A stretch of 64,000 nucleotides of DNA from the NCBI GenBank assembly GCA_025449975.1, contig JANWIG010000047.1, forward strand, positions 22,083-86,082. The letters run 5' to 3'. Every line of letters begins with the position of its first letter. The first letter of the stretch is position 1. The notes beneath the pieces are model-generated. The model saw nothing but the letters and a program-made list of their open reading frames with translations, searched no databases and was not told the DNA's origin. The DNA comes from Thermoactinomycetaceae bacterium (lineage in GTDB: Bacteria; Bacillota; Bacilli; Thermoactinomycetales; Thermoactinomycetaceae). This document shows, in pieces, positions 1 to 64,000 of this stretch. Both the position numbers and the translations under genes were made by a program.

Positions 1-440
1 CGATTCGGATCAACCACTGCAGCTTTCCCTTCAGAGATCACGAGGTAAGATAAGCAACCTTTCGCTAAGCGGTTTACTTGGATGATTTTCATCTCATCAC
101 TGGTTACGACGGTGACAGAGTGATAAAATTGGCTCCACTCCGTCATTCCACCTTCCAGTGTAGAGACTTGATAGCCTTTCTCCTGCAACTGCTCAGCAAC
201 CATTAACGCGGATCTACCTTTATTACAAATGACTACGACCTCTGTGTCTTTCGGAAGATCTTGATACACTTCTTTCTCATCATCTAAGAAATCGAAGTAA
301 GGAATGTTTAATGATTGAACGGTTTTCCCTTCAATTTTCCATTCGCTATATTGCTCTGGATTACGAACATCCAATAAGAAGACAGGACCTTGCTCCATCC
401 GCTGATGCAATTCTTTTGCACTGATCGTTTTCACTGCCAT
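1..440 (-). CDS. Rhodanese + metallo-beta-lactamase fold protein, 3' part off the left edge
   Basis: This gene is open at the window edge and so is absent from the ORF track. The minus-strand translation starts MAVKTISAKELHQRM. It gives a complete rhodanese domain (residues about 5-105) with the persulfide-carrying cysteine in VVVICNKGRSA, then KGCLSYLVISEGKAAVVDP, which is the usual first strand of a metallo-beta-lactamase fold. Proteins with this pairing act on glutathione- or low-molecular-weight-thiol persulfides (CstB/YrkH-like persulfide dioxygenase or sulfurtransferase). An AGGGTG ribosome-binding site precedes the ATG. Tandem CsoR/CstR-like operators lie about 210 bp upstream, with a broken DsrE-like fragment between, which supports a role in sulfide/persulfide detoxification. 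The metal-binding HxHxDH motif would lie outside the window, so the catalytic half is inferred. Confidence 0.85.
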   Translation of the reverse strand, partial: MAVKTISAKELHQRMEQGPVFLLDVRNPEQYSEWKIEGKTVQSLNIPYFDFLDDEKEVYQDLPKDTEVVVICNKGRSALMVAEQLQEKGYQVSTLEGGMTEWSQFYHSVTVVTSDEMKIIQVNRLAKGCLSYLVISEGKAAVVDPN

Positions 441-453
441 GTTTGATCACACC

Positions 454-591
454 CTATCTTATTTTTCTTGAAAACACCGCAACTTCTGCGTTGATCGCAG
501 CTGCTGTCGCGATCAGACTTTGTAGATCGATCCAAATTCCGTTTGAGGCAATAATGGCTACAGATCGGTTTTTGGTATGCTGGATCTTCTC
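454..591 (-). pseudogene. Degenerate DsrE-like fragment
   Basis: The minus strand between the operators and the rhodanese gene is open for about 45 codons and reads ...SVAIIASNGIWIDL...IATAAAINAEVAVFS, ending at TAG. This resembles the N-terminus of DsrE/DsrF-type sulfur-carrier proteins (IIASNG... followed by an ATAAAxxAEVxxF helix-strand). An AGGAG sequence survives at the upstream end, but no start codon follows it in frame, and the protein stops after the first beta-alpha-beta unit. I read it as a deleted first gene of a persulfide operon. The homology call rests on a short stretch only. Confidence 0.45.
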
Positions 592-649
592 CTAGCGCAG
601 ATCAGTACACTACTTAATTTGGATCAAGTGAGAAAAGGATATTCTTTAT

Positions 650-683
650 ATACCATAGGGGGTATGTATACCCCTTGGGGTAT
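650..683. promoter_or_regulatory. Tandem CsoR/CstR-like operators
   Basis: Two adjacent G/C-block palindromes are seen: ATACCATAGGGGGTAT (650-665) and ATACCCCTTGGGGTAT (668-683). The second is an almost perfect inverted repeat. This architecture is that of the CsoR family (copper-sensing CsoR and persulfide-sensing CstR). Because the gene on the minus side is a rhodanese/MBL protein, a CstR-type persulfide sensor is the better guess. The regulator itself is not in the window. Confidence 0.65.
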
Positions 684-791
684 ATTATAGACCCCACTAG
701 ATATGAATGTCAACCCTTTTCTTATTCGGCAAATAAAAGAAAAGGAAAAAAGAGGAGTCAAACTGGACTTCAAAATAGAACACTTGATCTG

Positions 792-820
792 TTGTATTTA
801 TATACAAAAAATTGTATGAT
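792..820 (+). promoter_or_regulatory. Candidate SigA promoter of the subtilase
   Basis: TTGTAT and TATGAT are separated by exactly 17 bp, about 57 bp before the start codon of the serine protease gene. Confidence 0.55.
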
Positions 821-876
821 AAGATCCGTATTTCAATTTTTACCCTTTTATGGAAAAATATACAAGGAGGAATTGA

Positions 877-2580
877 ATGAACATTTCCAAGAAGATTCCC
901 ATCCTTCTCTCTCTGCTCCTCATCTTTGGAGCCAGCTCAATTCATTCGGCTGCTTCCCCCTCTTCCAAACCACAAAAAACAACCCAATCGCCGATGAAAG
1001 ACAACTACGCCATACATCAAATCGAGGGGAGCAAATTGTTTAGCAACATTGAAAGACGACTCCAGTCGGCAAAAAAGACCGATTCCTTCCCAGTGATCAT
1101 CACATTTCAATCTACAAACCAATCCAGTAACCTTCAAAAAGTAAAAAACGTTATTCCCTCATTTACTCCGAAACACGTTTATCAAAACCTTCCTTCTGTT
1201 TCTGCGACCCTTACCAAAGAACAAATCAACAAATTAGCTACGCTTCCCCAAGTGATCCAGATTGAATATGACGAACCGATGAAAATCGCCTCCAACTCAG
1301 CCAATGCATGGTACGGAACTTCCAAAGCTCGTGCTGATTTTGGTGTAACTGGCGATCGCGATGGTAACCCCAATACATATTCCAAAATCGATGCGACCAT
1401 TGCTGTCATTGACACAGGAGTTGATCGGAATCATGTGGACCTCAAAGGGAAAGTGATCGGCTGGAAAGATTATGTCAACAACAGGTCCCTTCCCTATGAC
1501 GATCACGGTCATGGCACCCATGTGGCTGGCATCGCTGGTGGGGCTGGTAAAGGCAACGCCGCCTACGTAGGAGTGGCACCCGGGGCATCCATTGTCGGAA
1601 TTAAGGTTCTCGATCAAAATGGCAGTGGCAGCATGAGCAATGTAACCGCCGCAATCGACTGGGCGATTAGCAATAAAAATACGTATGGCATCGATATAAT
1701 CAATTTAAGTTTAGGAACATCAGGTAGTTCCGATGGAAAAGACTCCGCTTCTCAAGCAGTCAATCGCGCCACTAAAGAGGGAATTTTAGTCGTTGTCGCA
1801 GCAGGTAATTCCGGTCCTGGTCAAAAGACCATTGGCTCTCCAGGAGCTGCTTTACAAGCTTTCACGGTGGGAGCAATGGCTGATCCAAGCGACCGTGGCT
1901 TTTACCTCACGGACTTCTCCAGCCGAGGAACGACAGCAGATGGACGCATCAAGCCAGATATTGTCGCGCCAGGATATAACGTCGTCGCTCCCAAAGCAAA
2001 CAGCAGCAATGGCTACGTATCCTACAGTGGAACCAGTATGGCGACCCCATTTGTCGCGGGGACAGCCGCTTTGATCCATGATGCCAACCCTTCTTTAACT
2101 CCCACACAAATCAAATCGATCCTTGTTTCAACCGCTACGGACTTCGGTCCCTCTGGAAAAGACATCGATTATGGTTATGGTAACCTACGTGGTTACGACG
2201 CGATCAAAAAAGCGGGTAGCTACACCGGTACGGGTCCGACACTGCCCAATCGTCTTTATGGTCAAAATTCGATCAATACCACCTCTTATCGAGATGAATG
2301 GACTTTTGAGGTTACTTCCACTGCCAATCCGATTGCTATTACGATGATTATGCCGAACCACGTATGGTGGCAAGACTTTGACATCTTCCTTTATGATCCC
2401 AATGGAGCTCAAGTGGGTGCATCCAGGGGAGTCACCCGCCAAGAGGGAATCACCTTTCAACCGACAAAAACAGGCAAATACCGACTCCTTGTTCGTTCTT
2501 ACTTTGGCACCGGCTCCTATTTCTTCGATATTAGTGCAAGAGCGAAAAATTTATCTTTGGTTAGAAATGATCAACCTTAG
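877..2580 (+). CDS. Secreted subtilisin-like serine protease (S8) with PPC-type C-terminal domain
   Basis: The 567-residue pre-pro-protease would be exported and act on extracellular protein. Residues 1-26 form a signal peptide. Residues about 72-135 look like the I9 propeptide (FPVIITFQST... to VIQIEYDEP). The peptidase domain carries the triad Asp179 (AVIDTGVD), His212 (GHGTHVAG) and Ser387 (SGTSMATP), with oxyanion Asn311 in AAGNSG. The C-terminal ~110 residues (DEWTFEVTS...FDIFLYDPNG...YRLLVRSY) resemble a bacterial pre-peptidase C-terminal (PPC) beta-sandwich. The ATG at 877 follows a strong AAGGAGG. The overlapping ORF 675-1043 is in another frame and has no such signal. It appears monocistronic. 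Confidence 0.93.
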   Translation: MNISKKIPILLSLLLIFGASSIHSAASPSSKPQKTTQSPMKDNYAIHQIEGSKLFSNIERRLQSAKKTDSFPVIITFQSTNQSSNLQKVKNVIPSFTPKHVYQNLPSVSATLTKEQINKLATLPQVIQIEYDEPMKIASNSANAWYGTSKARADFGVTGDRDGNPNTYSKIDATIAVIDTGVDRNHVDLKGKVIGWKDYVNNRSLPYDDHGHGTHVAGIAGGAGKGNAAYVGVAPGASIVGIKVLDQNGSGSMSNVTAAIDWAISNKNTYGIDIINLSLGTSGSSDGKDSASQAVNRATKEGILVVVAAGNSGPGQKTIGSPGAALQAFTVGAMADPSDRGFYLTDFSSRGTTADGRIKPDIVAPGYNVVAPKANSSNGYVSYSGTSMATPFVAGTAALIHDANPSLTPTQIKSILVSTATDFGPSGKDIDYGYGNLRGYDAIKKAGSYTGTGPTLPNRLYGQNSINTTSYRDEWTFEVTSTANPIAITMIMPNHVWWQDFDIFLYDPNGAQVGASRGVTRQEGITFQPTKTGKYRLLVRSYFGTGSYFFDISARAKNLSLVRNDQP

Positions 2581-2586
2581 AGATCG

Positions 2587-2617
2587 AAAAAACCTCCGAT
2601 GAATCCCATCGGAGGTT
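2587..2617 (-). terminator. Intrinsic terminator of the YhfC-like gene
   Basis: An 11-bp perfect stem (AACCTCCGATG / CATCGGAGGTT, loop of 5) is followed on the minus strand by TTTTTT. It may also stop the convergent subtilase transcript. Confidence 0.8.
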
Positions 2618-2635
2618 CCCTATCAAATCACGATC

Positions 2636-3421
2636 TTATCCTTCTGATTCACTTTTATTAAATAATTTTCGCGAACGAATTGTAAAATACAATCCTAAGA
2701 TCCCCAATAAGTAGACAATGATTTCCGTAGCCATCAAAGGCAAGACTTCAATCTGATACAATCCAGCCATGACATCCACCGCAGCATGCACAAGAATGGC
2801 TAAAAACAAAATAGCAATCTTACGTTGTCGAATCCCATACAGCACCAAGATCGATAAAGCGATTTGAATACTCAATGCCGCCACCCGTTCCAGTCCGGCC
2901 AAAATAAAGTGATAACTGGGAGTATTTATAATCGCTTCTTTTTGTTGTTCCAGTGCTGGTTGAGCGGCAATCAATGCATCGAGCGACCCTTGGTTAATCA
3001 TAATGGCGATTTGCAATGTTGCAAATGCCCCCAATGCTCCAACCAAGATCGCCTCGATCCCACCATGACCAATCCCGAAAGCGATTCCATCTTTTCTTTC
3101 CCGATGATCTTTTAATAAAAATCGATAGCTCACGTATCTTCCCACTTCTTCAAAAATACCGGCCGCAAAGGCAGCAAACAACACAAACAAAATAGGGGTT
3201 CCAAAGAGCAAATCGCTGGTTGTTTCGTTCACTTCTAGGAAGTAGTATTGTAGAAGATTTTTTAATATCATGGCAAATACAAGAAAGGTTAAGGAGCCAA
3301 TCATAACCGCTTTCCACGGAATTTTCCATTTCCTTTTAAAAAAAATCAGCAAAACAACAGGCAAAATAATGGATAAAGTAAATTGAATCGCAATTGCAAC
3401 CATTGTTTCATTGCTAACCAT
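2636..3421 (-). CDS. YhfC-family predicted intramembrane protease
   Basis: This 261-residue polytopic protein has about seven hydrophobic segments. It shows the signature of the YhfC/PrsW-like glutamic intramembrane peptidases: FEEVGRYVSYRFL around residue 90, GHGGIEAILVGA around 117, and a late HAAVDV around 212. The family is known for membrane-embedded Glu/His motifs; the substrate is unknown. The gene stands alone, with a good terminator after it and A/T-rich sequence upstream. I saw no sporulation sigma promoter I could defend. Confidence 0.8.
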   Translation of the reverse strand: MVSNETMVAIAIQFTLSIILPVVLLIFFKRKWKIPWKAVMIGSLTFLVFAMILKNLLQYYFLEVNETTSDLLFGTPILFVLFAAFAAGIFEEVGRYVSYRFLLKDHRERKDGIAFGIGHGGIEAILVGALGAFATLQIAIMINQGSLDALIAAQPALEQQKEAIINTPSYHFILAGLERVAALSIQIALSILVLYGIRQRKIAILFLAILVHAAVDVMAGLYQIEVLPLMATEIIVYLLGILGLYFTIRSRKLFNKSESEG

Positions 3422-3601
3422 CGTCTGTTCATTCCCTTCCTACTCAACCATTCCACTCCAAATCGACGACATTATCCTTGCTTTTCCTTCAAAAAAAAAA
3501 ACGGAATCAGTTTTCATTATAACATCCTTTCGCTACTTTTAGTAAAGTGGCAAGAAACCGATTCCCATTAAAATAAAAAAATATTCTCTATCTTTGTGGA
3601 G

Positions 3602-4726
3602 TCAACCTTCTTTAAGGTATTGCCTCAGACGTGTTAGATCCGAAGGCAATGAAAACTCTTGTAAAACCCGAGACATATTCACATTAAAAATCCAGGCTAC
3701 TTTGCTATCAGCGATATGTTTTAAAATGGTTCGCTGTTGTTCCGTAAGCTCAGAAGCTTTCCGTGACGCGATGTCTTTTGTTTCCCCAAAAGCGATCGTG
3801 AGAATCGAACGGGTTAGCTCTACCGCTGCCAAAGCATTTTCCGTATGCAGAAAAGCATCAATTAAAAAAGAAAGAGAACGCACAGACTCTTCTTTCGGCA
3901 ATTGACTTAATAGTCTGCCAATATCGGTTATCACGTCCATTTTGGCAAAAAGCAAGTTATCATAAGCCAATACACGATCAGGATTTCTAATGGTCTGAAT
4001 TAAAACCTGAGAAGTCTGACTAGAAATATGTCCTGACTGGATTTGTGTCAAAGCAATCGCTGCCGCCAATTGAAGCAGTGGCTGCTCAGTATGGGCTAAA
4101 TATCGCTCTAAAATATGAATCGTTTGTGCATGTTGATCATGTTGCGCACCTAAAGCTAAAATCAGATTGGTTAAAATCATCGGATCCTTTTCTTGTCGCA
4201 GTTGACGACGTAATCGTTTTAAAATATCCTCTTCCAACCACTTAACAGAAGACAGGGTATAGATCGCCGCTTCTTTAATTACATAGTTATCATGTTGACT
4301 TAAGCGATAAAAAATGGGAACTCCTTGATAAACAGCTAATCTTGCCTTTTTGACCCATTCCAACTCCTGTTGAAATTCCATTTGAACCTTTCGTGTAAAC
4401 GGCTTTTTTTGTACAAAGAATAACTGGTCATCACTCACTTTATTTGAAGTACCATTGGAGATCCCTGCTAATAAATGTAATAGATGTTCCCGATAAAGAA
4501 TATTTTCATCTTCTAACAGTTTAATTAAAAAGGGTACGGTATAGGAGGTTGCTTCAAAAACATATTTATCACGATATAAAATCCGACTAGATAACTTATT
4601 AAAATAGGTCCACCAAACAGTTTCATCTTTTGATCTCAGTTTATAGATTTGTTGTGGAATATCCTTGGCTGGACCATAGGCATGATGTAAACTTCCCCAA
4701 TCTACTTGATGGACTTTATTTAACAT
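3602..4726 (-). CDS. HEAT-repeat-like alpha-solenoid protein of unknown function
   Basis: The 374-residue soluble protein opens with VDWGSLHHAYGPAKDIP, followed by ATSYTVPFLIKLLED. This opening is shared by a widespread family of bacterial HEAT-like proteins. The body is a run of helical pairs (for example YVIKEAAIYTLSSVKWL, MILTNLILALGAQ, LLQLAAAIALTQIQ), consistent with a protein-binding solenoid. No catalytic motif is visible. It is a single gene facing away from the divergent thioredoxin-like gene. Relatives occur in toxin/immunity neighbourhoods in other genomes, but nothing here supports that role. Confidence 0.7.
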   Translation of the reverse strand: MLNKVHQVDWGSLHHAYGPAKDIPQQIYKLRSKDETVWWTYFNKLSSRILYRDKYVFEATSYTVPFLIKLLEDENILYREHLLHLLAGISNGTSNKVSDDQLFFVQKKPFTRKVQMEFQQELEWVKKARLAVYQGVPIFYRLSQHDNYVIKEAAIYTLSSVKWLEEDILKRLRRQLRQEKDPMILTNLILALGAQHDQHAQTIHILERYLAHTEQPLLQLAAAIALTQIQSGHISSQTSQVLIQTIRNPDRVLAYDNLLFAKMDVITDIGRLLSQLPKEESVRSLSFLIDAFLHTENALAAVELTRSILTIAFGETKDIASRKASELTEQQRTILKHIADSKVAWIFNVNMSRVLQEFSLPSDLTRLRQYLKEG

Positions 4727-4815
4727 TTTGAACCTCCTAAAATAATTTGTTTCATTTTATAATATACTCATTTCAAAGCATAAGTCCAAACTATTTTAAT
4801 TTTTCTCCTTCAGTA

Positions 4816-4824
4816 TGTTATAAT
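4816..4824 (+). promoter_or_regulatory. Extended -10 promoter
   Basis: TG-T-TATAAT, an extended -10 box, lies about 32 bp before the start of the thioredoxin-like gene. The -35 region is weak (T-rich), which suits an extended -10 promoter. Confidence 0.6.
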
Positions 4825-4855
4825 AACGAAAGAGTCTGTGAAGGAGGAAACGTAC

Positions 4856-5413
4856 ATGGCGCGAGTCCCATCCAATATGTTCCCTTTAGGTGAAAAAGCT
4901 CCGTCTTTTCAACTACGAGATGTGATTCAAGACAAAATGATTTCCCTAGAGGAAAGCAAGTCCGACATCGCCACAGTGATTATGTTTATTTGTAATCATT
5001 GTCCTTTTGTGATCCATGTGCAAGATCAATTGATTCAATTAGCAAACGATTACCAACCAAAAGGGATTTCATTTATTGCTATTAATTCCAATGATCCAGA
5101 AAATTATCCAGACGACTCTCCTGAAAAAATGAAAGAAGTCGCTTTAAAATTAGGTTACCCCTTCCCTTACCTATTTGATGAAACACAAGAAGTAGCGAAA
5201 GCCTATCAAGCTGCTTGCACACCAGACTTTTATATCTTCGATAAAGATCTCGCTTGTGTTTATCGTGGACAGCTCGATTCTTCGCGTCCAGGGAATGGCA
5301 TTCCTGTAACCGGTGAATCGATTCGTTCCGCATTGGATCAAATCCTTCGTGGCGAACCAGTTACTGTAAAACAACTTCCTAGCTTAGGATGTAATATTAA
5401 ATGGAAAGAGTAA
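4856..5413 (+). CDS. Thioredoxin-fold (AhpC/TSA-like) family protein
   Basis: The 185-residue cytoplasmic protein has MFPLGEKAPSFQLRDV at the N-terminus and the redox motif CNHC within FICNHCPFVIHVQDQL. A cis-proline loop follows later (ACTPDFYIFD). This is the layout of the thioredoxin-like family with CNHCPF, probably a thiol oxidoreductase. The ORF track starts at a GTG (4838), but the AAGGAGG ribosome-binding site lies inside that extension, so the ATG at 4856 is preferred. It is monocistronic with its own promoter and terminator. Confidence 0.85.
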   Translation: MARVPSNMFPLGEKAPSFQLRDVIQDKMISLEESKSDIATVIMFICNHCPFVIHVQDQLIQLANDYQPKGISFIAINSNDPENYPDDSPEKMKEVALKLGYPFPYLFDETQEVAKAYQAACTPDFYIFDKDLACVYRGQLDSSRPGNGIPVTGESIRSALDQILRGEPVTVKQLPSLGCNIKWKE

Positions 5414-5433
5414 CCCTCCTTTTGGAAAGATCG

Positions 5434-5462
5434 AAGACCGTGGTAGAGGCACGGTCTTTTTA
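5434..5462 (+). terminator. Intrinsic terminator
   Basis: The stem AAGACCGTG / CACGGTCTT with a 7-nt loop runs into a T tract, directly after the thioredoxin-like gene. Confidence 0.85.
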
Positions 5463-5627
5463 AAATTCTCGGGAGTGCAGAAATACAAACATATGTCTTA
5501 TCTCTTCTACAGAATCGACTTTCTTTCCTTCTTTGTTTCACTGATTTGAACGAACGCTCGGCGAAAACGATCGCCGCTTCTTCACATAGAAGGTTCAAAC
5601 CGCATTTGGTTTGGCAAATAAAAATCG

Positions 5628-6647
5628 CTAAGTTAGATAACTGATTTCTGCTTCTGGGAAATACTGATTGATTTTGGAATAGAAAAACTGCTTCAATTGC
5701 TCCATTTGTTCATTTGGATACACATACTTGACTCTTCCGTATCTGCCCCATTTTTTCTTCCGTTTTTCTTCATCCATCTCTAACTTGCTTTTCGGATAAC
5801 GTTTTTCAATCACTTTTTTAGCTGTTTGGGTAAAGCGATGGGTAATCAATTCAAACGTTAAATCAGGAATCATTCCCAGTTGATCCCTCAGTTTTTCGAG
5901 CAATTGGGTATATTCTTGTTCCCATCCATCAAAAAACATAATAGGAGCGATAATAAAGCCAAGGGGATAGTTCGCACGGGCGATTTTTTTCGCTGCTTCT
6001 ATCCGTTCATGAACTGGAGAAGTGCCTGGTTCAAAGTGCTGAACCACATAAGGCGCATTGATACTAAAACGAATGCGCGTATGTCCCTGATGTACGGCAT
6101 CCAGCAGCGAGTCAACATGGGCATATTTCGTGACAAAGCGCAATCGCCCATACTTTTGTTGCCCCATCCACTCAATCGTCCGTTTTAAAGAGCCGGTAAT
6201 ATGCTCTACGCCGACAGGGTCTGATGTACATGCCGCTTCAAATCGCGTTATTTCTGGCGCTCTTTCTGCAATGTACCGCGCAGCTCGCTCAAAAATCTCA
6301 TCGACATTGACATAGACACGGATATAGGGCCGATTGCCTAGCGTCGTTTGCAGATAGCAATAGTGACAATGGGCCATACACCCCGTCGCTAAGGGAATCG
6401 CATATTCTGCCGATGGTTTGGATGGCTCAAAATCCAACGTTTTCTTGATTCCGACAACCAATGTTCTTTTCGCCACCCGATATTTTTCTAGCTCCGTTTC
6501 ACCAGGAAGTCCGGTCACTCGATTATGGGAAGTCGTCATTTTAACCGGAATCCTGCTTTTGCTGTATTTCTGATACAACTTTCGTCCCAAGGGGTAGTCC
6601 AATGCTCTCGGTTCGAAAAAAACTAAATCGGGTTGAAACAACTTCAT
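5628..6647 (-). CDS. splB: Spore photoproduct lyase
   Basis: This radical-SAM enzyme reverses the UV lesion spore photoproduct (5-thyminyl-5,6-dihydrothymine) in germinating spores. The 339-residue product matches SplB along its whole length: FEPRALDYPLGRKLY near the start, the 4Fe-4S ligand motif TGCMAHCHYCYLQTT, the hydrogen-donor cysteine in EAACTSDP, and the C-terminal KLELDEEKR..KWGRYG block. The ORF track adds 16 residues. The ATG at 6647 has GAGGAGGG in front and matches the family start, so it is chosen. No splA-like gene precedes it here. It is a strong marker of an endospore former. Confidence 0.96.
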   Translation of the reverse strand: MKLFQPDLVFFEPRALDYPLGRKLYQKYSKSRIPVKMTTSHNRVTGLPGETELEKYRVAKRTLVVGIKKTLDFEPSKPSAEYAIPLATGCMAHCHYCYLQTTLGNRPYIRVYVNVDEIFERAARYIAERAPEITRFEAACTSDPVGVEHITGSLKRTIEWMGQQKYGRLRFVTKYAHVDSLLDAVHQGHTRIRFSINAPYVVQHFEPGTSPVHERIEAAKKIARANYPLGFIIAPIMFFDGWEQEYTQLLEKLRDQLGMIPDLTFELITHRFTQTAKKVIEKRYPKSKLEMDEEKRKKKWGRYGRVKYVYPNEQMEQLKQFFYSKINQYFPEAEISYLT

Positions 6648-6712
6648 CCATCTCCCTCCTCTTTCTTTATCCTGTCCAGGAGGGATCAGGGACATATGAG
6701 CTCCCTACTGTC

Positions 6713-7234
6713 TTATTTTTCCTCAATCACGCCACACGCAATCCGCTTGCCTGAATTGCCAGCAGGATCGGTGCGATAATCATCCGCTGATTCATGGATC
6801 ACCAAGGCGGTTCCTGTCTCCTTCAAAAGCGAGTGCACTTCGTCTTTTTCCAAAGTTACCTGTTTTATCACCTGTGTATTTTTTACCTCTCCACTCGAAT
6901 CGACGACGATATTCTGCAAGTCCCCTGCATGTTCTCCCTCGGGATGGTTTCTCCCATGCTTCTTCCCATGAGGATTAAAGTGTCCTCCAGCTGATTGGAA
7001 ATCAGGCTCTTGGCATTTCCCTACCTCATGAATATGGAAACCATGGATCCCACTCGGGAGTCCGTGAGCTTCGACGGTAATTTCCACCCCTTGATCCATT
7101 TGCTTGAGCGTCGCTGTTCCGATTTGTTCACCATTGGAATTGACTATTTTCGCAACAGCCATCGGTGCTTCGTTGCATCCGACAAGAAAACACAGAAATA
7201 GACCGTTCATCACAGAAAAAAAGACTTTCTTCAT
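6713..7234 (-). CDS. sodC: Cu-Zn superoxide dismutase family lipoprotein
   Basis: The 173-residue protein has a lipoprotein signal (FLCFLVGC, lipobox Cys about residue 19), so it should sit on the outer face of the membrane. All canonical metal ligands are visible: HxH in GFHIHEVG, His in GGHFNPHG, the zinc set in HPEGEHAGDL, and the late copper His in ALVIHESADDY. The disulfide Cys and the GNSGKRIACGVI tail are also present. From memory, the B. subtilis paralogue YojM lacks copper ligands, so this one is more likely active. The ATG at 7234 follows AAGGGGG; the track's longer start is unsupported. It lies upstream of splB on the same strand. Confidence 0.9.
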   Translation of the reverse strand: MKKVFFSVMNGLFLCFLVGCNEAPMAVAKIVNSNGEQIGTATLKQMDQGVEITVEAHGLPSGIHGFHIHEVGKCQEPDFQSAGGHFNPHGKKHGRNHPEGEHAGDLQNIVVDSSGEVKNTQVIKQVTLEKDEVHSLLKETGTALVIHESADDYRTDPAGNSGKRIACGVIEEK

Positions 7235-7441
7235 TTGATATCCCCCTTGAACCAAAGTATTTTGGGAAAAATCGCTGCTTAGCAAAAGAGGAAAACAGAC
7301 CTACTATAACAAATATTATACATAATATGAAAAATCAAGTAGAAATAGCTTATTTTGGTAGGAAAAACCTCTTTAAACCGACGCAGACTTCTTTTTTTCT
7401 GGACAAACTAACTGTATATTGCTTGATAAGGAAGGATCTGT

Positions 7442-8089
7442 ATGTCGAAGAAATGTTCTATCTCTTATTTAGCTTTAGGTGATTCTCTTACCGAAGGAAT
7501 TGGTGCAGCCAGTTTAGATCGACATTGGGTATCTCAATATTTTCGGCATCTTGCTCACTCCGAACATTGTTCTTTGCGCAACTTAGGCGTTTCCGGAATG
7601 ACTTCTCGTGAATTATACAGTCTAATCAATATTCCGAGCTTTACCCGCCTCATTCCACGCAGTACCCATATTACGATCACGACTGGCGGTTGTGACTTTA
7701 TTGAATTATATGAAAATAACTCACTCTCTTTTGGCAAATTGTTAAAAGTGACGCGAAACGTTTTAACCCAGGTCGAACAGATTTTAGCGCAGATTCGTAC
7801 ACTCGCCCCACAAGCCCAAATCCAAATTCTTGGTTTTTATCTACCCATCCCAGCATATAAACTCGGCGAAAAACGTGCCGTCAGTTTTGCGCAAATGATG
7901 AATAAATGTTACGGAAACATCGGTCAAAAGTTTCAAGCACAATTAATCAATCCCTTTGACACCTTTTTTAAACGCTTCGACTACTTTGTTGACGAAGTCC
8001 ATCCCAATCAAGCGGGATACGATGCCATCTCCCAATTATTTATTCAATCCACTCCCCACTCTGCTCTAACTTCTACGCACCAACCGTGA
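7442..8089 (+). CDS. SGNH/GDSL-type hydrolase
   Basis: The 215-residue serine esterase family protein has block I ALGDSLTEGIGAA with the catalytic Ser, block II LGVSGMTSRE with the oxyanion Gly, and block V DEVHPNQAGYD with the Asp-His pair. Block III reads TTGGCDFIEL where GGND is expected, so the oxyanion Asn is replaced by Cys. There is no signal peptide, which makes it cytoplasmic. The closest functional models are phospholipid or acyl esterases of the YpmR/LipL type; the substrate is unknown. The ATG at 7442 follows GGAAGG. Confidence 0.85.
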   Translation: MSKKCSISYLALGDSLTEGIGAASLDRHWVSQYFRHLAHSEHCSLRNLGVSGMTSRELYSLINIPSFTRLIPRSTHITITTGGCDFIELYENNSLSFGKLLKVTRNVLTQVEQILAQIRTLAPQAQIQILGFYLPIPAYKLGEKRAVSFAQMMNKCYGNIGQKFQAQLINPFDTFFKRFDYFVDEVHPNQAGYDAISQLFIQSTPHSALTSTHQP

Positions 8090-8193
8090 AGGAATAGGTT
8101 TCAGAGGACCTATTCCCCCTTTTGATGCATTTTCCTAGCGCGAGCATAGCACCTGCTGTGTGTAAGCGCCCTCATGGAAGGGGTGATCTTTAG

Positions 8194-9114
8194 GTGGAAC
8201 AGCTATTGCGTAACTCGCTTCTTTTTTTATCAAAAAGTAAAATGGCTGAACAGTTTGCAAAAAAGTGGGGACATTCCCTCGGTGCCAACCGCTTTGTAGC
8301 CGGTGAGACGATCGAAAGCGCGATTCAAGCAGTGCGAGAACTAAATGATAAAGGCATTGATGCTACTTTAGATCACTTGGGTGAATTCGTTTCCCAGTCT
8401 GAAGAAGCAATTGCCGCAACCGAACATTGTCTAAAGACGTTGGATGCGATTCACACCAGTCAAGTCCGCTCCCATTTGTCTGTTAAACTGACCCAGCTAG
8501 GGCTTGATATCGCCAAAGAGCTCTGTCTTAACAATATGTACCAAATTGTAGAAAGGGCAAAGGAATATAACAACTTCGTGCGCATCGATATGGAAGATTA
8601 CGCTCATAACGAGGTAACCATCGACATTTTTAAAACCTTAAGGGAGCGCTATGGTGAAAACATCGGTCTCGTATTGCAAGCATACTTATACAAAGTGGAA
8701 AAAGACCTCGATGATCTCCACGTATATCGACCCAATCTTCGTTTGGTCAAGGGCGCTTACAAAGAATCTCCCTCCGTCGCCTTTCCGCAAAAAAAAGATG
8801 TGGATCGCAACTTTATCAAAATCATCGAAAAACACCTGCTGTATGGTAACTATGCAGCCGTAGCCACTCATGACGAAGCGATCATCGATCATGTGAAACG
8901 ATTTGTCAGCGAACAGAACATTCCTACCTCGCAATTTGAATTTCAAATGCTCTATGGCATCCGTCCCGCTCTGCAACAGCAGTTGGTCACCGAAGGATTT
9001 ACGGTTCGCGTATACGTACCTTATGGCGAAGACTGGTATGGATATTTTATGCGTCGTTTGGCAGAGCGTCCCGCCAATGTTGGCTTTGTTTTAAAGTCTC
9101 TCTTTAAAAAATGA
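8194..9114 (+). CDS. Proline dehydrogenase
   Basis: This FAD enzyme oxidises proline to 1-pyrroline-5-carboxylate. The 306-residue monofunctional form fits the Gram-positive FadM/PutB type. Conserved blocks are ATLDHLGEFV, FVRIDMEDYAHN, LRLVKGAYKES, AVATHDEAIIDH, EFQMLYGIR and YVPYGEDWYGYFMRRLAERPAN, which builds the FAD/proline pocket of the TIM barrel. GTG at 8194 follows GGAAGGGGTGAT. The partner P5C dehydrogenase is not adjacent. Confidence 0.93.
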   Translation: MEQLLRNSLLFLSKSKMAEQFAKKWGHSLGANRFVAGETIESAIQAVRELNDKGIDATLDHLGEFVSQSEEAIAATEHCLKTLDAIHTSQVRSHLSVKLTQLGLDIAKELCLNNMYQIVERAKEYNNFVRIDMEDYAHNEVTIDIFKTLRERYGENIGLVLQAYLYKVEKDLDDLHVYRPNLRLVKGAYKESPSVAFPQKKDVDRNFIKIIEKHLLYGNYAAVATHDEAIIDHVKRFVSEQNIPTSQFEFQMLYGIRPALQQQLVTEGFTVRVYVPYGEDWYGYFMRRLAERPANVGFVLKSLFKK

Positions 9115-9132
9115 TCGCAACGCTTCCTTCAT

Positions 9133-9176
9133 AAACCAAACACTTCTGGCTCTGACTAGAAGTGTTTGGTTTTTTA
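9133..9176 (+). terminator. Intrinsic terminator of the proline dehydrogenase gene
   Basis: A 15-bp stem (AAACCAAACACTTCT / AGAAGTGTTTGGTTT, loop of 10) is followed by Ts. Confidence 0.9.
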
Positions 9177-9290
9177 TTCAACTTGAAAAAACTAAGATTT
9201 TATAGTAATTACAATAGAAGTATCTTCTTTAGAAGAGACACACTGAAAAAGTCTGCTTCCTTTGGTACATAAAAAAATATTCACGAAAAA

Positions 9291-9327
9291 ACGATTCACA
9301 TACCGCTGAATCGTCTTTTCTTTTTTA
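9291..9327 (+). terminator. Terminator-like hairpin in the azlC leader
   Basis: ACGATTCA / TGAATCGT with an 8-nt loop is followed by CTTTTCTTTTTT, just 30 bp before azlC. It lies after the strong terminator of the previous gene, so it may act as an attenuator for azlCD. I could not recognise a T-box or riboswitch core in the ~100 nt before it. Confidence 0.5.
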
Positions 9328-9357
9328 CAATTGCTTTAAGGAAAGGGAGTGATCGAT

Positions 9358-10077
9358 ATGAAGCAAAAAATAACCGAAGCGCACCTAGACGAAGAAGGCT
9401 TCGTGCAAGGAGTCAAAGATTGTCTCCCTACCGTTTTAGGCTATTTAAGTATCGGCTTTGCTGCGGGAGTCATCGAAAAAACAGCCGGCTTAAGTATTGC
9501 TGAAATTGCACTGGTTTCCTTGCTCCTCTACGCGGGTTCGGCACAATTTATTTTAGCTGGAATGCTCCTTACCCACAGTTCGATCTCAGCTATCATCTTT
9601 ACTATCTTTTTTGTCAACCTACGCCATCTGTTAATGAGTGCTGCTCTAGCTCCTTATTTTCGTCACCTCCCTCCTTGGAAAAATATGCTAATCGGTTCGC
9701 AGCTAACAGATGAAACATTTGGCGTAGCCATCCATCACACCGCCAACAAAACGATGCTAAATGAGCGATGGATGTTGGGCTTAAATATCACAGCCTATCT
9801 CAATTGGGCAATCGCCAATGTGGCTGGCGGCTTTTTTGGTCAGTGGATTACCAATCCCGAATCTTTCGGACTCGATTTCGCTTTACCCGCGATGTTTATC
9901 GGGCTACTGGTCCTTCAAATCATCCATCGAAAAAATTGGATGGTCGACCTGATTGTCGCCCTAAGCGCAATCGGTCTCGTCGTTGGAAGTTCTTATCTAT
10001 TTTCTGGAAGCGGTGCTATTCTCATCGCAACCATACTTAGTGCTACGATCGGAGTGATCATCGAAAAATGGAAATAA
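9358..10077 (+). CDS. azlC: AzlC-family branched-chain amino acid exporter, large subunit
   Basis: The 239-residue polytopic membrane protein forms a two-component exporter with AzlD; in Bacillus AzlCD exports branched-chain amino acid analogues. Typical blocks are LGYLSIGFAAGVIEKTAGLS, LLYAGSAQFILAGML and FFVNLRHLLMSAALAPYF. The track begins at GTG 9349, but the AAAGGGAG ribosome-binding site overlaps that codon, so ATG 9358 is preferred. The stop overlaps the azlD start by 10 bp, so the two genes are translationally coupled. Confidence 0.92.
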   Translation: MKQKITEAHLDEEGFVQGVKDCLPTVLGYLSIGFAAGVIEKTAGLSIAEIALVSLLLYAGSAQFILAGMLLTHSSISAIIFTIFFVNLRHLLMSAALAPYFRHLPPWKNMLIGSQLTDETFGVAIHHTANKTMLNERWMLGLNITAYLNWAIANVAGGFFGQWITNPESFGLDFALPAMFIGLLVLQIIHRKNWMVDLIVALSAIGLVVGSSYLFSGSGAILIATILSATIGVIIEKWK

Positions 10078-10376
10078 GATACGAGATCTTTCTACTGATA
10101 TTGGGTGCCGGCATCGTGACGCTGATCCCACGAATCCTGCCGCTCGTCGTCCTTAGCCGTTTTCAATTACCTGATTGGGCTCGTCGCTTTTTAAACCATA
10201 TTCCCGTCGCCATCATGATGGCTCTATTAGCACAGGAAATATTTGTGCCTACTTTTCATAGCAGCAAATTTTTCGCCGCTTTACCCGCTTTTGCCGTAGC
10301 GATCTTGACGCGTAGTTTGCTGGGAACCGTTGTCGTCGGGATTCTAGCGATGATGGTCATTCGCCATCTTCTCTAA
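10068..10376 (+). CDS. azlD: AzlD-family transporter, small subunit
   Basis: The 102-residue small subunit has three hydrophobic segments and the family opening ILGAGIVTLIPRILPLVVL, then WARRFLNHIPVAIMMALLAQEIF. It overlaps azlC by 10 bp and is read in a different frame, the usual arrangement for this pair. Nothing suggests truncation. Confidence 0.9.
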   Translation: MEIRYEIFLLILGAGIVTLIPRILPLVVLSRFQLPDWARRFLNHIPVAIMMALLAQEIFVPTFHSSKFFAALPAFAVAILTRSLLGTVVVGILAMMVIRHLL

Positions 10377-10520
10377 ACAGTCTTTCAGTATCCGTTAAAA
10401 TTTTTTCTTTCCATATTTACCTATTATCTGTAATAAACGAATAGAAAATATACTTCCAGTTATTTACCATATAAATAAATTACAAAACAATGTAAAATAG
10501 ATATAAATCCCACATCATCT

Positions 10521-10550
10521 AGGAGGTGAATCCGGTTGCTAGAAGCATAG
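10521..10550 (+). other. Strong Shine-Dalgarno with a five-codon minimal ORF in the CAP-protein leader
   Basis: In the 280-bp gap after azlD, AGGAGGTGA (10521-10529) is followed seven bases later by TTG CTA GAA GCA TAG. No longer ORF follows in that frame. The downstream CAP gene itself starts with TTG behind a weak ribosome-binding site, so this could be a leader peptide. Coding status is speculative. The rest of the gap is A/T-rich promoter-like sequence. Confidence 0.3.
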
Positions 10551-10654
10551 ACCCAAGCGAATCAATTATACTTACTGGATTTCCAATATTCAAACATAGT
10601 ATCACCTGAAAGAGGTCTACTCCGTGGTCTATCTTTTTAGTAACGGAAAATCCA

Positions 10655-11521
10655 TTGAAAAAGATTTTATCCATTGCCATTGCTTTACCTTTTGTTCTGG
10701 TCGGTTTAACGGGTTGTACATCGGAACTTTCCACGGATGAATCCCAGAAAACACCAACTTCTACAACTGAAATCTCTACGGAAGGCAGTGATTTCAGCTA
10801 CAACGATCCTGAAGAAAACTCCTCTGAAGAAGAGAAAATAGAGGAGGAAGAGAAGGAAGAAAAAGAAGAAAAGAAAAAATCGAAAGAGGAAGAGGAGAAG
10901 CCAAAACAAGATAAGGTAGATTCCAAAGAAGAGAAGAAACAAGAAGAGGTAGATAAACAAGAGTCTTCTTCGAAAAAAAGTGAAAAGAGCAAAGAAGAGA
11001 CCGATTCATCCACCCAAAATAAAACAACGACACAGATCGAAACGGGATCCAAAGAGCAGACAACGACAACTGCTCCAAGACAATCGACAACCAGCCCATC
11101 ATCCAGTTCACCATCATCTTCTAACTCATCGAGCCTATCCGCGATTGAAATGGAAGTAGTCAACTTAGTCAACAAAGAACGGAAAGCGAGAGGTTTACAA
11201 TCGCTTCAAGTCGATCCAGGGGCAGCCAATGTCGCCGGCAAAAAATCATTGGATATGAAAAATAACAATTATTTTAGCCATCAATCTCCTACATATGGCT
11301 CGCCATTTCAAATGCTCAAACAATTTGGCGTTTCCTATCGCTCAGCTGGTGAAAACATCGCTGCTGGGCAAAAAACGGCTCAGGAAGTGATGAATTCGTG
11401 GATGAATAGCTCCGGACATCGAGCCAACATCTTAAATCCTTCTTTCACTCATATTGGGGTCGGATATGTTCAAGGTGGATCGTACGGAACGTATTGGACA
11501 CAAATTTTTATTCAAAAATAA
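10655..11521 (+). CDS. CAP/SCP-domain (YkwD-like) lipoprotein with long charged linker
   Basis: The 288-residue protein has a lipoprotein signal (LPFVLVGLTGC, lipidated Cys about residue 21). Residues 50-155 form an extremely Glu/Lys- then Ser/Thr-rich linker, probably spanning the wall. The C-terminal CAP domain (IEMEVVNLVNKERKARGL to the end) has FSHQSP, AGENIA and SGHRANIL, the His-Glu-His cavity residues of YkwD-type proteins. The function of bacterial CAP domains is mostly undefined. The only in-frame start is TTG at 10655 with a weak ACGGAAAA ahead. Upstream codons are open back to a TGA at 10607 but hold no start. Confidence 0.85.
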   Translation: MKKILSIAIALPFVLVGLTGCTSELSTDESQKTPTSTTEISTEGSDFSYNDPEENSSEEEKIEEEEKEEKEEKKKSKEEEEKPKQDKVDSKEEKKQEEVDKQESSSKKSEKSKEETDSSTQNKTTTQIETGSKEQTTTTAPRQSTTSPSSSSPSSSNSSSLSAIEMEVVNLVNKERKARGLQSLQVDPGAANVAGKKSLDMKNNNYFSHQSPTYGSPFQMLKQFGVSYRSAGENIAAGQKTAQEVMNSWMNSSGHRANILNPSFTHIGVGYVQGGSYGTYWTQIFIQK

Positions 11522-11526
11522 AAAAT

Positions 11527-11573
11527 AAATGTATAAGAAAATCTGATGAATGCACGGATTTTCTTATACATTT
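11527..11573. terminator. Bidirectional terminator
   Basis: A 17-bp perfect stem (AAATGTATAAGAAAATC and its complement, loop of 13) lies between two convergent genes and has T-rich flanks on both sides. Confidence 0.85.
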
Positions 11574-11579
11574 CCCTTT

Positions 11580-12461
11580 TTAGTATCCAAGCATCTGTCT
11601 TTCTTTCTCGCGCCTCTTTTGAATTTTGGCATATTTGATTAGAACGGGAATCGCGGTTTCTACTAGTCTCGTAAAAGTTTTATAGGATTTGCTTCTTCTT
11701 GGCGAACGAAATGGACAGTAGAAACCGCCTTTTTTCGTCCGCTCGACCGTTGCGATCTGTGATCCGTCTTTAAACAAGGTAGCAAATAAAACTTCACGGG
11801 CGATCTTCAAAACGCCCGCTTCTTCCTTACTTCCTTTTGTAATTCGTTGCCAAATTTTTTCTACATAGTGGATCGTCATCACGACCGACTCGTCTTCTTC
11901 CTCTTCCCATTTCGGCTCTGGCACATGCTCGATCACATCAGCTTGGGCTTTTCCTAGCGTAAAGGTCTGTAACTCCACAGCAATTCCCCCGATCTCCTCC
12001 GCTTGATCCATTTCTTCAATTACCGGAGGGACAGGGAGAGACTCGGTAAGAGGAGGCTCTTTCTTTTCCTCTTGCTGCACGCTTGTCGGAAGAGGAACCT
12101 GTTTCACCTCTTCCTCTTGATGGACTATAGGGGAAGGATCGGAACTTTGCAATTTAGCAATCATCTCTTTTAAGCGTTCATTTTCTATTTTTAAAGCTTC
12201 TCGCTCGCTTTTCACTTCTTCATACGCTTCTCGCAAAGTTTTAATCGTTTTGGTCAGCTCTGTTGTAATATCAACCGGCTTTCGCTCATTAATAAATTGT
12301 TTTAGATGATTAAGATCGACTCGCCACCCTTCTTTGCGATTGGTAGAGCGAACTCCCTTCAGTTTTCCCTCACGAAGCCACCGTCGAACCACTTGATCAC
12401 TTTCCGTAATCCCTTCATTTTTCAATAGCTCCAGCGCTTCTTGGACGGTCAACCACGTCAT
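11580..12461 (-). CDS. MerR/excisionase-like DNA-binding protein with coiled coil; unknown role
   Basis: I do not recognise this 293-residue protein. Residues 1-60 look like a winged helix of the excisionase/MerR type: MTWLTVQEALELL...VVRRWLREGKLKGVRS..GWRVDLNHLKQFI. Residues 65-108 are a heptad-rich coiled coil. A Pro/Glu-rich acidic linker follows to about residue 195. The C-terminal ~95 residues form a basic, probably folded domain (HYVEKIWQRITKGSKEEAGVLKIAREVLFATLF...). ATG at 12461 is chosen because AGAGGG directly abuts the track's TTG start. It is divergent from the tyrosine recombinase. The intergenic DNA holds a TTGACT-17-TAATAA promoter reading into this gene and a composite palindrome. 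Confidence 0.7.
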   Translation of the reverse strand: MTWLTVQEALELLKNEGITESDQVVRRWLREGKLKGVRSTNRKEGWRVDLNHLKQFINERKPVDITTELTKTIKTLREAYEEVKSEREALKIENERLKEMIAKLQSSDPSPIVHQEEEVKQVPLPTSVQQEEKKEPPLTESLPVPPVIEEMDQAEEIGGIAVELQTFTLGKAQADVIEHVPEPKWEEEEDESVVMTIHYVEKIWQRITKGSKEEAGVLKIAREVLFATLFKDGSQIATVERTKKGGFYCPFRSPRRSKSYKTFTRLVETAIPVLIKYAKIQKRREKERQMLGY

Positions 12462-12558
12462 ATTGTTCAACCCTCTTTTTTAATAAAAATAGTTTTATTA
12501 TTATTATTAAATATTGGTAATATAAAAGTCAATACATTGGTGCAAGTCTTGAATTTTG

Positions 12559-12581
12559 GTTTGTAAAACAAACTAGTTTGA
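12559..12581. promoter_or_regulatory. Composite palindrome, copy 1
   Basis: GTTTGT-AAA-ACAAACTAGTTTGA holds two overlapping inverted repeats (GTTTGT-N3-ACAAAC and CAAACTAGTTTG). It lies between the divergent HTH gene and tyrosine recombinase. A TTGTAA-16-TAAAAT promoter-like pair on the plus strand overlaps it. The same 23-bp element, identical at 20 positions, recurs at 62590-62612. Confidence 0.6.
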
Positions 12582-12780
12582 GTAAAATTTTCCCCTCCAT
12601 TCTGTTTCTTTTGTCCTTCTATCGAAAATGGAATAAATAGTGTATGATGGAAGATAGGTAAGATTTACCGATTTGCCTGCACCTCATTCCCATTGAGTTC
12701 CCTTTTATCTCGCTTGTGTTCACCTCGGGAGTGGTCGTAAAGAGACGCAATTCAAATAAGTGGAACGGAGGGACTGCTCA

Positions 12781-13860
12781 ATGCTTGAATCAGCCAACTT
12801 TTCACGCCGTCTATCTGAAAATATTCGTCGGATTATCAGTAAATTTCCTGAAGAAGTACAAGAATTTTTTTGGGAAATGATCAGTGCAGATCGCTCAGAG
12901 CAAACGATTGCCAATTATGCCTATGATTTTGCTTTATTTTTTGATTATTTAAAGATTCGTAACAAAAATATCTATCAAGTAGATCCATTTACGATCAAAC
13001 GATTTTTTCGCTTCATTGAAAACGGATACGAACGTACGGTTCAAATAAAAATTTCCAAGCAAGATCCGACGACTGGAGAGTACGTCGAAGAATGGATTGA
13101 GCGCAAACACTTTCGTGAAAACTCACGAAGTGGAAAACAACGAAAAAGAGCTTCTCTTCGCTCTCTTTTTCGTTTTTTGGTTAAAACGCATGTTTTGGAA
13201 AGAGATCCGATGGAAGAGTATGAAGACTCCACTCTCCGTTCGCGGAGCCGCCAACGCGTTCCTGTTTTCCTTACCAGAGAGGAAGCATTGCGCTTAATCG
13301 AAGCGATTCCTGCCTATCATGCCAAGAAAAAACACAAAAGTTGGCTAGAAGAGCGGGATTTAGCAATGATCTTAATGTTACTCAATACAGGTATGCGGGT
13401 ATCTGAGTTAATCAATCTTAATTTAAACAGTATTCAATCAGACGGAGAAACTCTTCGCGTGATCATTATCGGGAAGGGTGGAAAAGAACGCATGTTAAAG
13501 CTAAACAACAAAGCGGTGCAAGCCTTGCAAGCTTATTTAGCTGTACGTCCTACGCCCGCCGATCCGAAACATCAAGACGCTCTTTTTTTAAATAAAAACT
13601 TCGGGCGGATCAGCCGGAAAGCAGTCTCCGAAATGGTAAAAAAGTATGTACGCGTTGCCAAGTTACCACCTAAATCCGCTTCGATCTCTCCACATAAACT
13701 CCGCCATACGCTGGCTACTCTGCTCTTAGCCAATGGCGAAAATTTACGTGTGGTACAGGAAATTTTAGGGCATTCCAGTATTCAAACCACACAAATCTAT
13801 ACACATGTGATCAATTCCGAGAAAGATCAAGCATTGGACCGATTAGAGCAAATGATCTAA
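12781..13860 (+). CDS. Tyrosine recombinase of the XerC/XerD type
   Basis: The 359-residue site-specific recombinase has an N-terminal SAM-like DNA-binding domain (DRSEQTIANYAYDFALFFDYL) with an insertion around residues 85-125 compared with XerC/D. The catalytic domain holds Arg in GMRVSELINL, Lys in IGKGGKER, HKLRHTLAT, LGHSSIQTTQIYTHV (His and Tyr), so all catalytic residues are present. ATG at 12781 follows GGAGGG; the track's upstream GTG would place the ribosome-binding site inside the gene. It is directly upstream of lexA. It could be a chromosomally fixed paralogue rather than the dif recombinase; no dif-like site was identified. Confidence 0.88.
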   Translation: MLESANFSRRLSENIRRIISKFPEEVQEFFWEMISADRSEQTIANYAYDFALFFDYLKIRNKNIYQVDPFTIKRFFRFIENGYERTVQIKISKQDPTTGEYVEEWIERKHFRENSRSGKQRKRASLRSLFRFLVKTHVLERDPMEEYEDSTLRSRSRQRVPVFLTREEALRLIEAIPAYHAKKKHKSWLEERDLAMILMLLNTGMRVSELINLNLNSIQSDGETLRVIIIGKGGKERMLKLNNKAVQALQAYLAVRPTPADPKHQDALFLNKNFGRISRKAVSEMVKKYVRVAKLPPKSASISPHKLRHTLATLLLANGENLRVVQEILGHSSIQTTQIYTHVINSEKDQALDRLEQMI

Positions 13861-13866
13861 CAAATA

Positions 13867-13906
13867 AGAACTTATGTTTGTTCTCTGCTTGGCATTCATG
13901 TATACT
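13867..13906 (+). promoter_or_regulatory. lexA promoter with LexA (SOS) box
   Basis: AGAACTTATGTTTG (13867-13880) matches the Gram-positive LexA box GAAC-N4-GTTC with one mismatch. It overlaps the -35 of TTGTTC-17-TATACT, as expected for lexA autorepression. Confidence 0.65.
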
Positions 13907-13974
13907 ATAGATTAAGAACGGGTAATTGTGGAAATCACCTGAACGAATCGATACACAAAGGAGATGTGAAATTC

Positions 13975-14601
13975 ATGCACAAACTTTCACCACGGCAAAA
14001 GGCCATTCTCTCATATATAGAACAGTCTGTCCGCAAAAGAGGTTACCCTCCTTCCGTCCGAGAAATAGGGGAGGCTGTCGGACTCGCCTCCAGCTCAACC
14101 GTGCATGGGCATCTAGCCCGCCTTGAAAAAAAAGGATATATTCGCCGCGATCCTACCAAGCCTCGGGCGATTGAAATACTGAAAAAAATCAACGGGAGTA
14201 CGGAGCAAGTTCATAAAGATACGGTGATGTGCCCCCTTGTCGGAAAAGTGACGGCTGGAGAACCTATCACCGCTATCGAAAACATCGAAGAATATTACCC
14301 GCTTCCCAGACGTTTGGTCGGAGATCAACAAACGGTTTTCCTTCTCTCTGTACAAGGAAACAGTATGATCAATGCCGGCATTTTGGATGGCGATTATGTC
14401 GTCGTTCGCCAACAACAAACAGCTGACAATGGCGATATCGTTGTCGCTATGACGCCAGAAGGAGAAGCCACCGTAAAACGATTCTACAAGGAAAAAGACC
14501 ATATTCGCTTACAACCGGAAAATGATCAGTTGTCGCCGATCCTTTTGCCTCATGTGACCATTTTGGGCAAAGTAATCAGCCTAATCCGCGAAGTCGTATA
14601 A
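13975..14601 (+). CDS. lexA: LexA repressor
   Basis: This is the SOS-response repressor that self-cleaves on RecA filaments. The 208-residue protein has an N-terminal winged helix ([53 protein letters not shown]), the Ala-Gly cleavage site in KVTAGEP, catalytic Ser in QGNSMINAG and catalytic Lys in EATVKRFY. The start at ATG 13975 suits family length; the GTG at 13966 lies only two bases after GGAG. A LexA box lies in its own promoter. Confidence 0.97.
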
Positions 14602-14614
14602 AAAAGAAAAACAT

Positions 14615-14655
14615 AAAAAATCGCTCACCTCAATGATTTCAGAGCGATTTTTTTT
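14615..14655 (+). terminator. Intrinsic terminator of lexA
   Basis: AAAAAATCGCTC / GAGCGATTTTTTTT with a 15-nt loop. Confidence 0.85.
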
Positions 14656-14680
14656 ATTTGTCTTATTTTGTGTGTATGCC

Positions 14681-14709
14681 TTGACGCTTCCATCCCTGTG
14701 ATACATATA
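14681..14709 (+). promoter_or_regulatory. Candidate promoter of the His/Arg-rich small protein
   Basis: TTGACG and CATATA are separated by 17 bp, 44 bp before the start codon. The CATA in the -10 would also be tolerated by mother-cell sigma factors; I cannot choose between them. Confidence 0.35.
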
Positions 14710-14752
14710 GTGTTTGTAGATCGTCTTCATACAAGTTAGGAGGTGCAGAAAA

Positions 14753-15013
14753 ATGGACTACGATCTCTACTATGAACTGGATGAGTCCCATGAAGGTCTC
14801 TTTGATGATGAAGAGGACTTCGATGAATATGAACTCATGCAACGCGACCACTGGCGACGCCGCCACCACTACCATCCTCCCCACCACCGCAGACGCAGAC
14901 GTCGCCGTCGTCACCGCCGACATCACCACCATCACCACCATCCTCATCATCACAGACATCATTGGCATTGGTATCACTACAGTTTACTTAATCCCGATGA
15001 TGATCTCTACTAA
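14753..15013 (+). CDS. Small acidic plus His/Arg-rich protein, possibly spore-associated
   Basis: The 86-residue protein is encoded behind a near-ideal AGGAGGTG site. Residues 1-31 are acidic (Asp/Glu/Tyr). Residues 32-74 are almost only His and Arg, with runs such as RRRRRRRRHRR and HHHHHHH. The C-terminus returns to acidic (NPDDDLY). No fold is predicted by eye. The His run could bind metal, and the two-faced charge could drive self-association or DNA/polyphosphate binding. Arg/His-rich proteins of this kind occur in spore coats, which fits the organism, but nothing proves it. Two other frames here are long only because of codon bias. The excellent ribosome-binding site and own terminator argue it is real. 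Confidence 0.7.
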   Translation: MDYDLYYELDESHEGLFDDEEDFDEYELMQRDHWRRRHHYHPPHHRRRRRRRRHRRHHHHHHHPHHHRHHWHWYHYSLLNPDDDLY

Positions 15014-15057
15014 GCCATGCTTGAACGTTCATACCTCCCGAGCAATACCATAAAAAT

Positions 15058-15098
15058 GAAAAAAGCATGCCAACTTCAAAAAGAGGCATGCTTTTTTC
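15058..15098. terminator. Bidirectional terminator
   Basis: AAAAGCATGCC / GGCATGCTTTTTT with a 13-nt loop separates the His/Arg-rich gene from convergent aspB. Confidence 0.85.
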
Positions 15099-15100
15099 AT

Positions 15101-16285
15101 TTATTCACCTTTAACAAACCGTTCAATTCGATCCAATGCTTTTTCCAGTTGCTCCATCGATGTCGCATAAGAGATCCGCATATGATCATTGGAACCAAAT
15201 CCTGATCCAGGAACCACAGCGACTAACTCTTTTTCTAACAAAGCACTTGCCCATTCATCGGGAGTTTGATATTTTCCAGACTGCTCCAAAGCTTCACGAA
15301 TATTAACAAAGGCATAGAAAGCTCCTGGTGGTTTTAAACAAGTAAACCCAGGGATTTGATTGAGACGGTCCACAACATAGTCACGCCGCTCAACAAAAGC
15401 TTTTTTCATTACCTCGACTGGTTCATGCGTTCCATTTAAGGCAGCGATTGCAGCATATTGAGCAATCGATGTAGGGTTCGAAGTACTATGGCTAGCGAGG
15501 TCTGTCATCGCCTTGATAATATCGGCTGGACCTGCTGCAAAACCGATCCGCCAACCAGTCATCGAATAGGTTTTGGAAACACCGTTAATGATGATGGTCC
15601 GATCATATAATTCTTTACTTAAGCTGGCAATACTTACATGTTTAACGCCTTCATCATAAATGAGATGTTCATATATTTCATCAGAGACAACGAGAAGATC
15701 ATGCTCGACGCAAACTTCTCCCAGCGCTCTTAATTCATCTTCGAAGTAAACCATTCCTGTTGGATTCGATGGGCTATTGATCAATACTGCTTTGGTACGC
15801 TCTGTAATCGCTTCCTTTAATTGTTCAGGGGTAATCTTAAACGAGTTGGATTCTTTTCCTTCGATGACAACTGCTTCTCCACCTGCTAACTTCACCTGCT
15901 CTATGTAACTAACCCAATAGGGTGCGGGGATGATTACTTCGTCACCCGGATCAATAATCGCTTGGAACAAATTATATAAAGCATGTTTTGCCCCTGTGGC
16001 TACCGTAATCTGATTTGGCTCATAGGTTAATCCATTGTCACGCTGTAACTTATCAACAATCGCTTTCTTTAGTTCAGGAATCCCACCCGATGCGGTATAT
16101 TTGGTATGTCCCGCATCCATTGCTTCTTTTGCTGCTTGCATAATATGCTCAGGTGTATTGAAGTCTGGTTCGCCGGCTCCTAAACCAATTACATCATAAC
16201 CTTGTTGCTTCAAAGACTTGGCCGTCGCTGTAATCGCTAACGTAGGTGATGGTGAAAGTTGCTGAACGCGTTTTGATAATTTCAT
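15101..16285 (-). CDS. aspB: Aspartate aminotransferase (class I PLP)
   Basis: It transfers the amino group between aspartate and 2-oxoglutarate. The 394-residue protein resembles the Bacillus/Thermus subgroup Ib enzymes. Visible are LGAGEPDFNTP, NSPSNPTG, SDEIYEHLIY, the PLP lysine in NGVSKTYSMTGWRIGF and the substrate Arg in HMRISYATS. The ORF track adds six residues, but ATG 16285 lies seven bases after GGAAGGGG. In B. subtilis aspB sits near dinG-ypmB; here it is downstream of the FtsH-like pair on the same strand, with a 250-bp gap holding only A/T-rich promoter-type sequence. Confidence 0.93.
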   Translation of the reverse strand: MKLSKRVQQLSPSPTLAITATAKSLKQQGYDVIGLGAGEPDFNTPEHIMQAAKEAMDAGHTKYTASGGIPELKKAIVDKLQRDNGLTYEPNQITVATGAKHALYNLFQAIIDPGDEVIIPAPYWVSYIEQVKLAGGEAVVIEGKESNSFKITPEQLKEAITERTKAVLINSPSNPTGMVYFEDELRALGEVCVEHDLLVVSDEIYEHLIYDEGVKHVSIASLSKELYDRTIIINGVSKTYSMTGWRIGFAAGPADIIKAMTDLASHSTSNPTSIAQYAAIAALNGTHEPVEVMKKAFVERRDYVVDRLNQIPGFTCLKPPGAFYAFVNIREALEQSGKYQTPDEWASALLEKELVAVVPGSGFGSNDHMRISYATSMEQLEKALDRIERFVKGE

Positions 16286-16531
16286 CGATGGACCCCTTCC
16301 CAAACACTATTTTCTAACAAGTTTATCATATCACAATCATAGGGATTAGACCAGCTTTTTCACTTAATAAGCAATCATTAATTCTTTCATAATAGAAATA
16401 GTGATTTCATTTATTTTACAAGTAAATAACCAGTCCTTTTCTCCCTTTTTTCCAGTCCCTCATCTTATGTGTATTTATGAACAAAAGCCTTGATTTTTGG
16501 GGCAAGTTATGTATAGGGAACTGACCAAACG

Positions 16532-18031
16532 TCAGCTCCCTAAATAACCGATAACCTCAACGGATTCCCTCGCGGGCAATAGCTGGCGAAACTCATCTCC
16601 GGTTAATACCTCTTCACGGAGAAGGGTTCTGAGCGCTTTCTGAAAAGTGGCCTGATGTTCGAGCAAACAAGACGCCGTTTTTTGATATAGCTGCTCTAAA
16701 ATAGCTTTGGTCTCTTGATAAATTTTCTCTTTATTTTCTAGCTCGGGATCGATAATTCCCAATTCCGATAATCCTGCTTCAATCAGCGTCTTCACATACT
16801 GATGAGCTTGCTCGTAATCATTCATCGCTCCTGTGCTTCGGTTGCCGAGTAGCAACTCTTCTGCTGCGGCGCCGGCTAAACAGATCATGATTTGTTCTTC
16901 CAACTGTTTTCGCACATAGATATAACGATCGTTCTCAGGATAATGACGAACGTATCCCAGCGCTTGACCTCGAGCCGATAACGCCACTTGGGAGACACTA
17001 CCCGGTCGAACCACCTCAGCAACAATGGCGTGACCCAGCTCATGGATCGCTGTACGTTCTTTTTCTTCATAGGTCGTTTCCCGATCCGTTTTTTCTCCCA
17101 TCATGACTTTATCGATTGCCGCGGCAAAATGGCATTGCTCAATTCGTTCTTTATTCTCACGCATGGCATAAATCGCCGCTTCGTTCGTTAGACTTTCCAA
17201 TTGCGCACCAGAAAATCCAAACGTCTCTTTGGCAATCTGCTCTAGGTCGACATCTCGCGCAAGCGGCTTATTTTTCGTGTGTAATTGTAAAATGTGCTCT
17301 CGCGCATTTTTACTCGGTAAGTCGACAATAATATGACGGTCAAAACGCCCCGGTCTTAGTAGCGCCGAGTCCAACATATCTTTGCGGTTGGTAGCAGCGA
17401 TCACCAAAATCATAATATCTTGATCCGTGTGCAGCCCGTCCATCTCCGTCAAGAGCTGATTTAATGTCTGATCATATTCTTTGTGTTGCGATCCTTCTCT
17501 TTTCCCACCGATGACATCAATTTCATCGATAAAGACGATCGCACTACCCGCTTTCTTCTGTTTCGCAAGTTTTCGCGCGTTTTGAAATAGATCGCGAATC
17601 CGTTGCGCTCCAATTCCGACATATTTTTCCACAAACTCACTGCCCGAAGCACTGACAAAGACCGATTGCGTATAATGGGCAGCTGCTTTCGCCATCAGGG
17701 TTTTCCCTGTTCCTGGCGGTCCGGAAAGCAAGATTCCTTTGATCGGACGAACCCCATATTTGGCAATCTGTTCACGACGAATCAGAAAATCGATGGCTTC
17801 CTTTAACTCTTCTTTGGCTTTGGTCTGTCCGCCGATTTCATCAAAACGAACATTGGGGATCGAATCCAATACCTTCGGTTGACTCCATTTAAAGTCATGG
17901 TTGCGATGGAGAAAAAGGAAAAATAACACCCCTACGCTGAGAAGGACGATCCATGGTAATGGATCTGCGCTGATGATCAAACCAAAAATCCCTACCGCAC
18001 CGAGCGCACCGATTACGATTTCCTTACTCAT
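16532..18031 (-). CDS. Compact FtsH-like AAA+ metalloprotease
   Basis: The 499-residue protein has two closely spaced N-terminal membrane segments (residues 5-20 and 26-42) with only a few residues between them, so the usual FtsH extracytoplasmic domain is missing. The AAA module is complete: Walker A GPPGTGKT, Walker B IVFIDEID, second-region RPGRFDR. The peptidase domain has the zinc motif AIHELGHAIV and a downstream Asp in GAMNDYEQA. It is probably an active membrane-anchored protease distinct from the housekeeping FtsH. Its start overlaps the end of the upstream membrane protein gene by 8 bp, so the two should be coupled and may work together. Confidence 0.88.
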   Translation of the reverse strand: MSKEIVIGALGAVGIFGLIISADPLPWIVLLSVGVLFFLFLHRNHDFKWSQPKVLDSIPNVRFDEIGGQTKAKEELKEAIDFLIRREQIAKYGVRPIKGILLSGPPGTGKTLMAKAAAHYTQSVFVSASGSEFVEKYVGIGAQRIRDLFQNARKLAKQKKAGSAIVFIDEIDVIGGKREGSQHKEYDQTLNQLLTEMDGLHTDQDIMILVIAATNRKDMLDSALLRPGRFDRHIIVDLPSKNAREHILQLHTKNKPLARDVDLEQIAKETFGFSGAQLESLTNEAAIYAMRENKERIEQCHFAAAIDKVMMGEKTDRETTYEEKERTAIHELGHAIVAEVVRPGSVSQVALSARGQALGYVRHYPENDRYIYVRKQLEEQIMICLAGAAAEELLLGNRSTGAMNDYEQAHQYVKTLIEAGLSELGIIDPELENKEKIYQETKAILEQLYQKTASCLLEHQATFQKALRTLLREEVLTGDEFRQLLPARESVEVIGYLGS

Positions 18032-18569
18032 TATCCTTCACCTCGCCTCCCGTTTTATTCAGAGAAGCTACTTTCACTTGGAGAGGGATGACCCGTACCA
18101 AGAAGTTTTCTCCATCCTGAAGCCCGACATATAAGTAGTGCTCATCGAGGTGAACCTGATAGCTGATCTTTCTTTTTTTCGCCATCTCTTTAACCGTATC
18201 CAATACCTTTGTATATCTCCGTTGTTCGATTCCCTCGCGAACAGTAAAATTCAGTTCGTTCCAGAGATTGGTGAGAACCTCATTGGGCTGATCAACCAGT
18301 TGAATGCTCAATTCTCTCTTCCCAATATGAGACTGAATCGCTTGTCGCAAAGGATAGTAGTCTGAATTGATCGAAAAATCCTTTCCTATCTTTAGATCGA
18401 GACGAACTTCTTGTCGATCAATTTCTAATTTTCCAATAGTAAGTTGCGGTTTAGCCACGATCTCATCTTCAATGGCCCCTTTTATATAAATGGATTGATA
18501 TACATAAAAGCCAGTGAAAAGTAATAGCAGCGTGACAAGTAGAGAAACGATGATTGTTTGAAAACGCAT
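18024..18569 (-). CDS. Single-pass membrane protein coupled to the FtsH-like protease
   Basis: The 181-residue protein is of unknown family. Residues 3-25 form one transmembrane segment (IIVSLLVTLLLLFTGFYVY), followed by a ~155-residue extracytoplasmic or cytoplasmic domain rich in alternating charged/hydrophobic strands. The track ORF extends 49 residues upstream, but AAAGGAGG lies six bases before ATG 18569, so the shorter form is correct. It overlaps the FtsH-like gene by 8 bp. The context suggests an adaptor or substrate-delivery partner; that is inference only. Confidence 0.7.
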   Translation of the reverse strand: MRFQTIIVSLLVTLLLLFTGFYVYQSIYIKGAIEDEIVAKPQLTIGKLEIDRQEVRLDLKIGKDFSINSDYYPLRQAIQSHIGKRELSIQLVDQPNEVLTNLWNELNFTVREGIEQRRYTKVLDTVKEMAKKRKISYQVHLDEHYLYVGLQDGENFLVRVIPLQVKVASLNKTGGEVKDNE

Positions 18570-18610
18570 GCCACGCCTCCTTTCCTCCATATAACTTTCA
18601 ATGCATAACC

Positions 18611-18632
18611 AGTATATCACATTTGATATACT
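18611..18632 (-). promoter_or_regulatory. Perfect inverted repeat over a promoter
   Basis: AGTATATC-N6-GATATACT has perfect 8-bp arms. On the minus strand its right arm contains a TATACT -10 box about 45 bp before the membrane protein start, so a bound dimer would block the promoter of the ftsH-like operon. The regulator is unknown. Confidence 0.55.
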
Positions 18633-18680
18633 TTCTACGGTGGTGATATATGGTAAGAGCATGATGACCCCAAGCACAAC

Positions 18681-18722
18681 AAAAAGCCATTGAAAAGGAG
18701 ATCCACTCCCTTTCAATGGCTG
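18681..18722 (-). terminator. Intrinsic terminator of the lipoprotein gene
   Basis: AGCCATTGAAA / TTTCAATGGCT, with an inner GGAG/CTCC pair, is followed on the minus strand by TTTTT. Confidence 0.85.
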
Positions 18723-18730
18723 ATTATCTT

Positions 18731-19342
18731 CTATGAAAACAAATAGATCACTTCTTGAACAGACCCTTGAACGGTTTGTAAACGAATCGACATTTGTTTC
18801 AAATCGAACGTATCAGGTATATAGATAAACTGATAAACGACTTTTACTTTGTCAGATAATTGGATAGCTGGTTTATCCGATAAAAAACGCTTTTTCAGCC
18901 GTTCAGATAGTTTTTCGCGGTTGATGGGAACATTGATCTTTTCCGCCTGTTTCTTTTCCCAGGAAATATTTTCTGGTTGATGAATCATCTTGCCCGCTTC
19001 TTTTACTAAGCGGAAATGATCTTTTGGCGAGATCAGTCCGAGCTGATCAACCAGCAGCTCTTCACTTTCTTCTCCTTTTTTCAACTGGATTTTATTTTCT
19101 TCCTTTTTCAAAGAGAAATGATTTTCTTTCTTAATTTCCCAATTCTCCCCGTTTAATTTTCCGTGAAATTGATCTTGTGTCGTTTTTATAATAAATGAGT
19201 ATGCTTCTTGCTTCATTTTTTTATCCAATATTTGAAGAAGGTGATTCTGTTGGTTTTCCATTTTCGGGTGATCCACCCCCGCTGGTGATTGGCAGGCGAC
19301 AAGCCAAAGAAAACTACAAATACATAGCAAACGGAGCCACAT
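18731..19342 (-). CDS. Putative lipoprotein of unknown function
   Basis: The 203-residue protein has a clear lipoprotein signal (MWLRLLCICSFLWLVAC, lipid Cys 17). The mature part is Lys/Glu-rich with many short beta-type stretches (YSFIIKTTQDQFHGKLNGENWEI, VKVVYQFIYIPDTF). No known domain was recognised. The track's extra nine residues are dropped because GGGGGAGG sits just before ATG 19342. The leader forms a hairpin over that ribosome-binding site, so translation may be conditional. Confidence 0.7.
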   Translation of the reverse strand: MWLRLLCICSFLWLVACQSPAGVDHPKMENQQNHLLQILDKKMKQEAYSFIIKTTQDQFHGKLNGENWEIKKENHFSLKKEENKIQLKKGEESEELLVDQLGLISPKDHFRLVKEAGKMIHQPENISWEKKQAEKINVPINREKLSERLKKRFLSDKPAIQLSDKVKVVYQFIYIPDTFDLKQMSIRLQTVQGSVQEVIYLFS

Positions 19343-19345
19343 TTT

Positions 19346-19385
19346 GACCTCCCCCTTTGTCAAAATCATACGACAAAGGGAGGTC
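19346..19385 (-). promoter_or_regulatory. Hairpin sequestering the lipoprotein ribosome-binding site
   Basis: On the minus strand GACCTCCCTTTGTC, a 10-nt loop and GACAAAGGGGGAGGTC form a stem of about 14 bp. The 3' arm contains the Shine-Dalgarno, and the ATG follows three bases later. Read on the plus strand it also resembles a terminator, but no plus-strand gene precedes it. Confidence 0.6.
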
Positions 19386-19387
19386 TT

Positions 19388-19415
19388 TTATTACATGAAG
19401 TGAATGTAGCGACAA
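19388..19415 (-). promoter_or_regulatory. Candidate promoter of the lipoprotein gene
   Basis: TTGTCG and TAATAA are separated by 16 bp on the minus strand. Transcription would start at or inside the 5' arm of the hairpin at 19346-19385, giving a leader that is almost only the hairpin. Confidence 0.45.
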
Positions 19416-19440
19416 TGATCAGTCGATAATGTTTATTTTA

Positions 19441-19487
19441 AAAAAAAAAGAGATTCCCTAAATGCATTTTGCCACTTTTAGGGAATC
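19441..19487 (-). terminator. Orphan minus-strand terminator-like hairpin
   Basis: GATTCCCTAAA / TTTAGGGAATC with a 14-nt loop is followed on the minus strand by more than nine Ts. No minus-strand gene ends here; the next one to the right stops at 19886 and is closed by other signals. It may end an unannotated antisense or small RNA starting within 19490-19860. Confidence 0.5.
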
Positions 19488-19564
19488 AAACTGAAAAATG
19501 TACTAAACATAACCCATTCAATTCAGGTGATACTAAGATTACGTCACAAGGGAGGTGAGTTCTT

Positions 19565-19750
19565 TTGTCTTCTCCCCAATGGATTCAAGAGTTACTGCGT
19601 ACGCATTGTTCAGATGAGGAGTTTAAACAAGTCGAATCGTATTTGCATACAGAATCGTGGGTGAGTCCATCCTCACGCTGGCGGGAGTGGATGCCAAACG
19701 ACGAAGACCCTCCCCTGCGCTTTCATGTAAGCATTGATATGAAATTTTGA
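19565..19750 (+). CDS. Small hypothetical protein
   Basis: This 61-residue protein of unknown family starts at TTG behind AGGGAGGTGAG. It is Trp-rich for its size (four Trp) and soluble (SSPQWIQELLRTHCSDEEFKQVESYLHTESWVSPSSRWREWMP). Support is the ribosome-binding site, the isolated position and a plus-strand terminator about 110 bp downstream. No homologue comes to mind. Confidence 0.55.
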   Translation: MSSPQWIQELLRTHCSDEEFKQVESYLHTESWVSPSSRWREWMPNDEDPPLRFHVSIDMKF

Positions 19751-19857
19751 CACACCCCACTACCTAATCGTGGGTTTTCATCCAGCAAAGTTTATAAGCT
19801 TTTGTATTATTTTAACTACAAATTCCCTGCCTATACCTTCCGTCCAAAAAATTTATC

Positions 19858-19888
19858 GTCTCCCGTCCGTATGGCGGGATCTTTTTTA
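19858..19888 (+). terminator. Terminator after the small ORF
   Basis: TCCCG / CGGGA with a 9-nt loop plus TCTTTTTT on the plus strand, convergent with the deaminase gene. Confidence 0.65.
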
Positions 19889-21184
19889 TGGAGCGATGGC
19901 TTGAAAAGCGCGCATCGCTTCAAAACGAATCTTCTCTTCGTCCAAGGTTAAACTGGCTCGATTGCGAATCAACGCTTTTCCGTCCACATACACATCCAAG
20001 ACATCTCCGCGCGATGCGGAATAGACCAGATGGGAAATCAGATCATGCGGTGGCCACATATGGGCTCCTTTTAGATCGATCGTAATAAAATCTGCTTTTT
20101 TTCCTATCTCCAGCGTTCCAATCTCTTTTTCTAAAAAGAGGGCTTCCGCTCCATAACTCGTGCCCATGCGCAAGGCTTCCCTCGCTGGGATCACCGTCGG
20201 ATCTTGATGGAACCCTTTGTGAATCAACGCAGCCAGTTGAATCTCTTCCCACAGATCCAGATTATTATTGCTCGCTGCGCCATCGGTCGCCAGCGCGGGG
20301 CGAATTCCTTTTTTTAGCATCTGTGGAATCGGAGCGATGCCACTTCCTAACTTGAGATTGCTTCCTGGATTATGGGCCACTTTCACATCATACTGGGCGA
20401 GTACCGCGATCTCTTCCTCTGTGACATGGACGGCGTGCGCTACCAAGGATGGTAAATCAAAAAAGCCAAGTCGGCGGAGATGTTCGACCGGTCTGAGCCC
20501 ATATTCATCGATATTTTGTTGCACTTCACGAGCCGTCTCCGACATATGGGTATGAAGGGGCACTTGAAGCTCTGCTGCTTTTTCAATAAATTGGGAGATA
20601 AAACGAGGCGAGCATGTGTACGGTGAGTGGGGGGCAAGCATGGTCGTAATTCGTCCATCCGCAGCTCCCTCCCAATCCTTAGAAAATTGGACTGCTTCTG
20701 CTAATTTGCTTTGCTGTAGCTCCTCACTTCCAAAACCAATCGCTCCCCGGCACAACTTCGCACGGATCCCCGCATCGGCAACGACTTGTCCCACTTGATC
20801 CATGTGATCATACATATCGAGAAAACAAGTGGTTCCCGACTGAAGCATTTCCAAGACTGATAAAGCGGTGCCAGCCCGTACTTGTTCCGCTGTAAATTTT
20901 CCTTCCAAGGGCCAGATTTTCTCTTCTAACCATTCCTGAAGGGGCAGATCATCCGCAAAACCGCGAAGCAAAGACATCGCAGCATGCCCATGAGCATTGA
21001 TTAAACCCGGCATCATTGCGCGATCGCTGACATCGATCACCTGATCATATGTATCCAATTCTTCTCGAGTCGGAACAGGACCTACATAGATAATCCGACT
21101 ATCTTCGATTCCCAAAGCGCCTTGAAAGGGTTCTTCCTCTCCAACCATTGTAATCACGGTGGCATTGATAAAGATTTGTTTCAT
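19886..21184 (-). CDS. mtaD: 5-methylthioadenosine/S-adenosylhomocysteine deaminase
   Basis: This amidohydrolase-superfamily zinc enzyme deaminates MTA and SAH to the inosine forms. The 433-residue protein has metal motif GLINAHGHAAMSLLRGFADD, then APHSPYTCS, HTHMSETAREV, AHAVHVTEEE and the Asp in LATDGAASNNNLDLWEE. These are typical of the MtaD/TrzN branch. ATG 21184 lies nine bases after GGAG; the TTG start in the track is too close. Together with mtnA at 41.7 kb it suggests methylthioadenosine turnover, though other salvage genes are not seen here. Confidence 0.88.
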   Translation of the reverse strand: MKQIFINATVITMVGEEEPFQGALGIEDSRIIYVGPVPTREELDTYDQVIDVSDRAMMPGLINAHGHAAMSLLRGFADDLPLQEWLEEKIWPLEGKFTAEQVRAGTALSVLEMLQSGTTCFLDMYDHMDQVGQVVADAGIRAKLCRGAIGFGSEELQQSKLAEAVQFSKDWEGAADGRITTMLAPHSPYTCSPRFISQFIEKAAELQVPLHTHMSETAREVQQNIDEYGLRPVEHLRRLGFFDLPSLVAHAVHVTEEEIAVLAQYDVKVAHNPGSNLKLGSGIAPIPQMLKKGIRPALATDGAASNNNLDLWEEIQLAALIHKGFHQDPTVIPAREALRMGTSYGAEALFLEKEIGTLEIGKKADFITIDLKGAHMWPPHDLISHLVYSASRGDVLDVYVDGKALIRNRASLTLDEEKIRFEAMRAFQAIAP

Positions 21185-21239
21185 CCTCAATGACTCCTTC
21201 TTTTCTCTTATGTACTTCGACTAACATAACCTAAACACT

Positions 21240-22139
21240 TTAAACTGACAAGTGCCTATCCAAAAAGGAGAGAATTTCATCCAAACGATAACGGGGACCT
21301 TCCAGAAGCGGACGAAACAAATCCCCGATTTGCTCCAAACGCTCAAAAATCATTTGTTGATGAAATTGTTTGGGAGATTCAACCGTCGGCAATTCCTCCC
21401 ACGACAACGGGGTTGAGATGGTTGCTTCTTTTACCGCGCGCGGCGAATAAGGAGCAATCAAGGTTTTTCCCTTTCCATGTTGCAGATAATCAAAATAGAC
21501 TTTTTTACCCCGCTTTTTTACTTGGCGTTCGATCGTAATCCATGAAGGATTTTGTTCCACCAGATAGCGGGCAATGAATGAACTGATTTTCCGGGTCTGT
21601 TCATATGTATACTTCGGCTCAATCGGCACATAGATCTGCAAGCCCGTCGCTCCAGAGGTTTTCACCAGCCCATCGAGACCCAGCTGTTGCAAAACCTCCC
21701 TTGTCTGCAAAGCCACTTCAATCACAGGCGCAAACTCGGGAAGACTCGGATCGAGGTCAAAGACCAATTCCGTCGGATAATCGGGCTTCAAATAGCGGTG
21801 AAAAGGAAGATGGAACTCCAAACAGGCCAAATTCCCCAACCAAACGAGCGTAGGAAGATTATTTAATAAAATGATTTCTTCCTCACCTTGCCCAACCGTT
21901 TCCACCCATTTGGGGGTGTAGGGAGGAGCATGTTTTTGGTAAAAAGAGTCTCCATAGACGCCATCCGGATAGCGAATCAACGTCATCGCGCGATCCCGGC
22001 AATAAGGGAGAAGATAGGGAGCTAAGCGAAGCAAATTTAAAATATAGTCCCATTTGCTTAAGGGAAGATCGGGAAATAAATATTTTTCCGGATTGCTGAT
22101 TTTCATTTCCTGCCCTTCAATTCGAACGATCCTTTCCAT
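21240..22139 (-). CDS. Stand-alone LigD-type NHEJ polymerase/primase
   Basis: The 299-residue protein matches the polymerase domain of LigD: ISNPEKYLFPDLPLSKWDYI..., RDRAMTLIRYPDGVYGDSFYQKHAP, the catalytic metal motif VFDLDPS, and VKTSGATGLQIYVPI. It would add nucleotides at broken DNA ends held by Ku. In B. subtilis YkoU this domain is fused to the ligase; here it is separate, 66 bp downstream of the ligase gene on the same strand. ku lies 26 kb away. There is no signal of pseudogenisation. Confidence 0.9.
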   Translation of the reverse strand: MERIVRIEGQEMKISNPEKYLFPDLPLSKWDYILNLLRLAPYLLPYCRDRAMTLIRYPDGVYGDSFYQKHAPPYTPKWVETVGQGEEEIILLNNLPTLVWLGNLACLEFHLPFHRYLKPDYPTELVFDLDPSLPEFAPVIEVALQTREVLQQLGLDGLVKTSGATGLQIYVPIEPKYTYEQTRKISSFIARYLVEQNPSWITIERQVKKRGKKVYFDYLQHGKGKTLIAPYSPRAVKEATISTPLSWEELPTVESPKQFHQQMIFERLEQIGDLFRPLLEGPRYRLDEILSFLDRHLSV

Positions 22140-22205
22140 CCAATCCTCCCGCTTTCGCCTAAGAAAATGGTGCCGTCATCCCCTCATGGTGAGCGAGATG
22201 TGGGC

Positions 22206-23162
22206 TCATTGCCTAAACGTACACGTAGTCGGTTCCTTCTCAACAAATGCTTGGATGCTCGGTTGACGCAGCTTGTTGGTGGGAAGCCACTCGGCATATT
22301 TTACTCTTACTACCCAAATAGGTTGGAGCCATACCGCCCCTTTCATTCTTTCAACGACTTCAACAAATGGGCAAACGTCCACCTGGTAAGGCTGGATCAG
22401 CTCCGCAAATGCGGACCATTCGCGCTGGGTTAGCTTTCCAGTCCCAGCGTGCCCAATATAATGTAACTCTCCTTGTTGATCATACAATCCCAGCAATAAA
22501 GATTTTACTCTCCCTTGCTCCAGCATCACCCCACCAACCACCGCATATAAATCATAATCGACTTTGCGTTTGATCCAACGATCATCTTTCCCACCAATTA
22601 GATAACTGCTAGACAAGTCTTTATAGACAATCCCTTCCATCTGTTGCTGTTCAACCACTTCAAAGAGGGCATCGCCATCGGGAAAATTTTGCACGATTTG
22701 AACCTGATCAGTGGGAAAGATCACTTTTTCCAAGATCTTTTGCCTCTCGATCAACGGTTTTTTAGTCAGCCATTCTCCCTCCAGATAGAGAACATCAAAT
22801 ACCATATAAACAATGGCAATCTGTTGGCGCGCAAGTGCGATTTTTTTCTCCGCTTTTAACGCATCTCTTTTCATCAACTGGGAAAAGGAAGGCTTCCCAT
22901 CGACGAGGGAGATCACCTCTCCGTCCAAGATCACCGAGGATGCTCGGCAGTAAGAGGACAAATCGCATAGTTCCGGATATTGCTTTGTTCGCTCGTGCTG
23001 TTTCCGATTGAATAATTTCACTTGTCCACCCCACGCATAGGTAAGGAGGCGGACACCGTCCCACTTTACTTGGCAAATCCAGTCATCTGTATTGGGAAAC
23101 GTAGTCAGCGCGACCGGCTCAAAAGGGATAATCGGTTGTAAGCTGTCTTTTTTCATCTCCAT
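22206..23162 (-). CDS. ATP-dependent DNA ligase, LigD ligase-domain type
   Basis: The 318-residue ligase has the adenylation motif I lysine in CQVKWDGVRLL, motif III-like VYMVFDVLYLEGEWL, motif IV EGIVYKDLSSSYL and motif V RWIKRKVDYDLYAVVGG, with an OB-fold C-terminus (RVKYAEWLPTNKLRQPS). It should seal double-strand breaks with Ku and the adjacent polymerase. The start at 23162 has ATGGAGCAGAA in front; an ATG six bases later is also possible. It has no polymerase or phosphoesterase domain attached. Confidence 0.9.
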   Translation of the reverse strand: MEMKKDSLQPIIPFEPVALTTFPNTDDWICQVKWDGVRLLTYAWGGQVKLFNRKQHERTKQYPELCDLSSYCRASSVILDGEVISLVDGKPSFSQLMKRDALKAEKKIALARQQIAIVYMVFDVLYLEGEWLTKKPLIERQKILEKVIFPTDQVQIVQNFPDGDALFEVVEQQQMEGIVYKDLSSSYLIGGKDDRWIKRKVDYDLYAVVGGVMLEQGRVKSLLLGLYDQQGELHYIGHAGTGKLTQREWSAFAELIQPYQVDVCPFVEVVERMKGAVWLQPIWVVRVKYAEWLPTNKLRQPSIQAFVEKEPTTCTFRQ

Positions 23163-23213
23163 TTCTGCTCCATCACTATCTACATACTGATCTTTCTTAG
23201 TTTATCCCGAAAT

Positions 23214-23249
23214 AAAAAAGGCATCCCATTGAATTGGATGCAAAAAAAG
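23214..23249 (-). terminator. Intrinsic terminator of the SNase gene
   Basis: GCATCC / GGATGC with A/T-run flanks, giving TTTTTT on the minus strand. It separates the nuclease from the ligase. Confidence 0.8.
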
Positions 23250-23288
23250 ACTCGCCGATCTGCGAGAGACTCTCTCAAATATAAACAG

Positions 23289-23864
23289 CTATCCAAACAT
23301 CATATAGAGCAACCGACCACGAGCTCTGACCCACATCCGTGAGAAAAAGTTCATCTCTTCGGGATGAAATCCTTTGGACGTCACAAACCCCTTGTGCTTC
23401 CAAATGCCTTTTTTTCGCGCCTTCGCTTCTTGCTGTGCGGTTCGTACCAGTTCAACCATCTCTTTTTTCCGTCGACTTGTATAACAAACGCGCGCATACC
23501 CCCGCCTGACCAAACCTTCTTGGAGCAATTTTCGGTCACAATAAACATAGGCAAGGAGGCGTCCGTAGAAGTCTCGCTCATCTTGATCAAAACCCAATTC
23601 AACGGTCTTACTCGAATAAATTTTAAACTTTGCATAGACTTTTGCTTGTCTAGCATAGGGTTGTCTACCTTTTTGTGGATGATGAAGCTCAGGTGTATCG
23701 ATCAACAAAAGCCTTACTTTTTCGATTTGTCCATTTTTTAGTTGGACACGAATCGTATCTCCATCATACACATCGATTACTTTCACTTTGACTAAACCAC
23801 GTTTCCCTCTCAGTTGCTTTCTGAAAGGGAGGCTATTATAAATTCTTAATAATCCCCAAATCAT
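23289..23864 (-). CDS. Thermonuclease (SNase-like) family protein
   Basis: This 191-residue Ca-dependent nuclease-fold protein has VKVIDVYDGDTIRVQL, the Arg/Glu pair in VRLLLIDTPELHHPQ, and the second Arg in DERDFYGRLLAYVYCD, all matching the staphylococcal nuclease active site. There is no convincing signal peptide: the N-terminus is basic (RIYNSLPFRKQLRGKRG), so cytoplasmic location is likelier than secretion. It has its own terminator and is not obviously part of the NHEJ unit downstream. Confidence 0.88.
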   Translation of the reverse strand: MIWGLLRIYNSLPFRKQLRGKRGLVKVKVIDVYDGDTIRVQLKNGQIEKVRLLLIDTPELHHPQKGRQPYARQAKVYAKFKIYSSKTVELGFDQDERDFYGRLLAYVYCDRKLLQEGLVRRGYARVCYTSRRKKEMVELVRTAQQEAKARKKGIWKHKGFVTSKGFHPEEMNFFSRMWVRARGRLLYMMFG

Positions 23865-23998
23865 TCCTATTCATCCTCTCTCAAATAATTATATATCACA
23901 AAAAATATCTATCTAAACAACTTTTAGGATTCATTTTGATAAAACAAATAGACCATATTACCTGTTTAATCCCAATTTTGTAATAATTTCTCGCCATA

Positions 23999-24026
23999 AA
24001 AAAAGACCTCCGCTGCGAGGTCTACT
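23999..24026 (-). terminator. Terminator of lrgB
   Basis: AGACCTC / GAGGTCT is followed on the minus strand by TTTTTTT. Confidence 0.8.
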
Positions 24027-24084
24027 ATTTTTCTCTTCTTTTCCTTCGTGTAGACGATCAAGTCTAGACGGAAAGATTATGTAT

Positions 24085-24771
24085 CTACTTAAAGAGGGCG
24101 TGGACTGTTGCGAGAAAGAAAGGAGTCAGGAAAAGACCGAGTCCAGCGGTAATGATCATCGCCAAGCTGGAGACCGTTCCCTCCACTTCTCCCAGTTCAA
24201 AAGCCTTCCCTGTGCCAATGCCATGAGCGGATACGCCAAGCATTAAGCCTTTGGCTAGCGGCGTTTTTATTCGGACCATGCGAATGACCGGTTGTGCAAA
24301 GAGCGCTCCAACCAATCCGGTAATAATTACCAAAGCAGCTGCAAGGCTCTCGATTCCCCCAATTTGCTTGGCGATGTACATAGCAAACGGGGTCGTCACA
24401 TAGTGGGGCAAGATGCTCTTAGCGATTGGCTCGCTCAGGTGCATCGCCACCGCAAAAAGTTGTGATGTGATCAAAGAGAAAAGAGAACCGAGAAGGATCC
24501 CGCTCATCATCACCATCCCATATTTTTTCAGCAATCCCCAGTACTTGTACATGGGAATAGCAAAGGCAACGGTGGCTGGCTGAAGTAAATAGGAAAGAAA
24601 TTCGGTTCCTTTTTGATAGGTCGAATAGGGAATCTGAAAAACAAGAAGACAGCCAATAATGAGTAACGGACAGATCAGCACAGGTGAAAAGTAGAAAGCC
24701 CGCTTCTTTTGATAGAGCCACTTGGCTCCCACATAGAGCCCCAAAGTAAGAAGCAAGCTAAGTCCGACCAT
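24085..24771 (-). CDS. lrgB: LrgB/CidB-family membrane protein
   Basis: The 228-residue protein has about seven transmembrane segments and family blocks LLQPATVAFAIPMYKYW, VTTPFAMYIAKQIGG and GVSAHGIGTGKAFELGEVEG. It works with LrgA/CidA in murein hydrolase control, programmed lysis or pyruvate movement, depending on species. The ORF track adds 20 residues, but GGGAG lies eight bases before ATG 24771. It overlaps lrgA by 14 bp. Confidence 0.9.
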   Translation of the reverse strand: MVGLSLLLTLGLYVGAKWLYQKKRAFYFSPVLICPLLIIGCLLVFQIPYSTYQKGTEFLSYLLQPATVAFAIPMYKYWGLLKKYGMVMMSGILLGSLFSLITSQLFAVAMHLSEPIAKSILPHYVTTPFAMYIAKQIGGIESLAAALVIITGLVGALFAQPVIRMVRIKTPLAKGLMLGVSAHGIGTGKAFELGEVEGTVSSLAMIITAGLGLFLTPFFLATVHALFK

Positions 24772-25150
24772 CCTGATTACTCCCTCTGTTTCTCCTGGCT
24801 TCCAGACGATCGGACCACCAACCGAGAGCAACCATCAGGGTCACTGTACTGATGACGATAAAAGCCAACAGATAAAGTCCGTTTTGCAAGATCAGCTCCT
24901 GATACTGAACCACTCCCACCGCCGCTGGGATAAAAAACAGCATCAACTCAGCAATCAAAAAAGCGGCTCCCACTTCGACCCATTCCAAACGAATCCATTC
25001 CCATTTAAGACAGAGAAAAAGCGCAACCAGTCCAATCACACTTCCTGGAATCAGCCACTCGAAAAACCGCTGAACCATCTCCCCCAATTGGTGAAAGCCA
25101 ATTAAAATAGCAACTTGGAGGAGCAACCGAAACCACTTCAACCGATTCAC
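24758..25150 (-). CDS. lrgA: LrgA/CidA-family holin-like protein
   Basis: The 130-residue small membrane protein has four hydrophobic segments and the family core IPGSVIGLVALFLCLKW and FLIAELMLFFIPAAVGVVQYQ. It is the partner of LrgB. It begins 10 bp after the stop of the flavin-reductase-like gene and overlaps lrgB, so the three form one operon. No LytSR pair is present. Confidence 0.88.
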   Translation of the reverse strand: MNRLKWFRLLLQVAILIGFHQLGEMVQRFFEWLIPGSVIGLVALFLCLKWEWIRLEWVEVGAAFLIAELMLFFIPAAVGVVQYQELILQNGLYLLAFIVISTVTLMVALGWWSDRLEARRNRGSNQDGRT

Positions 25151-25159
25151 CTCATCTAC

Positions 25160-25726
25160 TTAACCATCCTTTTTTTCGAGATCGTCTGCCAACGTTCGTC
25201 CAGGATAAAAGATGGCTTGCGGATCTCCTGGATCTTCTTTGGCTGTCAATCGGGTAGGAGTCAATTTGAAGACAGCAGTATATGCTCCTGCTTTGGAACG
25301 ATATTTCTCGACATGCGATTGGCTAAGATCGGTCGGAAAATAGCCAGGGACATATTTATCTAGCATCGCTTGAAGTGCAACCGTCGCTTCTTCCAATGAG
25401 ACCTTTTCAACTGGTCCAAATGCCATTACGCTTAAATAAGCTGTTCCTGTATCAGCCGGAATCGGACTGGTCACTGTGCCCAATTCTTCTGTTACGGTAA
25501 AACAATAGATGCCTTTTCGGGCTAATGCATCTACCTTTCTACCTTCATGGCTTCCATGGAAATAGATGCTTCCTTGATGCCAAACAAAGTTTAGGGGAAC
25601 AACGTATGTGCCTTCCTGATCCACCAATCCTAAATAGCCAACACGGGCTCGTCCAAGAAATGAATCGATTCGTCTTTGATCTGTAACCGCTTTAGTCATC
25701 CGGCGCATTGGTCGCACTTCAGCCAT
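25160..25726 (-). CDS. Pyridoxamine 5'-phosphate oxidase-like flavoprotein
   Basis: The 188-residue split-barrel FMN-binding protein starts MRRMTKAVTDQRRIDSFLGRARVGYLGLVDQEGTYVVPLNFVWHQGSIYFHGSHEGRKVDAL, typical of the NimA/PNPOx-like family. FMN contacts are expected in the FHGSHEGRK loop. Family members reduce or bind flavin and sometimes heme; none is known for certain here. It is the first gene of an apparent operon with lrgAB. ATG 25726 follows GGGGAG. Confidence 0.85.
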   Translation of the reverse strand: MAEVRPMRRMTKAVTDQRRIDSFLGRARVGYLGLVDQEGTYVVPLNFVWHQGSIYFHGSHEGRKVDALARKGIYCFTVTEELGTVTSPIPADTGTAYLSVMAFGPVEKVSLEEATVALQAMLDKYVPGYFPTDLSQSHVEKYRSKAGAYTAVFKLTPTRLTAKEDPGDPQAIFYPGRTLADDLEKKDG

Positions 25727-25800
25727 TCTGATCTCCCCTTTTTTAATAAATTTCTTGAAATAATAAATGTATAACCGGTTCGTGTCAATAGCTTTTTATT

Positions 25801-25832
25801 GGAAAAAAAAAGATCCACCCAATGGGATCTTG
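25801..25832 (-). terminator. Intrinsic terminator
   Basis: AAGATCC / GGATCTT is followed on the minus strand by nine Ts, after the Arg/Phe/Pro-rich gene. Confidence 0.85.
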
Positions 25833-25837
25833 TTTGA

Positions 25838-26308
25838 TTAGGTACAGCGAAAGCGATCAATCTGATCGATCGACATCGTAAAATAATTCCATCTCTGTCT
25901 TCGCTGATTCCAACGATATCCTTCTACCGTATTTCTTCTAATCGCTACAGGCCAAATCCAAAACGGACGTCCCCTTTTCGGCCAAATATATACGACCCGA
26001 TATAAACATCTTGATAATTGTCGCGGCGATGTCAACCGTTGGCCTGGTTGTCGATCGGGAGGGAAAAATGGGGGTGGAGGAGGAGTGGGTAAACCCGGGC
26101 GTCTCTGTTCAATTTGCGCAGAACTTTCTTCATTTTGCGAGCGAAAATACAGGGAACGCCGACGGCGGAAAGGAAATGGTCGAAACAGCGGCAGGAAAAA
26201 AGGCCGAAATGGGAAAGGAGGAAAAAAGAAAAAAGGGGATGTCCACGGATAGTAAGGAAACTGCTCAACCTCTACTTCATTTGTATAAGTAGCAGAGCTT
26301 TCGGACAT
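25838..26308 (-). CDS. Phe/Pro/Arg-rich protein with a conserved aromatic C-terminus, probable coat-type protein
   Basis: The 156-residue protein has extreme composition. Residues 15-50 are Phe/Pro/Arg-rich (SPFFFFPPFPFRPFFLPLF), there is a Pro run at about residue 77, and the last 55 residues form a conserved-looking module (CLYRVVYIWPKRGRPFWIWPVAIRRNTVEGYRW). Similar aromatic tails with WP.RG..FW occur in small Bacillales proteins that are often annotated only as hypothetical. Insoluble aromatic/Arg-rich proteins are typical of spore coat or crust, so that is my guess. There is no signal peptide. It ends in Cys-Thr. Confidence 0.6.
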   Translation of the reverse strand: MSESSATYTNEVEVEQFPYYPWTSPFFFFPPFPFRPFFLPLFRPFPFRRRRSLYFRSQNEESSAQIEQRRPGLPTPPPPPFFPPDRQPGQRLTSPRQLSRCLYRVVYIWPKRGRPFWIWPVAIRRNTVEGYRWNQRRQRWNYFTMSIDQIDRFRCT

Positions 26309-26416
26309 GATTTCACCACCTTCTTTTCGAATTTCGTTCTTCTTTTACAACCTATGAAAAGAAAAGGGATTGGAGCCTGTCATTGTCACAAATGGGCACA
26401 TAAAATTAAAGCAAAA

Positions 26417-26446
26417 GGCATGGTGAGGATCCTCACCATGCCTTTT
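26417..26446. terminator. Perfect 26-bp palindrome, terminator of nrdB
   Basis: GGCATGGTGAG-GATC-CTCACCATGCC is an exact palindrome with TTTT on both strands. It lies 16 bp beyond the nrdB stop. Confidence 0.75.
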
Positions 26447-26461
26447 CTCTTCCGCTTTCAT

Positions 26462-27493
26462 CTACAAGTCACTAAAGTCGAGAGTGCCCGCTTTGGTATA
26501 ATTGGTTACTTTTTGCTCAAAAAAGTCGGTTTTGGTCGCATTTAAATCCGCAAAACGATCAACCCACTTCATCGGATGGACAGTCTGTTCGGGATAGAGA
26601 ATCTCAAATCCCAACCGATTCAGCCGTTCATTGGCCAAATATTTAATATAGCGTTCGATTACCTCATTGGTAAGACCCGGGATTTCATTGTTAACAATAT
26701 ATTGTCCCCACTTAATTTCATGATCGACAGCCGTTCGCGTCATTTCCCTTAACTCTTCGATGAGATCAGGTGTAAAAAGGTCCGGCTCTTCACGTTTTAA
26801 TTCCTTGATTATATTTTGGAAAAGCACCACATGGGTCAACTCGTCACGCTGAATATATTTGATAATCGTCGCTGTTGACGTCATCTTACCGGCTCTTGCC
26901 AAAGTGTAAAAGAAGGAAAAACCACTATAGAAGTATAAAGATTCCAGCAAAAAGTTAGCCATACAAGTGCGCACAAATTGGCGATCATCTTTATGTTCGA
27001 CAAACTGCTGATACAAGTCGGCAATAAATTTATTGCGGTTTAATAAATGCTCATCATTGCGCCACTCATCATAGATTTTTGAGCGTGTCTCCGGCGAACA
27101 GACGCTATCCAAGATGTAGCTATAGGACTGGGCATGAATCTCTTCTTGGAACGCCTGAATATTTAAAAGGGAGCAAACTTCTGGCGCGGTAACATATTCA
27201 TTGATATTGGGGAGGTTCTCCCCTTGAATCGAATCCAAGAAGTTTAAAAAAGCGATCGTTTTATCAAAACCGCGACGTTCGGCAGCCGATAAGGTAGAAA
27301 ATTCTTTGGCATCCCCCGAAAGCGAAATCTCTTCGGGGATCCAGAAATTGTTGAGCATCGTCCGGTATAGTTTAAACGCCCAATCATATTTGATCCGATT
27401 CCATTCGCGGAGATTGGTCGTATTGCCATTGATCATCCGTTGCGTCCCACGCTCACCTAGCTCGTTAAAAATCCTCTTTCGTTGTAACTTCAT
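26462..27493 (-). CDS. nrdB: Class I ribonucleotide reductase, beta subunit
   Basis: The radical-generating subunit has 343 residues. Di-iron ligands are visible as the Asp in FLDSIQGENL, FQEEIHAQSYSY (Glu and His, with the radical Tyr four residues after the His as in E. coli Tyr122), the Glu in FLLESLYFYSGF, and RDELTHVVLF. It therefore looks like a tyrosyl-radical enzyme. It is 24 bp downstream of nrdA and must be co-transcribed with it. Confidence 0.94.
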   Translation of the reverse strand: MKLQRKRIFNELGERGTQRMINGNTTNLREWNRIKYDWAFKLYRTMLNNFWIPEEISLSGDAKEFSTLSAAERRGFDKTIAFLNFLDSIQGENLPNINEYVTAPEVCSLLNIQAFQEEIHAQSYSYILDSVCSPETRSKIYDEWRNDEHLLNRNKFIADLYQQFVEHKDDRQFVRTCMANFLLESLYFYSGFSFFYTLARAGKMTSTATIIKYIQRDELTHVVLFQNIIKELKREEPDLFTPDLIEELREMTRTAVDHEIKWGQYIVNNEIPGLTNEVIERYIKYLANERLNRLGFEILYPEQTVHPMKWVDRFADLNATKTDFFEQKVTNYTKAGTLDFSDL

Positions 27494-27517
27494 TGCCCGA
27501 TTCCCTTTCTTTATGGT

Positions 27518-29734
27518 TTAGGAAGAACAACTGACACATTCTTCTACTTCAAGCGATTGATTCCTTACGTAGTAGATTGTTTTTATCCCTGATTCCCAAG
27601 ATTTTATATATAAATGCAAAAATTCAGGGGCGCTCGTCTCTGGTGTGATATAGAGATTCATCGATTGCGACTGATCGATATGCCGTTGCCGCTTGGCTGC
27701 CGCTTCAATGCTCCATTTTTGATCGATACGATGCGCTTCTTTGTAATACCAGGTTGTCTTCGCTGTCAGGTTGGGGGCTGTCTGGGGAATAATCGCCCCT
27801 CTTTTCTCTTCGACAAAAAATTTCGCATAAACAGGGTCGATCCCCGCGGTTGAACCGGCGATCAATGAAGTCGAGCCCGTAGGAGCGACAGCCAATACCC
27901 AAGCATTGCGCATTCCGTATTTTTTAACTTCTTCACGCAGCTTTTGCCAACGCTCGCTTGTATAGCCACGCCGCTCAAAATATTCACCTGTTTCCCACTC
28001 GCTTCCGGAGAATAAGGGATAAGCCCCTTTCTCTTTGGCAATCTGCATCGAAGAACGAATCGCATGATAAGCCAACTCTTCAAAGAGCCGATCTGCTTCT
28101 TCCACATGCTCGGGCGATTCCCAGGCGATCTGATGCTCAGCGAGGTATTGATGATAGCCGCTGGTGCCCAGTCCCACTGCGCGATAGCGTTTATTGGTAT
28201 ATTCCGCCTGTTTGACTGGATAGATATTGAGATCGATCACATTGTCCAACATCCGCATCTGAATCGGAATAATCCGCGCGAGATCATCATAACTCCGAAC
28301 TCGTCCCAAATTGATCGATGACAAATTACAGACGACAAAATCACCTGGCTTCGTTTTGGTGATGATGACACCATCTTCCAGCTCTTCGCTAATCAGTTCG
28401 GTCGCCGACATATTTTGGCAAATTTCTGTACAAAGGTTGGACGAATAGATCATCCCTAGATGTTTATTGGGATTCGCCCGATTGACTGTATCGCGGAAGA
28501 AGATAAACGGCGTTCCTGTCTCAAAAGCGCTAATCATGATTCGCTTCATGATCTCAATGGCGGGAATCTCCACTTTTGTCAGCTCCGGATGGGCTACACA
28601 CGCTTGGTAACGTTTCTCAAACTCTTCCCCATAGGAATCTTCGATGGAGAAGCCCATCACTTCCCGCACTTCATGTGGATCAAACAAATACCAAGTCTCG
28701 CGCGCTTTCACTTTTTCCATAAAAAGATCCGGGATACAGACCCCAGGAAAGATATCATGCGCTTTTAAGCGATCATCTCCATTGTTGGTTCGCAGATTGA
28801 GAAAATCCAAAATATCGGCATGCCACACATCGAGATAGATGGCAAAAGCTCCTTGTCTAACCCCCAACTGATCGACAGCGACTGCGGTGTTGTTGTAGTT
28901 GCGAATCCACGGAATCACCCCGCCCGAAGCTCCTTTATGCCCACGGATTTTCGAGCCTTTGGAACGCACTTTTCCTAAATAAATCCCAACACCCCCGCCA
29001 AACTTGGAGACTTGGGCGGTCGCTGCATTGGTCTGATAAATTGACCAGAGCGAATCATCGACGGTATCGATAAAACAAGACGAAAGCTGAGGAAGCGGTT
29101 TCCCAGCATTGGCTAAGGTGGGAGTAGCCACGGTCATTTCCAATTTGGAGAGGACATCATAAAACTTTTTCGCCCAGCCAACGCGATCTTGCTCATTGAG
29201 CGCCAAATGCATCGCAATAATCATAAAACGCTCTTGAGGCAGCTCCATGACTTGTTGATCAAAATCTCGAACGAGATAGCGATCGGATAAAACTTTTAGC
29301 CCAATATAGTTAAACAGCTTGTCCCGGTCGGGTTGAATCACTTTGGATAATTCAATTATTTCATCCAGCTGATAAGATTCCAAAAGATAGGCTCCGTACA
29401 ATCCCTGTTTGGTTAACGTATGTATTAACTGAGCAAAATCACCATATTTTTGCGCCGCATCATAGCCGCGATTTTTCGCCGCTTCTTGGTATAACACATC
29501 GGCATGCAAACGAGCAGCGACAAACTGCCACTCGGGCTCTTCGATACTTGTTTTTTCCACTGTCACTTGAATAATGGTCTGGAGAATCTCTTGTGGAGTG
29601 AGGTTATCCCGTAGCTGATAAGCAATCTCTTCTATCCATTGTTCTTGATCCAACTTAGGATAATCTCTGCAGATCTCATCCATCAGTCGCTGGTAGGGAC
29701 CGAGTAATGAGATTTGATCTGATACATCCAACAT
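27518..29734 (-). CDS. nrdA: Class I ribonucleotide reductase, alpha subunit
   Basis: The catalytic subunit of 738 residues reduces ribonucleoside diphosphates. Key residues are present: Cys in PQLSSCFIDT, the NxCxE loop NLCTEI, Cys in VVCNLSSINLG, the radical-relay Tyr pair in TIYYVRNQ, and the redox tail ECVSCSS. The N-terminal ~60 residues keep only the second half of an ATP cone (QEILQTIIQVTVEKTS...EPEWQFVAARL). The KRDG-type nucleotide strand is absent, so overall-activity control by dATP is probably lost. Tandem NrdR boxes lie upstream. The ATG at 29734 has a weak site (GATAGG). Confidence 0.93.
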   Translation of the reverse strand: MLDVSDQISLLGPYQRLMDEICRDYPKLDQEQWIEEIAYQLRDNLTPQEILQTIIQVTVEKTSIEEPEWQFVAARLHADVLYQEAAKNRGYDAAQKYGDFAQLIHTLTKQGLYGAYLLESYQLDEIIELSKVIQPDRDKLFNYIGLKVLSDRYLVRDFDQQVMELPQERFMIIAMHLALNEQDRVGWAKKFYDVLSKLEMTVATPTLANAGKPLPQLSSCFIDTVDDSLWSIYQTNAATAQVSKFGGGVGIYLGKVRSKGSKIRGHKGASGGVIPWIRNYNNTAVAVDQLGVRQGAFAIYLDVWHADILDFLNLRTNNGDDRLKAHDIFPGVCIPDLFMEKVKARETWYLFDPHEVREVMGFSIEDSYGEEFEKRYQACVAHPELTKVEIPAIEIMKRIMISAFETGTPFIFFRDTVNRANPNKHLGMIYSSNLCTEICQNMSATELISEELEDGVIITKTKPGDFVVCNLSSINLGRVRSYDDLARIIPIQMRMLDNVIDLNIYPVKQAEYTNKRYRAVGLGTSGYHQYLAEHQIAWESPEHVEEADRLFEELAYHAIRSSMQIAKEKGAYPLFSGSEWETGEYFERRGYTSERWQKLREEVKKYGMRNAWVLAVAPTGSTSLIAGSTAGIDPVYAKFFVEEKRGAIIPQTAPNLTAKTTWYYKEAHRIDQKWSIEAAAKRQRHIDQSQSMNLYITPETSAPEFLHLYIKSWESGIKTIYYVRNQSLEVEECVSCSS

Positions 29735-29752
29735 CCTATCACGTCCGTTCTT

Positions 29753-29802
29753 CTATATATAGTTGCCATTTGAGTATAACTAATACAATATATAGTATGC
29801 AA
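29753..29802 (-). promoter_or_regulatory. nrdAB promoter with tandem NrdR boxes
   Basis: CTATATATAG (29753-29762) and CAATATATAG (29786-29795) lie 33 bp apart centre to centre, three helical turns, the spacing NrdR needs. The promoter is TTGCAT-18-TATACT (29773-29802). One box sits between -35 and -10 and the other just downstream of -10, which suits repression. Confidence 0.75.
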
Positions 29803-29916
29803 AGCCATAAATTAGTGAAATAAAGAACTTGAGCAAAATAAAAATCGAATTAATTTCGTTTTTTGTTTTCCTTTCTTTTGATAGCTTCCTTTTTCATATT
29901 TGACGGATACAAAGAC

Positions 29917-29980
29917 ATATTTATAGAAGAGAAGAGAGGAGAAACTATTAGATTCCTCCACTCTTCTCTTCTATAAATAT
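29917..29980. terminator. Long hairpin beyond the ABC permease gene
   Basis: ATATTTATAGAAGAGAAGAG pairs with its complement, with an added GGAG/CCTCC segment, giving 24 or more pairs and a loop of about 13. The T run is on the plus strand although the nearby gene is on the minus strand, so it may act mainly as a 3' stabiliser or as a terminator for antisense transcription. Confidence 0.6.
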
Positions 29981-30017
29981 ACCTTTTTATTATCCAAGAA
30001 AAAGATCTGGTCTTTTC

Positions 30018-31238
30018 CTAGGTATTATAAATATCTTTCCGATGAAAGGTATACAAGGCAATCGCCAAGGTGATTCCCATCCATAGCGTTAACGTGAGCA
30101 CCCCATCGGTGAGCGAAAGATTGCTTTGAAGCTCCCTTGCCAAGTTCCCCTTCCAATTGTCCACAAGATGAAAGTGAACAGAAAAGAGCCAACTAAAAAA
30201 CTTTCCACCATTTACAATTTCCAGCACCGCGGAACCGACCACCACAATGACCAGCGAGCAAAGAGTACTGATCATCGATGAATGAAAGAGAACAGAAAAC
30301 ATAAAAGCAATCGTTGCCACCGTCAACATCGGATAAATCAGTAGCAGGCTTCCCCACACCGCTAGCTCCCACGCTTCAATCAGGCGAGCAGCGGAATAAT
30401 GTGCAATGGGAACGATTTCACTTCCATTGTTTCCCTCCGATGTGTATTCTTCAAATGTATAGGAAACTCCCACATAGACCGGATCATTGGTCCCTCCTAT
30501 CCCATAAATCAAGAGATTGACCAACCAAAGAAGAGCAGAAGTACTAATGACAAGCACAACGGTCGCTGTTAAACTGACCAACCATTTCCCCAATAATATC
30601 TTGATCCGTGAAGCCGGACGGACAAGCAACAGCTTAATGGTTCCGCTAGTCATTTCACCTGAAACCTGATCAGCGGCAATCACAATCACCAGCATCGGTA
30701 AAAAAATTTTCGACAAAAGTCCCAAAGTGGTCTCAATTTGCCGATAAGCAGATGTTTCCCAATCAGCTAATGGTCTTTCCGCCTGTGCGAGCTGATACTC
30801 TAACTTCTTGATTTCAGCTTTTGCTTCTTCCTTGAAGCCAGAAAAGGATTCAGGTGCTTCTAACTCTTTCTTCCGTTCCGTTATTCTTTCTTGAAGCACT
30901 TTTTTCCAATCGCGGATAAACGCTTCATTTACTTTTACTTCTTCTTGTAATGCCTGGATACTGTTTTGCACGGCTAGAATCTCTGCTTGAATCTCTTCCT
31001 TGTTACGCGTTCCAGCTTGCAAGTCTTTTTGTAACTCTTGGAGATGTTTCTGTTCCATTTGAATAGACTGTTTTCTTCCTTCGATCGAATAAGTCTCCAT
31101 TGCATTGATATGTCCATAGTATTGTATGGCAGAAAAAGCGATGACCAACAGCGCCCCGACGCCTAAAGCAATCCAGAACCGAAAACGATGGGTCAGTTTC
31201 ATCCACTCATTGGCAAAGATCAGCCCCAATTCACGCAC
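30018..31238 (-). CDS. ABC-2 type transporter permease with coiled-coil insertion
   Basis: The 406-residue membrane protein has one N-terminal segment (FWIALGVGALLVIAFSAI). A long charged coiled coil of about 110 residues follows (SIQMEQKHLQELQKDLQAG... to RKKELEAPES), then five further segments from about residue 180 (GLLSKIFLPMLVIVIAADQVSGEMTSGTIKLLLVRP is the family signature). It is the membrane half of an exporter whose ATPase gene overlaps it by 8 bp. The GTG start follows AGGGGGG. The substrate is unknown. The ATPase carries an in-frame stop, so the transporter may be non-functional. Confidence 0.85.
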   Translation of the reverse strand: MRELGLIFANEWMKLTHRFRFWIALGVGALLVIAFSAIQYYGHINAMETYSIEGRKQSIQMEQKHLQELQKDLQAGTRNKEEIQAEILAVQNSIQALQEEVKVNEAFIRDWKKVLQERITERKKELEAPESFSGFKEEAKAEIKKLEYQLAQAERPLADWETSAYRQIETTLGLLSKIFLPMLVIVIAADQVSGEMTSGTIKLLLVRPASRIKILLGKWLVSLTATVVLVISTSALLWLVNLLIYGIGGTNDPVYVGVSYTFEEYTSEGNNGSEIVPIAHYSAARLIEAWELAVWGSLLLIYPMLTVATIAFMFSVLFHSSMISTLCSLVIVVVGSAVLEIVNGGKFFSWLFSVHFHLVDNWKGNLARELQSNLSLTDGVLTLTLWMGITLAIALYTFHRKDIYNT

Positions 31239-32169
31239 CCATTTGCCCCCCTCTTAGCCGATCTGCTTTATCGATCAGTTCGAGGAATTGATCTTCTAAT
31301 GAGGTCTTGAGCGGTTCAACCGCATAGATATCAATGTGATGGGCGACCAAAAAACGGACCAACTGCGGAATATACTTCTCTTTTTCCAATTGAATCACTA
31401 AACTCTCTTCAGTGATCCGTTTGATCCGTATGCGTTCACGGCGCAATATCCTCGCCACACGTCTGGGATCTGTCACACGTAACAAGATGCTTTGCTGCTC
31501 GGTTGCTTTTAACAGAGCATCCATGGGCTGTTCTGTAACCATTCTCCCCTGTTGAATAATTCCAATGCGATCACAGAGCTGCTCGACCTCAATTAACATA
31601 TGGCTGGAGATAAACACCGCCATCCCCGACTGGGCGAGCTCCCGCATTAAGTCACGAAATTCGCGAATCCCTGCGGGATCTAAGCCATTGGTCGGTTCAT
31701 CTAAAACAAGTAGTTTTGGTTTATTTAAGAGGGCTTGTGCTAAACCCAATCGTTGCCTCATTCCCAATGAATACGTTTTGACTTTGTCTTCCACCCGTCT
31801 CCCCAACTTGACAATTTCTGTTACTTCTTTGATGCGTTGATCAATCTGTTTGATCCCCGCGAGCCGAGCGTAATGCAGGAGATTTTACTTTCCCGTTAAA
31901 TACGAGTAAGTTTCTGGATTTTCAACAATGCATCCTACCTGAGCCAATGCCTCCGAACGATGCGCAATAATATCATGGCCACAGATTCGTATCGTCCCAG
32001 AAGTAGGACGAATCAAGCCCACAATCATCCGGATGGTCGTCGTTTTTCCAGCACCGTTGGGTCCGAGAAAACCATAGACTTCTCCTTTGTTTACACTCAT
32101 CTGCATTTGACTGATGACCGTTTTTTTACCAATTTTCTTCGAGACATTTTCTAAATAAAGAACAGACAC
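31231..32169 (-). pseudogene. ABC transporter ATPase interrupted by one in-frame TAA
   Basis: Two track ORFs, 31885-32169 and 31231-31806, are in the same reading frame. The 26 codons between them continue the protein (NLLHYARLAGIKQIDQRIKE...). The only interruption is TAA at 31885-31887, in ...ETYSYLTGK-stop-NLLHYARLAG, where homologous exporters have GKENL. Walker A (GPNGAGKTTT) is in the first part; the signature (YSLGMRQRLGLAQALL), Walker B (LLVLDEPTNGLDP) and H-loop (ISSHML) are in the second. No other damage is seen. The options are a very recent nonsense mutation, a sequencing error or readthrough. GTG 32169 has AAAGGGGG ahead. Confidence 0.85.
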
Positions 32170-32190
32170 TACTTTACCCCCTTTGTTAAA

Positions 32191-32235
32191 ATTATTACAT
32201 TCTGAGTCGGCACTTTTAAGATAGATTATTACATT
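32191..32235 (-). promoter_or_regulatory. Direct repeat upstream of the ABC exporter genes
   Basis: ATTATTACATT occurs at 32191-32201 and 32225-32235, 34 bp apart and in the same orientation, in the otherwise featureless leader of the ABC operon. It could be paired regulator half-sites or duplicated -10 regions (TGTAATAAT on the minus strand). Confidence 0.4.
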
Positions 32236-32318
32236 TCAAATAAATTTCATTTTCGATACTTATTAAATCTCTTTTTTCTCTATATAGCGTTACCAGCCTC
32301 TTTCTGCAGAAAACGAAA

Positions 32319-32347
32319 CGAGACTAACTTATCCATTGTTAGTCTCG
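32319..32347. terminator. Terminator of trxB
   Basis: CGAGACTAAC / GTTAGTCTCG with a 9-nt loop and T-rich flanks on both strands. Confidence 0.75.
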
Positions 32348-32368
32348 CTTTATTTCACTACGATTTAT

Positions 32369-33313
32369 TTACTTAAAACCCCACTCATGCGTAGCACTTC
32401 CTTCAAGGTAACGCTCGCAGTCCAAAGCCGCCATACAACCGCTACCAGCAGCTGTAATCGCTTGACGATATGTTTTATCCTGAACATCTCCGCAAGCAAA
32501 AACACCTGGAACACTCGTCCGTGTAGAGCCAGGAACTACCCGAATATAACCGAGTTCATCTGTTTCTACTTGTCCTTCGAGGAAATCCGTATTTGGTTTA
32601 TGACCGATCGCTACAAAGACGCCATCGGCTTCGATCACTTCTTCTTCACCGGTTTGGTTGTTGCGAACCTTTAATCCTTTCACACCTTGACCCTCACGAA
32701 TCACTTCAAGCGGTGTATAGTCAAGCGCCCAAGTGATTTTTTCATTTGCCCGCGCTCTCTCTTGCATAATTTTAGAGGCTCGCAGTTGATCACGACGATG
32801 AACCACTTTTACTTCGGAAGCAAAGCGTGTCAAGAAGTTTGCTTCTTCCATCGCAGAATCTCCGCCCCCAACGACCAATAGCTTTTTCCCACGGAAGAAG
32901 AAGCCATCGCATGTCGCGCAGGTACTTACGCCCAGACCGATGCTCTCCTTCTCTCCAGGAATCCCCAACAATTTGGCAGAGGCTCCCGTGGAGATAATCA
33001 AGGTTTCGGTTTCGACTACCTCATTGTCACCGATAAACAGTTTAAAGGGCCGACTAGATAAATCGACTTTGCTTACCCAACCGCGTTGAAATTTGGCTCC
33101 AAAACGTTCCGCCTGCTGTCTCATTTTATCCATCAATTCAGGGCCCATCACACCCTCGGGAAAACCAGGAAAATTTTCAACTTCTGTAGTTGTGGTTAAC
33201 TGTCCACCTGGCTGAGCCCCTTCGATGACCAATGGTTCCATGTTGGCTCGTGCTAAGTAGATGGCGGCGGTCAATCCGGAAGGTCCAGTCCCCAAAACAA
33301 CTACTTTATTCAT
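32369..33313 (-). CDS. trxB: Thioredoxin reductase
   Basis: This NADPH- and FAD-dependent enzyme reduces thioredoxin. The 314-residue protein has the FAD motif VVVLGTGPSGLTAAIYLARA, the redox-active CATC in GVSTCATCDGFFF, the NADPH motif VVGGGDSAMEEA and the C-terminal FACGDVQDKTYRQAITAAGSGCMAA. The ORF track extends 51 residues upstream into a degraded IS end. ATG 33313 follows AGGGGG and matches the family start, so the extension is not part of the enzyme. Confidence 0.96.
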   Translation of the reverse strand: MNKVVVLGTGPSGLTAAIYLARANMEPLVIEGAQPGGQLTTTTEVENFPGFPEGVMGPELMDKMRQQAERFGAKFQRGWVSKVDLSSRPFKLFIGDNEVVETETLIISTGASAKLLGIPGEKESIGLGVSTCATCDGFFFRGKKLLVVGGGDSAMEEANFLTRFASEVKVVHRRDQLRASKIMQERARANEKITWALDYTPLEVIREGQGVKGLKVRNNQTGEEEVIEADGVFVAIGHKPNTDFLEGQVETDELGYIRVVPGSTRTSVPGVFACGDVQDKTYRQAITAAGSGCMAALDCERYLEGSATHEWGFK

Positions 33314-33333
33314 CACATAACCCCCTGTCTCTA

Positions 33334-33466
33334 TTTGACACTCCTCACGGCTTTCGCTGTGGGATTCTCTGGTCGTTAGCGTCCGCAGTCCGTTTCCGTT
33401 TTGGCGGGCGCCCAAGTTCAGGGCTGCGTCGTCAGCCCATCCCATGCAGTTAAAATGTACCCACAT
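33334..33466 (-). mobile_element. Degenerate IS200/IS605-type right end fused to the trxB leader
   Basis: The minus-strand frame ahead of trxB reads FNCMGWADDAALNLGARQ, resembling the TnpB C-terminal motif C..CG..DAD.NAA.NI with the zinc ribbon lost. It is followed by the hairpin CCCACAGC-GAAA-GCCGTGAGG and GAGTGTCAA, which look like the end of an IS605-family element. trxB's ribosome-binding site starts about 10 bp later. No intact transposase is present. The call is by pattern memory. Confidence 0.45.
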
Positions 33467-33936
33467 GGGCGGAAAACCTGCTACCAGCGTTCTCGCTGCT
33501 TTTACTTACTCTTATCGTTTTCTAAGATATACTTAGGAACACATCTGCGAAAAGCAGGATGAGCACCGCTCATACGTTCGATTGTCCAGAAAATGATTGC
33601 TCTAAGCAATCCCCAAAAGGGATTACCGAGCAACGCCGCCTTTCATCCCACGATTCAAACCGTAGGCTTTCAGACTACATTTTCTGTAATATTTAGTCTA
33701 GTGAGAACACCATACATGTTAAAGATCATGGCTTTAACAGATACTTCTTCTTTTATTATATATATTTTTTTCATTTCGCCAACTTTTTATAACTTATTGG
33801 TTCAAAACAGGTCGATCCTGCGATCGCTTGGACAGAGTCGTTCAAAACAATCCCCAGAAAAGAAAGAGGATGACCGAACAATACTCCCTTTCATGTAGGT
33901 CAGGGGGATTTGCGAAGCCATCTCTTTGCTTAGTCT
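33467..33936. other. Gap between trxB and the thioesterase: repeat debris and a possible promoter
   Basis: About 470 bp lack a credible gene. The segment 33545-33612 is a 78%-identical copy of 34672-34735 (see repeat entries). A minus-strand TTGGCG-16-TATAAT pair (33755-33782) could drive trxB. The plus-strand ORF 33593-33898 has no ribosome-binding site and unlikely composition. Confidence 0.4.
33545..33612 (-). repeat. Repeat R, copy 1
   Basis: On the minus strand it begins TTGCTTAGAGCAATCATTTT. By manual alignment it shares 47 of 60 positions with copy 2 at 34672-34735. Both copies lie upstream, in the same orientation, of IS200/IS605-like remnants, so R is probably the left part of such elements. 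Confidence 0.55.
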
Positions 33937-34437
33937 TTATTCATCTGGTTTCATTTTTAGGATCTTTTCACTTTCACTTTGACGCCGGCTAAGAAAACGC
34001 AATTTTTTGCGAGTTGGCGCTGTCTCATATAGATGTTTCTCTTCATCTGTCTCAGGAACAATTTTCGGAACACGGACAGCTTTACCATTTTCATCAATCG
34101 CCACAAACGTTAAAAAAGAAGTAGTCGTCAATGTCTTTTCATGTGATGAAAGATTTTCTGAAGTGACTCGGACAAATACTTCCATCGATGTATTTCCTGT
34201 CCATGTGACAAACGCCTCTAAGGTTAAAATATCTCCGAGGCGTGCCGGATTGTAAAAATGGACGGAATCGATCGATGCCGTCACCACCAATTGCTGTGAA
34301 TGCCTCATTGCAGAAATGGCCCCTACCTCATCAATTAGCGCGAGCACGCGACCACCAAAAATGGTGCCATGCATGTTGGTATCAGGCGGTTGTACCAATA
34401 TACTCTTTATGGTGCGCGATTCGGAAACTGTCTTCAC
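33937..34437 (-). CDS. Hotdog-fold acyl-CoA thioesterase (YkhA-like)
   Basis: The 166-residue protein hydrolyses acyl-CoA thioesters. It has the hexameric thioesterase signature PPDTNMHGTIFGGRVLALIDEVGAISAMRH, then TASIDSVHFYNPARLGDIL and FVTWTGNTSMEVFVRV. The C-terminal RVPKIVPETDEEKHLYE matches YkhA-type enzymes. Start choice is uncertain: GTG 34437 has GGTGG five bases ahead, while the track's GTG 34452 has no site at all. The leader, including the first possible start codons, belongs to an IS remnant, so the gene may have lost its original translation start. Confidence 0.88.
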   Translation of the reverse strand: MKTVSESRTIKSILVQPPDTNMHGTIFGGRVLALIDEVGAISAMRHSQQLVVTASIDSVHFYNPARLGDILTLEAFVTWTGNTSMEVFVRVTSENLSSHEKTLTTTSFLTFVAIDENGKAVRVPKIVPETDEEKHLYETAPTRKKLRFLSRRQSESEKILKMKPDE

Positions 34438-34605
34438 ACTTGCCACCGTCACGAAAAACAGATCAAACTAGCTAAGAGCCTCCGTTTTATGGCTCCTCCT
34501 TAGCTTCACGTTTTTCGATAACGGCTTCCCTCCTTATTCATGTGATACTTACGAGAAACATTTCTTTGCAACTTCTACCTAAGAAATCAACGATCAAACC
34601 AGCTT
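34438..34605 (-). mobile_element. IS200/IS605-type remnant with TnpB fragment abutting the thioesterase gene
   Basis: On the minus strand the frame KLQR.VSRKYHMNKEGSRYRK (about 34505-34595) is the same TnpB segment as in the remnants at 45.9 and 55.8 kb. It is joined by deletion to a right-end-like piece (GAGCC..GGCTC hairpin, then TTTTTCGTGACGG at 34443-34456). This is homologous to the ends in front of the acyl-CoA synthetase and cca. No functional transposase remains. Confidence 0.65.
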
Positions 34606-34671
34606 AAAACGATCGGTCTACTCTTTCTTCGTCTTTGCTTCCATCCATCGGTCATGGTTGGGATCTCCAAG

Positions 34672-34735
34672 CAAGATTAGTACCGCCCATAAGTTCAATT
34701 ATATAGAAAATTGTTGCTCGAAGCATCCTTTCTTG
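34672..34735 (-). repeat. Repeat R, copy 2
   Basis: This is the second copy of repeat R, upstream of the TnpB fragment at 34.5 kb. Its minus strand reads ATGCTTCGAGCAACAATTTT. Confidence 0.55.
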
Positions 34736-34767
34736 TGAATCCTGAATCGCGCGATCTTTCCTTTTTC

Positions 34768-35673
34768 TTATAAACCAATCCTTTTTTGTTGTTGCGCTAA
34801 ATACAAAGCTCCTTTCGTAACAGAACCTTTCGGTATCACTATTTTTACCTGTGGAATGGTAGACTTGACTCGATGGATAAATGCCGTTCGTACCTGTTCC
34901 ACCTGTGCCAACACACTTCCGCTCATCGCCAATGTAATCGATTTCGGAAAACCGAGCTTTCGCCAGCAACGAAGCGTCGTTTTCCCCAATTCTTCACCCG
35001 CTCGGTGCAAGAGTTGAATCGCATGTTGTTCGCCCTCATTCGCCATCTCCACAATCACCGGAACCAAGGAGGCGATTTCCCCTTTATTGGAAGAATAGAC
35101 TGGGGATATCAAATGGCGCCGCTTGGAAACACCCAGAAAGTCGATCAACTTTTGACTAAATAAACTAACCGGTTGTCCTGTTTCCTCTTCACCGATCGCT
35201 TTTCGGATCGCTTGGATGGCAATCCAATAGCCGCTTCCCTCATCTCCCAACAGGTGTCCCCAACCTCCTGTAAAGATGCGCTTTCCTTGAAGCGTTCCTA
35301 AACAGACTGAGCCGGTACCCGAAATAGTTAATATTCCGTCTTTTCCTTTTAAAGCTGCCGTATGAGCCAACTGGACATCACTGATGATATGAAAAGGCGC
35401 TGGCAAAATCGGGCGCAAGGAGATTTCCATCGCTTGACGGCTGGTCATGCTTTCCAATCCGGCAATTCCGAGATATATCGCTAGGCATTTTTTGCGCTCT
35501 ACTCTTTCCAAACATAGTTGAACAGCCGCCCAAAGATGCCGGATGCTTTTCGCTATATCGACAGCCAAATTCGCAAAGCCGCTACTTCCTCGTGCAAGCT
35601 CATTTCCTTCCAGATCATAAGCGATTGCCTCCGTTTTTGTTCCTCCACCATCTACACCGATCACAAAAGTCAT
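34768..35673 (-). CDS. BadF/BadG-family sugar kinase, N-acetylglucosamine kinase-like
   Basis: The 301-residue ASKHA-fold kinase shows phosphate-1 loop VIGVDGGGTKTEAIAYD, YLGIAGLES, the phosphate-2 region ILTISGTGSVCLG, GGWGHLLGDEGSGYWIAIQAIRKA and the adenosine motif TLAMSGSVLAQ. These match GlcNAc/MurNAc kinases of the BadF type. It probably phosphorylates an amino sugar from chitobiose or cell-wall turnover. ATG 35673 overlaps the TGA of a decayed PTS IIA gene, and GGAGGG serves as its ribosome-binding site, so the gene was once part of a sugar-uptake operon. Confidence 0.85.
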   Translation of the reverse strand: MTFVIGVDGGGTKTEAIAYDLEGNELARGSSGFANLAVDIAKSIRHLWAAVQLCLERVERKKCLAIYLGIAGLESMTSRQAMEISLRPILPAPFHIISDVQLAHTAALKGKDGILTISGTGSVCLGTLQGKRIFTGGWGHLLGDEGSGYWIAIQAIRKAIGEEETGQPVSLFSQKLIDFLGVSKRRHLISPVYSSNKGEIASLVPVIVEMANEGEQHAIQLLHRAGEELGKTTLRCWRKLGFPKSITLAMSGSVLAQVEQVRTAFIHRVKSTIPQVKIVIPKGSVTKGALYLAQQQKRIGL

Positions 35674-35807
35674 TTTGTCCCTCCATCATGCAAATGTTTC
35701 ATGAAACGAATCAACCGCTTAACCAGTTTCTTTTCGGTTATCGCCGCCATCAGATGATCTTACGCATGAATCCATACATTGAAATACAGATTATTCCATC
35801 CGTGCAT
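35670..35807 (-). pseudogene. Truncated PTS cellobiose/chitobiose-type IIA remnant
   Basis: In the 380-bp gap upstream of the kinase, the minus strand reads FNVWIHA-stop-DHLMAAITEKKLVKRLIRFMKHLHDGG and ends with TGA overlapping the kinase ATG. This matches the tail of LicA/ChbA-type IIA enzymes (VHAQDHLMT...), with the conserved Gln codon changed to TAA at 35760-35762. Only the last ~45 codons remain. The rest of the gap is A/T-rich. It suggests the kinase formerly followed a beta-glucoside/chitobiose PTS. Confidence 0.6.
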
Positions 35808-35985
35808 ACTCTTATCTTAAACGATCGCTCAATATTTGTCTATATATTCCTATTAAAAATAATTTTCCCATTTCCATTATGCCGCTTCCAGATAGAGCAA
35901 AAGAATCATTGAATATTCGGAAATAGAGAAGGAGAATCAACGGACCCAAGAAATAATCCTTCTTCCCTGTTAGAAGGTAGAAAGG

Positions 35986-36032
35986 GATCGAAGCACACCA
36001 AATATCTTAGCACACGGTATGCTTCGATCTTT
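35986..36032 (-). terminator. Hairpin after the small ORF
   Basis: GATCGAAGCA / TGCTTCGATC with a 24-nt loop; only a weak T run follows on either strand. It lies 25-70 bp beyond the stop of the small gene. Confidence 0.45.
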
Positions 36033-36053
36033 ATAGATCTATATCATTGAAAG

Positions 36054-36257
36054 TTATTTTACAGAGATGGAACCTTTTTCTTTTGAACGGATGGAAGCCA
36101 TTTTCCAATGATCCATACAGACACGAATTCCTGACATTCCTTCTTTGCGCGCTTGTCTAAAGTGTTCTTTTGCTTCATCAGGAATGATCGGTTGTTTCTT
36201 CGCCTTTTCTCCTAAATCAAATATGAAATCGATCAGTTTATGAGCATGTTGACGCAT
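36054..36257 (-). CDS. Small hypothetical protein
   Basis: The 67-residue basic soluble protein is MRQHAHKLIDFIFDLGEKAKKQ...GMSGIRVCMDHWK. The track ORF adds 23 residues, but AAGGAGGGG sits six bases before ATG 36257, a strong signal. No family was recognised. It stands alone between the kinase region and the amidase gene, and its promoter is not evident. Confidence 0.65.
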   Translation of the reverse strand: MRQHAHKLIDFIFDLGEKAKKQPIIPDEAKEHFRQARKEGMSGIRVCMDHWKMASIRSKEKGSISVK

Positions 36258-36403
36258 CAAATTCCCCTCCTTATTCATTTTCTCTCTCACTTTGCCCAAA
36301 AACGATTTGTCAGCGTGGGTCGACAATACGCGCTTCTATAATAGGTCTACCCATTCAAATCCGAGGTGAAAACACTTTTTGCCAATCTCCACCTATTTAA
36401 AAA

Positions 36404-36440
36404 TAAAAAAGAAGCCTAGTCTACTACTAGAACTTCTTTT
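36404..36440 (-). terminator. Terminator of the amidase gene
   Basis: AGAAG-CTAGT...ACTAG-CTTCT hairpin with T runs on both sides. Confidence 0.65.
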
Positions 36441-36446
36441 ATTGAA

Positions 36447-37967
36447 TCATAGTTTCGGCGGAATGCGGTTTCTCGTTAATTGCTCATATGTATACGCATA
36501 GCGAATCAATTTTTGTTCTGTATAAGCTGAACTAGTAAACGTAATATTTAAAGGCTCACCATTTGATTTATAACCCGCTGGGACAGTAATGGATGGAAAG
36601 CCGGCAATAGCAGAAATATAACTATACTTATTATTAATAAATAAGATGGCATCCAAATCATATGTTTCCAAAAGAGCTTCGATCGTATTGTCCTTACAGA
36701 TCTTCTTAATCTCTTCTAATTTCTCTTGATACTCTTCTTCTGTCATCTTTAGATAATTGGCTCGCAATAATAAATCTTGTCCATATCTCCGGCGCCGATT
36801 GGGCTCTTGTTCATTAAACATAATAATCTCTTTCAAGCTCATATGTACTTGGTTTTTTTGTAAGTAATTTGTAAAGTCCCGCTTAAACTCATAACATAAC
36901 ACATCGATAAACATATAATAGACTTCTTCGTCGACACTCTCTCCTAACGGAATATCTGTTGTTACTTGCGCTCCTGCCTTCTTTAGATCTTCGATCGCCC
37001 GCTGAAAAAGATAAGCTTCATCGTTGGTCAATTCATGCATCATCTGCGGTACGCCAATGCGCGCTCCTTCTAAACTAGAAGAATCCAAGTTTTGTGTATA
37101 GTCGGTCCCTCCATACTGTTGCGACTCTTGAGTCGCTGGATCTTCGGGATCCATTCCAGCTGTAATCGTCAATACATAAGCAGCATCTTTGACACTTTTC
37201 GCCATCGGTCCTGGGGTATCAAAGGAAGAAGCTAACGGAATAATGCCAGAACGACTTAACAACCCTGTCGTCGGTTTGATTCCGACAATCGAATTTTGAC
37301 TAGAAGGGCTTAAAATAGAGCCTGCTGTCTCTGTTCCGATGGCTACCGTTACCAGATCGGCAGCCACAGCCACTCCTGACCCTGCACTTGAACCACCCGT
37401 ATCTAGCCGACCCGGTCCGTAAGGATTTAACGTTTGCCCTTTTTTACTGCTATACCCGTTGGGCATCTGGGATGAGACAAAGTTAGCAAATTCAGTTAAA
37501 TTGGACTTTCCCAATATAATCGCACCTGCTTCTCTCAATTTTCGAACAATAAAAGCATCTCGTTTGGTTCGAAAATGCGTTAGCGCAAACACTCCCGCCG
37601 AAGTCGCCATCGGCTCTTTGGTTTCAATATTTTCCTTGATTAAAACGGGTATGCCATGCAATGGACTTCTCACTCTTCCCTTTCGTCTCTCTCGATCCAA
37701 TCGCCAAGCATCACTAATCACATCTTGATTGATCTCGGAAACGGAGTTTAACATCACCCCACTCTGATCGACTCGTTTAATCCGAGATAAATAGATCACA
37801 ACCAAATCACGCGCGGACAGTCGACCTTCTTGCATATATGTCTGTAACTGATCAATCGTCGCCCCCAAAACCAGTTTCTCCTTTTTGGTAATACGCGAAG
37901 GATCAGAATCATACAAAATTTGATTGATATAAGCTACGATGCGTTGAGAATCATAGGAATTTTTCAT
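36447..37967 (-). CDS. Amidase-signature family hydrolase
   Basis: The 506-residue enzyme of the GatA-like amidase family has catalytic Lys in HGIPVLIKENIET, the Gly/Ser-rich core TGGSSAGSGVAVAADLVTVAIGTETAGSILSPSS (cis-Ser and nucleophile Ser), and STGLLSRSGIIP-type structure after it (TTGLLSRSGIIPL). There is no signal peptide. The C-terminal PSITVPAGYKSNGEPLNITF is typical of peptide/acyl amidases of this branch rather than the tRNA transamidase, and no gatB/gatC lies nearby. The substrate is unknown. The ATG has AGGGGATGAGGAG ahead. Confidence 0.9.
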   Translation of the reverse strand: MKNSYDSQRIVAYINQILYDSDPSRITKKEKLVLGATIDQLQTYMQEGRLSARDLVVIYLSRIKRVDQSGVMLNSVSEINQDVISDAWRLDRERRKGRVRSPLHGIPVLIKENIETKEPMATSAGVFALTHFRTKRDAFIVRKLREAGAIILGKSNLTEFANFVSSQMPNGYSSKKGQTLNPYGPGRLDTGGSSAGSGVAVAADLVTVAIGTETAGSILSPSSQNSIVGIKPTTGLLSRSGIIPLASSFDTPGPMAKSVKDAAYVLTITAGMDPEDPATQESQQYGGTDYTQNLDSSSLEGARIGVPQMMHELTNDEAYLFQRAIEDLKKAGAQVTTDIPLGESVDEEVYYMFIDVLCYEFKRDFTNYLQKNQVHMSLKEIIMFNEQEPNRRRRYGQDLLLRANYLKMTEEEYQEKLEEIKKICKDNTIEALLETYDLDAILFINNKYSYISAIAGFPSITVPAGYKSNGEPLNITFTSSAYTEQKLIRYAYTYEQLTRNRIPPKL

Positions 37968-38217
37968 CTCCTCATCCCCTTTTTCATATAAAATACTTTA
38001 TCTTAACCCTTTATCTATTATTAATCTATTATTTCTTTGATAAATGAATTTAAATTCCTTCCATTTCATCGAGAGTTCTCTAAGGAAATCATTCATGAAT
38101 GTTTAGCATCACTTGTCTCACAACTAAGATCGATTAAGAAAATATTAAATGCTCATTTCCTATTAGACAACATCCTCAGTTATTTTTTTTAATTATTTTC
38201 AATGATCGTCATTCCAT
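37968..38217. other. A/T-rich intergenic stretch
   Basis: Nothing supportable was seen beyond promoter-like A/T sequence for the amidase gene and a small ATTCATGAAT palindrome near 38090. Confidence 0.4.
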
Positions 38218-38266
38218 AAAAAACAGGCTTTTTGCCTCCGATAATAGAGGCAAAAGCCTGTTTTGC
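38218..38266. terminator. Bidirectional terminator of yvbH
   Basis: AAAACAGGCTTTTTGCCTC pairs with GAGGCAAAAGCCTGTTTT (one bulge, 8-nt loop), with T/A runs on both sides. Confidence 0.85.
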
Positions 38267-38291
38267 TCCTTGATCTCTTCCCTGATTCGCT

Positions 38292-38909
38292 TTATTTATG
38301 ATGAATATAGCGCTCAAAGACAAAGCCATAATCTTTAGGCCGATATTGCTCTCTAGCTTGCATCAACCATGAGAAAGCATATTGATGCAACTTTTTATAT
38401 TGATCGACAAAATCTTTTTCAATCTCTCCTGTCCGACTAAATGTTTTTGTCGCTATATCGAGACTTTCTTTCGCAAAACCAAAATAAACCTCATTGTCGT
38501 GAGTGATTTCTTCTAATTTGATCAGTGCTTTATATAATCCCTTGATTTCGTCAAGATACCGTTTGTGTACATCTATCGAGTAACTTTCTTTTCCAATGCG
38601 AAATTTTAACTCAATATCTAAATCAACCGTTCCAGCTGTCTCGATCATTACTTTGGAAATTTTATTGTTTTGATAACTAAACCGACGAAGCGTCCGCTTT
38701 TTACTGGTTGCACTGGTGCCATCCAAATGGATCAGCGCATAATTCGTAAAACAATATTCATCGCTTTTGGATTTGATCAAAAAATAAATTTTTTCGTCAT
38801 CCTCGCTGATTATATAATCATCTGCATCCACTTTGTCATAGTCTTGCGGTTTGATCACTGAACCGATGTCGCTAAGTCCAAGGATATCTGACGCTACCTT
38901 TTTAAACAT
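38292..38909 (-). CDS. yvbH: Bacterial PH-domain protein, YvbH family
   Basis: The 205-residue cytoplasmic protein has an N-terminal bacterial PH domain (VASDILGLSDIGSVI, ...EKIYFLIKSKSDEYCFTNYALIHLDGTSATSKKRTLRRFSY, IETAGTVDLDIELKFRIG) and a helical C-terminal extension (YKALIKLEEITHDN...FVDQYKKLHQYAFSWLMQAREQYRPKDYGFVFERYI). This two-part layout is that of B. subtilis YvbH. The function is unknown. It is monocistronic. Confidence 0.8.
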   Translation of the reverse strand: MFKKVASDILGLSDIGSVIKPQDYDKVDADDYIISEDDEKIYFLIKSKSDEYCFTNYALIHLDGTSATSKKRTLRRFSYQNNKISKVMIETAGTVDLDIELKFRIGKESYSIDVHKRYLDEIKGLYKALIKLEEITHDNEVYFGFAKESLDIATKTFSRTGEIEKDFVDQYKKLHQYAFSWLMQAREQYRPKDYGFVFERYIHHK

Positions 38910-39084
38910 TGGATCAAATCCCTCACTTTTAATCTAGAAATATTTTTTCAAAATTAATTATATCATATAATATCGTAGAAATATGGCGTCGAAAGAGAAT
39001 CAAGCACTTAACTTTATCTTAACTTCGCTTCGAAAAAGGGATCTGAACACACAGGATCTATGCCACGGGAACTGATTTTAAGAC

Positions 39085-39118
39085 AAAAAAAGCAGCGATC
39101 CGGATCTTCGATCGCTGC
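39085..39118 (-). terminator. Terminator of tRNA-Leu
   Basis: GCAGCGATC / GATCGCTGC with a 9-nt loop, then TTTTTTT on the minus strand. Confidence 0.85.
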
Positions 39119-39137
39119 CTCTTTATGCATGATTTTT

Positions 39138-39226
39138 TGGTGCCGAGGGCCGGACTCGAACCGGCACGATAGTTACCTATCGCAGGATTTTAAGTCCTGT
39201 GCGTCTGCCTATTCCGCCACCCCGGC
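39138..39226 (-). tRNA. tRNA-Leu (anticodon UAA)
   Basis: The 89-nt class II tRNA reads GCCGGGG at the 5' end and CCTCGGC-A-CCA at the 3' end, with CCA encoded. The anticodon loop is CTTAAAA (UAA), the variable arm is GATAGGTAACTATC, and the T-loop is GGTTCGAGTCC. All stems close. It is an isolated single tRNA with its own promoter and terminator. Confidence 0.97.
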
Positions 39227-39258
39227 ATAATCTAGATTATATGGTCGGAACATTTCCC

Positions 39259-39287
39259 ATTATAGCACCCTTTCTATTCCTCTGCAA
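39259..39287 (-). promoter_or_regulatory. Promoter of tRNA-Leu
   Basis: TTGCAG-17-TATAAT on the minus strand, ending 33 bp before the mature tRNA. Confidence 0.75.
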
Positions 39288-39358
39288 CAATTTTCATCTT
39301 TACGTAAAGATAAGAAAAGCACCTCAATAAAAAGAGGTACTTTGAAAAAAAACGAAAG

Positions 39359-40189
39359 TTAAAAATCAAAATTATCTGGATCCGGTCCAAAACGATGGTT
39401 CCGATTGAGCTGGTCGATGCGATTCATATCTTCTTCCGATAATTCAAAGTCAAAAATCTCGGAGTTCTCGATGATTCGTTTTTCATTCACCGATTTAGGA
39501 ATCGTAACAACCTGATGTTGCAAATCCCAACGCAGTACGATTTGCGCTGGTGTTTTTTGATATTTCTCGGCAATTTGACGGATGGTTTCATCTTTCACGA
39601 CATGACCCATCATCAGCGGGCTCCATGCTTCCACTTGAATCTGCTGCTCTTTACAAAAGGCACGCAATTCTTCTTGGGTTAAATAGGGGTGAAACTCCAC
39701 TTGATTGACAGCGGGCTTGATCTCACAGTCCATCATCAGATCTTCAAGATGATGAATTTGAAAATTGCTTACGCCAATCGATCGCACCCGTCCATCGCGA
39801 TATAAAGTTTCCAGCGCTTTCCATGTCTCTTTATATTTTCCTTTGACCGGCCAATGGATTAAATACAAATCAAGGTAATCGACTTGTAAGCGACGACAGC
39901 TTTTCTCAAAAGCTTCTAAAGTAGAATCATATCCTTGCGCTTTATTCCAAACTTTACTGGTTAGAAAAAGCTCTTCCCGATCAATGCCAACACGCCGAAT
40001 CGCTCTGCCCACTCCGGTTTCATTGCGATAGATCTGTGCCGTATCGATACTTCGATAGCCTGTATGGATCGCCACTTCGACCGCATGTTCCACTTCTTCC
40101 CCATCTTGTGCTTTCCATACTCCCAAACCGAGCCAAGGCATTTTCACTCCATTATTTAACGTGACTGTATCATGAATTCGATGCACCAT
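39359..40189 (-). CDS. Aldo/keto reductase
   Basis: This 276-residue NADPH-dependent TIM-barrel reductase has family blocks GYRSIDTAQIYRNETGVG (catalytic Asp and Tyr), LTSKVWNKAQGYD (Lys), LYLIHWPVKGK (His), SIGVSNFQIHHLEDL, and IPKSVNEKRIIENSEIFDFELSEEDM near the end. It resembles the glyoxal/methylglyoxal reductase group (YvgN-like). The track adds 38 residues; ATG 40189 fits the family start, with GGTGG about 10 bases upstream. Confidence 0.9.
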   Translation of the reverse strand: MVHRIHDTVTLNNGVKMPWLGLGVWKAQDGEEVEHAVEVAIHTGYRSIDTAQIYRNETGVGRAIRRVGIDREELFLTSKVWNKAQGYDSTLEAFEKSCRRLQVDYLDLYLIHWPVKGKYKETWKALETLYRDGRVRSIGVSNFQIHHLEDLMMDCEIKPAVNQVEFHPYLTQEELRAFCKEQQIQVEAWSPLMMGHVVKDETIRQIAEKYQKTPAQIVLRWDLQHQVVTIPKSVNEKRIIENSEIFDFELSEEDMNRIDQLNRNHRFGPDPDNFDF

Positions 40190-40354
40190 AGTTGGACAAC
40201 CACCTATCTCAAGATTGTTTTTATCATTTATTCTAACACTTTTAGGCAATTTACAATCATTTGCTTGAGAATCGCCCCTTGTGTGCGCTAAAGGCCATCT
40301 CAAAAGCTAATAGGTTTACTTTTAAGACAGCCCTCTCTATTCAGATCGCTTTGG

Positions 40355-41335
40355 TCAAATGACTATGTAGTTGTTTTCTTTCAATAGAAATTGAATCAAC
40401 TGTAACAAGTGACCTTTCAACGCTTCCATGTTTTTAATTTTATGTTGTTTTGGATTGTTATTTACCCAGACTTCTTTTACTCTCGCTCCTTTTCTGGTCT
40501 GTTCAAACTCAATTTCATAGATACAATAGCCTGTCCAACTGCGATAGAAGTAGAGTTTATTCTCTTCAAAGAAGATAAACCATTGATCGTCCATCTCTCT
40601 TGGGATAAATCCATATTTTATCTGTCCAAACTCTTTTTTATTTAGATCTAACTCAAAAGGCAATTTTAACCATTCTTCTGGTAATGGCTGCGTTTTCCAG
40701 CTGCTTCGGGTTGCGCGTACTTTGTTTCGGGAACCCGAATTGACTTGCATGGGTTCTTGGATCCGCATTAAGCTTTGATTAAAAGCATTTAAGGTTTTGT
40801 CATCAAATAAAACAAAACGCACTTCTTGCAAGATATTCTCTTCCTGATTTAAAAACTCCATGACGGATTGGATTCCGATCATCGCTGCCAGTTTGATGGG
40901 AAAACGGTTGGCTCCCGTACTGATTGCCGGAAAAGCAATCGTACTTACCCCTAGCTTATTGGCTAACCGTAGGCTATTGATATAAGCATTTTTGAGAAGG
41001 ATGATTTCTTGTTTTTCTCCTCTATTCCAGCGCGGACCCACTGTATGAATCAGATAAAGCGCTTTTAAATTTCCAGCACTGGTAAGCACCGCTTCACCAA
41101 TCGGACAACCCCCAAATCGCTCTTGCAATTTACGGCAGTCCCTACTAATGGCTGGACCACCTTTTTCACGAATCACTTCATCTACACCTGCTCCTCCGGC
41201 TAAGAGAGAGTTCGTTGCATTGACAATTATATCTACATCTTCTTCTGTAATATCGCCTTTTTTTAGAACGATCTCTGCTTTCTTTACTTTTATTCTTTTC
41301 ATATCGATCTGGTACTCGCTATGTAATAGTACCAT
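40355..41335 (-). CDS. Macro-domain protein fused to an uncharacterised C-terminal domain
   Basis: The 326-residue protein opens with a macro domain (residues about 12-190). Motifs are GDITEEDVDIIVNATNSLLAGGAGVDEVIREKGG (ADP-ribose binding loop and catalytic-type Asn), HTVGPRW and IAFPAISTGANRFP. The remaining ~130 residues (ELDLNKKEFGQIKYGFIPREMDDQWFIFFEENKLYFYRSWTGYCIYEIEFEQ) form a separate module that I recall seeing alone in small proteins. Macro domains bind or remove ADP-ribose, so this could be a hydrolase coupled to a partner-binding module. AAGGGGG lies just before ATG 41335; an internal ATG at 41302 is also possible. Confidence 0.8.
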   Translation of the reverse strand: MVLLHSEYQIDMKRIKVKKAEIVLKKGDITEEDVDIIVNATNSLLAGGAGVDEVIREKGGPAISRDCRKLQERFGGCPIGEAVLTSAGNLKALYLIHTVGPRWNRGEKQEIILLKNAYINSLRLANKLGVSTIAFPAISTGANRFPIKLAAMIGIQSVMEFLNQEENILQEVRFVLFDDKTLNAFNQSLMRIQEPMQVNSGSRNKVRATRSSWKTQPLPEEWLKLPFELDLNKKEFGQIKYGFIPREMDDQWFIFFEENKLYFYRSWTGYCIYEIEFEQTRKGARVKEVWVNNNPKQHKIKNMEALKGHLLQLIQFLLKENNYIVI

Positions 41336-41688
41336 TTCCCCCTTTCCCTACAATCCGCCTTCGCTTGAGCGATTGAACCGATTAGCTTATCTAAAAAAAA
41401 TAAACTGTCTTACCAGACCAGCTGTCTCCTTTAGCTACAGGTACAAAAGACTCAAACGAAGCCTCTCTTTACAATCTGCAGCTGATGTTTTGTTAATGTA
41501 TTCCTAAAAAAACAACAAAAACAAATAACAATTTTTCCAATAAAAATGTTTTTCTATATTTAATCCTCGAATCCTCCTATTCACATCTATAATGTTTAAT
41601 ATAACGATTCTTTTATTATTTTAACAGTCATTTTTCCGCAATTTGTCTATAAATTTACGCAAAAAATAAGAACATTTTTATCATCTAT
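41336..41688. other. Intergenic stretch without a gene
   Basis: About 350 bp of A/T-rich sequence between the macro-domain gene and mtnA. I saw no gene with a ribosome-binding site, no riboswitch core and no IS end. Confidence 0.4.
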
Positions 41689-41715
41689 AAAAAACCTATC
41701 CCATATAAGGATAGG
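41689..41715 (-). terminator. Terminator of mtnA
   Basis: CCTATCC / GGATAGG with a 7-nt loop; the minus strand continues TTTTTT. Confidence 0.85.
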
Positions 41716-41716
41716 C

Positions 41717-42772
41717 TTAGTCAGATTCCTTTAGCAATTGTTGCAATCCTTCGGCATAAGGAGCGCGGACCACTCCTTTTTCAGTAATAATCGCTGTCAC
41801 ATATTCTGCTGGTGTAATATCAAACGCGGGATTGTATACTTTGATGTGATCAGGTGCGGTTTGCTTACCAAAGCCGGCTGTCACTTCCGCAGCGTCCCTT
41901 TCTTCAATGGGAATCTCTTTTCCAGTCGGTGTCCTTAGATCAATCGAGGAAGTGGGGGCAGCAACATAGAACGGAATGCCATGCGCCTTGGCTAATACAG
42001 CAACACTGTACGTACCAATTTTATTGGCCACATCGCCGTTGGCAGCAACCCGATCGGTACCGACGATCACTGCTTGAACCAAACCTTGTTGCATGACAAA
42101 GCCGGCCATGTTGTCACAAATGAGGGTCACATCGATGCCAGCCTGTTGCAGTTCATACGCTGTCAGCCGAGCTCCTTGCAAGACCGGACGCGTTTCATCG
42201 GCATATACTTTTAGGTTCCATCCCTTTTCTTTCGCCAGATAGAGAGGAGCGAGTGCTGTTCCATAAGCAGCCGTAGCTAGCCCTCCCGCATTGCAATGCG
42301 TCAAGATCCCCATGCCCTCTTGGAGGAAAGGCAGAAGATGTTCACCGATCCGCCGGCAAACTTCGGCATCCTCACGATGAATCGCCTTGGCTTCTTCTAA
42401 GACCGTCTCTTTTAATTGCTCCAGCGAACTGCCTTTTTGCTGTGAAACCCTGGCTTGAATGCGTTGCAAAGCCCAAGATAGATTGACAGCAGTTGGACGG
42501 GCTGAGTTGAGATAGTCCGCGATGCGGCTCAGTTGTTGCCAAAAAGCGGACTCGGTTTGCGTTTGATAAATTCCCAAATAGAGTCCATATCCTGCGGCAA
42601 TCCCAATCGCTGGAGCTCCACGCACGGCGAGCGTATAAATCGCTTCCCATACTTCTTCAGGGGTAAATAATTCTAAGTAAACCGTTTCCGTTGGTAATCT
42701 TCGTTGGTCAAGTAGTCGGAGATGATCACCCTCCCAAAAGACGGAAAGGGGATGAGGGATTTGTTGCGACAT
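41717..42772 (-). CDS. mtnA: S-methyl-5-thioribose-1-phosphate isomerase
   Basis: This methionine-salvage enzyme converts MTR-1-P to MTRu-1-P. The 351-residue eIF2B-like fold protein has [29 protein letters not shown], the catalytic Cys in [17 protein letters not shown], and the catalytic Asp in [21 protein letters not shown], followed by [11 protein letters not shown]. It is complete and alone; no mtnK or mtnB-W is adjacent. I saw no SAM (S-box) riboswitch in the short upstream gap. Confidence 0.95.
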
Positions 42773-42849
42773 GTCCTCACCTTTTCTTTTAAATCTATTA
42801 ATCTTATGTGATTATACCATTTTTTACTTTAAAAGAAACCCTAGCTGAT

Positions 42850-44001
42850 TTAGCATCTTTCAATTACCATTGCTGTGGCCATGCCATGACCGATACAAAT
42901 GGTCAGTAACCCCAGTTGTTTTTGTTGCCTTTCTAATTCATGCAGTAACGTGGTTAAGAGCTTCGCACCAGTTGCCCCTAATGGATGCCCGAGGGCGATG
43001 GCTCCGCCGTTCACGTTGATTTTACGGCGATCCACTCCAAATACTTTTTGCCAAGCTAAGACAACGGAAGCAAAGGCTTCATTCACTTCAAACAGGTCGA
43101 TCTCATCGATGGTTCGCCCTATTTTGGCGAGTACTTTTTGGGTCGCTGGGATGATGCCATCCAACATGATGGTAGGATCGGAGCCTACGACTACACGGGC
43201 TAAAATTTTTGCTCTGGGACGGATGCCTAAAGCATCGGCGGTTCGTTTTTCCATCAATAGGACCGCTGCAGCTCCATCACTTATTTGGCTAGCATTGCCT
43301 GCCGTGATCCGCCCATCTTCTTGAAAGACAGGGGGAAGAGTAGCGAGGATTTCTAACGAGGTATCTGCTCTCGGTCCCTCATCCTCCACGATCGAAAACG
43401 GATTTCCTTCTTTATCTATACCAACCAGAGGAATGATTTCTCGGGTAAAGCGTCGTTCTTGTTGAGCGATAAGAGCAAATTGGTGGCTTTCAAAAGCATA
43501 TTGGTCCAGTTCTTTTCGCGTGAGACCGTATTTTTGCGCGATCCGTTCGGCAGCGAGACCTTGGTGAATAAATTCATATTTTTGTTTTAATGTGGTTGGA
43601 ATGGTCTGTTCGTTTCCATCGCTCCAGATGGGGATGGTGCTCATATGTTCGACTCCGGCACCGATGGCGATCGCGATATCTCCAGCTAAGATACTTTGGG
43701 CAGCGAAGTGAATCGCTTGTTGCCCCGATCCACACATACGGTTGATTTGGACTGCAGGGGTTTCGACTGGAAAGTCAGCTTGAAGAGCAGCGAGACGACC
43801 GATGTTCCATGCTTGTTCTTTGACCGGTGTGACACAGCCGATGATGATGTCTTCAACCAAGTTTTTGGACAGCCTGATTCTATCTACCACTTGATGAAGA
43901 ACCGCTGCGGCTAAGTCAACCGGATGATTATTTCGCAATGCGCCGTTTCGTTTTCCCACTGGGGTACGTACCGCTTCGACGATGACGACTTCACGATTCA
44001 T
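42850..44001 (-). CDS. Acetyl-CoA acyltransferase (thiolase)
   Basis: The 383-residue thiolase likely catalyses the last step of fatty acid beta-oxidation. It has nucleophile Cys in VQINRMCGSGQQAIHFAAQSI, active-site His in NGGAIALGHPLGATGAK, and a second Cys in TICIGHGMATAMVIE. The tail has CIGHG rather than the commoner CxGGG, as in some lipid/steroid thiolases. ATG 44001 follows AGAGGTGATGG. It lies 236 bp downstream of an acyl-CoA synthetase gene on the same strand and is probably functionally linked. Confidence 0.9.
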   Translation of the reverse strand: MNREVVIVEAVRTPVGKRNGALRNNHPVDLAAAVLHQVVDRIRLSKNLVEDIIIGCVTPVKEQAWNIGRLAALQADFPVETPAVQINRMCGSGQQAIHFAAQSILAGDIAIAIGAGVEHMSTIPIWSDGNEQTIPTTLKQKYEFIHQGLAAERIAQKYGLTRKELDQYAFESHQFALIAQQERRFTREIIPLVGIDKEGNPFSIVEDEGPRADTSLEILATLPPVFQEDGRITAGNASQISDGAAAVLLMEKRTADALGIRPRAKILARVVVGSDPTIMLDGIIPATQKVLAKIGRTIDEIDLFEVNEAFASVVLAWQKVFGVDRRKINVNGGAIALGHPLGATGAKLLTTLLHELERQQKQLGLLTICIGHGMATAMVIERC

Positions 44002-44039
44002 ACCATCACCTCTACGGTTATTTTCATTTCCGTTCGTAG

Positions 44040-44135
44040 TTGGAAACGGGGACGGGGACTTTTCAGACTTTGGGCGCTTGGTTGCGCAGCAAAGCCTTTC
44101 ACCTTGAAAGTTCCCTCTTCCCCTTGTGTTTCCTA
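44040..44135 (-). repeat. Short repeat with KGF[A/D]A[Q/R]PS coding potential, copy 1
   Basis: In the gap between thiolase and acyl-CoA synthetase the minus strand carries AAAGGCTTTGCTGCGCAACC. It is preceded by GGGGAAGAGGG and GTG and reads KGFAAQPSAQSLKSPRP to a TGA that overlaps the thiolase ATG. A similar stretch lies at 56094-56180. It may be a leader peptide or a piece of the IS family. Confidence 0.35.
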
Positions 44136-44237
44136 GGAAAAACTTTTTCTTGCTATGATGGGACTTAAAGGTCCGCTTTTAAGATTGCAGACGATGGTTA
44201 ACGCTTGCTTGGTTATTTTTTGGTAAGATAAAGGAGT

Positions 44238-45770
44238 TTAAATCGCATCATTTAAGGGAAATTTCTGTATTTTCCCACTGGCATTGCGGGGGAGCTCTTT
44301 GACAAAAATATATTCTTTGGGGCGTTTATAGGCCGCTAGGCGGTGGTTTGTTTTGCAATGGTGATCCAGCTCGCCTGATTCTACAGGATGTTTGGGAACG
44401 ATATAGGCGACCACTCTTTCTCCCCAATAACGATCTCTTTTGCCAACCACTGCTACATCTAAGACAGCAGGGTGTTCGCAAAGCACCTCTTCAATTTCAC
44501 GGGGATCGATGTTTTCCCCTCCGCTGATAATCCGATCGTCCGTTCGGGAGGTAACAAAGAGGTAGCCTTCCTCATCTAAATATCCATGATCTCCTGTATA
44601 GTACCATCCATCCCGAAGCACTTTTTCACTAGCCCGCTGTTTGTTAAAATAACCTGCCATCATACAAGGACCTCTGACGATAATTTCGCCAACTTCACCG
44701 GACTTGCGTTGATCCCATGGGTTGCCTCCAGGAGTGATGATGCGGATTTCATGATTTAAGCAGGCTTTGCCAACCGAGCCGGATTTGCTTTGTTGTTCAT
44801 GATCAAACAATAGTGTAATGGTCGGACCCATTTCGGTCATCCCATAGGATTGAATCAGTTCGATTCCCAGTAGCTCTTTACACTGACGAATGAGCGAGGA
44901 TGGCATCGGAGCAGTACCGTAAAGTCCAATCCGCAGCGATGAGATGGGATCTTCCGGTCTTTTTTCGATCTGTGACAACAACATCGACCACATCGCAGGT
45001 TCGCCAAACAAGACGGAGATTTGTTCCTCCCGAACCGCTTGCAACACTAGCTGCGGATCAAAGGTAGGAAGGAGAACATTGGTAGCGCCTACATGAACAC
45101 GCGGAATGAGCATACAATGCAGTTCGGCACAGTGATAGAGGGGAGCTACGCATAAACCACGATCTTGAGAAGTGAGTTTGAGTGCATGGGATAGGATCGC
45201 GCTTTGTTCGATCATATCGCGGTGGCGATGCATCACCCCTTTTGGCTTTCCAGTACTTCCGCTGGTATACAGAAGCGCGTAAATATCATCTTCTTTAACA
45301 TCTACCAAAGGAGGATAGGAAGGAGCTTGGGCTACAAACCCTTGAAAATTCTGCCCCCCAAGCTGCTCCGTGTAATCCACGTTCCAAAACAGGGTCATCG
45401 GAAACTGGTAAAAAATGGGACGAACTTCATTTTCAACGGCTTGTTCAAAAATAAGGACTCTTGGTTTACAATCACGCACAATATAAGCTATTTCTTTTGA
45501 CTTTAGTCGATCATTGATCGGATTAAAGATCGCTCCAATTTTTGCACACGCAAACAAGGAGGTGACGAATTCACTGCGATTCGATAACACAGTGGAAACG
45601 ACATCTCCTTTGCGCACCCCTGCATGAGTAAGTGCATTGGCTAACTGATTCACTACTTGATTCCATTCAGCATACGTCCATCTTTGTTGCTTCCCTCGAT
45701 CGACCAACGCTTCTTGAGTGGGATATTTTTGCACGGTTTGCTCGAGAATCGTACCAAGCGTTGGATACAT
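44238..45770 (-). CDS. Medium/long-chain acyl-CoA synthetase (AMP-binding)
   Basis: The 510-residue adenylate-forming enzyme activates a carboxylic acid as its CoA thioester. It has P-loop LLYTSGSTGKPKGVMHRH, YGMTEMGPTITLLF, the hinge region GWYYTGDHGYLDEEGYLFVTSRTDDRI and catalytic Lys in PRNASGKIQKF. The 619-residue ORF in the track is misleading: its first ~109 residues are TnpB debris plus an IS right end read in frame. The true start is ATG 45770 (MYPTLGTILEQTVQKYP), six bases after a GGAG that belongs to the IS end. It probably supplies the thiolase pathway downstream. Confidence 0.9.
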   Translation of the reverse strand: MYPTLGTILEQTVQKYPTQEALVDRGKQQRWTYAEWNQVVNQLANALTHAGVRKGDVVSTVLSNRSEFVTSLFACAKIGAIFNPINDRLKSKEIAYIVRDCKPRVLIFEQAVENEVRPIFYQFPMTLFWNVDYTEQLGGQNFQGFVAQAPSYPPLVDVKEDDIYALLYTSGSTGKPKGVMHRHRDMIEQSAILSHALKLTSQDRGLCVAPLYHCAELHCMLIPRVHVGATNVLLPTFDPQLVLQAVREEQISVLFGEPAMWSMLLSQIEKRPEDPISSLRIGLYGTAPMPSSLIRQCKELLGIELIQSYGMTEMGPTITLLFDHEQQSKSGSVGKACLNHEIRIITPGGNPWDQRKSGEVGEIIVRGPCMMAGYFNKQRASEKVLRDGWYYTGDHGYLDEEGYLFVTSRTDDRIISGGENIDPREIEEVLCEHPAVLDVAVVGKRDRYWGERVVAYIVPKHPVESGELDHHCKTNHRLAAYKRPKEYIFVKELPRNASGKIQKFPLNDAI

Positions 45771-45773
45771 GAT

Positions 45774-46097
45774 CTTCTCCGTTACGAAAAACTTATAAAA
45801 CCCCATAAGCGTTTCTTTTTCTTCCCGATTCCCGTTGTTCAGTCCGTTCTCCTTTTCAATGCCAATATCAGCTGGGTTGAGTGGAGTGATCTCTTCACTT
45901 CCATGCTCTTTTAGGCGTTTTATAATGTTGCACGTTTTTCCGTAACGGATTCCCTCCTTACTTGTTTGATACTTACGAGAAACTTTTCTTTGCAACCGTT
46001 TGAAACGTTTCTCTATTCGTTTTATTTGTTCGACGGAACGAGCATTCTTAAAGATTGTTTGCTTGACTCGTAAGGTAAGTAGTCCGTTTCTACCCAA
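45774..46097 (-). mobile_element. IS200/IS605-type remnant fused in frame to acyl-CoA synthetase
   Basis: The minus strand codes NARSVEQIKRIEKRFKRLQR and SRKYQTSKEGIRYGKTCNII (about 45900-46060), the central TnpB segment. It then jumps by deletion to the right-end block GGAAGAAAAAGAAACGC and a 28-bp tail (45774-45801) identical to 55207-55234. The reading frame stays open into the synthetase. The TnpB catalytic and zinc-ribbon parts are missing. Confidence 0.75.
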
Positions 46098-46255
46098 TCG
46101 ATTCGAAAACTCTCCCTATCAATTAAAATAACACAACTAACTATCGATTTCATTATTATTTTCTAATTTTGAAAATAGTATCATATGTTCATAAACAAGG
46201 TTTATATATTTTTATAAAATTACGGGGAATCAAGAATAATTCGTGTGATAAAAAA

Positions 46256-46282
46256 AGAAAGTTACACCAATGGCAACTTTTC
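46256..46282 (-). terminator. Terminator of the Asp-rich hypothetical gene
   Basis: GAAAGTT / AACTTTTC with an 11-nt loop; the minus strand continues with seven Ts. Confidence 0.7.
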
Positions 46283-46316
46283 TTAGATCACAAAAAGCAT
46301 CTACTCGCAAATGATT

Positions 46317-46733
46317 TTATTCGTCATCTTCATCTGGAAGGGCTGCTTCCAATTGTTCTTGCAGCTGTTCTAAATCGATCAGGAGATCGGCTACTCTCGG
46401 ATCCGTAGATACCTTTCGATAACCTAGGTAGGTCACATTATCTCGCACATACCAATCGCCATCATCATCATCATCAAGTCCCGTTAAGATATAGATCTCT
46501 TTCCATTTTTTATCTATCTCTTTTTGAAGTTGATTTGCTCGCTTATTTGGTTCAAAGCGGATATATGCGATACTTTCTCTTGGAATCACCAAGATATGTT
46601 CATTTACGATCACACGTATACAAGTAAAATCATTTTTTGTTAATTGACGATATATCTTTTGTGCCTGCAGACCTTTTATCTCAAAATCCATTGAATCCAA
46701 TAACATTACTAAAGCACTATCCACATAATGCAT
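46317..46733 (-). CDS. Hypothetical protein with Asp-rich loop
   Basis: The 138-residue soluble protein is of unknown family. It has a beta-rich N-terminal half (DFTCIRVIVNEHILVIPRESIAYIRFEP), a central GLDDDDDGDWYVRDNVTYLGYRKV with five consecutive Asp, and an acidic helical tail (LLIDLEQLQEQLEAALPDEDDE). The Asp cluster could bind Ca or be a flexible loop. The gene sits between two IS remnants and has its own terminator. Confidence 0.65.
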   Translation of the reverse strand: MHYVDSALVMLLDSMDFEIKGLQAQKIYRQLTKNDFTCIRVIVNEHILVIPRESIAYIRFEPNKRANQLQKEIDKKWKEIYILTGLDDDDDGDWYVRDNVTYLGYRKVSTDPRVADLLIDLEQLQEQLEAALPDEDDE

Positions 46734-46869
46734 AAAAGTCCACTCCCTACCCTTGTTACCCCTTATATTCTTATCTCTAATAAATGTGTAAATTTGACTT
46801 CCTTCCAGAACAAGTTAAGCTAATTTCTGAATATATTCTTTCAATTAAGTGCGTTATTATCCATTGCAA

Positions 46870-47235
46870 AAATGGATGAAACGCGCTAAGCGTTTTGGTT
46901 TTCTTCCTATTTCATCGTGTCTTGCCTCGCCACTAGCTGATCCCGGCAGTGTGATCGAACACTCCACAGGACTCCATTCCCGTGTCACTCACGGTACCGA
47001 TCGACATCGTCTTACAGGTGACTAAAATGCTCATTTCGCTTAAGTTTATCGCTTCTATTTGCGTTTCTATCTATACTTAGACCACAGCTGCAACGGCGTT
47101 TTCATTCCGGATGGAGCAAAACGATCTGCAATCACTCGTTTCATGTGATGCCCCTTACCCTTGTATTCCAGCTGTCGTCTAATCTCATAGAAGTTACACT
47201 GCTTTATGCTTCCAGCTCAGCATCTCTTTTTTATC
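46870..47235 (-). mobile_element. IS200/IS605-type remnant: TnpB C-terminus plus conserved noncoding right end
   Basis: The minus strand from about 47220 to 47060 codes FYEIRRQLEYKG..HHMKRVIADRFAPS, then CSCGLSIDRNANRSDK in another frame: the TnpB RuvC/zinc-ribbon end with frameshifts. From 47040 to 46880 a noncoding tail shares long blocks with 55205-55400 (CGGTACCGTGAGT-ACACGG, CCTGTGGAGTGTT, GTGGCGAGGCA-GACACGATGAA, GGAAGAAAAC). It ends in the hairpin AAAACGC-TTAGC-GCGTTT. The tail looks like a preserved reRNA scaffold. The rest of the 46734-47511 gap is A/T-rich. Confidence 0.7.
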
Positions 47236-47511
47236 ATCGTTTCAAAAAACCTTGCTCCTCTCCTTTCGCTCTTACCCCCTTCTGCTATTTATTTGAAACC
47301 ATGATCTTATACAAACATCGATTCGGCTTACATATGTTATTTAACTGAAACGATCTTATTTTAGCACCTTTAACATATGTTAACATACTTTTTTACTATA
47401 ATCGTAACAAACCGTATATGAGGAAACTCTCTGAAGGAAATGTGGACTACTAATCCCCTATTTTTCCCATAAATATATAACAATACTTCCGATTGGAAAG
47501 GGACGAGTCTG

Positions 47512-47823
47512 ATGAAAAAAACTCTGATGCAAGCGTTTTTGTTTACGTTGCTCGCCGTCAATTTAATGTTGGGGGGACTGCTACTAGCCAAAAAGCAGAT
47601 ACCTTCAGAAAAAGCGGTTCCATCTTTCGCCAAATCGAGTGAACCTCATCTACAAATTGGCTATACCTGGGAACTTTACAAAGCATCGATCGAAGGCCCT
47701 TACTTGGTCGAACACTACAAAGAGTATGAATGTACTTATAACAAAAGCGGACACTTGATTTCAAAGCGTCCAACAAATGAAGAAACCTACCTGCGATATT
47801 GGCGCGAAAATCCCTCCCCTTAA
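47512..47823 (+). CDS. Small membrane-anchored protein of unknown function
   Basis: The 103-residue protein has an N-terminal signal anchor (TLMQAFLFTLLAVNLMLGGLLLA) and a ~70-residue extracytoplasmic part (HLQIGYTWELYKASIEGPYLVEHYKEYECTYNKSGHLISKRP). AAAGGGACGAG precedes the ATG. No family was recognised. Its stop codon overlaps the stop of convergent ku by four bases, so there is no room for a terminator between them. Confidence 0.65.
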   Translation: MKKTLMQAFLFTLLAVNLMLGGLLLAKKQIPSEKAVPSFAKSSEPHLQIGYTWELYKASIEGPYLVEHYKEYECTYNKSGHLISKRPTNEETYLRYWRENPSP

Positions 47824-48644
47824 GAAGACACTTTTTTTCGTTTGGTTGTTGTTCGTTTGCTTTTCTTTTTGGTTGAAGGGGTGGTCGCTTCCAAACTGGC
47901 TTGCAACGCCTTCATGAGATCGATCACTTTCTCGGGCTTTTTCGCTGGCGGAGACTTCACTTCTTGGTTTTCGATTTTCTGTTCAATGATTTTCTCCATA
48001 GCAATCCGCCGTTCATCTTGGTATTTTCCTGGATCAAACGAAGTGGTGAGATTTTCAATCAGCTGCAAAGCCATGCTTAACTCTTTTTCTTGAAGCTCGA
48101 CGTCTTCGGGGACACCTGGAACCATCTTGACATCCCGCACTTCATCCGGATAAAAAATTGTCTCCATCACCAAACAAGACTGATACACCCGAATCACTGC
48201 TAAAGATTCCTTTGAACGGATGGTTACTTTTGCCACGCCTATCTTTTTGGTTTGACTTAATGCTTCGCGAAGCAGCGCATATGCCTTGTTATTAGCATCC
48301 TGCGCCCCGAGATAGTAGGTTTTTTGAAAATAGATCGGATCAATTTCCTCTAACTCCACAAAGTCCAAAATCTCAATCGCTTTATTGGGATCTGGCAAAA
48401 GGCGATCCCATTCCTCTTTTTCCATTACAACAAACTTTCCCTCACTATACTCAAATCCCTTAACGATCTCGCTCCAAGCGACTTCCTTTTGGCAATGCGG
48501 ACACATTCGGACATTTTGCACCGGTGTCTGACATTCTTTGTGAAGATAACGGAAGCGAATATCTTTTTCTTCCGTTGCCGCATACATCTTCACAGGAATG
48601 TTTACCAATCCAAAACTGATACTACCCTTCCACATGGTATGCAT
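47820..48644 (-). CDS. ku: Ku DNA-end-binding protein
   Basis: This homodimeric ring protein threads broken DNA ends and recruits LigD. The 274-residue protein opens MHTMWKGSISFGLVNIPVKMYAATEEKDIRFRYLHKECQTP. It has two CxxC-like Cys pairs (CQTPVQNVRMCPHC), a Ku core and a Lys-rich C-terminal tail (KKKSKRTTTKRKK) that often helps DNA translocation. The ORF track adds 18 residues; ATG 48644 has GGGGG eight bases ahead. Unlike many bacteria, its LigD partners lie 26 kb away and on separate genes. Confidence 0.95.
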   Translation of the reverse strand: MHTMWKGSISFGLVNIPVKMYAATEEKDIRFRYLHKECQTPVQNVRMCPHCQKEVAWSEIVKGFEYSEGKFVVMEKEEWDRLLPDPNKAIEILDFVELEEIDPIYFQKTYYLGAQDANNKAYALLREALSQTKKIGVAKVTIRSKESLAVIRVYQSCLVMETIFYPDEVRDVKMVPGVPEDVELQEKELSMALQLIENLTTSFDPGKYQDERRIAMEKIIEQKIENQEVKSPPAKKPEKVIDLMKALQASLEATTPSTKKKSKRTTTKRKKVSS

Positions 48645-48670
48645 CGATGTTTCCCCCATCTTTACAGAGA

Positions 48671-50038
48671 CTAGGCATTGACGAGTTGATTCCAACATTG
48701 TTGCATTAAATCGGTCTTTCCTTCAAGAAGATGGCAAATGCCTTTAAAAAATACAGGGTCTTTCCAATCGGTAATCAGGCGATGAGCTTGGTCAAAATGG
48801 TTTGCCGCATCTGCTATTTTTCCCATCTCCAAATATGTTCTTCCTGTTTGATAGTGTCCCATTGCTCTTGCTGGAATATTCTCTTGTTTGATCAACTGTT
48901 TGGATATTTTCGCTGCTTCCTCCAATTGCCCCGTCTGTGTCAACCATCGCGATTGCATCACAATCCACAAGGGATTTTGCTCAAGCTGTCTTGGCAAAAG
49001 AGACAACGTTTGTTTCACTTGGTGTAATTCTCCTTGATTTAAAGACATCCAAACATATAGAAAGAGAAGATCCTCATCCTGTGGTGAAAGGGTAAGCCCT
49101 TTTTTTAGCCAGAGCATCGCTTCTTTTTTCTGACCAAGGTTCCATAGGTTCCAAGAAATCCCATGGTATGCGGCGCTACTTTTCGGTTGATGCGTCAATA
49201 AACGTTGGTACCAATGGATCGCTTCTTCGTATTGCCCCATTTCCTCATAATCATGGGCAATTGACTGAATCACCTGGGGATGATGCATTTTTTCATACGA
49301 AGCTTTCCGCCAATAGGTGACACTTTCCCATTCTTTATAATGGCGATAGCAACTGGATAAATAATACATCGACTCCCAATCGTTATCATTAATCGAGAGC
49401 GCGTGATAAAAATAAGGAAGTGCTGTGTGGTACTCCTTGAGCCGGTAATAACAAGCCCCTAAATTAAACCAGGCATCCCCATGATCGGGAAGGATTTGGG
49501 TCACCTTGGAGAATTGGGTGATCGCTTCTTCATCTTTGCCCATTTTTACTAACACACAACCCAGCAGATGATGGGCTAAACCGATAAACTCTTCATGTGT
49601 AGCCATCTGTTTTACAATTTGAAGGTGACGATACGCTTCGACTAAATCGCCTTTTTGAAACAAGGTCAGCCCCAGATAAAGTCGACCTAACAAAAAATCG
49701 GGCGCTTCTTCCACCACTTGTTGAAAATAATGTTGTGCCTCTTGAAACATCGTCAACCCATAATATCCCTGTCCCTGGCGAAAACGGCGGACGATCGACT
49801 CGTCTAGATAAAACTCTTCCTCCACATGTTTTTCATCTGAATCCAACTCAGGATATTCTTCAACCAGAAGGGAAATTTGTTCTTCAATCTTGATCCAACA
49901 GTCTAACATCTCATTGCAAGTCTTTCTGACTTTCTGTAATTGTTGACGCAGTCGCATCTTTTTCGCCGGTGAACTTTGTGGATATGTTTCTTTGATTTCC
50001 TCTAATAATTGTTGGGCATGCTGACTCCATTGTTGCAT
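48671..50038 (-). CDS. Tetratricopeptide-repeat protein
   Basis: The 455-residue cytoplasmic protein has a helical N-terminus (residues 1-65) and then about ten TPR units, for example DAWFNLGACYYRLKEYHTALPYFYHALSI, QSIAHDYEEMGQYEEAIHWYQRLL and AMGHYQTGRTYLEMGKIADAANHFDQA. It is likely a protein-interaction scaffold with no enzymatic motif. It lies upstream of ku with a 26-bp gap, so it may be co-transcribed with it. Confidence 0.85.
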   Translation of the reverse strand: MQQWSQHAQQLLEEIKETYPQSSPAKKMRLRQQLQKVRKTCNEMLDCWIKIEEQISLLVEEYPELDSDEKHVEEEFYLDESIVRRFRQGQGYYGLTMFQEAQHYFQQVVEEAPDFLLGRLYLGLTLFQKGDLVEAYRHLQIVKQMATHEEFIGLAHHLLGCVLVKMGKDEEAITQFSKVTQILPDHGDAWFNLGACYYRLKEYHTALPYFYHALSINDNDWESMYYLSSCYRHYKEWESVTYWRKASYEKMHHPQVIQSIAHDYEEMGQYEEAIHWYQRLLTHQPKSSAAYHGISWNLWNLGQKKEAMLWLKKGLTLSPQDEDLLFLYVWMSLNQGELHQVKQTLSLLPRQLEQNPLWIVMQSRWLTQTGQLEEAAKISKQLIKQENIPARAMGHYQTGRTYLEMGKIADAANHFDQAHRLITDWKDPVFFKGICHLLEGKTDLMQQCWNQLVNA

Positions 50039-50102
50039 TGCTTCTCCCTCCTGTTTTTACTGAAAGTATTCCCATAACTGCCGAATGCATGAAAAGCATT
50101 TT

Positions 50103-50155
50103 AGCTCTTTCCCAAGAACAACCTTGGTAAAAGAAACACGGGAAGGAGCTTTTTT
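50103..50155 (+). terminator. Terminator-like structure in the leader of the thiamine-binding family gene
   Basis: AGCTCTTTCCC pairs with GGGAAGGAGCT (11 bp, one G-T) and is followed by TTTTTT. The loop contains a second hairpin (CCAAG-N6-CTTGG). No plus-strand gene precedes it, so it is either an attenuator for the gene at 50251 or the end of a small RNA. I did not find the TPP riboswitch consensus. Confidence 0.5.
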
Positions 50156-50250
50156 CTATCACGGACAAAAGGAAAAATCCTCTTGGCATGATTCCGTTGT
50201 TTCGGGTTATCCTATTTTCCATGGATTAGCCAAACAAGGAGATGAGTGCA

Positions 50251-50550
50251 ATGCCTATTTTGGAAATCAGCGTGATTCCCGTTGGAACGAACACACCCAG
50301 TTTTAGTTCATCTGTCACCGATGCGGTTCGTCTGATCAAGCAAAAAGGATTAGCGTATCAAATTACCCCAACAGCGACAGTGATTCAAGGAGAGATGGAT
50401 CAACTGATGGAGGTCGCGAAAGAGATCCATGCCAACGCCCTGAGAAACGGCGTACAACGGGTGATTACTCATATGAGCATCGACGACCGTCAAGATAAAG
50501 AAATTCAACTGGATCAACAAGTCTCGATCGTTGAACAATCGCTCTCTTAA
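50251..50550 (+). CDS. MTH1187/UPF0045-family thiamine-binding protein
   Basis: The 99-residue ferredoxin-like fold protein matches the UPF0045 (YqgV-like) family: MPILEISVIPVGTNTPSFSSSVTDAVRLI...GLAYQITPTATVIQGEMDQLMEVAKEIH...GVQRVITHMSIDDRQDKE. Members bind thiamine-type pyrimidines. ATG 50251 is preferred over ATG 50242, because AAGGAG ends directly at the latter. Its leader carries a terminator-like element, so expression may be attenuated. Confidence 0.88.
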   Translation: MPILEISVIPVGTNTPSFSSSVTDAVRLIKQKGLAYQITPTATVIQGEMDQLMEVAKEIHANALRNGVQRVITHMSIDDRQDKEIQLDQQVSIVEQSLS

Positions 50551-50632
50551 AAAGAAAAACTTCCCTTTTCCTACCACAGGGAAGTCTGGAACTTGCGAAC
50601 AATAAATCAAAAAACGGACAAAGAATGATGGA

Positions 50633-50660
50633 AAACTCCCCAGAAGAGGGGAGTTTTTCG
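50633..50660. terminator. Bidirectional terminator at the end of the pan operon
   Basis: AAACTCCCC / GGGGAGTTT with a 6-nt loop, A/T runs on both sides. Confidence 0.85.
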
Positions 50661-50673
50661 CTGAAAGGTAAAG

Positions 50674-51063
50674 TTATGGGATGACAACTGTTCCGTGTAC
50701 TTCCCCACCTACTTTTTCTTTGATCCGATTATTTTTATCCATAAATAAAATTTTGGGCTGATAGGTCATTGCCTTTGCTTCTTCCATCCAACTATACGAA
50801 ATGATAATCACTTGATCACCAGGCTGAACAAGACGAGCGGCCGCGCCATTTAAACAGATGACGCCACTGTTTCTTTCACCTGGAATCACATAGGTTTCAA
50901 ATCGCGCTCCATTATGATTGTTGACGATCTGTACTTTCTCATTGGGTAGGATATCCGCTTCATCCATCAGATTACGGTCGATGGTAATACTTCCCACATA
51001 GTGCAGGTTGGCCTCGGTCACAGTTGCTTGGTGAATTTTCGATTTCATCATTTCACGAAACAT
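50674..51063 (-). CDS. panD: Aspartate 1-decarboxylase
   Basis: It makes beta-alanine for pantothenate. The 129-residue pro-enzyme self-cleaves between Gly and Ser in HYVGSITID to create the pyruvoyl group; Arg and Lys of the active site are in [11 protein letters not shown] and ISYSWM-flanked regions as in the family. ATG 51063 has AAAGGAG seven bases ahead. It starts four bases after the panC stop, as the last gene of panBCD. Confidence 0.96.
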
Positions 51064-51067
51064 AAGG

Positions 51068-51919
51068 TTACTCCTTTCCACAACAAAGAATATTATCGAT
51101 TAAGCGGGTTTGACCAAACCGGACGGCTACGGCAACAATGATTTGTTGGTTGGTCAATTTTTGAATCGGCTGCAACGACGGATAGGTTAATACCTCTACA
51201 TAGTCGATTCGAGCCAATGGCTGTGTCGAGATTTGTTGATAGACAAAGTCACGAACTTCTTCTGCCGTCGACCATCTTCCTGTCGTCAAACCATCCTTTG
51301 CGGCCAACAGTGACTTTGATAATATTAAGGCTTGCTGACGTTCTTCTTTCGTGAGGTAAACGTTCCGAGAACTCATCGCCAATCCATCCGGTTCACGGAC
51401 GGTCTCACAAGGAACAATGGTGATTGGGAAGTTGAGATCATGAACCATTTGCTGGATGACGGCAACTTGTTGCGCATCTTTGAGCCCAAAATAAGCGCGA
51501 TCCGGCATGACCATATGAAATAGCTTCGTAACGACAGTGGCTACACCTGTAAAATGCCCCGGTCGCGACGCGCCGCATAACCGTTCACTCACTTGGGTCA
51601 CAGAAACTTCTGTTAAGTTGGGAGTCGGGTACATCTCTTCGGCACTGGGATGAAACAAAATGTCTACTCCCGCCTGCTCCGCTAATGCCGAGTCTCTTTT
51701 AAAATCACGTGGATATCTATCTAAATCCTCATTAGGACCAAATTGCAATGGATTTACAAAAATCGACATGACCACAATATCACATTCTTGGCGAGCTCGT
51801 CTAATCAGACTGAGATGCCCTTCATGTAGGTAACCCATGGTGGGTACAAAACCAATTATTTTATTACGCAATGGTTTTAATTCTTTAGACAACGCTTGGA
51901 TTGTTTCGACGATGATCAT
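51068..51919 (-). CDS. panC: Pantothenate synthetase
   Basis: It condenses pantoate and beta-alanine using ATP. The 283-residue nucleotidyltransferase-fold enzyme has [18 protein letters not shown] (HIGH-type motif), [45 protein letters not shown] and AMSSRNVYL (KMSKS-like). The start is set at ATG 51919 (MIIVETIQ), matching the family. The gene overlaps panB by 35 bp, an unusually long overlap. Confidence 0.95.
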
Positions 51920-52778
51920 ACTCCTGTTCCTCTCTTGCTCCATATAAAGTCGCCAAGGTTTCTTGGGATAAATGTGTCACATGTTTTTCTTCAGGGAAGC
52001 GACGTTCCTTTACCTCTGTTACATACTCGGCAATCGCTTGTTGCATGATTTGACCGACTTGCGCATAGGTTTTGGCAAAAGATGGTGACCAATCACTGCC
52101 AATTTGCAGGAGATCATGGAAGACCAGTACTTGTCCATCACAAAACCTTCCTGCCCCTATTCCAATGGTAGGAATCGCTAAAGATTCGCTAATCAGCCGT
52201 GCTAACTCCTCAGGCACACATTCCAATACCAATGCACAAGCGCCTGCTTCTTCAAGAAGTTTGGCTTCGGCCAGCAATTTTTCAGCTCCGGATACATCTT
52301 TTCCTTGGATTAGATAGCCGCCCAATTGATTGACTGATTGCGGTGTGAGTCCCAGATGGGAGACAACGGGAATCCCCGCAGCGGTTAAAGCCCTTACATT
52401 TTCTACGATCTCCGTTCCACCTTCCAGTTTGACAGCATAAGCACCAGCTTCTTGCATCAGTCTAGCTGCGGATCGCAGAACTTCATCCTTGGAAAAGTGT
52501 GCTGTGGCAAAAGGTAAGTCGGCTACTACCATCGCATATTTAGCCCCACGAGTGACTGCTTTCGTATGATGAACCATATCATCTAAAGTGACGGGAATCG
52601 TTGAGTCATAGCCGAGCACAACCATTCCTAAAGAATCACCGACTAAAATCATGTCCGCTCCTGCTTGTTCGGCAAGTTTGGCAGAAGGATAGTCATAGGC
52701 GGTGATCATCGCAATCGGCTCTTTTTGCTTTTTTTGCCGTTGCAAAGTACGTGTGGTTACTTTTCTTCTTTTTTTCAT
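51885..52778 (-). CDS. panB: 3-methyl-2-oxobutanoate hydroxymethyltransferase
   Basis: This first committed enzyme of pantothenate synthesis adds a hydroxymethyl group from methylene-THF. The 297-residue TIM-barrel protein has [73 protein letters not shown] and [20 protein letters not shown]. It is first in panBCD. The start follows the AGGGGACCCTCAG leader region. Confidence 0.96.
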
Positions 52779-52961
52779 CTGAGGGTCCCCTTTCTATTGG
52801 GAGCACCCTGGGAAAGAGGAAAAACAATGTCTTCTGTCTCCGTCCCAAAGGCTCGAAGCAGTTGATAAATGAAATAGAAAGAAAAAGAAGTAAGTGTAGC
52901 TCTCAGAGAGATGCCACCTTACCTCCTTTTTAGATTACAAGAAAACATATAGTTAATGCAA
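52779..52961 (-). promoter_or_regulatory. panBCD promoter and ~146-nt leader
   Basis: On the minus strand TTGCAT-18-TAATCT (52932-52961) would start a leader of about 146 nt. Almost at once AAAGGAGG is followed by the minimal ORF GTG GCA TCT CTC TGA, then a CTCTC/GAGAG hairpin. I do not recognise a riboswitch. A leader-peptide or unknown RNA element is possible. Confidence 0.45.
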
Positions 52962-53019
52962 CATTTTTATTTAATTGGAAGGTAGCAACTCGGCTAAACC
53001 AACTTGCTGTGGGAAAATT

Positions 53020-54000
53020 TTATTTTAATGAAATATCCGCTGTAAGGACCGGAACCCATCCGCGATCTGTCTGGAGAATCAGCGCTCCTTGGGAATTTAA
53101 TCCTTCGGCTATTCCTTGGATGGTTCCTTGGAATGTACGAGCGATCACCTGCTTGCCTTTGATCTGTGATTCGTCTTCCCATTGCTTTTTTATTTTTCCA
53201 AATCCAGATGCTAAGTATTGCTCATAAACTTTTTCCAGTTCCTCCAAGATCGCAGCGATCAGGGTAGCGCGATGAAAGGTTTGACCGGCTTCGATCGCTA
53301 AGGAAGTGGCGATGGAGCGGAGCTCTTCAGGAAATTTTTCGACCGGGGTATTTACATTGACCCCGATTCCAAAGATCACATAGTGAATCCGGTCTTGTTC
53401 TCCGCGAAGCTCCGTTAAAATCCCACATATTTTTTTCCCATTGATCATGAGATCGTTGGGCCATTTGATCTGGATGGGTAGCCCTGTGACACGTTCGATT
53501 CCTTGTTTAATCCCGAGAGAAGCTAAGATGGTGAGATGAGATGCTTCTGTCAGCGGAATGGGAGGACGTAGGATTAAGCTCATCCAAATTCCTGTTCGGG
53601 GTGGGGAGTGCCATGGACGACCGAGCCGTCCTTTCCCTTCCGTTTGCTGTTCAGCGACAAAAAGGGCTCCTTCCGGCGCTCCTTCACGTGCCCATTGATG
53701 TGCGTGTTGTTGGGTTGAGATGACTTCTTCTTTATAGCGAATGTCTTGCCCCAGTTTGTTGCTCTGTAGGTGAAGGTTGATTTCTTCCGGTGCCACCCGA
53801 TCAGGTCGATACATTAAACGATAACCATTGCGTGGTCTGGCTTCGATTTCATAACCTTGTTGACGCAATTCTTCCATATGCTTCCAGATTGCCGCTCGAC
53901 TACAGCCAAGCTGGCGACTGATTTCTTCTCCAGAGACAAACTTTGGCTGATATTCCACCAGCAGCGAGAGTAGACGATCACGAATGGTTCGTTGTCTCAA
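53020..54000 (-). CDS. birA: Biotin-[acetyl-CoA-carboxylase] ligase / biotin repressor
   Basis: The bifunctional protein attaches biotin to carboxylases and represses biotin genes. The 326 residues include an N-terminal winged helix (FVSGEEISRQLGCSRAAIWKHMEELRQQGYEI), the biotinyl-AMP motif EQQTEGKGRLGRPWHSP, KWPNDLMINGKKICGIL and a C-terminal SH3-like domain (GIAEGLNSQGALILQTDRG). TTG at 54000 follows AAGGATG. It overlaps cca by 23 bp, as in other Bacillales. Confidence 0.95.
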   Translation of the reverse strand: MRQRTIRDRLLSLLVEYQPKFVSGEEISRQLGCSRAAIWKHMEELRQQGYEIEARPRNGYRLMYRPDRVAPEEINLHLQSNKLGQDIRYKEEVISTQQHAHQWAREGAPEGALFVAEQQTEGKGRLGRPWHSPPRTGIWMSLILRPPIPLTEASHLTILASLGIKQGIERVTGLPIQIKWPNDLMINGKKICGILTELRGEQDRIHYVIFGIGVNVNTPVEKFPEELRSIATSLAIEAGQTFHRATLIAAILEELEKVYEQYLASGFGKIKKQWEDESQIKGKQVIARTFQGTIQGIAEGLNSQGALILQTDRGWVPVLTADISLK

Positions 54001-55204
54001 TTTTACATCCTTCCTTTAATAGTTGTTCTTTGTGATTGGGTAAGATTCCTAAGGCAACTTGTTCCAATAGGTCATTTAGTTTTTGCTTCACCCATGCTCC
54101 TCCCGGACGTTGGATCGCTTGGATGAGATCACGGCCATTGACTGCCAGATCCGATAACTGTTTGACAGGCATTTCGTTCCACCATTTGGAGAAGTGATCG
54201 ATTTTCTGCTGCGTTGGTTCGGTTTCGATGAGTCCTCGGAGTTGGATGGCCCGCAAGCTATTTTCGATACCATATTTTAATAGCCATTTCTTTCCGTCTG
54301 TTTCGGTGGTTGGGATCGGCTGGTAGCAGGCCAATTGATAACAGGCAGTGATTTGTTTTTTATCTTGACTAGATAGACGAAGTTGCGATAGATAGTTGGA
54401 TAGTTTTTCTGTTTTTCCAATACATAGGTATAAGAAGTAGGCCCAGCTTAGGATGCGATCTTGAATCGGGTCTAGTTTCTTTAGTTCGTTTTCCGAGATG
54501 GTTCGCCGTTTCCACTTAGCAAATGGCGGGAGGTAGGAAAAAAGATCGCAGGTGCTAAGTAGTGCGATTCCTTGGGATGTTGCTGGGCTCAGCCAGATTT
54601 TTTCCAGTTCGGCGATCACTCTTTCGACGGACAGGTGAATGCATTTTTCTTTTAGTTGACAGATGCTTTCTCTGGCTTCTTTGGTTAGTGAGAATTGGAG
54701 TTGCGAGAGAAAGCGAGCAGCTCGAATCATTCGCAAAGGATCTTCGGTAAACCGATCCTTGGGATTTCCTACCGTTCGAATTCGTTTTTGCCGCAGGTCT
54801 TGTAGTCCGCCGTGGTAGTCGTATAGTTTTCCACGGAGGTCTAGGGCCATGGCGTTGATGGTGAAGTCCCGTCGCGCTAGGTCTTCTTTGAGGGAAGAGA
54901 CGAATTCCACTTGGTTTGGGTGCCGATGGTCTTGGTAGTCGGATTCGATGCGAAAGGTGGTGACTTCGATCGGGATTCCCTGAATGATGACGGTGACTGT
55001 TCCATGTTTGATGCCGGTTGGGATGGTTCGTGCGAAGAGTTGTTGTACGTTGGTTGGGTGAGCGTTGGTCGCGATGTCGTAGTCTTGTGGTTGCCGATGA
55101 AGAAGTTGGTCGCGAACGCATCCTCCGACAAGGTAGGCTTCGTAGCCAGTTTGTTCGAGGGTGAGTAGGATTTGTTCTGCTGCTTTTCTTTTAGGGTCGA
55201 TCAT
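53978..55204 (-). CDS. cca: CCA-adding tRNA nucleotidyltransferase
   Basis: It builds or repairs the tRNA 3' CCA. The 408-residue class II enzyme has motif A GGCVRDQLLHRQPQDYDIATNAHP, RRDFTINAMALD (template region) and EDPLRMIRAARFLSQL, with a helical C-terminal body. The start is ATG 55204. GTG 55207 is only two bases after GGAG. The GGAG and the 28 bp around it are the end of an IS remnant, so the native translation start was replaced. Confidence 0.93.
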   Translation of the reverse strand: MIDPKRKAAEQILLTLEQTGYEAYLVGGCVRDQLLHRQPQDYDIATNAHPTNVQQLFARTIPTGIKHGTVTVIIQGIPIEVTTFRIESDYQDHRHPNQVEFVSSLKEDLARRDFTINAMALDLRGKLYDYHGGLQDLRQKRIRTVGNPKDRFTEDPLRMIRAARFLSQLQFSLTKEARESICQLKEKCIHLSVERVIAELEKIWLSPATSQGIALLSTCDLFSYLPPFAKWKRRTISENELKKLDPIQDRILSWAYFLYLCIGKTEKLSNYLSQLRLSSQDKKQITACYQLACYQPIPTTETDGKKWLLKYGIENSLRAIQLRGLIETEPTQQKIDHFSKWWNEMPVKQLSDLAVNGRDLIQAIQRPGGAWVKQKLNDLLEQVALGILPNHKEQLLKEGCKIETTNHS

Positions 55205-55206
55205 CA

Positions 55207-55400
55207 CTTCTCCGTTACGAAAAACTTATAAAACTCGATCAGAGTTTCTGTTTTCTTCCTGATTCATCGTGTCCTGCCTCGCCACTTATACGTTATTACT
55301 GTTTGATGTAACACTCCACAGGCGTAATTTTCCGTGTAACTCACGGTACCGATTCGCATCAACTTGTGGATGACTAGGATCCTAATTTTGTTTGGTTTAT
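55207..55400 (-). ncRNA. Possible reRNA-like scaffold / right end of a TnpB element upstream of cca
   Basis: Conserved noncoding tail, strand minus. It has CGGTACCGTGAGTTACACGG, CCTGTGGAGTGTT, AAGTGGCGAGGCAGGACACG and GGAAGAAAAC, then the hairpin GAAACTC-TGATC-GAGTTTT. The same blocks occur in the 46.9-kb remnant although the adjacent tnpB reading frames are broken. IS605-family right ends encode the guide-RNA scaffold for TnpB; the guide here would be the cca leader. Transcription is not shown. Confidence 0.45.
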
Positions 55401-56060
55401 CGATGCGTTTGATCTCTATCTATCCTTAGATCACAGCTGCAATAGAACTTTCGATCAGAAAGCTTTTATCCCTGTTAGATTCTCCTATAACTCGAACAAG
55501 TTTTACTGGATGTCTCGAAGCAGTCCGCAGTCACTCGTTCCATGTGACGCCACTTACACTTGTATTTTAGCTGTCGCTTAATCTCGTAGAAGTTACATTG
55601 CTGAATGCTTCTTTAAGTGTTTAATTTTAAACATCCCTTTGACATTCAAGTCTTCAATGACAATATGAGAAGGTTTGGTTTTCATGATCTCTGTTGCCAT
55701 TTTTTGAATGTGGCCCTTTGGGGTGTTGTTAATATGGCTTTTTCATTTAGCCATTCTCTTTTCGAGTTTTATAATGTTGCACGTTTTCCGGTAACGGATT
55801 CCCTCCTTATTGATCTGATACTTACGAGAAACTTTTCTTTGCAACTTTTTGAAGTGTTTCTCTAGCGTTTCATCTTGCTGGATGGATTCGTGTTTTTATA
55901 CACTTTTCCTGTACTTACTGTGGCTAATGTTTTGATTCCTAAATCGATGCCGATCACGACTTAGACCCGTTCCTACTAAGCTCTGTTCGTGAATGGAGTC
56001 GTGGCGGAACATTTGAGTCTCTAGGAGCTTGATGCTTGCAGGGATGTTTATGCTGGTCGC
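55400..56060 (-). pseudogene. tnpB: Decayed TnpB (IS200/IS605 OrfB) gene
   Basis: Reading the minus strand with frameshifts gives VVIGIDLGIKTLATVSTGKVYKN (RuvC I), NTSKSC/KLQRKVSRKYQINKEGIRYRKTCNIIKLEKR, HIQKMATEIMKTKPSHIVIEDLNVKGMFK (RuvC II Glu), then CSCDLRIDRDQ (zinc ribbon/RuvC III). Several stops and frame changes occur. It has no TnpA partner. Its reading direction continues into the noncoding tail and cca. Confidence 0.8.
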
Positions 56061-56379
56061 TACGGGGCTCGGCTGCGGGAGCGGAAAAAACTCGCTAGCG
56101 CTCTAACACGTTTTCCGCTTTTTTCCCTTCGCCGTCCCCCTCCGCTGGGTCGCGCATCAAAGCCTTTCGTCTTCAAATGTTTCTCGCCACTGGCATTCCA
56201 TTTCAACCTCTACTATGTGGTCAGCCCTTTATCCCTCTGCCCTACGAGTTTATGTTCCGACCTTTTCTGTGTGGTGAGCTTGTTTCAGATGATCTGTTTG
56301 TGATCGGAGTCGGGTGAGTTTCGAGAACCTGTGTAGTTGCAAAAGATGGATCCTGTTCATCTGCCAAAGGTTTACTATG
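56061..56379. other. Gap between the TnpB pseudogene and bshA
   Basis: About 320 bp with no gene. The stretch 56094-56180 carries AAAGGCTTTGATGCGCGACC on the minus strand, reading KGFDARPSGGGRREKSG, related to 44040-44135. It may be the left part of the IS remnant. Confidence 0.4.
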
Positions 56380-57498
56380 TTAACCTTCTACTACACGATG
56401 GTAGAGTTCTTCGTATTGTTGGGCGATTTTTTTGCCGCAGAATTTGTCTTTGACTCGCTGTAGACCATTTTCAGAGAAGGTTTGGTAGAGTTTCTGATCT
56501 TTTAGTAGGCGAATGGAGTAGTTTGCCATGGTTTCAATGTCTCCTACATCGGCTAGAAAGCCGGTTTCGCTGTGTTTGACTACTTCGGGAATTCCCCCGA
56601 TGTTGGAGCCGACGGTTGGGATGCCACAGGCCATTGCTTCGAGTGCGACGAGGCCGAAGCTTTCTTTGGCTGATGGCAGGAGGAGGAGGTCGGCTAGGGA
56701 GATGAGTTGGGCTACTTCTTCTTGTTTTCCGAGAAAGATGACTTTGGAGGTAAGCCCGAGTTCTCCTACCAATGCATTTACTTTCGGCCATTCTACTCCT
56801 TCTCCTACCAGTATGAGGCGTGATGGGATCTGACGTTGTACACGGTCAAAGATGTGAATCACATCTTCTGGACGTTTCACTGCTCGAAAGTTGGAGATAT
56901 GTAAGAGAATTTTTTCATCCGGTTGAGCGTACATCGGGCGGATGTGTGAAACATCTCGTGGATAAAATTGTCGCCAGTCGATAAAGTTGTAAATTCGCTC
57001 AATCTCTTTGTCGACACAGAGCATGTCTTTGGTTTGTTTCACCAAGCTATCTGATACCGCAGTGACAGCATCGCTTTTGTTGACTCCAAAGCAGATAATA
57101 TCTTTCAGCGTGGGATCTTCTCCCAAGACGGTAATATCTGTTCCATGTAAAGTAGTTACTACTTTCAGATGATCACCGACCATTTGTTTGGCGAGGATGG
57201 CGGCGACGGCGTGTGGGATTGCATAATGAACATGCAATAAGTCCAAACGATGAACTTTGGCGACTTGAGCCATCCGGTTGGCTAATGCCAAGTCATACGG
57301 TGGATATTTAAATACAGCATAACGATTGGCTTCCACCCCATGATACCAAATATTTTGATGAAAGTGGCCTAGACGGAAAGGCATATCGTAAGTAATAAAG
57401 TGAATCTCATGTCCAATTTCTGCGAGAAGTTTCCCTAATTCGGTTGCTACGACTCCTGATCCTCCAAGTGAAGGATAGCAGGTTATTCCGATTCGCAC
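56380..57498 (-). CDS. bshA: N-acetyl-alpha-D-glucosaminyl L-malate synthase
   Basis: This first enzyme of bacillithiol synthesis links GlcNAc to L-malate. The 372-residue GT4 glycosyltransferase opens with GITCYPSLGGSGVVATELGKLLA, has HVHYAIPHAVAAILAKQM, TTLHGTDITVLGEDP and NFRAVKRPEDVI, then the donor-site SAKESFGLVALEAMACGIPTVGSNIGGIPEVV. It is 20 bp downstream of bshB1. Confidence 0.95.
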   Translation of the reverse strand: MRIGITCYPSLGGSGVVATELGKLLAEIGHEIHFITYDMPFRLGHFHQNIWYHGVEANRYAVFKYPPYDLALANRMAQVAKVHRLDLLHVHYAIPHAVAAILAKQMVGDHLKVVTTLHGTDITVLGEDPTLKDIICFGVNKSDAVTAVSDSLVKQTKDMLCVDKEIERIYNFIDWRQFYPRDVSHIRPMYAQPDEKILLHISNFRAVKRPEDVIHIFDRVQRQIPSRLILVGEGVEWPKVNALVGELGLTSKVIFLGKQEEVAQLISLADLLLLPSAKESFGLVALEAMACGIPTVGSNIGGIPEVVKHSETGFLADVGDIETMANYSIRLLKDQKLYQTFSENGLQRVKDKFCGKKIAQQYEELYHRVVEG

Positions 57499-57517
57499 AG
57501 TCTCACCACTTTCTTTT

Positions 57518-58225
57518 CTACTGAGAGATTAATAGATTTTTAAGCACGGGCTGCGGACTTACTAAACCTTCTCCATAACGCGCCCTGATCTGGTATCCCC
57601 AGATCGAGTCACGTCCTTCAATCATCGCTTGATAGGCGGGCTGGTTTAAAGGAGTCTCTACTTCTCCTTCGCTTCTGGCAAATTGGCTAGCATAAGCGGC
57701 CAGTGCTGCTTGTTTTCGATGATAGACGTCACTTATATCCACGATGATATCGGCTTTGGCAATATCATTAATAAAATAATAGTAGAAGTAGGGAACGCGA
57801 TACGCCGGTTCATTGCCTGGGGTCTGTTTTTTGCGAATTGCCGCATCAAATACCGCTTCTTTTGCCATTTGGCTACAAGCGACATGATCGGGATGGCGAT
57901 CTTCAAAGTAAGGAGCGAGGACCACTTGCGGTCGGTATTGGCGAATCACTTGGGTCATTTTTAAAATTTGTTCGGAAGATCTGTTTAGACCGCGATCAGG
58001 AAATCCGAGGTTGATCAGCTCGGAAACGCCTAAAATCTCGGCTGCAGCTTTCGCTTCTTCTCGTCTTCGTTCCACCGTTCCGTTGGATGATAGCTCTGCT
58101 TCTGTCAGATGGCAGAGAGCGGTGCGAAAGCCGGCAAGGTGATGTTTGGCTAAAATGCCGCCTACTCCGATCTCCGCATCATCGGGATGCGCAGCAAAAA
58201 CAAGAAGATCGACTGATTGAGTCAT
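57518..58225 (-). CDS. bshB1: Bacillithiol GlcNAc-malate deacetylase
   Basis: This zinc-dependent LmbE-like deacetylase is the second step of bacillithiol synthesis. The 235-residue protein has AHPDDAEIGVGGILAKH (zinc ligands), ELSSNGTVERRREEAKAAAEILG, FPDRGLNRS and FEDRHPDHVACSQM. It is in an operon with bshA. In B. subtilis mgsA precedes it; here a D-cysteine desulfhydrase-type gene takes that place. Confidence 0.94.
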   Translation of the reverse strand: MTQSVDLLVFAAHPDDAEIGVGGILAKHHLAGFRTALCHLTEAELSSNGTVERRREEAKAAAEILGVSELINLGFPDRGLNRSSEQILKMTQVIRQYRPQVVLAPYFEDRHPDHVACSQMAKEAVFDAAIRKKQTPGNEPAYRVPYFYYYFINDIAKADIIVDISDVYHRKQAALAAYASQFARSEGEVETPLNQPAYQAMIEGRDSIWGYQIRARYGEGLVSPQPVLKNLLISQ

Positions 58226-58328
58226 TTCCGCATCACTCCTTTTACTGGATTTTAAGCCAATGGATGAGAAGAAGCGCTATCCAAACGCTTCTTCTATATA
58301 AATGATTTTCTATTTTACGATAGAGTAA

Positions 58329-59312
58329 CTATAACTTGAAAAAAGAGTCAACCTGTGTAAATAAGGCTGGTGTACCTCCGGTATGCCAAAAGAGTAGATG
58401 CTGGTTTTGCCGATCTTTTTTTTGGCTGACACGGTCTATCATACCTGCCAGTGCTTTTCCGGTATAAACCGGATCTGTAAAGATGCCTTCTAGCTGAGCC
58501 AAACAGCGAATCGCTTGATTGCCCTCTGGGGAAGGGACACCGTACTTCAGCCCGATGAATTGATCGAGAATAGGAATCGATTCTGGTAAAATTTCCGTCG
58601 TCTCGCCATGTTCTCGTAAAAGATCGTTGGTTAGCCGAGCTACTTCTTTGGCAGCTTCTTCTCGCTTGAGCCATACACTGACACCGATCACTTTGCTCGT
58701 TTGTTGTCTGCTCATCCGCTGACCGGCTAGGAGACCAGCCATTGTCCCGCCTGTGCCTACGGTAACATATATTTCCTGAAACGGCAAAATACCTTGTTTC
58801 TTTCGTTGCGATTCCAGTTCATACCACGCTCGGACGTAGCCATAATCCCCCACTGTCGTCGATCCACCGACAGGGATGACGAGCGGCTTTCTCCCTTGTT
58901 GTCTTGCTTCTTCTGCTTTTTCTTCCATCGCTTGAAGAAGATCAGCTGAACCATAACAACCGGTTAAAACGATTTTCGCCCCCAAGAGCTGGTCCAAAAA
59001 ACGGTTTCCTTGCAATGGTCCCAGATGTTTCCCACTAAAACATAACCATGTTTCTACTCCCAAACGATTGGCTGCTGCTGCCGTCAACCGACAATGGTTG
59101 GAACCCGGGCTGCCACCGGTAATGATGAGATCATACTGCTCTCTTTTCACTCGACCTAACAAATATTCCAATTTGCGAACCTTGTTTCCTCCAAAGGCGA
59201 GGCCCGTTAGATCATCTCGTTTGATCCAACAGGAATCGACGCCTAAGTATTGCGCAAATCGAGTGAGGGGATGAAGCGGTGTCTCTCCCAATAAAAACGC
59301 TTCTTTATACAT
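58329..59312 (-). CDS. D-cysteine desulfhydrase / ACC deaminase family PLP enzyme
   Basis: The 327-residue fold-type II PLP enzyme has the PLP lysine in LAFGGNKVRKLEYLLG, the substrate loop GGSPGSNHCRLTAAAANRLG, the phosphate loop TVGTGGTMAGLLAG and a C-terminal LFWHTGGTPALF. Substrates in the family are D-cysteine (to pyruvate, H2S, ammonia) or ACC. Position between dapB and the bacillithiol genes favours a sulfur amino acid. Its start overlaps dapB by 8 bp with only a weak GGAAAA ahead, so it is translationally coupled. Confidence 0.85.
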   Translation of the reverse strand: MYKEAFLLGETPLHPLTRFAQYLGVDSCWIKRDDLTGLAFGGNKVRKLEYLLGRVKREQYDLIITGGSPGSNHCRLTAAAANRLGVETWLCFSGKHLGPLQGNRFLDQLLGAKIVLTGCYGSADLLQAMEEKAEEARQQGRKPLVIPVGGSTTVGDYGYVRAWYELESQRKKQGILPFQEIYVTVGTGGTMAGLLAGQRMSRQQTSKVIGVSVWLKREEAAKEVARLTNDLLREHGETTEILPESIPILDQFIGLKYGVPSPEGNQAIRCLAQLEGIFTDPVYTGKALAGMIDRVSQKKDRQNQHLLFWHTGGTPALFTQVDSFFKL

Positions 59313-60105
59313 CTAAAATATTTTCCAATCCATAAACCAAGGATTTGAGCTCAACGACTTTTTCAATCGCCAATTTCACTCCAGGCATAAACGATTCGCG
59401 ATTTAAGGAATCATGTTTAATCGTCAGCAGTTGACCTGAACCGCCAAAGAGTACTTCTTGATGGGCAACGAGTCCTGGCAGGCGCACACTATGGATCCGA
59501 AATCCTTGATATTCCGCTCCCCGTGCCCCACTGAGTGTTTCTGTTTCTTCAGGATGTCCTTGCTTTGTGGGTTGACGATTGGCAGCGATCAGTTCAGCTG
59601 TTTTTACTGCCGTGCCCGAAGGAGCATCCAATTTCCGATCATGGTGTAGTTCGATAATTTCCACATGAGGTAAATATTTGGCTGCTTGTGCTGCAAACAC
59701 CATCATCAATACAGCGCCGATCGCAAAGTTTGGAGCGATAATCCCGCCCACTTGCTTGGCCCGACATAGCTCGTCCAATTCGGCAACGTCCTTTTCCGTT
59801 AGTCCCGAAGTTCCTACGACTGGACGCACGCCTTTAGCCAGTGCCAATTCCATATGTTTTTTGACTGAATGAGGGGTGGTAAAATCGACGAGTACATCGG
59901 CAGGAAACTGATCCAATGCTTCTTCCACCGAACTAACAAACGGAACATCGATTGGACCAAGCCCGACCACTTCCCCAACATCCTTGCCAGCCTCCGAACG
60001 AGAGACACCGCAAACGAGTTGGAGATGATCATGTCTCTGTAACATTTTTACGACTTCTTGTCCCATTCTTCCATTTGCTCCAGCAACAATGACACGAATA
60101 CCCAT
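59305..60105 (-). CDS. dapB: 4-hydroxy-tetrahydrodipicolinate reductase
   Basis: NAD(P)H-dependent step of lysine/diaminopimelate and dipicolinate synthesis. The 266-residue protein has IRVIVAGANGRMGQEVVKML, VDFTTPHSVKKHMELALA, VVGTSGLTEKDV, the catalytic EIIELHHDRKLDAPSGTAVKTAELI and GFRIHSVRLPGLVAHQEVLFGG. Start at ATG 60105, because AAAGGAG directly abuts the ATG at 60114. Confidence 0.95.
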   Translation of the reverse strand: MGIRVIVAGANGRMGQEVVKMLQRHDHLQLVCGVSRSEAGKDVGEVVGLGPIDVPFVSSVEEALDQFPADVLVDFTTPHSVKKHMELALAKGVRPVVGTSGLTEKDVAELDELCRAKQVGGIIAPNFAIGAVLMMVFAAQAAKYLPHVEIIELHHDRKLDAPSGTAVKTAELIAANRQPTKQGHPEETETLSGARGAEYQGFRIHSVRLPGLVAHQEVLFGGSGQLLTIKHDSLNRESFMPGVKLAIEKVVELKSLVYGLENILDV

Positions 60106-60192
60106 GAGGTTCATTCTCCTTTATTAGTCGAAATTTCTACATCATAACATACGTGTGGACAGAACCAAGTACGACGGGTGAACAGCTAGTGA

Positions 60193-60528
60193 TTACGCTT
60201 CTTGATCTTTCCGCGACCAACGATCTTTATCGCGGGTATTATATTTGTGCATCACTTGATCAAATGCTTCATTTAAATCGATATGTAAGGAGTTAGCAAA
60301 ACAAGCTACAATAAAAATAATATCACCTAGTTCATTTTGAATCGAATTCTCTTCTTCCTCTGGTTTTTTCGGTTTTTGACCAAATTGGTGATTTACTTCC
60401 CGAGCAAGCTCACCCACTTCTTCTGTCAAACGGGCGAGCATCGAAAGCGGATGAAAATATCCTTCTTTAAACTGATTAATATATTGATCTACTTCCTGTT
60501 GAATCTCTTTCAATGTTTTATCCTTCAT
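60193..60528 (-). CDS. ypjD: MazG-like nucleotide pyrophosphohydrolase
   Basis: The 111-residue all-alpha NTP pyrophosphatase has metal motif TEEVGELAREVNH and NELGDIIFIVACFANSLHIDLNEAFDQVMHKYNTRDKDRW. It matches B. subtilis YpjD in size and position directly upstream of dapB. It probably hydrolyses non-canonical NTPs. Confidence 0.9.
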   Translation of the reverse strand: MKDKTLKEIQQEVDQYINQFKEGYFHPLSMLARLTEEVGELAREVNHQFGQKPKKPEEEENSIQNELGDIIFIVACFANSLHIDLNEAFDQVMHKYNTRDKDRWSRKDQEA

Positions 60529-60722
60529 TCGGCACCCCCCTTATCTTTTTCATGTTAACTGATCACTTCCAATAACTCAATCAAGGAGCAATAAAACCTT
60601 CTTATAAAGATACAATAAATAAAACATGATAAACAGCACCATGATATTTACAATAAAATCGATTTTCGATATAGTAAATTTTCATATATAGAAATTTGTT
60701 TTCGTAAAGGGAGTAGAGCGAT

Positions 60723-61571
60723 ATGCCAAGTAACATCCTTCATCATGCTAAAAAACTGTTCTTTATTATTCTAGGAGCAGTGATTTTCTCATTTGGTATC
60801 AACTATTTTGCCATTCCTAATAAGATCGCAGAGGGTGGGGTTACAGGCATTTCGATCATTCTCCACTATCAATTTGGTTGGGATACCGGAACAGTGATTT
60901 TGCTGCTGAATATCCCCTTGTTTTTTATTGGTTATAAAGTATTTGGTAAAAAAACGCTGATTTATACTTTTATTGCGACGATCGCTGTGGCCATCTGCTT
61001 AAACCTTACAGATGGGATCGGGGAAAAGATGGACGACCTGCTTCTTGCTGCTCTTTATGCCGGTGTCTTTGTCGGAATCGGTCTTGGCTTGATTATAAGG
61101 GTGGGTGGAACCTTGGGAGGAGCCGATGTCGTTGCTCGTGTTTTACACCGATTTCTCGGTTGGAGCATCGGACGAATGCTCCTTATACTCGATTTTGCTG
61201 TGATTGTTGCCAGCACTTTTGTCATCGGGATTGACTTGGCTATGTATACACTCGTCTCTGTTTTTGTCGCTGCACAAGCGCTTGACTTCGTGGTAGAAGG
61301 GTTACGCGTTTCCAAAGCAGCCACGATTATTTCCAATCAAGCGAAGGAGTTAGCAAAAGAGATAACGAAAAAAATGAACCGCGGTGTGACTGTTTTGCAA
61401 GGTCAAGGGGCTTATACACAGAGGAAAAAAGAGGTATTATATGTGGTTGTCCAACCAAGTGAATTGCCAAAATTAAAAGAGATCGTGTACAACTTCGATT
61501 CCAAGGCTTTTGTCGTCGTCCACGATGCACGTGAGGTATTGGGGGAAGGATTTACATATAAACGAACTTGA
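60723..61571 (+). CDS. ypjC: YitT-family membrane protein with DUF2179 domain (YpjC-like)
   Basis: The 282-residue protein has five or six transmembrane segments. It starts FFIILGAVIFSFGINYFAIPNKIAEGGVTGIS, has RVGGTLGGADVVARVLHRFLGWSIGRMLL, and ends with a cytoplasmic DUF2179 domain (NRGVTVLQGQGAYTQRKKEVLYVVVQPSELPKLKEIVYNFDSKAFVVVHDAREVLGEGF). In B. subtilis the homologue lies in the ypjA-D group on the same strand; here it is inverted relative to ypjB and ypjD. AAAGGGAG precedes ATG. Confidence 0.88.
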   Translation: MPSNILHHAKKLFFIILGAVIFSFGINYFAIPNKIAEGGVTGISIILHYQFGWDTGTVILLLNIPLFFIGYKVFGKKTLIYTFIATIAVAICLNLTDGIGEKMDDLLLAALYAGVFVGIGLGLIIRVGGTLGGADVVARVLHRFLGWSIGRMLLILDFAVIVASTFVIGIDLAMYTLVSVFVAAQALDFVVEGLRVSKAATIISNQAKELAKEITKKMNRGVTVLQGQGAYTQRKKEVLYVVVQPSELPKLKEIVYNFDSKAFVVVHDAREVLGEGFTYKRT

Positions 61572-61583
61572 GGGATAAAATGC

Positions 61584-61614
61584 AAACAACGCAGAAAGAC
61601 ACCCTGCGTTGTTT
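61584..61614. terminator. Shared terminator of ypjC and ypjB
   Basis: AAACAACGCAG / CTGCGTTGTTT with a 9-nt loop lies between convergent genes and touches the ypjB stop codon. Confidence 0.8.
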
Positions 61615-62422
61615 ACATTTTCGATGCTTGAACCAAACGTTCTTCTGCTTGATATTTCCGCCAAGCGACATAAGTGAGGACGATTAAAATAAAGCTGCTG
61701 ATCCAAAACATCATCCAATAAAACGGTAAACTGCCAAAAGGAGCGATCGCTGCCATCACATCTTTATCAGAGCCAAAAAAGAGCGGTTGCAAAATCTTTT
61801 CCAACTCATTAAAGGCGGACTGAACCATTTGCGGACGATCGGTTTTTTTAAGTGCTGCAAACAGTGAATCCAATTTTTGTACCGTCTGGTCACTTCTCCC
61901 GACGACAAGTGCGGGTCGTATCAGCTCATAGTTTCCAATTAGAACCCGAACTTGCTGTTGATAAGCAACATGATTCTCCTCTTGGATCGCTTGTTTCGCT
62001 TTCAGAAGGGGTTGATTAAGCGAATGGTAATACTGTTTCCATAGGGGTTGATACGAATGAGCGGCGGCATCAAAGGCAAGTGTCAACTTAGTGGCAGCTC
62101 CTTGTAACTTGGTTCGATTCGGAATGAGCCGATTGAGCTCTTGCTCCAATTCCAGAATCGTTTCGGACAATGTCCGAATTCCAGCAACATCCATATTTTT
62201 ATTGGAAAAATCCGCTGCCGAAAATTGTGTTGCTAGCTTAGCCAACTCTTCTTTGGCAGCAACCAGCTGTCCCCGTAAAATCCAATTACTAATTTTATTT
62301 GCCGATTTTGCCCAATCTTCCCGATAGAAACGATCATTCGCCTGCACGGTTCCAAGCATTCCGATAAATAGGATACAAACACAAAGCATCCCAAGGATCA
62401 ACCGAGATCGGATCAAGACCAT
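61613..62422 (-). CDS. ypjB: Sporulation protein YpjB-like
   Basis: The ~269-residue protein has an N-terminal signal/anchor (LILGMLCVCILFIGMLGTVQA), a large helical extracytoplasmic domain (residues 30-240) and a C-terminal membrane segment (FYWMMFWISSFILIVLTYVAW). Size, two-anchor layout and synteny match YpjB, a mother-cell sporulation protein of unclear role. AAAGGGGG directly abuts ATG 62422; TTG 62416 has better spacing and may be the real start. A composite palindrome lies about 170 bp upstream. Confidence 0.8.
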   Translation of the reverse strand: MVLIRSRLILGMLCVCILFIGMLGTVQANDRFYREDWAKSANKISNWILRGQLVAAKEELAKLATQFSAADFSNKNMDVAGIRTLSETILELEQELNRLIPNRTKLQGAATKLTLAFDAAAHSYQPLWKQYYHSLNQPLLKAKQAIQEENHVAYQQQVRVLIGNYELIRPALVVGRSDQTVQKLDSLFAALKKTDRPQMVQSAFNELEKILQPLFFGSDKDVMAAIAPFGSLPFYWMMFWISSFILIVLTYVAWRKYQAEERLVQASKM

Positions 62423-62589
62423 CCCCCTTTCTATTGATCTTTCAGTCAAACGGCTGATTTATGAATATTTTATAAATAATCTATTCGGGTTGTCCGTTGA
62501 AATATGTCTACCTTGTCCTGAATTTGTTTGCCCCCAGAAAGTAAAAAAAGGAATATTGAACTGCTTGCTCTTCCTAAGGGGAAAGGTTT

Positions 62590-62612
62590 GTTTGTGTTAC
62601 AAACTAGTTTGA
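62590..62612. promoter_or_regulatory. Composite palindrome, copy 2
   Basis: GTTTGT-GTT-ACAAACTAGTTTGA matches copy 1 (12559-12581) at 20 of 23 positions; only the spacer differs. A plus-strand GTTACA-17-TATAAT promoter (62596-62624) overlaps it but would read antisense into the duplicated gene. The same site lies upstream of ypjB on the minus strand. Confidence 0.6.
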
Positions 62613-62635
62613 ATGAATTATAATGGATTTATCCA

Positions 62636-62674
62636 CAAAAATAGAGATATGCCTTCGATTTACGGACATACCTC
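62636..62674 (-). terminator. Terminator of the duplicated hypothetical gene
   Basis: GAGGTATG-CC / GG-CATATCTC with a short loop, then TATTTTTG on the minus strand. Confidence 0.65.
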
Positions 62675-62687
62675 CCAAAATCTATTA

Positions 62688-63635
62688 TCAATCCGTCCAA
62701 TCAGTTTGCCGGATTAATTTTCCTGTTTGCAAATCGTAATAATCAGGAAATAAGTTTTCATACGTAAAGATAATCGGATAAGGAAATTGATGATACCCTT
62801 CTAAGTTTGCCAAGAAATCCGTCATCCATTTTACAAATAATCGCTCAATGGTTATTTGGTAAATACTATCAAAACCTTCTTCGATAATCGTATCGATGTC
62901 TAATGCTCTTTCAAAATTAAACGTTCCACCAAACCCCATATTTCCGTATACGGGTTTTCCTGAACGATCGTAGTAGAGAGGCACTTCTTCAAAAGCCTCC
63001 GTTACGGGCTTCGAATCGACTGAAAAGCTATAAATATGATCGAATAAAGCATCTAAGACGATCACTTCGGTCTCTTCTGTATAAGGATGAGAAAATATCT
63101 CTCTGAACAAATAGGTAAACTCATCTTTCATCGAATCAAAAACCATCATAATGTTTTCTTGATCTGCTCGCGAAACTTGATAGCGCGTAAACTTTCCGAT
63201 GCGCAAATCGTAATAATGAGGATAGTCTTCTTTAAAAGATAAATAAAGAGGATAAGGGAAAGAATGAAATTGATTGATTTGATTCAATAGGCTGCTGATC
63301 CAAGCTACAAAACTTCCTTTATATTGATCAGGGTACACTTCTTCGTCAAACAAATCGGGTAGAAAATCTGACTTTTCACATACTGTCGTAAACACATTGT
63401 AGACAGGATCTCCATTTTCATCATACCGAAGGGGCGCCGCTCCAAACAAAGGTTCAGTCGTCGAAGGTCTTACCTCAATCTCTACTTCATCTAAATTGTT
63501 TCTAGCCAAAAATAATAATACCTCTGTTTCAGGTGTATATCGATACGATAACACACTCTCTAAAAACCGAATCATTTTCGTCCAATCTCTCCTCATTTCC
63601 TGGACACTTTTCCCCCGATCATCAAGTGGAATCAT
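62688..63635 (-). CDS. Internally duplicated protein of unknown function
   Basis: I do not recognise this 315-residue acidic, aromatic-rich soluble protein. Its two halves are clear repeats. Residues ~30-155 (YRYTPETEVLLFLARNN, PLRYDENGDPVYN, QFHSFPYPLYLSF, YPHYYDLRIGKFTR) align with ~180-312 (HPYTEETEVIVLDALFD, PLYYDRSGKPVYG, GYHQFPYPIIFTYENL, FPDYYDLQTGKLIR). It is cytoplasmic, with no catalytic motif visible. It is alone between ypjB and an IS element edge. Tandem unknown domains of this kind are frequent in immunity-type proteins, but no toxin is nearby. ATG 63635 has only a modest ribosome-binding site. Confidence 0.7.
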   Translation of the reverse strand: MIPLDDRGKSVQEMRRDWTKMIRFLESVLSYRYTPETEVLLFLARNNLDEVEIEVRPSTTEPLFGAAPLRYDENGDPVYNVFTTVCEKSDFLPDLFDEEVYPDQYKGSFVAWISSLLNQINQFHSFPYPLYLSFKEDYPHYYDLRIGKFTRYQVSRADQENIMMVFDSMKDEFTYLFREIFSHPYTEETEVIVLDALFDHIYSFSVDSKPVTEAFEEVPLYYDRSGKPVYGNMGFGGTFNFERALDIDTIIEEGFDSIYQITIERLFVKWMTDFLANLEGYHQFPYPIIFTYENLFPDYYDLQTGKLIRQTDWTD

Positions 63636-64000
63636 TCAATTATCCTCCCCTAGTTACGAAAACATATAATCTGTATTTTAGTCAATTCTTTTGCTAGAAA
63701 CAACCTATTTTCCTTAACAGATAAAATCTTCTTTCCTCACCTCTTTCATCCTGAGTAAATTATCTTAATATGAACTATATAATCATTGTATATGTGTATA
63801 AAAATTTCACTAGCTAGTATATTTTAAACCGCTTACATTGGCTAGTCCAATTGGTAAAATTCCTTGAAAAAGCCAGCAACTTCTTTTTCACCCTGACTTC
63901 CAATAAAAGGCGCAACCAGAAACATCCATGCAAGCAGCAAAACCCTAGAGACTCTAAGGGTCCGCCACGGCTCCACCCACTAACCCAGATCAGATGGAAC
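63636..64000 (+). mobile_element. Left-edge fragment of another TnpB-type IS element, running off the window
   Basis: From about 63921 the plus strand (CATCCATGCAAGCAGCAAAA, CCTAGAGACTC, TCCGCCACG, CTCCA) aligns with the reverse complement of 56059-55990, the part just before RuvC I in the 55-kb TnpB pseudogene. The element continues to the right, outside the window, so its intactness is unknown. The 63636-63920 part is A/T-rich with no gene seen. Confidence 0.55.

Follow-up and report, generated by a model that had tools for sequence, protein, structure and literature searches.

The 23-bp repeat that occurs twice in the window, the 64,000-nt stretch of Thermoactinomycetaceae DNA analysed here, is very probably the Ter-like site of a replication fork trap of the order Thermoactinomycetales, and we predict from sequence that its binder is a small HTH_34-family winged-helix protein whose own gene would be autoregulated. 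We also consider it probable that this would be a third, independently evolved chromosomal fork trap, formed by recruitment of an HTH_34 autorepressor whose operator was multiplied and polarised at the terminus. The class of function is known; the protein and the sites are new. Two unrelated fork-trap systems, Tus/ter and RTP/ter, have been described (Galli et al., 2019, PMC6549158), and the accessible parts of a 2023 and a 2026 review discuss only these two (PMC10331603, PMC13220808).

The repeat and its distribution across the order

Read directly from the window, the two copies are GTTTGTAAAACAAACTAGTTTGA (site 1, 12559-12581) and GTTTGTGTTACAAACTAGTTTGA (site 2, 62590-62612). The first-pass annotation had reported them as identical at 20 of 23 positions, and this is correct: all three mismatches fall within the N3 spacer, and the overlapping dyads, GTTTGT-N3-ACAAAC and CAAACTAGTTTG, are present. 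Its reading of the repeat as the target of a dimeric or cooperative binding protein appears right as well. With up to three mismatches permitted, sites 1 and 2 are the only copies in the window, where dinucleotide shuffles gave an expectation of 0.02 copies and no shuffle reached two; the repeat common to both places is thus not due to chance, and it is conserved in related genomes. An Rfam search gave no match at either site. The sites, the genes next to them and other features are listed in Table 1.

Table 1. Coordinates of the putative sites, neighbouring genes and other window features, and of the GC-skew maxima in four complete genomes
Feature	Position	Strand	Remarks
Putative Ter-like site 1, GTTTGTAAAACAAACTAGTTTG	12559..12580	+	exact match, profile score 32.0
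Predicted strong dyad of site 1	12559-12573	+	
Predicted third half-site of site 1	12574-12580	+	AT-rich flank to ~12586
Putative Ter-like site 2, GTTTGTGTTACAAACTAGTTTG	62590..62611	+	exact match, profile score 34.6
HTH_17 (PF12728) + coiled-coil protein	11580..12470	-	296 aa, MerR-like; adjoins site 1
Tyrosine recombinase (PF00589)	12760..13860	+	adjoins site 1
ypjB, Spore_YpjB (PF09577)	61613..62449	-	E 1e-40, 140 bits; adjoins site 2
86-aa ORF downstream of lexA	14753-15013		extremely His/Arg-rich (runs RRRRRRRR, HHHHHHH)
pan motif (Rfam match)	52830-52920	-	56.7 bits
RAGATH-18 RNA (Rfam match)	55256-55322	-	52.1 bits
GC-skew maximum, G011	1,344,087		minus/plus gap 1,314,915-1,361,880
GC-skew maximum, G030	1,636,108		minus/plus gap 1,624,755 to promoter site at ~1,685,131
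GC-skew maximum, G039	1,829,757		minus/plus gap 1,797,121-1,851,577
GC-skew maximum, G040	1,644,725		minus/plus gap 1,589,481-1,683,237

The genome from which the window comes (G000) is a 2.5-Mb draft in 70 contigs. A pattern search with three mismatches returned 12 matches, of which eight are good copies: the window's two on contig C47 (site 1 being C47:34641), two on C20 and four on C58, with an extra weaker copy at C58:61526. The good copies are non-coding except for C58:34182, which lies within a doubtful 91-codon ORF that has no homologues in the regions compared. In G000:C58:34100-35200, three sites stand 349 and 314 bp apart, and there are no convincing genes in this interval. The first-pass annotation had proposed a genome-wide scan, and had held that dozens of copies in coding regions, or a lack of conservation in related genomes, would speak against its claim; the scan instead found eight good copies, nearly all outside recognised genes, of a motif conserved across the order.

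We searched 60 related genomes for the motif GTTTGTNNNRCAAACTAGTTTR with one mismatch allowed. It was found throughout the order, whose members include Thermoactinomyces, Thermoflavimicrobium, Laceyella, Shimazuella, Kroppenstedtia and Melghirimyces; the 19 genomes that belong to the same class but not to the order had no match at this threshold. The reversed pattern, used as a control, matched nowhere in 61 of 61 genomes (one mismatch). A looser pattern, with position 17 free and two mismatches, gave 6-12 copies in most genomes searched, and yielded copies in the two genomes (G011 and G020) that had none with the strict pattern. Across the Thermoactinomycetales the consensus site, GTTTGY-NNN-RCAAAC-TNG-TTTR, occurs 3-12 times per genome, almost only near the replication terminus. 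In a profile of 35 sites, the full dyad GTTTGY-NNN-RCAAAC is followed by T-N-GTTTR and then by AT-rich sequence to position 28.

Multiple similar short copies, some of them clustered (C58:34182-34845), might also suggest a dispersed repeat, the end of an insertion element or a chance palindrome. We consider this extremely improbable: only ~22-28 bp are conserved while the flanks differ, the reversed-pattern control was empty, and both the polarity and the restriction to the terminus described below contradict it. Equally little speaks for a local regulator, as proposed in the first-pass annotation, in which the HTH protein encoded at 11580 binds both sites and links the recombinase with ypjB. 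Site 1 does lie in a divergent intergenic region beside this HTH_17 gene, but only eight of the 61 genomes have an ortholog of the protein, whereas the motif extends across the order; this makes the regulator implausible and the explanation built on it nearly negligible.

Polarity of the sites around the terminus

In contiguous genomes the copies are confined to ~120-260 kb. We counted orientations on every contig that holds both (at most one mismatch), and all 21 of these contigs, with 104 sites, have a single switch from minus on the left to plus on the right. With strands assigned at random, the chance of such an order is (n+1)/2^n per contig and ~10^-15 combined; because the genomes share ancestry, the counts are only partly independent and the true figure is less extreme. 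Off-pattern matches at two mismatches are few; they comprise overlapping shadows of the palindrome and one match in G041 at 278642. Both window sites are on the plus strand. Because gene order on their contig is inverted with respect to the left arm of G040, they obey the polarity rule.

The canonical Firmicute dif had no match at three or fewer mismatches in the order, and the termini held only weak matches with 8-9 mismatches. We therefore placed the terminus by the position of dnaA and by GC skew. In the complete genomes G011, G030, G039 and G040, dnaA lies at ~1 kb and the sites at 46-54% of the chromosome, and in all four the maximum of the cumulative GC skew falls inside the gap between the minus and the plus sites (Table 1). 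The sites are thus several, non-palindromic and set in two opposed groups around the terminus, which is how the sites of a replication fork trap are arranged.

The 366-aa tyrosine recombinase next to site 1 has been retained at the terminus by each of the four complete genomes compared, and it scores below the curated NCBIfam cut-offs of XerC, XerD and XerS. It may be an XerS-like single-recombinase system for dimer resolution with a dif of its own; it is a neighbour of the sites, outside the proposed trap.

The genes next to the sites tell a different story from that of the first-pass annotation, which had joined the recombinase and a sporulation gene through the repeat. The regions fetched contain 41 profile matches: convergent genes flank 13 of them, tandem genes 17 and divergent genes five, and the remaining six fall within modelled ORFs, which are mostly unconserved. 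Most neighbours vary from genome to genome, and the orientation of a site is inconsistent with respect to the adjoining gene and invariant with respect to the terminus; it tracks the replichore. The site beside ypjB, 141 bp from the start of that gene, is among the few kept in the same place by synteny (G000, G030 and G039), and ypjB is not thought to be its target. Sites 1 and 2 belong to a polarised set that spans the terminus, and are not mainly a regulatory link between two genes.

A candidate binding protein of the HTH_34 family

By comparing the four complete termini with that of G000, we identified a small gene that, in several of the termini compared, has one of the sites in its promoter. 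In G000 it lies at C58:61596-61937, outside the window and within the same terminus region. Its product, of 105-118 aa, is a member of HTH_34 (PF13601; 82.1 bits against a Pfam cut-off of 27, E 3e-23). The structure model is a confident winged helix with a long C-terminal helix (pLDDT 85.6), whose best match in the PDB is PH1061 of Pyrococcus (1ub9; E 1.4e-6, TM 0.77-0.87), and the region of the recognition helix is nearly invariant. Neither known terminator protein is an alternative binder: RTP (PF02334) and Tus (PF05472) were found in none of the 42 genomes of the order, with positive controls in B. subtilis and E. coli, respectively.

The HTH_34 protein is encoded in 38 of the 42 genomes of the order, and a single weak match was found among the 19 genomes outside it; the putative binder thus co-occurs with the sites, as a dedicated terminator protein would. 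The four genomes without it are G009, G023 and G028, which are near-complete and also have no array, and G034, a draft that is 67% complete. The first three represent either natural losses of both the array and the HTH_34 gene or an absence in family f2, and could serve as controls. One further genome carries a second HTH_34 copy beside the normal one (G019:C44:52717-53025; 53% identical), possibly on a different replicon.

In all 30 orthologs examined, a site is present 38-92 bp upstream of the HTH_34 gene in constant orientation, which places a site in the promoter of the putative terminator gene itself. TATAAT is the usual -10 hexamer. Because it lies within the promoter site in 13 of the 30 orthologs, autorepression of the HTH_34 gene through this site is likely. 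We likewise regard the winged-helix protein, on this co-occurrence and promoter arrangement, as the likely binder of the sites.

An HTH_34 protein with an operator in its own promoter could also be an ordinary transcription factor that represses several genes which happen to lie in the terminus. Its relatives in other phyla resemble autorepressors, and the overlap of the promoter copy with TATAAT suits this reading too. The sites of such a regulon would be expected upstream of the regulated genes and in consistent orientation to them. The sites found here are instead placed between convergent genes in 13 of 41 cases, are oriented to the terminus and not to the neighbouring gene, and mostly adjoin genes that are not common between genomes; we judge an ordinary regulon to be very improbable.

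HTH_34 proteins with ~45-60% identity to the candidate occur in Chloroflexi, Actinobacteria, Bacteroidetes/Salinibacter, Acidobacteria and archaea. The same operator stands upstream in 36 of 55 such distant loci (for instance GTTTGTGTTGCAAACCGGTTTG, and in archaeal form CTTTGTATTACAAAGTTGTTTG), 590-809 bp before the HTH_34 gene in 35 of these 36 and in front of a membrane-protein gene in most of the loci read; among shuffled upstream regions, none reached the operator threshold. Since the same operator precedes distant HTH_34 operons, the protein is tied to the motif without any assumption about replication. We also searched 14 of the distant genomes in full (3.5-11 Mb, one mismatch). The motif was confined to the HTH_34 operon in 12 (two of them with overlapping or adjacent copies) and was not seen in the other two at this threshold, while a member of the order searched alongside had seven matches. 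As far as motif matches go, this comparison shows that the many polar sites are special to Thermoactinomycetales. Outside the order, the homologues resemble ordinary autorepressors, and the HTH_34 protein of the order could be the same, in which case the polarity of the sites would have a separate cause.

Across loci L156-L210 (Chloroflexi, Actinobacteria, Salinibacter and archaea; e.g. L164, L169, L170, L173, L188 and L209) we observed a conserved two-gene operon in which a membrane-protein gene is paired with one for an HTH_34 regulator and which is preceded by the same asymmetric operator. The membrane protein is ~200-260 aa long, and the one tested had no Pfam match. Homologues of the HTH_34 protein from phages and plasmids are only distant (<50% identity) among the matches listed, and these matches lend no support to a plasmid origin of the trap.

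Predicted mechanism and comparison with known fork traps

We propose the following mechanism for the fork trap. About 5-12 copies of the site would flank the terminus and be directed outwards, minus on the left and plus on the right, and the HTH_34 protein, whose own gene in the region would be autoregulated through one site, would bind them. A dimer would sit tightly on the full dyad GTTTGY-NNN-RCAAAC, and a second, weaker contact would involve TNGTTTR, the third half-site, together with the AT-rich flank. In both arms the complete dyad faces forks that leave the terminus. A fork entering the terminus would meet the weak side first and pass, a fork leaving it would meet the strong dyad first and be stopped, and forks would therefore meet between the two arms. 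Physical binding, occupancy by two dimers and fork arrest are the inferred parts of this model. In B. subtilis, according to two reviews, a fork that meets the strong B part of Ter first is stopped and one that meets A first passes (PMC10331603, PMC13220808); the blocking face predicted here would agree with this RTP rule despite the different protein families.

Alternatively, by marking the terminus the HTH_34 protein might serve its folding, the translocation of DNA or sporulation, as terminus-organising or segregation sites would (MatP/matS, FtsK/SpoIIIE-orienting or RefZ-type), with no fork stop. Thermoactinomycetales sporulate, and position at the terminus and polarity would also suit a direction signal in such hosts. 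Motifs that orient translocases are short and occur in large numbers along the entire replichore; matS is a palindrome without polarity, and RefZ sites are found close to the origin. The sites described here are few, long, asymmetric, polar and contained within ~120-260 kb. Moreover, the gene of each known fork-trap protein carries a ter site in its promoter (PMC10331603), and a predicted autoregulated gene inside the array repeats this pattern. We therefore regard a role of this kind as unlikely and favour the fork trap.

Tus-ter and RTP-ter are each described as limited to a narrow bacterial group, with no meaningful similarity to each other and with a selective reason that is still debated (PMC6549158, PMC10331603, PMC13220808). 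Our literature search, with most subscription journals and preprints outside its scope, found no papers on a terminator in Thermoactinomycetales, on the site sequence or on PF13601. If the fork-trap reading is true, a third trap from another protein family has been kept across nearly a whole order, which would be strong support for repeated selection of this architecture, and it would provide a new case in which to test how forks are stopped from one side only by an asymmetric winged-helix complex. The one-site homologues of Chloroflexi, Actinobacteria and archaea would then be the likely starting point, and the comparison would show a transcription factor before and after its conversion into a replication terminator; the operator would already have been asymmetric in such one-site operons before it was multiplied around the terminus.

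The RTP-Ter system of Bacillus subtilis resembles the proposed trap in having several asymmetric sites on either side of the terminus, in two groups of opposite orientation. Each site consists of a strong and a weaker part, and the strong part faces the blocked fork (both predicted here); the protein is a small winged helix with a long C-terminal helix; and the terminator gene lies in the terminus and is autoregulated through a site (here predicted). The protein of the order differs in belonging to PF13601/HTH_34, with the RTP family absent and hhalign finding no similarity between the candidate profile and an RTP homologue (probability 0.2%), and its site differs in sequence and is ~22-28 bp long as compared to 32 bp for the RTP site. 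Tus-Ter of Escherichia coli likewise has two opposed groups of polar, ~23-bp sites around the terminus and a gene autoregulated via its promoter site (predicted here); Tus, by contrast, is a monomer of unrelated fold, whereas the candidate is a small winged helix with a dyadic site. The HTH_34 regulators, represented by 1ub9 of Pyrococcus, share family and fold with the candidate, and the homologues of other phyla have the same operator sequence before their own operon. In those phyla the operator occupies one place in the genome and the HTH_34 gene usually comes after a gene for a membrane protein; in Thermoactinomycetales, a site immediately precedes the HTH_34 gene and the terminus is surrounded by many polar sites.
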